A DNA stretch of 6,848 bases from an uncultured Lachnospiraceae bacterium (lineage in GTDB: Bacteria > Bacillota_A > Clostridia > Lachnospirales > Lachnospiraceae). Shown here one piece after another: positions 1 through 6,848 of this stretch (position 1 is the first letter of the stretch; every line of letters starts with the position of its first letter). Location: contig CAMOFS010000084.1 in the NCBI GenBank assembly GCA_946613735.1, positions 1-6,848 of the forward strand, written 5' to 3'. The notes beneath the pieces are model-generated. The model saw nothing but the letters and a program-made list of their open reading frames with translations, had not been told where the DNA came from and ran no database searches. A program made the translations under genes and the position numbers.

Positions 1-153
1 GTGCTGATGCCCGGAGCAGTGGTAGAGGACGGTGCCACAGTTACCCGCGCCCTGGTGGCTGACGGGGTCACCATCAAAAAGGGTGCCAAGGTGGGCAGCG
101 CCAACAGCAAGGAGATCCTCCTTGTAGCAGAAGATGTGAAGGGGGGAAAGTAA
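1..153 (+). CDS. glgC: Glucose-1-phosphate adenylyltransferase catalytic subunit, C-terminal fragment (5' end outside window)
   Basis: The first 50 codons, in frame with the TAA at 151-153, encode the last turns of a left-handed beta-helix (VLMPGAVVEDGATV, then ALVADGVTIKKGAKVG) and a short tail. This hexapeptide-repeat pattern is typical of the C-terminus of GlgC, which makes ADP-glucose from ATP and glucose-1-phosphate in the cytoplasm for glycogen synthesis. The identity rests on this pattern and on glgD following after one base, the usual glgCD order in Bacillota. The catalytic domain is outside the window, so activity cannot be judged. The GTG at base 1 is only the window edge and not a start. 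The end of the gene also carries the ribosome binding site of glgD. Confidence 0.85.
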   Translation: MLMPGAVVEDGATVTRALVADGVTIKKGAKVGSANSKEILLVAEDVKGGK

Positions 154-154
154 G

Positions 155-1270
155 ATGGCAAAGGCATTTGGTATAGTTTCATCCTCAGGCTCACACATCC
201 ACGTGGAGGGCATGCAGGATTACCGTCCCATCGGTTCCTTTTCTTTCCTGGGACGCTACCGTATGATCGACTTCCCTGTTTCCAACCTCTCCAATTCGGA
301 GATTGACCGGATTCAGGTTTATATCCAGCAGAATCCCAGATCACTGGCTGAGCATCTGGGCACCGGACGCCACTACAATATTAACTCCAAGCGCGGTAAG
401 CTGCAGCTTCTCTTTACAGAGGACAGCCGCATCAACGATATCTACAATACGGATATGGCGGGCTATGCAGCGCATCTTGATATCATAGAGCGCATGCGTC
501 AGGATTACGTGGTGATCGTTCCCAGCTATATGGTATTCAAGCAGAATTTTGACGAGCTTCTGGAGGCCCATATCGAGAGCAAGGCAGACATAACCATGCT
601 CTACCACAAGGTGGACAATGCAGACAAGTCCTACCGCAGCTGTACCATCATGAAGCTCAATCGTCAGCGCGGGCTCAAGTGCCTGGTCAGGAACGACAAT
701 ACTTCAGCTGACGAGAACATATTCATGGATACCTATGTGATGAAGCGTGACATTTTTGTCAAGCTCATCAAAAAGGCAATGTCGCTTTCATCAGTATACA
801 CTTTGGCTGATATGGTCAATAATGAGGCGGAGTCCTATGATATCCGCGGCGTGGCTCACAAGGGATATTTCGCAGCCATAACCGATATCAAGAGCTACCA
901 TGAGGCCAACCTTGAGCTTTTGGATATAGACCTTACTGAGGAGCTCTTCACTATGGACTGGCCTTTTTATACCAAGACTACCGACAGCTGTCCCGTCCGC
1001 TATTTCGAGGGCTGCAAGGTTAAGAATTCCATGGTGGCCAACGGCAGTCTCATCGAAGGCACCATCGAAAACTGTGTTATTGGACGTAACGTGTCCGTGG
1101 GCAGGGGAGCAGTTCTTAAGAATTGCGTGGTTTTAGCTCAGGCAGTCATTGGAGAGGGGGTTCATATTGAAAACCAGGTGATCGACAAATGGGCAAAGAT
1201 CACCAGTGTCAAAAAGATCATGGCGGATGCCGACAAGCCCGGCTATATCCGCCGCAGCGACGTATTATAG
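155..1270 (+). CDS. glgD: GlgD, non-catalytic/regulatory subunit of ADP-glucose pyrophosphorylase
   Basis: This 371-residue protein has the nucleotidyltransferase-plus-beta-helix layout of the GlgC/GlgD family. An N-terminal Rossmann-like domain (about residues 4-250) contains GRYRMIDFPVSN at 33-44, and a left-handed beta-helix runs from about 279 to 350. The N-terminal loop reads GIVSSSGSHIHVEG where active GlgC has GGxGxRL followed by a lysine-containing substrate motif. The glycine-rich phosphate loop and its arginine are therefore missing. This degeneration is characteristic of GlgD, which in Bacillota pairs with GlgC to form a more active or differently regulated hetero-oligomer (family knowledge). 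The ATG is chosen because an AAGGGGGG site at 139-146 lies eight bases upstream, inside the end of glgC. The one-base gap implies co-transcription and translational coupling with glgC. A strong terminator closes the operon just downstream. Nothing suggests truncation or frameshift. Confidence 0.93.
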   Translation: MAKAFGIVSSSGSHIHVEGMQDYRPIGSFSFLGRYRMIDFPVSNLSNSEIDRIQVYIQQNPRSLAEHLGTGRHYNINSKRGKLQLLFTEDSRINDIYNTDMAGYAAHLDIIERMRQDYVVIVPSYMVFKQNFDELLEAHIESKADITMLYHKVDNADKSYRSCTIMKLNRQRGLKCLVRNDNTSADENIFMDTYVMKRDIFVKLIKKAMSLSSVYTLADMVNNEAESYDIRGVAHKGYFAAITDIKSYHEANLELLDIDLTEELFTMDWPFYTKTTDSCPVRYFEGCKVKNSMVANGSLIEGTIENCVIGRNVSVGRGAVLKNCVVLAQAVIGEGVHIENQVIDKWAKITSVKKIMADADKPGYIRRSDVL

Positions 1271-1279
1271 TAATGGTTG

Positions 1280-1309
1280 GGGGATCAGTTTTTTGATCCC
1301 CTGTTTTTT
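1280..1309 (+). terminator. Intrinsic terminator after glgCD, abutting carB
   Basis: An 8-bp perfect stem (GGGGATCA at 1280-1287 pairing with TGATCCCC at 1294-1301) encloses a six-base loop and is followed by TGTTTTTT at 1302-1309. This is a textbook Rho-independent terminator for the glgCD transcript. It begins 10 bases after the glgD stop. Only 14 bases separate its T-tract from the carB ATG, so it may also act as an attenuator on carB if carB transcripts start upstream. Confidence 0.9.
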
Positions 1310-1323
1310 AGAAAGGAAAAGAG

Positions 1324-4300
1324 ATGAACAAACGCACAGACATTAAAAAGGTTCTGATCATCGGTTCCGGCCCCATCGTCATCGGCCAGGCCTGCGAATT
1401 TGACTACAGCGGCACTCAGGCCTGCAAGGCATTGAAAAGCCTGGGCTACGAGATCGTCCTGGTCAATTCAAATCCTGCCACCATAATGACGGATCCTGAG
1501 ATGGCAGATGTCACCTACATAGAACCCCTTAACGTGGAGCGCGTGACAGCTATCATTAAAAAGGAACGTCCCGATGCCCTGCTTCCCAACCTGGGCGGTC
1601 AGAGCGGACTGAATCTCTGTGCGGAGCTATACAAAAAAGGCGTTTTGGAAGAGTATGGTGTGGAGGTCATCGGTGTCCAGGCCGACGCCATCGAGCGCGG
1701 CGAAGACCGGGTGGAGTTTAAAAAGACTATGGATATGCTCGGCATCGAGATGGCACGCTCAGAGGTGGCCTACTCAGTGGAGGACGCACTTAAGATAGCG
1801 GACGAGCTGGGTTATCCGGTGGTGCTACGTCCCGCCTATACCATGGGGGGAGCCGGTGGCGGACTTGTTTACAATTCCGATGAGCTGGCTACGGTCTGCG
1901 CCAGAGGACTAAAGGCTTCCCTGGTTCACCAGGTGCTGGTGGAGGAGAGTGTCATGGGCTGGGAGGAGCTGGAGCTTGAGGTGGTCCGGGATGCAGCCAA
2001 TAACATGATCACGGTCTGCTTCATAGAAAATGTGGATCCCATGGGAGTCCATACCGGTGACAGCTTTTGTACCGCACCCATGCTCACCATCGAGCAGTCG
2101 GTCATGGACCGTCTCCAGGAGCAGGCATATAAGATAGTTGAGCACATCGGTGTCATCGGCGGCACCAACGTACAGTTTGCACATGATCCCAAAACGGACA
2201 GGATCATAGTCATAGAGATCAATCCCAGGACTTCAAGATCATCAGCCCTGGCATCCAAAGCCACCGGCTTCCCTATCGCGCTGGTATCTGCCAAGCTTGC
2301 AGCGGGCCTTCTTTTATCCGACATCCCCTGCGGCAAATACGGTACCCTGGATAAGTACCATCCCGATGGCGACTACGTGGTGGTGAAGTTTGCCCGCTGG
2401 GCCTTTGAAAAGTTCAAGGGTGTGGAGGACAAGCTGGGCACCCAGATGCGTGCAGTAGGCGAGGTCATGTCCATAGGCAAGACCTACAAGGAGGCCTTCC
2501 AAAAGGCCATCCGGTCTCTGGAAAAGGGCCGCTTTGGCTTAGGACATGTTAAGGACTTTGATACTCTTGGCAAGGAGGAGCTGCTCCGTCGGCTTTATAC
2601 ACCTAATTCCGAGAGGCACTTTTTGATGTATGAGGCCATCAGGGCCGGAGCCACCAATGAGGAGATAAGGGAGCGCACCAACGTTAAGGAGTACTTTATA
2701 CAGCAGATGAGAGAGCTGGTGGAGGAAGAAGAGGAGCTTGTGAAAAACTACCGTGGATCTCTTCCGGCGGATGAGGCTCTCATTAAGGCGAAAAAGGACG
2801 GTTTTTCCGATAAGTACTTATCTGAGATCCTTGAGATCCCGGAGGAGGATATCAGAAACCGCCGCATAGCACTTGGGCTTTCCCAGTCATGGCAGGGAGT
2901 CCATGTCAGCGGCACCGAGGACGCGGCTTATTATTACTCCACCTATAATGATGTAGACAAAAACCCGGTGAACACTGACAAGAAAAAGGTGATGATCCTC
3001 GGCGGCGGTCCCAACCGTATCGGCCAGGGCATCGAGTTTGACTACTGCTGTGTACATGCGGCGCAGTCACTTAAGAAGCTGGGCTTTGAGACCATTATCG
3101 TAAACTGCAATCCCGAGACCGTGTCCACGGATTACGACACCTCGGACAAGCTTTATTTTGAACCGCTGACCTTAGAGGATGTTCTTTCCATCTATGAAAA
3201 GGAGCGCCCCGAGGGGGTTATTGCCCAGTTTGGCGGCCAGACACCTCTTAACCTGGCGGCTGACCTGCAAAAGTACGGAGTGAAGATCCTGGGTACCTCT
3301 CCCGAGGTCATTGACCTTGCGGAGGACAGGGACCGGTTCAGGGAGATGATGGATAAACTGGAGATTCCCATGCCCGAAAGCGGCATGGCGACCACTGTAG
3401 AGGAAGCCATCGACATAGCAGGCCGTATCGGCTATCCTGTTATGGTGCGTCCTTCCTACGTACTTGGTGGCAGAGGCATGGAGGTGGTCTATGATGATGA
3501 GGCCATGTCAGATTACATGCGGGCAGCTGTGGGAGTGACTCCGGATCGTCCTATTTTGATCGACCGCTTTTTGGTACATGCCATGGAGTGTGAGGCAGAT
3601 GCCATCTCCGACGGAGAGCACGCTTTTGTTCCCGCTGTCATGGAGCATATAGAGCTGGCTGGGATCCATTCCGGAGACTCGGCCTGCATCCTGCCATCGA
3701 AGCACATTCCCGAGAGTCAGCTTGAGACCATCAGGGAATACACCAGGAAGATCGCCGAGGAGATGCACGTGGTGGGACTGATGAACATGCAGTATGCCAT
3801 CGAAAACGGCACGGTATATGTGCTCGAGGCCAATCCCAGGGCATCCCGTACGGTGCCTCTGGTATCAAAGGTCTGTGGTATCAGGATGGTACCCATCGCA
3901 ACAGATGTTATCACAAGGGAACTGACAGGAAGAAAGAGTGTGGTTCCGGAGTTAAAGGAGAGAAAGATACCTTACTATGGAGTGAAGGAGGCGGTATTCC
4001 CCTTCTCCATGTTCCAGGAGGTGGATCCCATTTTGGGACCGGAGATGCGTTCTACCGGCGAGGTGCTGGGCATTTCATACTCTGCGGGTGAAGCTTTTTA
4101 CAAGGCCCAGGAGGCTGCAAACGGTGCGCTTCCGCTATCGGGTACTGTGCTGATCTCAGTCAATCGCAAGGACAAGCCTGAGGTGGTGGAGATCGCCCGG
4201 GCCTTCCATGACGATGGCTTTGATATCATGGCTACCGGTACCACCTATGAGCTTATATCACAGTCCGGCATCCCGGCACAGAAGGTGAAAAAGCTCTACG

Positions 4301-4545
4301 AGGGCCAGCCCAACATTTTGGACCATATGACCAATAAAAAGATCCAGCTTATCATAAATACGCCGGTGGGTAAGGACAGCGTGCATGATGACAGCTACTT
4401 AAGGAAGGCTGCCATCAAGCAGAAGATCCCCTACATCACTACCATTGCGGCGGCCCGGGCAGCCGCTGAAGGTATAGCTGTGCTGAAAGAACAGGGTAAC
4501 GGCAACATCCACAGCCTGCAGAAGTGGCATCAGAGGATAGAATAA
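1324..4545 (+). CDS. carB: Carbamoyl phosphate synthase, large (synthetase) subunit
   Basis: This protein makes carbamoyl phosphate from bicarbonate, two ATP and ammonia delivered by the small subunit CarA, feeding pyrimidine and arginine synthesis in the cytoplasm. At 1073 residues it equals the E. coli CarB length. By comparison with that enzyme the order is: carboxyphosphate ATP-grasp half (about 1-400), oligomerisation region (about 400-550), carbamoyl-phosphate ATP-grasp half (about 550-935) and C-terminal MGS-like allosteric domain (about 936-1073). Visible markers include GSGPIVIGQACEFDYSG near the start, R169 in LRPAYTMGGAGGG, E215, H243 in PMGVHTGDS, E298/N300 in EINPRTSRS, the second-half motif GGGPNRIGQGIEFDY from 560, EANPRASRTVPLVSK, and TGTTYELI plus NTPVGK in the regulatory domain. 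Both active halves look intact. The start follows AAAGGA (1312-1317) with six-base spacing. CarA is not adjacent. The gene probably shares a transcript with loaP, since no terminator separates them. Confidence 0.98.
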   Translation: MNKRTDIKKVLIIGSGPIVIGQACEFDYSGTQACKALKSLGYEIVLVNSNPATIMTDPEMADVTYIEPLNVERVTAIIKKERPDALLPNLGGQSGLNLCAELYKKGVLEEYGVEVIGVQADAIERGEDRVEFKKTMDMLGIEMARSEVAYSVEDALKIADELGYPVVLRPAYTMGGAGGGLVYNSDELATVCARGLKASLVHQVLVEESVMGWEELELEVVRDAANNMITVCFIENVDPMGVHTGDSFCTAPMLTIEQSVMDRLQEQAYKIVEHIGVIGGTNVQFAHDPKTDRIIVIEINPRTSRSSALASKATGFPIALVSAKLAAGLLLSDIPCGKYGTLDKYHPDGDYVVVKFARWAFEKFKGVEDKLGTQMRAVGEVMSIGKTYKEAFQKAIRSLEKGRFGLGHVKDFDTLGKEELLRRLYTPNSERHFLMYEAIRAGATNEEIRERTNVKEYFIQQMRELVEEEEELVKNYRGSLPADEALIKAKKDGFSDKYLSEILEIPEEDIRNRRIALGLSQSWQGVHVSGTEDAAYYYSTYNDVDKNPVNTDKKKVMILGGGPNRIGQGIEFDYCCVHAAQSLKKLGFETIIVNCNPETVSTDYDTSDKLYFEPLTLEDVLSIYEKERPEGVIAQFGGQTPLNLAADLQKYGVKILGTSPEVIDLAEDRDRFREMMDKLEIPMPESGMATTVEEAIDIAGRIGYPVMVRPSYVLGGRGMEVVYDDEAMSDYMRAAVGVTPDRPILIDRFLVHAMECEADAISDGEHAFVPAVMEHIELAGIHSGDSACILPSKHIPESQLETIREYTRKIAEEMHVVGLMNMQYAIENGTVYVLEANPRASRTVPLVSKVCGIRMVPIATDVITRELTGRKSVVPELKERKIPYYGVKEAVFPFSMFQEVDPILGPEMRSTGEVLGISYSAGEAFYKAQEAANGALPLSGTVLISVNRKDKPEVVEIARAFHDDGFDIMATGTTYELISQSGIPAQKVKKLYEGQPNILDHMTNKKIQLIINTPVGKDSVHDDSYLRKAAIKQKIPYITTIAAARAAAEGIAVLKEQGNGNIHSLQKWHQRIE

Positions 4546-4552
4546 CTACGCC

Positions 4553-4581
4553 TGTCATTCTGAGCGCAGCGAAGAATCTTA
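4553..4581 (+). repeat. Dispersed hairpin repeat, copy 1 (carB-loaP gap)
   Basis: The unit begins TGTCATTCTGAG and ends GAAGAATCTTA, matching the two copies after deoB. It can fold as ATTCTGAGC (4557-4565), loop GCA (4566-4568), GCGAAGAAT (4569-4577). That gives seven Watson-Crick pairs with a tandem G.A/A.G mismatch inside the stem and a GC-GNA-GC tip. It starts 8 bases after the carB stop, and its end lies 4 bases before the loaP ribosome binding site. I recall very similar sequences as intergenic repeats in many bacterial genomes, but could not check this here. No T-tract follows, so it is not a standard terminator. Confidence 0.85.
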
Positions 4582-4600
4582 CAAAAAGGAAATCCAATAC

Positions 4601-5158
4601 ATGATATATGTACTACAGGTTCGCTCCGGCAAAGAGTCCGAAGTCATAACCTTTATGAACGTTCTGGTGGATAAGAGTCTTTTCAACGACGCCTATTATC
4701 CCACCAGGAAGATGATGAAAAAATACCGTGGCAAATGGAACGAAGTCACAGAGAAACTGATCCCGGGCTACGTCTTTGTGGAGTCGGACGAGCCGGTGAA
4801 GCTATATATGCAACTGAAAAAAGTACCACGACTTACCAAGCTTTTGGGCCGGGATGTGGATCGTGACGAGATCCGCCGCCTGACTGAGCGTGATGAGAGA
4901 TGGCTGAGACAGATGATGGGCGGAAAAGAAGGCCAGTACATGGACCCCAAGCTTAGAGGCGAGGTGGGACTTACCCTGGTATCCATCGATGATGATGGCG
5001 TGGTCCATATCTTAGAGGGCCCCTTAAAGGGTGTCGAGGGTCACATCATAAAATATAACCTGCACAAGCGTTTTGCCGCAGTGGAGACAGAGTTCATGGG
5101 TCAAAAGACCGTCCTTCACATGGGTATCGTTATAGCGGAAAAACGTGAGGAGGACTGA
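4601..5158 (+). CDS. loaP: LoaP-type antiterminator (specialised NusG paralogue)
   Basis: This 185-residue protein has the two-domain plan of NusG-family elongation factors. The NGN domain occupies about residues 1-105 (MIYVLQVRSGKE at the start, LIPGYVFVE at 53-61, then VPRLTKLLG). A KOW domain spans about 137-165 (EGPLKGVEGHIIKYNLHKRFAAVE). The tyrosine in the opening motif, the GYVFVE strand and the KRFAAVE end of the KOW region fit the LoaP subfamily better than housekeeping NusG. Characterised LoaP proteins bind RNA polymerase and a small RNA hairpin and suppress termination across long polysaccharide or secondary-metabolite operons. Here the flanking genes are carB and rpsU, and no such operon is visible, so the target is unknown. 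The ATG matches the family N-terminus. AAGGA at 4586-4590 precedes it by a rather long ten bases. No promoter is seen in the 55-base gap, so read-through from carB is likely. Confidence 0.85.
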   Translation: MIYVLQVRSGKESEVITFMNVLVDKSLFNDAYYPTRKMMKKYRGKWNEVTEKLIPGYVFVESDEPVKLYMQLKKVPRLTKLLGRDVDRDEIRRLTERDERWLRQMMGGKEGQYMDPKLRGEVGLTLVSIDDDGVVHILEGPLKGVEGHIIKYNLHKRFAAVETEFMGQKTVLHMGIVIAEKREED

Positions 5159-5208
5159 TGATGTGATCCACCTGCCACAGTCCGGTGATATACAAAAATA
5201 CAAATATC

Positions 5209-5237
5209 TTGACAAATAGGATAAATGCTAGTAAAAT
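5209..5237 (+). promoter_or_regulatory. Housekeeping sigma promoter of rpsU
   Basis: A perfect TTGACA at 5209-5214 is followed by a 17-base spacer and TAAAAT at 5232-5237, one base from the consensus TATAAT. The expected transcription start is about 5243-5245, leaving a leader of roughly 63 bases before the rpsU ATG. This is the only near-consensus promoter I found in the window, in keeping with the heavy expression of a ribosomal protein gene. It separates rpsU from the upstream loaP unit. Confidence 0.85.
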
Positions 5238-5244
5238 GTCAAAT

Positions 5245-5298
5245 GGTGTCCACGTTGACGCCCAATAAGGTAATCGCCAGATTATCTCCGGAAGGAGG
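5245..5298 (+). promoter_or_regulatory. Structured leader of rpsU with three small hairpins, the last covering the Shine-Dalgarno
   Basis: Three consecutive inverted repeats fill the predicted leader. GGTGTC (5245-5250) pairs with GACGCC (5257-5262) right at the expected transcript 5' end. GGTAATC (5269-5275) pairs with GATTATC (5280-5286) around a GCCA loop. CTCC (5286-5289) pairs with GGAG (5294-5297) around GGAA, a GNRA-type tetraloop, with a possible extra U.G pair. The last hairpin would hold part of the AAGGAGGG ribosome binding site (5292-5299), and it shares base 5286 with the second. The pairings are visible, but regulation through them is inference. The third stem is short and may be melted in vivo. 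Confidence 0.45.
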
Positions 5299-5307
5299 GT
5301 AGTATAT

Positions 5308-5484
5308 ATGTCAAGTGTTATTGTTAAGGAAAACGAGTCTTTAGACAGCGCACTTCGCCGCTTCAAGAGAAATTGTGCTAAGGCCGGTATCCAGCAGGAG
5401 ATCCGTAAGCGTGAGCATTATGAGAAGCCCAGCGTTAAGCGCAAGAAAAAGTCTGAGGCAGCCAGAAAACGCAAATATAACTAA
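5308..5484 (+). CDS. rpsU: Small ribosomal subunit protein bS21
   Basis: This short gene encodes 58 residues starting [20 protein letters not shown]. Then come [24 protein letters not shown] and a very basic end ([15 protein letters not shown]). This is the classic S21 pattern: a small N-terminal segment, the RRFKR and [10 protein letters not shown] helices, and a lysine/arginine-rich tail that contacts 16S rRNA. S21 sits on the 30S platform near the anti-Shine-Dalgarno and helps translation initiation (family knowledge). The length is normal for the family. The ATG follows a strong AAGGAGGG with eight-base spacing. The gene has its own near-consensus promoter and its own terminator, so it is essentially a single-gene unit here. 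The more familiar partner yqeY is not next to it. Confidence 0.96.
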
Positions 5485-5492
5485 GCGCATTT

Positions 5493-5530
5493 AAGGATGC
5501 TCCAAAAATATGGAGCATCCTTTTTGTTTT
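5493..5530 (+). terminator. Intrinsic terminator after rpsU
   Basis: A perfect 12-bp stem (AAGGATGCTCCA at 5493-5504 with TGGAGCATCCTT at 5511-5522) encloses the loop AAAATA and runs into a T-rich tract ending at 5530. It should end rpsU transcripts efficiently. The deoB ribosome binding site starts only one base after the T-rich tract, so deoB expression must come from read-through or from a start site at or before the terminator. Confidence 0.93.
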
Positions 5531-5543
5531 CAGGAGGGTTATT

Positions 5544-6665
5544 TTGAAAAAAAGAGCGATTTTAATAGTTTTGGACAGTGCGGGTATAGGACATGCGCCT
5601 GATGCTGCTGAGTACGGCGATGAGGGAGCCAACACTTTTTTATCCTGTTCGAAAAGTGAAAGATTCAATACCCCAAATATGAAAAAAATGGGGCTTTATA
5701 ATATCGACGACGTTGAGATAGAGGGATGTGATGCACCTACAGGTGCCTTTGCCAGACTTATCGAAAAGTCCAAGGGCAAGGACACTACCACGGGACACTG
5801 GGAGATGGCAGGAGTGGTAAGCGAGCAGCCTTTCCCCACTTACCCCAATGGTTTTCCGGATGAGGTACTGGACGAGTTCAAAAGGCTTACCGGAAGAGAG
5901 GTGCTCTGTAACCTTCCTTATTCCGGCACCCAGGTCATAGAGGACTACGGCGAAGAGCATATTAAGACCGGTGCACTTATCGTATATACCAGTGCCGATT
6001 CCGTGTTCCAGATAGCAGCACATGAGGATATAGTTCCGGTGGAGACTCTGTATGAGTACTGCCGTATTGCCAGAAAGATGCTTGTGGGCAGGCACGGTGT
6101 GGGCAGAGTTATCGCCCGTCCTTTTATCGGGCAGCCCGGCAGCTTTACCCGTACCACCAGAAGGCACGACTTTTCATTGGAGCCTACGGGGGAGACTATG
6201 ATGGATACATTAAAGGCCAAGGGCTATGATGTGCTATCCGTAGGCAAGATATATGATATTTTTGCAGAGCGTGGAGTGACGGACTATGTGAGATGCGAGG
6301 GCAATCCCGATGGCATCGAAAAGACTATCAAGTGGATGGAACGTGACTTTAACGGTCTTATGTTTGTAAATCTGGTGGACACCGATATGATCTACGGTCA
6401 TCGCCGCGACATCGACGGCTATGCCGGAGCACTCAGCTACTTTGACGAGCAGCTGCCCCGCATTACGGAGCGCATGGGGGATGAGGACATCCTTCTTATT
6501 ACGGCAGACCATGGCTGTGATCCGGGATATACCGGCACAGACCATACCAGGGAGTGCGTGCCTCTCCTTATGTACGGCAAGTCCATTCCCGCCGGCAAGA
6601 ACTACGGCACCATAACAGGATTTGATTTTATTGCAAAATATATACTGGAGTATTTTGGAGTATAG
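5544..6665 (+). CDS. deoB: Phosphopentomutase
   Basis: DeoB interconverts ribose-1-phosphate (or deoxyribose-1-phosphate) and the 5-phosphate form, linking nucleoside breakdown to central carbon metabolism in the cytoplasm. The 373-residue product belongs to the alkaline phosphatase superfamily. D11 in VLDSAGIG, T83 in GKDTTTGHWEMAG, D281 and H286 in DTDMIYGHRRD, and D322, H323 and H334 in ADHGCDPGYTGTDH match the phosphorylated threonine and two-metal ligands known for the Bacillus cereus enzyme. Their spacing is constant apart from small length differences. The cap domain shows RVIARPFIGQPGSFTRTTRRHDFS. The protein is slightly shorter than the roughly 390-residue norm. The start is TTG, chosen because it gives the family N-terminus (MKKRAILIVLDSAG) and lies five bases after AGGAGGG at 5532-5538. 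No other deo or pnp gene is adjacent. No standard terminator follows, only the inverted repeat pair. Confidence 0.96.
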   Translation: MKKRAILIVLDSAGIGHAPDAAEYGDEGANTFLSCSKSERFNTPNMKKMGLYNIDDVEIEGCDAPTGAFARLIEKSKGKDTTTGHWEMAGVVSEQPFPTYPNGFPDEVLDEFKRLTGREVLCNLPYSGTQVIEDYGEEHIKTGALIVYTSADSVFQIAAHEDIVPVETLYEYCRIARKMLVGRHGVGRVIARPFIGQPGSFTRTTRRHDFSLEPTGETMMDTLKAKGYDVLSVGKIYDIFAERGVTDYVRCEGNPDGIEKTIKWMERDFNGLMFVNLVDTDMIYGHRRDIDGYAGALSYFDEQLPRITERMGDEDILLITADHGCDPGYTGTDHTRECVPLLMYGKSIPAGKNYGTITGFDFIAKYILEYFGV

Positions 6666-6691
6666 GATCCTTCGCTTCGCTCAGGATGACA
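6665..6691 (-). repeat. Dispersed hairpin repeat, copy 2 (inverted, after deoB)
   Basis: Read on the minus strand, this unit starts TGTCATCCTGAGCGAAGCG and ends AAGGATCC. It is copy 1 with T-to-C and A-to-G changes. The hairpin is ATCCTGAGC, loop GAA, GCGAAGGAT (plus-strand 6667-6687). The stem changes are compensatory relative to copy 1: a T-A pair has become C-G. It begins on the last base of the deoB stop codon. Confidence 0.85.
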
Positions 6692-6720
6692 GAGAAGCAC
6701 GCTTATGGTGAAGTCACCGT

Positions 6721-6755
6721 TGTCATTCTGAGGAGCGAAGCGACGAAGAATCTTA
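6721..6755 (+). repeat. Dispersed hairpin repeat, copy 3 (expanded form)
   Basis: This copy has the TGTCATTCTGAG head and GAAGAATCTTA tail of copy 1 but carries three extra bases in each arm. Its arms are ATTCTGAGGAGC (6725-6736) and GCGACGAAGAAT (6740-6751) around a GAA loop. The insertions lengthen the stem by one more tandem G.A motif and one G-C pair instead of breaking it. The unit ends six bases before the AAGGA site of the next gene. Confidence 0.85.
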
Positions 6756-6774
6756 CCACTTAAGGAAATACGAC

Positions 6775-6848
6775 ATGAAGATGATAAAACATATTTTTTT
6801 TACAGATCAGAAAAACCTCTGGAAGAATCCTTTCTGCCTGGTGATAGT
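6775..6848 (+). CDS. N-terminus of a probable YhgE/Pip-family membrane protein (3' end outside window)
   Basis: Only 24 complete codons are present, from MKMIKHIFFTDQKN to LWKNPFCLVI. The pattern is a short basic amphipathic start, then a D-x-K-N-x-x-K-N-P turn leading into a hydrophobic segment. It resembles the opening of YhgE/Pip (ABC-2-like) proteins, where a transmembrane helix follows a lysine-asparagine-proline turn. Members of this family include a lactococcal phage-infection protein and parts of type VII secretion systems. The ATG at 6775 has AAGGA (6762-6766) eight bases upstream; the ATG at 6781 is possible but less well spaced. The fragment is too short for a firm call, and other membrane proteins could begin like this. 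Confidence 0.45.
   Translation, partial: MKMIKHIFFTDQKNLWKNPFCLVI

Follow-up and report, generated by a model that had tools for sequence, protein, structure and literature searches.

Hairpin elements in the window

The window, that is, the entire stretch of 6,848 bp from an uncultured Lachnospiraceae bacterium that was analysed, reads as a section of a Lachnospiraceae genome, with a nucleotidyltransferase that we take to be glgD-like, carB, a nusG-like gene, rpsU and a gene that is presumably deoB (the other gene names are likewise in part our assumption). Three copies of a small hairpin-forming repeat are found among these genes. Copy 1 (4553..4580, plus strand) lies between the carB-like gene for the carbamoyl-phosphate synthase large subunit (1324..4545, plus strand; PF25596, PF02786, PF02787) upstream and the NusG-like gene (4601..5158, plus strand; PF02357, E=7.2e-11) downstream. 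It reads TGTC-ATTCT-GA-GC-GCA-GC-GA-AGAAT-CTT, and was recognised by direct reading and by a match to a degenerate pattern. With boundaries taken from 153 copies elsewhere and here, it consists of a tag (TGTC, 4553-4556), a 21-nt hairpin (4557-4577) and a tail (CTT, 4578-4580).

Copy 2 (6664..6691, minus strand), directly read as TGTC-ATCCT-GA-GC-GAA-GC-GA-AGGAT-CCT, adjoins the 3' end of the deoB-like gene (5544..6665, plus strand; PF01676, E=1.3e-33), whose stop codon (6663-6665) is overlapped by the 3' tail of the repeat. A spacer (6692..6720) separates it from copy 3 (6721..6754, plus strand), which by direct reading is TGTC-ATTCT-GA-G-GA-GC-GAA-GC-GA-C-GA-AGAAT-CTT. Copies 2 and 3 stand head-to-head, their TGTC tags facing each other. 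Compared with the base form, copy 3 has a second tandem G.A and one additional G-C pair (the "+3/+3" form), and 87 copies of the same class are present in three other genomes, G059, G478 and G001.

The first-pass annotation of this DNA had described three differing copies with a common fold, and reading of the sequences bears this out, including for the copy on the minus strand. The outer stem indeed changes from ATTCT/AGAAT to ATCCT/AGGAT (T:A to C:G), all three copies possess the tandem G.A and a GNA tip, and the insert of three bases in each arm of copy 3 is in register. With a tolerance of 3 mismatches, the degenerate pattern finds copies 1 and 2, and none of 200 shuffles gave two matches. 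The three window copies are nevertheless little proof by themselves; the support comes from the copies in relatives. Folding energies of single copies are unremarkable against shuffles under nearest-neighbour parameters (z -0.5 to +1.6 for DNA, -1.2 to +0.3 for RNA), the minimum-energy fold of copy 3 under DNA parameters differs from the proposed hairpin, and the head-to-head pair can fold instead as one large hairpin (z -3.9). Two intrinsic terminators were predicted in 4400-6848, neither of them at a copy, and the sole Rfam match was weak, elsewhere in the window and below its gathering score; a terminator and a known RNA family were rejected as identities of the repeat.

The nearest relatives found for the window are two uncultured Lachnospiraceae, G001 (contig L001, deoB-like protein 93% identical) and the copy-free G002 (L002, 85%); G732 is also near, with a carB region about 84% identical at the DNA level. 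At the orthologous site in L001, copy 2 is identical in 28 of 28 letters, between flanks of 81% and 85% identity. Copy 3 is absent there, and a GAGAATCTT stretch found downstream of copy 2 is perhaps the remnant of a copy.

The repeat unit

The family unit is about 31 nt long and consists of an unpaired TGTC tag, a hairpin with a tandem G.A break in its stem, and a C(T) tail. Among 153 copies with a complementary third stem pair, in which the tag and tail positions were left free, the tag letters G, T and C are kept at 149, 152 and 150 copies, the first C of the tail at 151 and the following T at 122, and positions beyond tag and tail are near random. The tags are TGTC (122), AGTC (12), CGTC (8), GGTC (4) and others (7), none of the 153 being GTAG or GTGG; the tails are CTT (87), CTA (20), CCC (16), CTC (13), CCT (10), CCA (3) and others (4). 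In the 153 copies used for the test of the third stem pair (see below), the first stem pair is A-T in 146 and the second is T-A in 142. Nine paired positions are reached only if both G.A are counted, and the loop measures 3 nt in the commonest classes and 4 in some. Tips are most often GNA and in some classes GNNA, the commonest being GCGAAGC, and other classes have four-base tips such as GTTA, GAAA or GATA. The conserved unpaired tag, the C(T) tail, the head-to-head arrangement and the existence of several length classes are additions to the earlier description of the repeat.

Conservation of the fold

With search anchors that leave it free, the third pair of the outer stem proved to be Watson-Crick in 138 out of 153 copies; when the 3' letters were redistributed in 2000 shuffles, the average was 71 and the highest count 94. 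All four Watson-Crick pair types occur, and the 15 failures include two T-G. By genome, the counts are 53/57, 58/63, 30/34, 50/56 and 10/11 (in the last set the largest shuffle also reached 10); G732 and G704 are new in this comparison and the other three genomes overlap the 153-copy set. Pair 3 alone varies enough for such a test, as the remaining outer pairs are near invariant and little informative, and variants that break other stem pairs exist, e.g., ATCCA...AGGAT in contig L240. The tandem place, likewise left free in the search, is GA/GA in 154 of 162 copies.

The tip of the hairpin displays the same behaviour. All 87 matches of CTGAGGA-N7-GACGAAG (48 in G059, 30 in G478, 9 in G001) make up the +3/+3 set, in which the first tip pair is Watson-Crick in 77 copies (largest of 5000 shuffles, 59) and the second in 84 (largest, 74). 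Reduced to 30 distinct tips, the pairs are Watson-Crick in 22 and 27; of 5000 shuffles, 9 attain the first value and none the second. The tip pairs exchange among GC/GC, AC/GT and GT/AC while both G.A tandems are retained, both being fixed here by the search pattern and the lower one left free in the separate count of 162 copies. The loops of the 87 copies are GNA in 57 and ANA in 23. In alignment A1, 98% of the cells pair (equalled in 0 of 500 shuffles), compared with 25-59% when the partner is slid; pair changes on both sides (equalled by 247 of 500 shuffles) and the number of further pair types (489 of 500) do not discriminate.

It had been proposed that the fold is preserved by compensatory and modular changes. 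The excess of complementary third pairs and tip pairs over the shuffles agrees with the former: those pairs that vary do so together, the tandem G.A hardly ever changes, and copies did not prove to vary without regard to the pairing of their arms. As to the latter, length classes differing by the +3/+3 insert recur in the 87 copies of three genomes, and an insert of three bases on one side only, in either arm, was seen 0 times in 877 kb, where 61 base and 17 +3/+3 copies occur. The +3/+3 form is one among several length classes, some of which add Watson-Crick pairs (GGGC-NNN-GCCC); one class adds a GA tandem with one surplus base on a single arm (GCGAGC-GNA-GCGAGTC).

Distribution, placement and turnover

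The repeat reaches high numbers in single genomes, with 265 copies in G732, 233 in G704, 209 in G059, 126 in G001 and 83 in G478, and a reversed-pattern control gave no match in these five. Its occurrence is patchy: of 299 Lachnospiraceae genomes, 8 contain the pattern TCATNCTGAGN{3,16}CGAAGNATC, as do 28 of 398 genomes in the Bacillota sample (the samples overlap, G001 and G187 being counted in both), and the reversed control in the Lachnospiraceae survey had a single match, in G243. Outside Bacillota, copies were read at the sequence level on plasmids of Planktothrix, Calothrix and Phocaeicola, and a match in Granulicella came from BLAST only and was not recovered by the sequence-pattern script.

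Of 246 copies in five genomes, 22 lie at the edges of stretches; 208 of the other 224 are outside open reading frames or within 60 nt of the end of one, with frames crudely called and covering 86-94% of the DNA. Close pairs are head-to-head in 16 of 22 cases in G001, 14 of 18 in G732 and 2 of 2 in G478, and in 3 of 9 in G059 and 4 of 14 in G704; pooled, this is 30 of 40 for G001 and G732 versus 7 of 23 for G059 and G704. One copy of G001 (L166:13146-13173) directly follows the T-run of a terminator-like hairpin, and contig L327, of another species, has a similar terminator without a copy. In contigs L195:10390-10962, L184:451-1224 and L209:293-652 the repeat translates to peptides of the VILSEAKN, CHSERSEES and CHPERSEGS type, probably within gene predictions that are spurious or erroneously long.

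Presence of the repeat at a given site differs between related species. Counting degenerate copies as shared, both genomes have a copy at 7 of 13 alignable sites from G001 to G732 (7 of 14 in reverse) and at 1 of 8 from G059 to G704 (1 of 10 in reverse); among the six G001 sites scored as absent in G732, a degraded copy is discernible by eye in at least one (L175:5862). No change has occurred at some shared sites, such as that of one head-to-head pair that is identical in G001 and G732 between flanks of 85% and 87% identity, and at other shared sites the copies differ in class.

Viral sequences likewise contain the element. The exact 24-mer was found in 33 viral-contig stretches, 67 phage records match the 249 bases at the end of the window at an E-value limit of 10, and a human faecal phage record matches copy 3 (query 122-154, 91%, E=0.02). 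Phages may be carriers of the repeat between hosts. Related reading frames, some phage-like by eye, are situated near the repeat in viral contigs L181, L188, L197, L201, L202 and L210.

Unit of dispersal

Almost no flanking sequence is common to the copies in G001: of 62 copies, only 3, which all lie in a single contig, have 120-base flanks in common with a distant copy, and in G222 this holds for 0 of 12. The bare tagged hairpin consequently seems to be what multiplied in G001. A fixed dimer was rejected as the unit, since flanks and spacers in G001 are not common to the copies, that one contig excepted.

In some genomes hairpins are nonetheless found within miniature inverted-repeat transposable elements (MITEs). 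By pattern, G443 has five complete units of 153 bp with GAGACNNCTGAAAAAGT ends (contigs L232, L233 and L273), and each of the three that were read holds a tail-to-tail hairpin pair; G593 (L277-L279) has the same ends with different hairpins inside. A second type of unit in G443, with GTTTTGCATAAT-like ends, occurs in two copies. In G059, three units enclose a tail-to-tail pair of hairpins between inverted, ACTAAAACTTCCCAC-like termini (L148:3600-3860, L153:1-250, L154:9640-9900), one of which may have a 5-bp target duplication, CATTT. The ends of these MITE types are unrelated. These units would be expected if the family spread as cargo of MITEs, with DDE transposases acting on the terminal inverted repeats, and terminal repeats around a fixed unit do exist for some copies in G443, G593 and G059. 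In G001, the kin of the window, however, the GAGACNNCTGAAAAAGT end pattern does not occur and shared flanks are confined to the three copies noted above, and none of the 12 copies in G222 has them; cargo transport accounts for a minority of the copies read and fails for those read in G001. We regard it as a very improbable explanation for the family as a whole, and MITE carriage as a secondary route in some genomes.

Another repeat with hairpins, a distinct element of the form TCATCCTGAG...CCGAAGGATCTAGCCCACAAGGGCG with a second small hairpin downstream, was observed in L228:5770-7300 and in L229 (G404) and L230 (G365); in L228 it recurs at a spacing of about 330-430 bases in a single orientation.

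DNA or RNA

Because the G.A mismatches occur on one strand only, and the opposite strand carries T.C, a single strand is probably the target of selection. This strand could be RNA, if the hairpin acts in transcripts (in 3' end protection, attenuation or processing) and the compensatory changes reflect selection on RNA. Among 85 singletons between codirectional genes, the G.A strand coincides with the coding strand in 57 (57:28), the bias among all codirectional copies is 27:11 in G059 and 25:11 in G704, and copies lie at a median of 27-42 nt past the upstream stop codon in G001, G059, G222 and G478. The advantage of the G.A strand over the other in folding energy is also larger with RNA parameters (1.5-2.3 kcal/mol) than with DNA parameters (0.2-0.8 kcal/mol). 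On the other hand, the codirectional copies of G001 (21:17), G732 (27:22) and G478 (3:4) use the two strands almost equally, the close pairs are mostly inverted, and longer median distances apply to G443 (62), G454 (359) and G404/G365 (616). The window copies have neither a terminator-like site nor an Rfam match, and a mobile repeat is better suited to the patchy presence (8 of 299 Lachnospiraceae) and to the turnover.

We also note that the 57:28 bias, which would suit RNA, would equally suit recognition on the lagging-strand template wherever genes are transcribed in the direction of replication. IS200/IS605 enzymes act on that template, according to the available text of PMC6006769. The patchy distribution of the repeat, its turnover and its constant tag speak for DNA rather than RNA, and we consider an RNA element unlikely.

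Comparison with known elements

REPINs and BIMEs are inverted pairs of hairpins. Inverted pairs likewise occur here, but the pair is no fixed unit in G001, where 3 of 62 copies share spacers and flanks. The mini-hairpin used for stabilising DNA aptamers is, we assume, the GCGAAGC hairpin. The string of this d(GCGAAGC) DNA mini-hairpin is the same as the commonest tip of the present family, in which it sits atop a natural, repeated genomic element. In the accessible part of PMC4686876 a mini-hairpin stabilises DNA aptamers, and GCGAAGC is contained in the text.

A close resemblance exists to the CGTC-tagged REPs of Di Nocera 2013 (PMC3733652), of which the available excerpts describe the same unpaired CGTC/TGTC tag, the same first stem pairs (A-T, T-A), a similarly short unpaired tail, mainly intergenic sites and no transposase gene beside the copies. 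They are often head-to-head, as are those in G001, G732 and G478, and unlike those in G059 and G704. The same excerpts give a stem of 8-9 bp with a loop of 4-5 nt, whereas here 5 bp, a tandem G.A and 2 bp are topped mostly by a triloop; their tail is mostly CCA and here mostly CTT (CCA in 3 of 153). The phyla that they name do not include Bacillota, in which the present family occurs. The family is likely near the CGTC/TGTC REPs, as a tandem-G.A variant that was not encountered in the texts consulted and may yet match their consensus, in a comparison made by description only, and likely belongs to the CGTC superfamily, although not every feature agrees. In a text search of largely non-subscription literature, a piece of 11 letters was found in 24 papers and one of 12 letters in 3, all unrelated by title, longer pieces and translated peptides had no match, and a single paper employs the terms for CGTC repeats.

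GTAG-REPs of E. coli, served by a group 2 TnpA-REP/RAYT, likewise have a tetranucleotide at the 5' foot, a conserved stem mismatch and inverted pairs in the text available from PMC8266576 and PMC6006769. Both are built, in the same order, from a tag, a lower stem, a mismatch of two bases, an upper stem and a loop, and, in the passages at hand, E. coli TnpA-REP requires the GTAG tag and the mid-stem mismatch and is strand-specific (PMC8266576). The tag here is TGTC, and the mismatch is a G.A tandem instead of the AA-GC described there (PMC8266576, PMC6006769).

This layout, in agreement with tag, mismatched stem and CT, invites the explanation that a RAYT (Y1 TnpA-REP) mobilises the family, and that its gene either escaped assemblies that are incomplete or worked in trans before being lost. 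A search with the profile PF01797 covered copy-rich, copy-poor and copy-free genomes, and open frames of at least 200 aa with E above 1e-30 were defined as RAYT-like. In the Bacillota sample, RAYT-like genes are present in 15 of 26 copy-bearing versus 11 of 52 other genomes (p=0.002, kinship ignored), counted among the matches listed and with G453, G550 and G604, whose weak matches fell outside that list, scored as without. There is no such association in the Lachnospiraceae sample (1 of 7 copy-bearing versus 8 of 40 others), and none of the five copy-rich, possibly incomplete genomes has a RAYT-like gene by PF01797. G732, G001 and G478 gave no match at all, in assemblies that may be incomplete; G704 has one match, IS200-like (180 aa, E=5.7e-38), and G059 two partial ones, IS200-like by eye, in open frames of 65 aa and 77 aa, of which one lies at the end of a contig.

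No family copy was seen in 20 stretches around 24 Y1 matches of copy-bearing genomes (4 of these matches have less than 1 kb of DNA on one side), and the REPtron layout, with copies flanking the RAYT gene, is accordingly absent from them. Three matches of a lenient finder (two in L242, one in L258) lack the letters of the family and were set aside as chance, and the Y1 gene in G593 is flanked by inverted repeats of its own. Among 1160 open reading frames, 28 are flanked by copies on both sides, with no recurrent gene family among them (one is resolvase-like by eye). An association with transposases was hence found neither for Y1 genes in the 20 stretches nor for the 28 copy-flanked frames, and some copies reside in MITEs. 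The CGTC repeats, too, are without transposase association in the excerpts of Di Nocera 2013 (PMC3733652). Mobilisation by a RAYT appears improbable to us. The first-pass annotation had suggested selection on a single-stranded hairpin, as for REP elements recognised by such enzymes; the selection on a single strand and the REP-like layout are supported, and the link to RAYT/Y1 is not.

Interpretation

Selection on a single-stranded hairpin is supported by the covariation, the near-invariant G.A tandem and the layout of tag, hairpin and tail. At the level of sequence, the copies exhibit structure-preserving change, sharp boundaries, mainly intergenic sites, differences in presence between species and, in G001, few shared flanks. 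We consider it fairly probable that the family is a non-autonomous repeat of REP-like kind, maintained and dispersed in the form of a folded single strand, and that its enzyme is no RAYT detected by PF01797 in these genomes. The bare hairpin would be the multiplying unit in G001, and recognition would take place on the folded single-stranded DNA of the G.A strand. The reader would probably be a strand-specific nuclease or transferase that senses tag and hairpin, as TnpA-REP does with GTAG-REPs. No cognate enzyme was found by PF01797 or among copy-flanked genes of the copy-rich genomes searched; it may be of another HUH type or of an unknown kind, and may act in trans or be already lost.

The family works like a REP, and between related species whose genomes yielded no RAYT its copies are not the same. 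The mode of spread of CGTC repeats is left open in the available text of Di Nocera 2013 (PMC3733652). More tentatively, the repeats might represent a RAYT-independent, cross-phylum class of single-strand hairpins, read by structure (tag and stackable sheared G.A modules), whose amplification into the hundreds would be the work of an enzyme family so far without a link to REPs. With its natural variants, i.e., pair swaps, GNA and GNNA tips and stacked G.A modules, the family lends itself to direct tests both of the recognition rule and of the missing enzyme.
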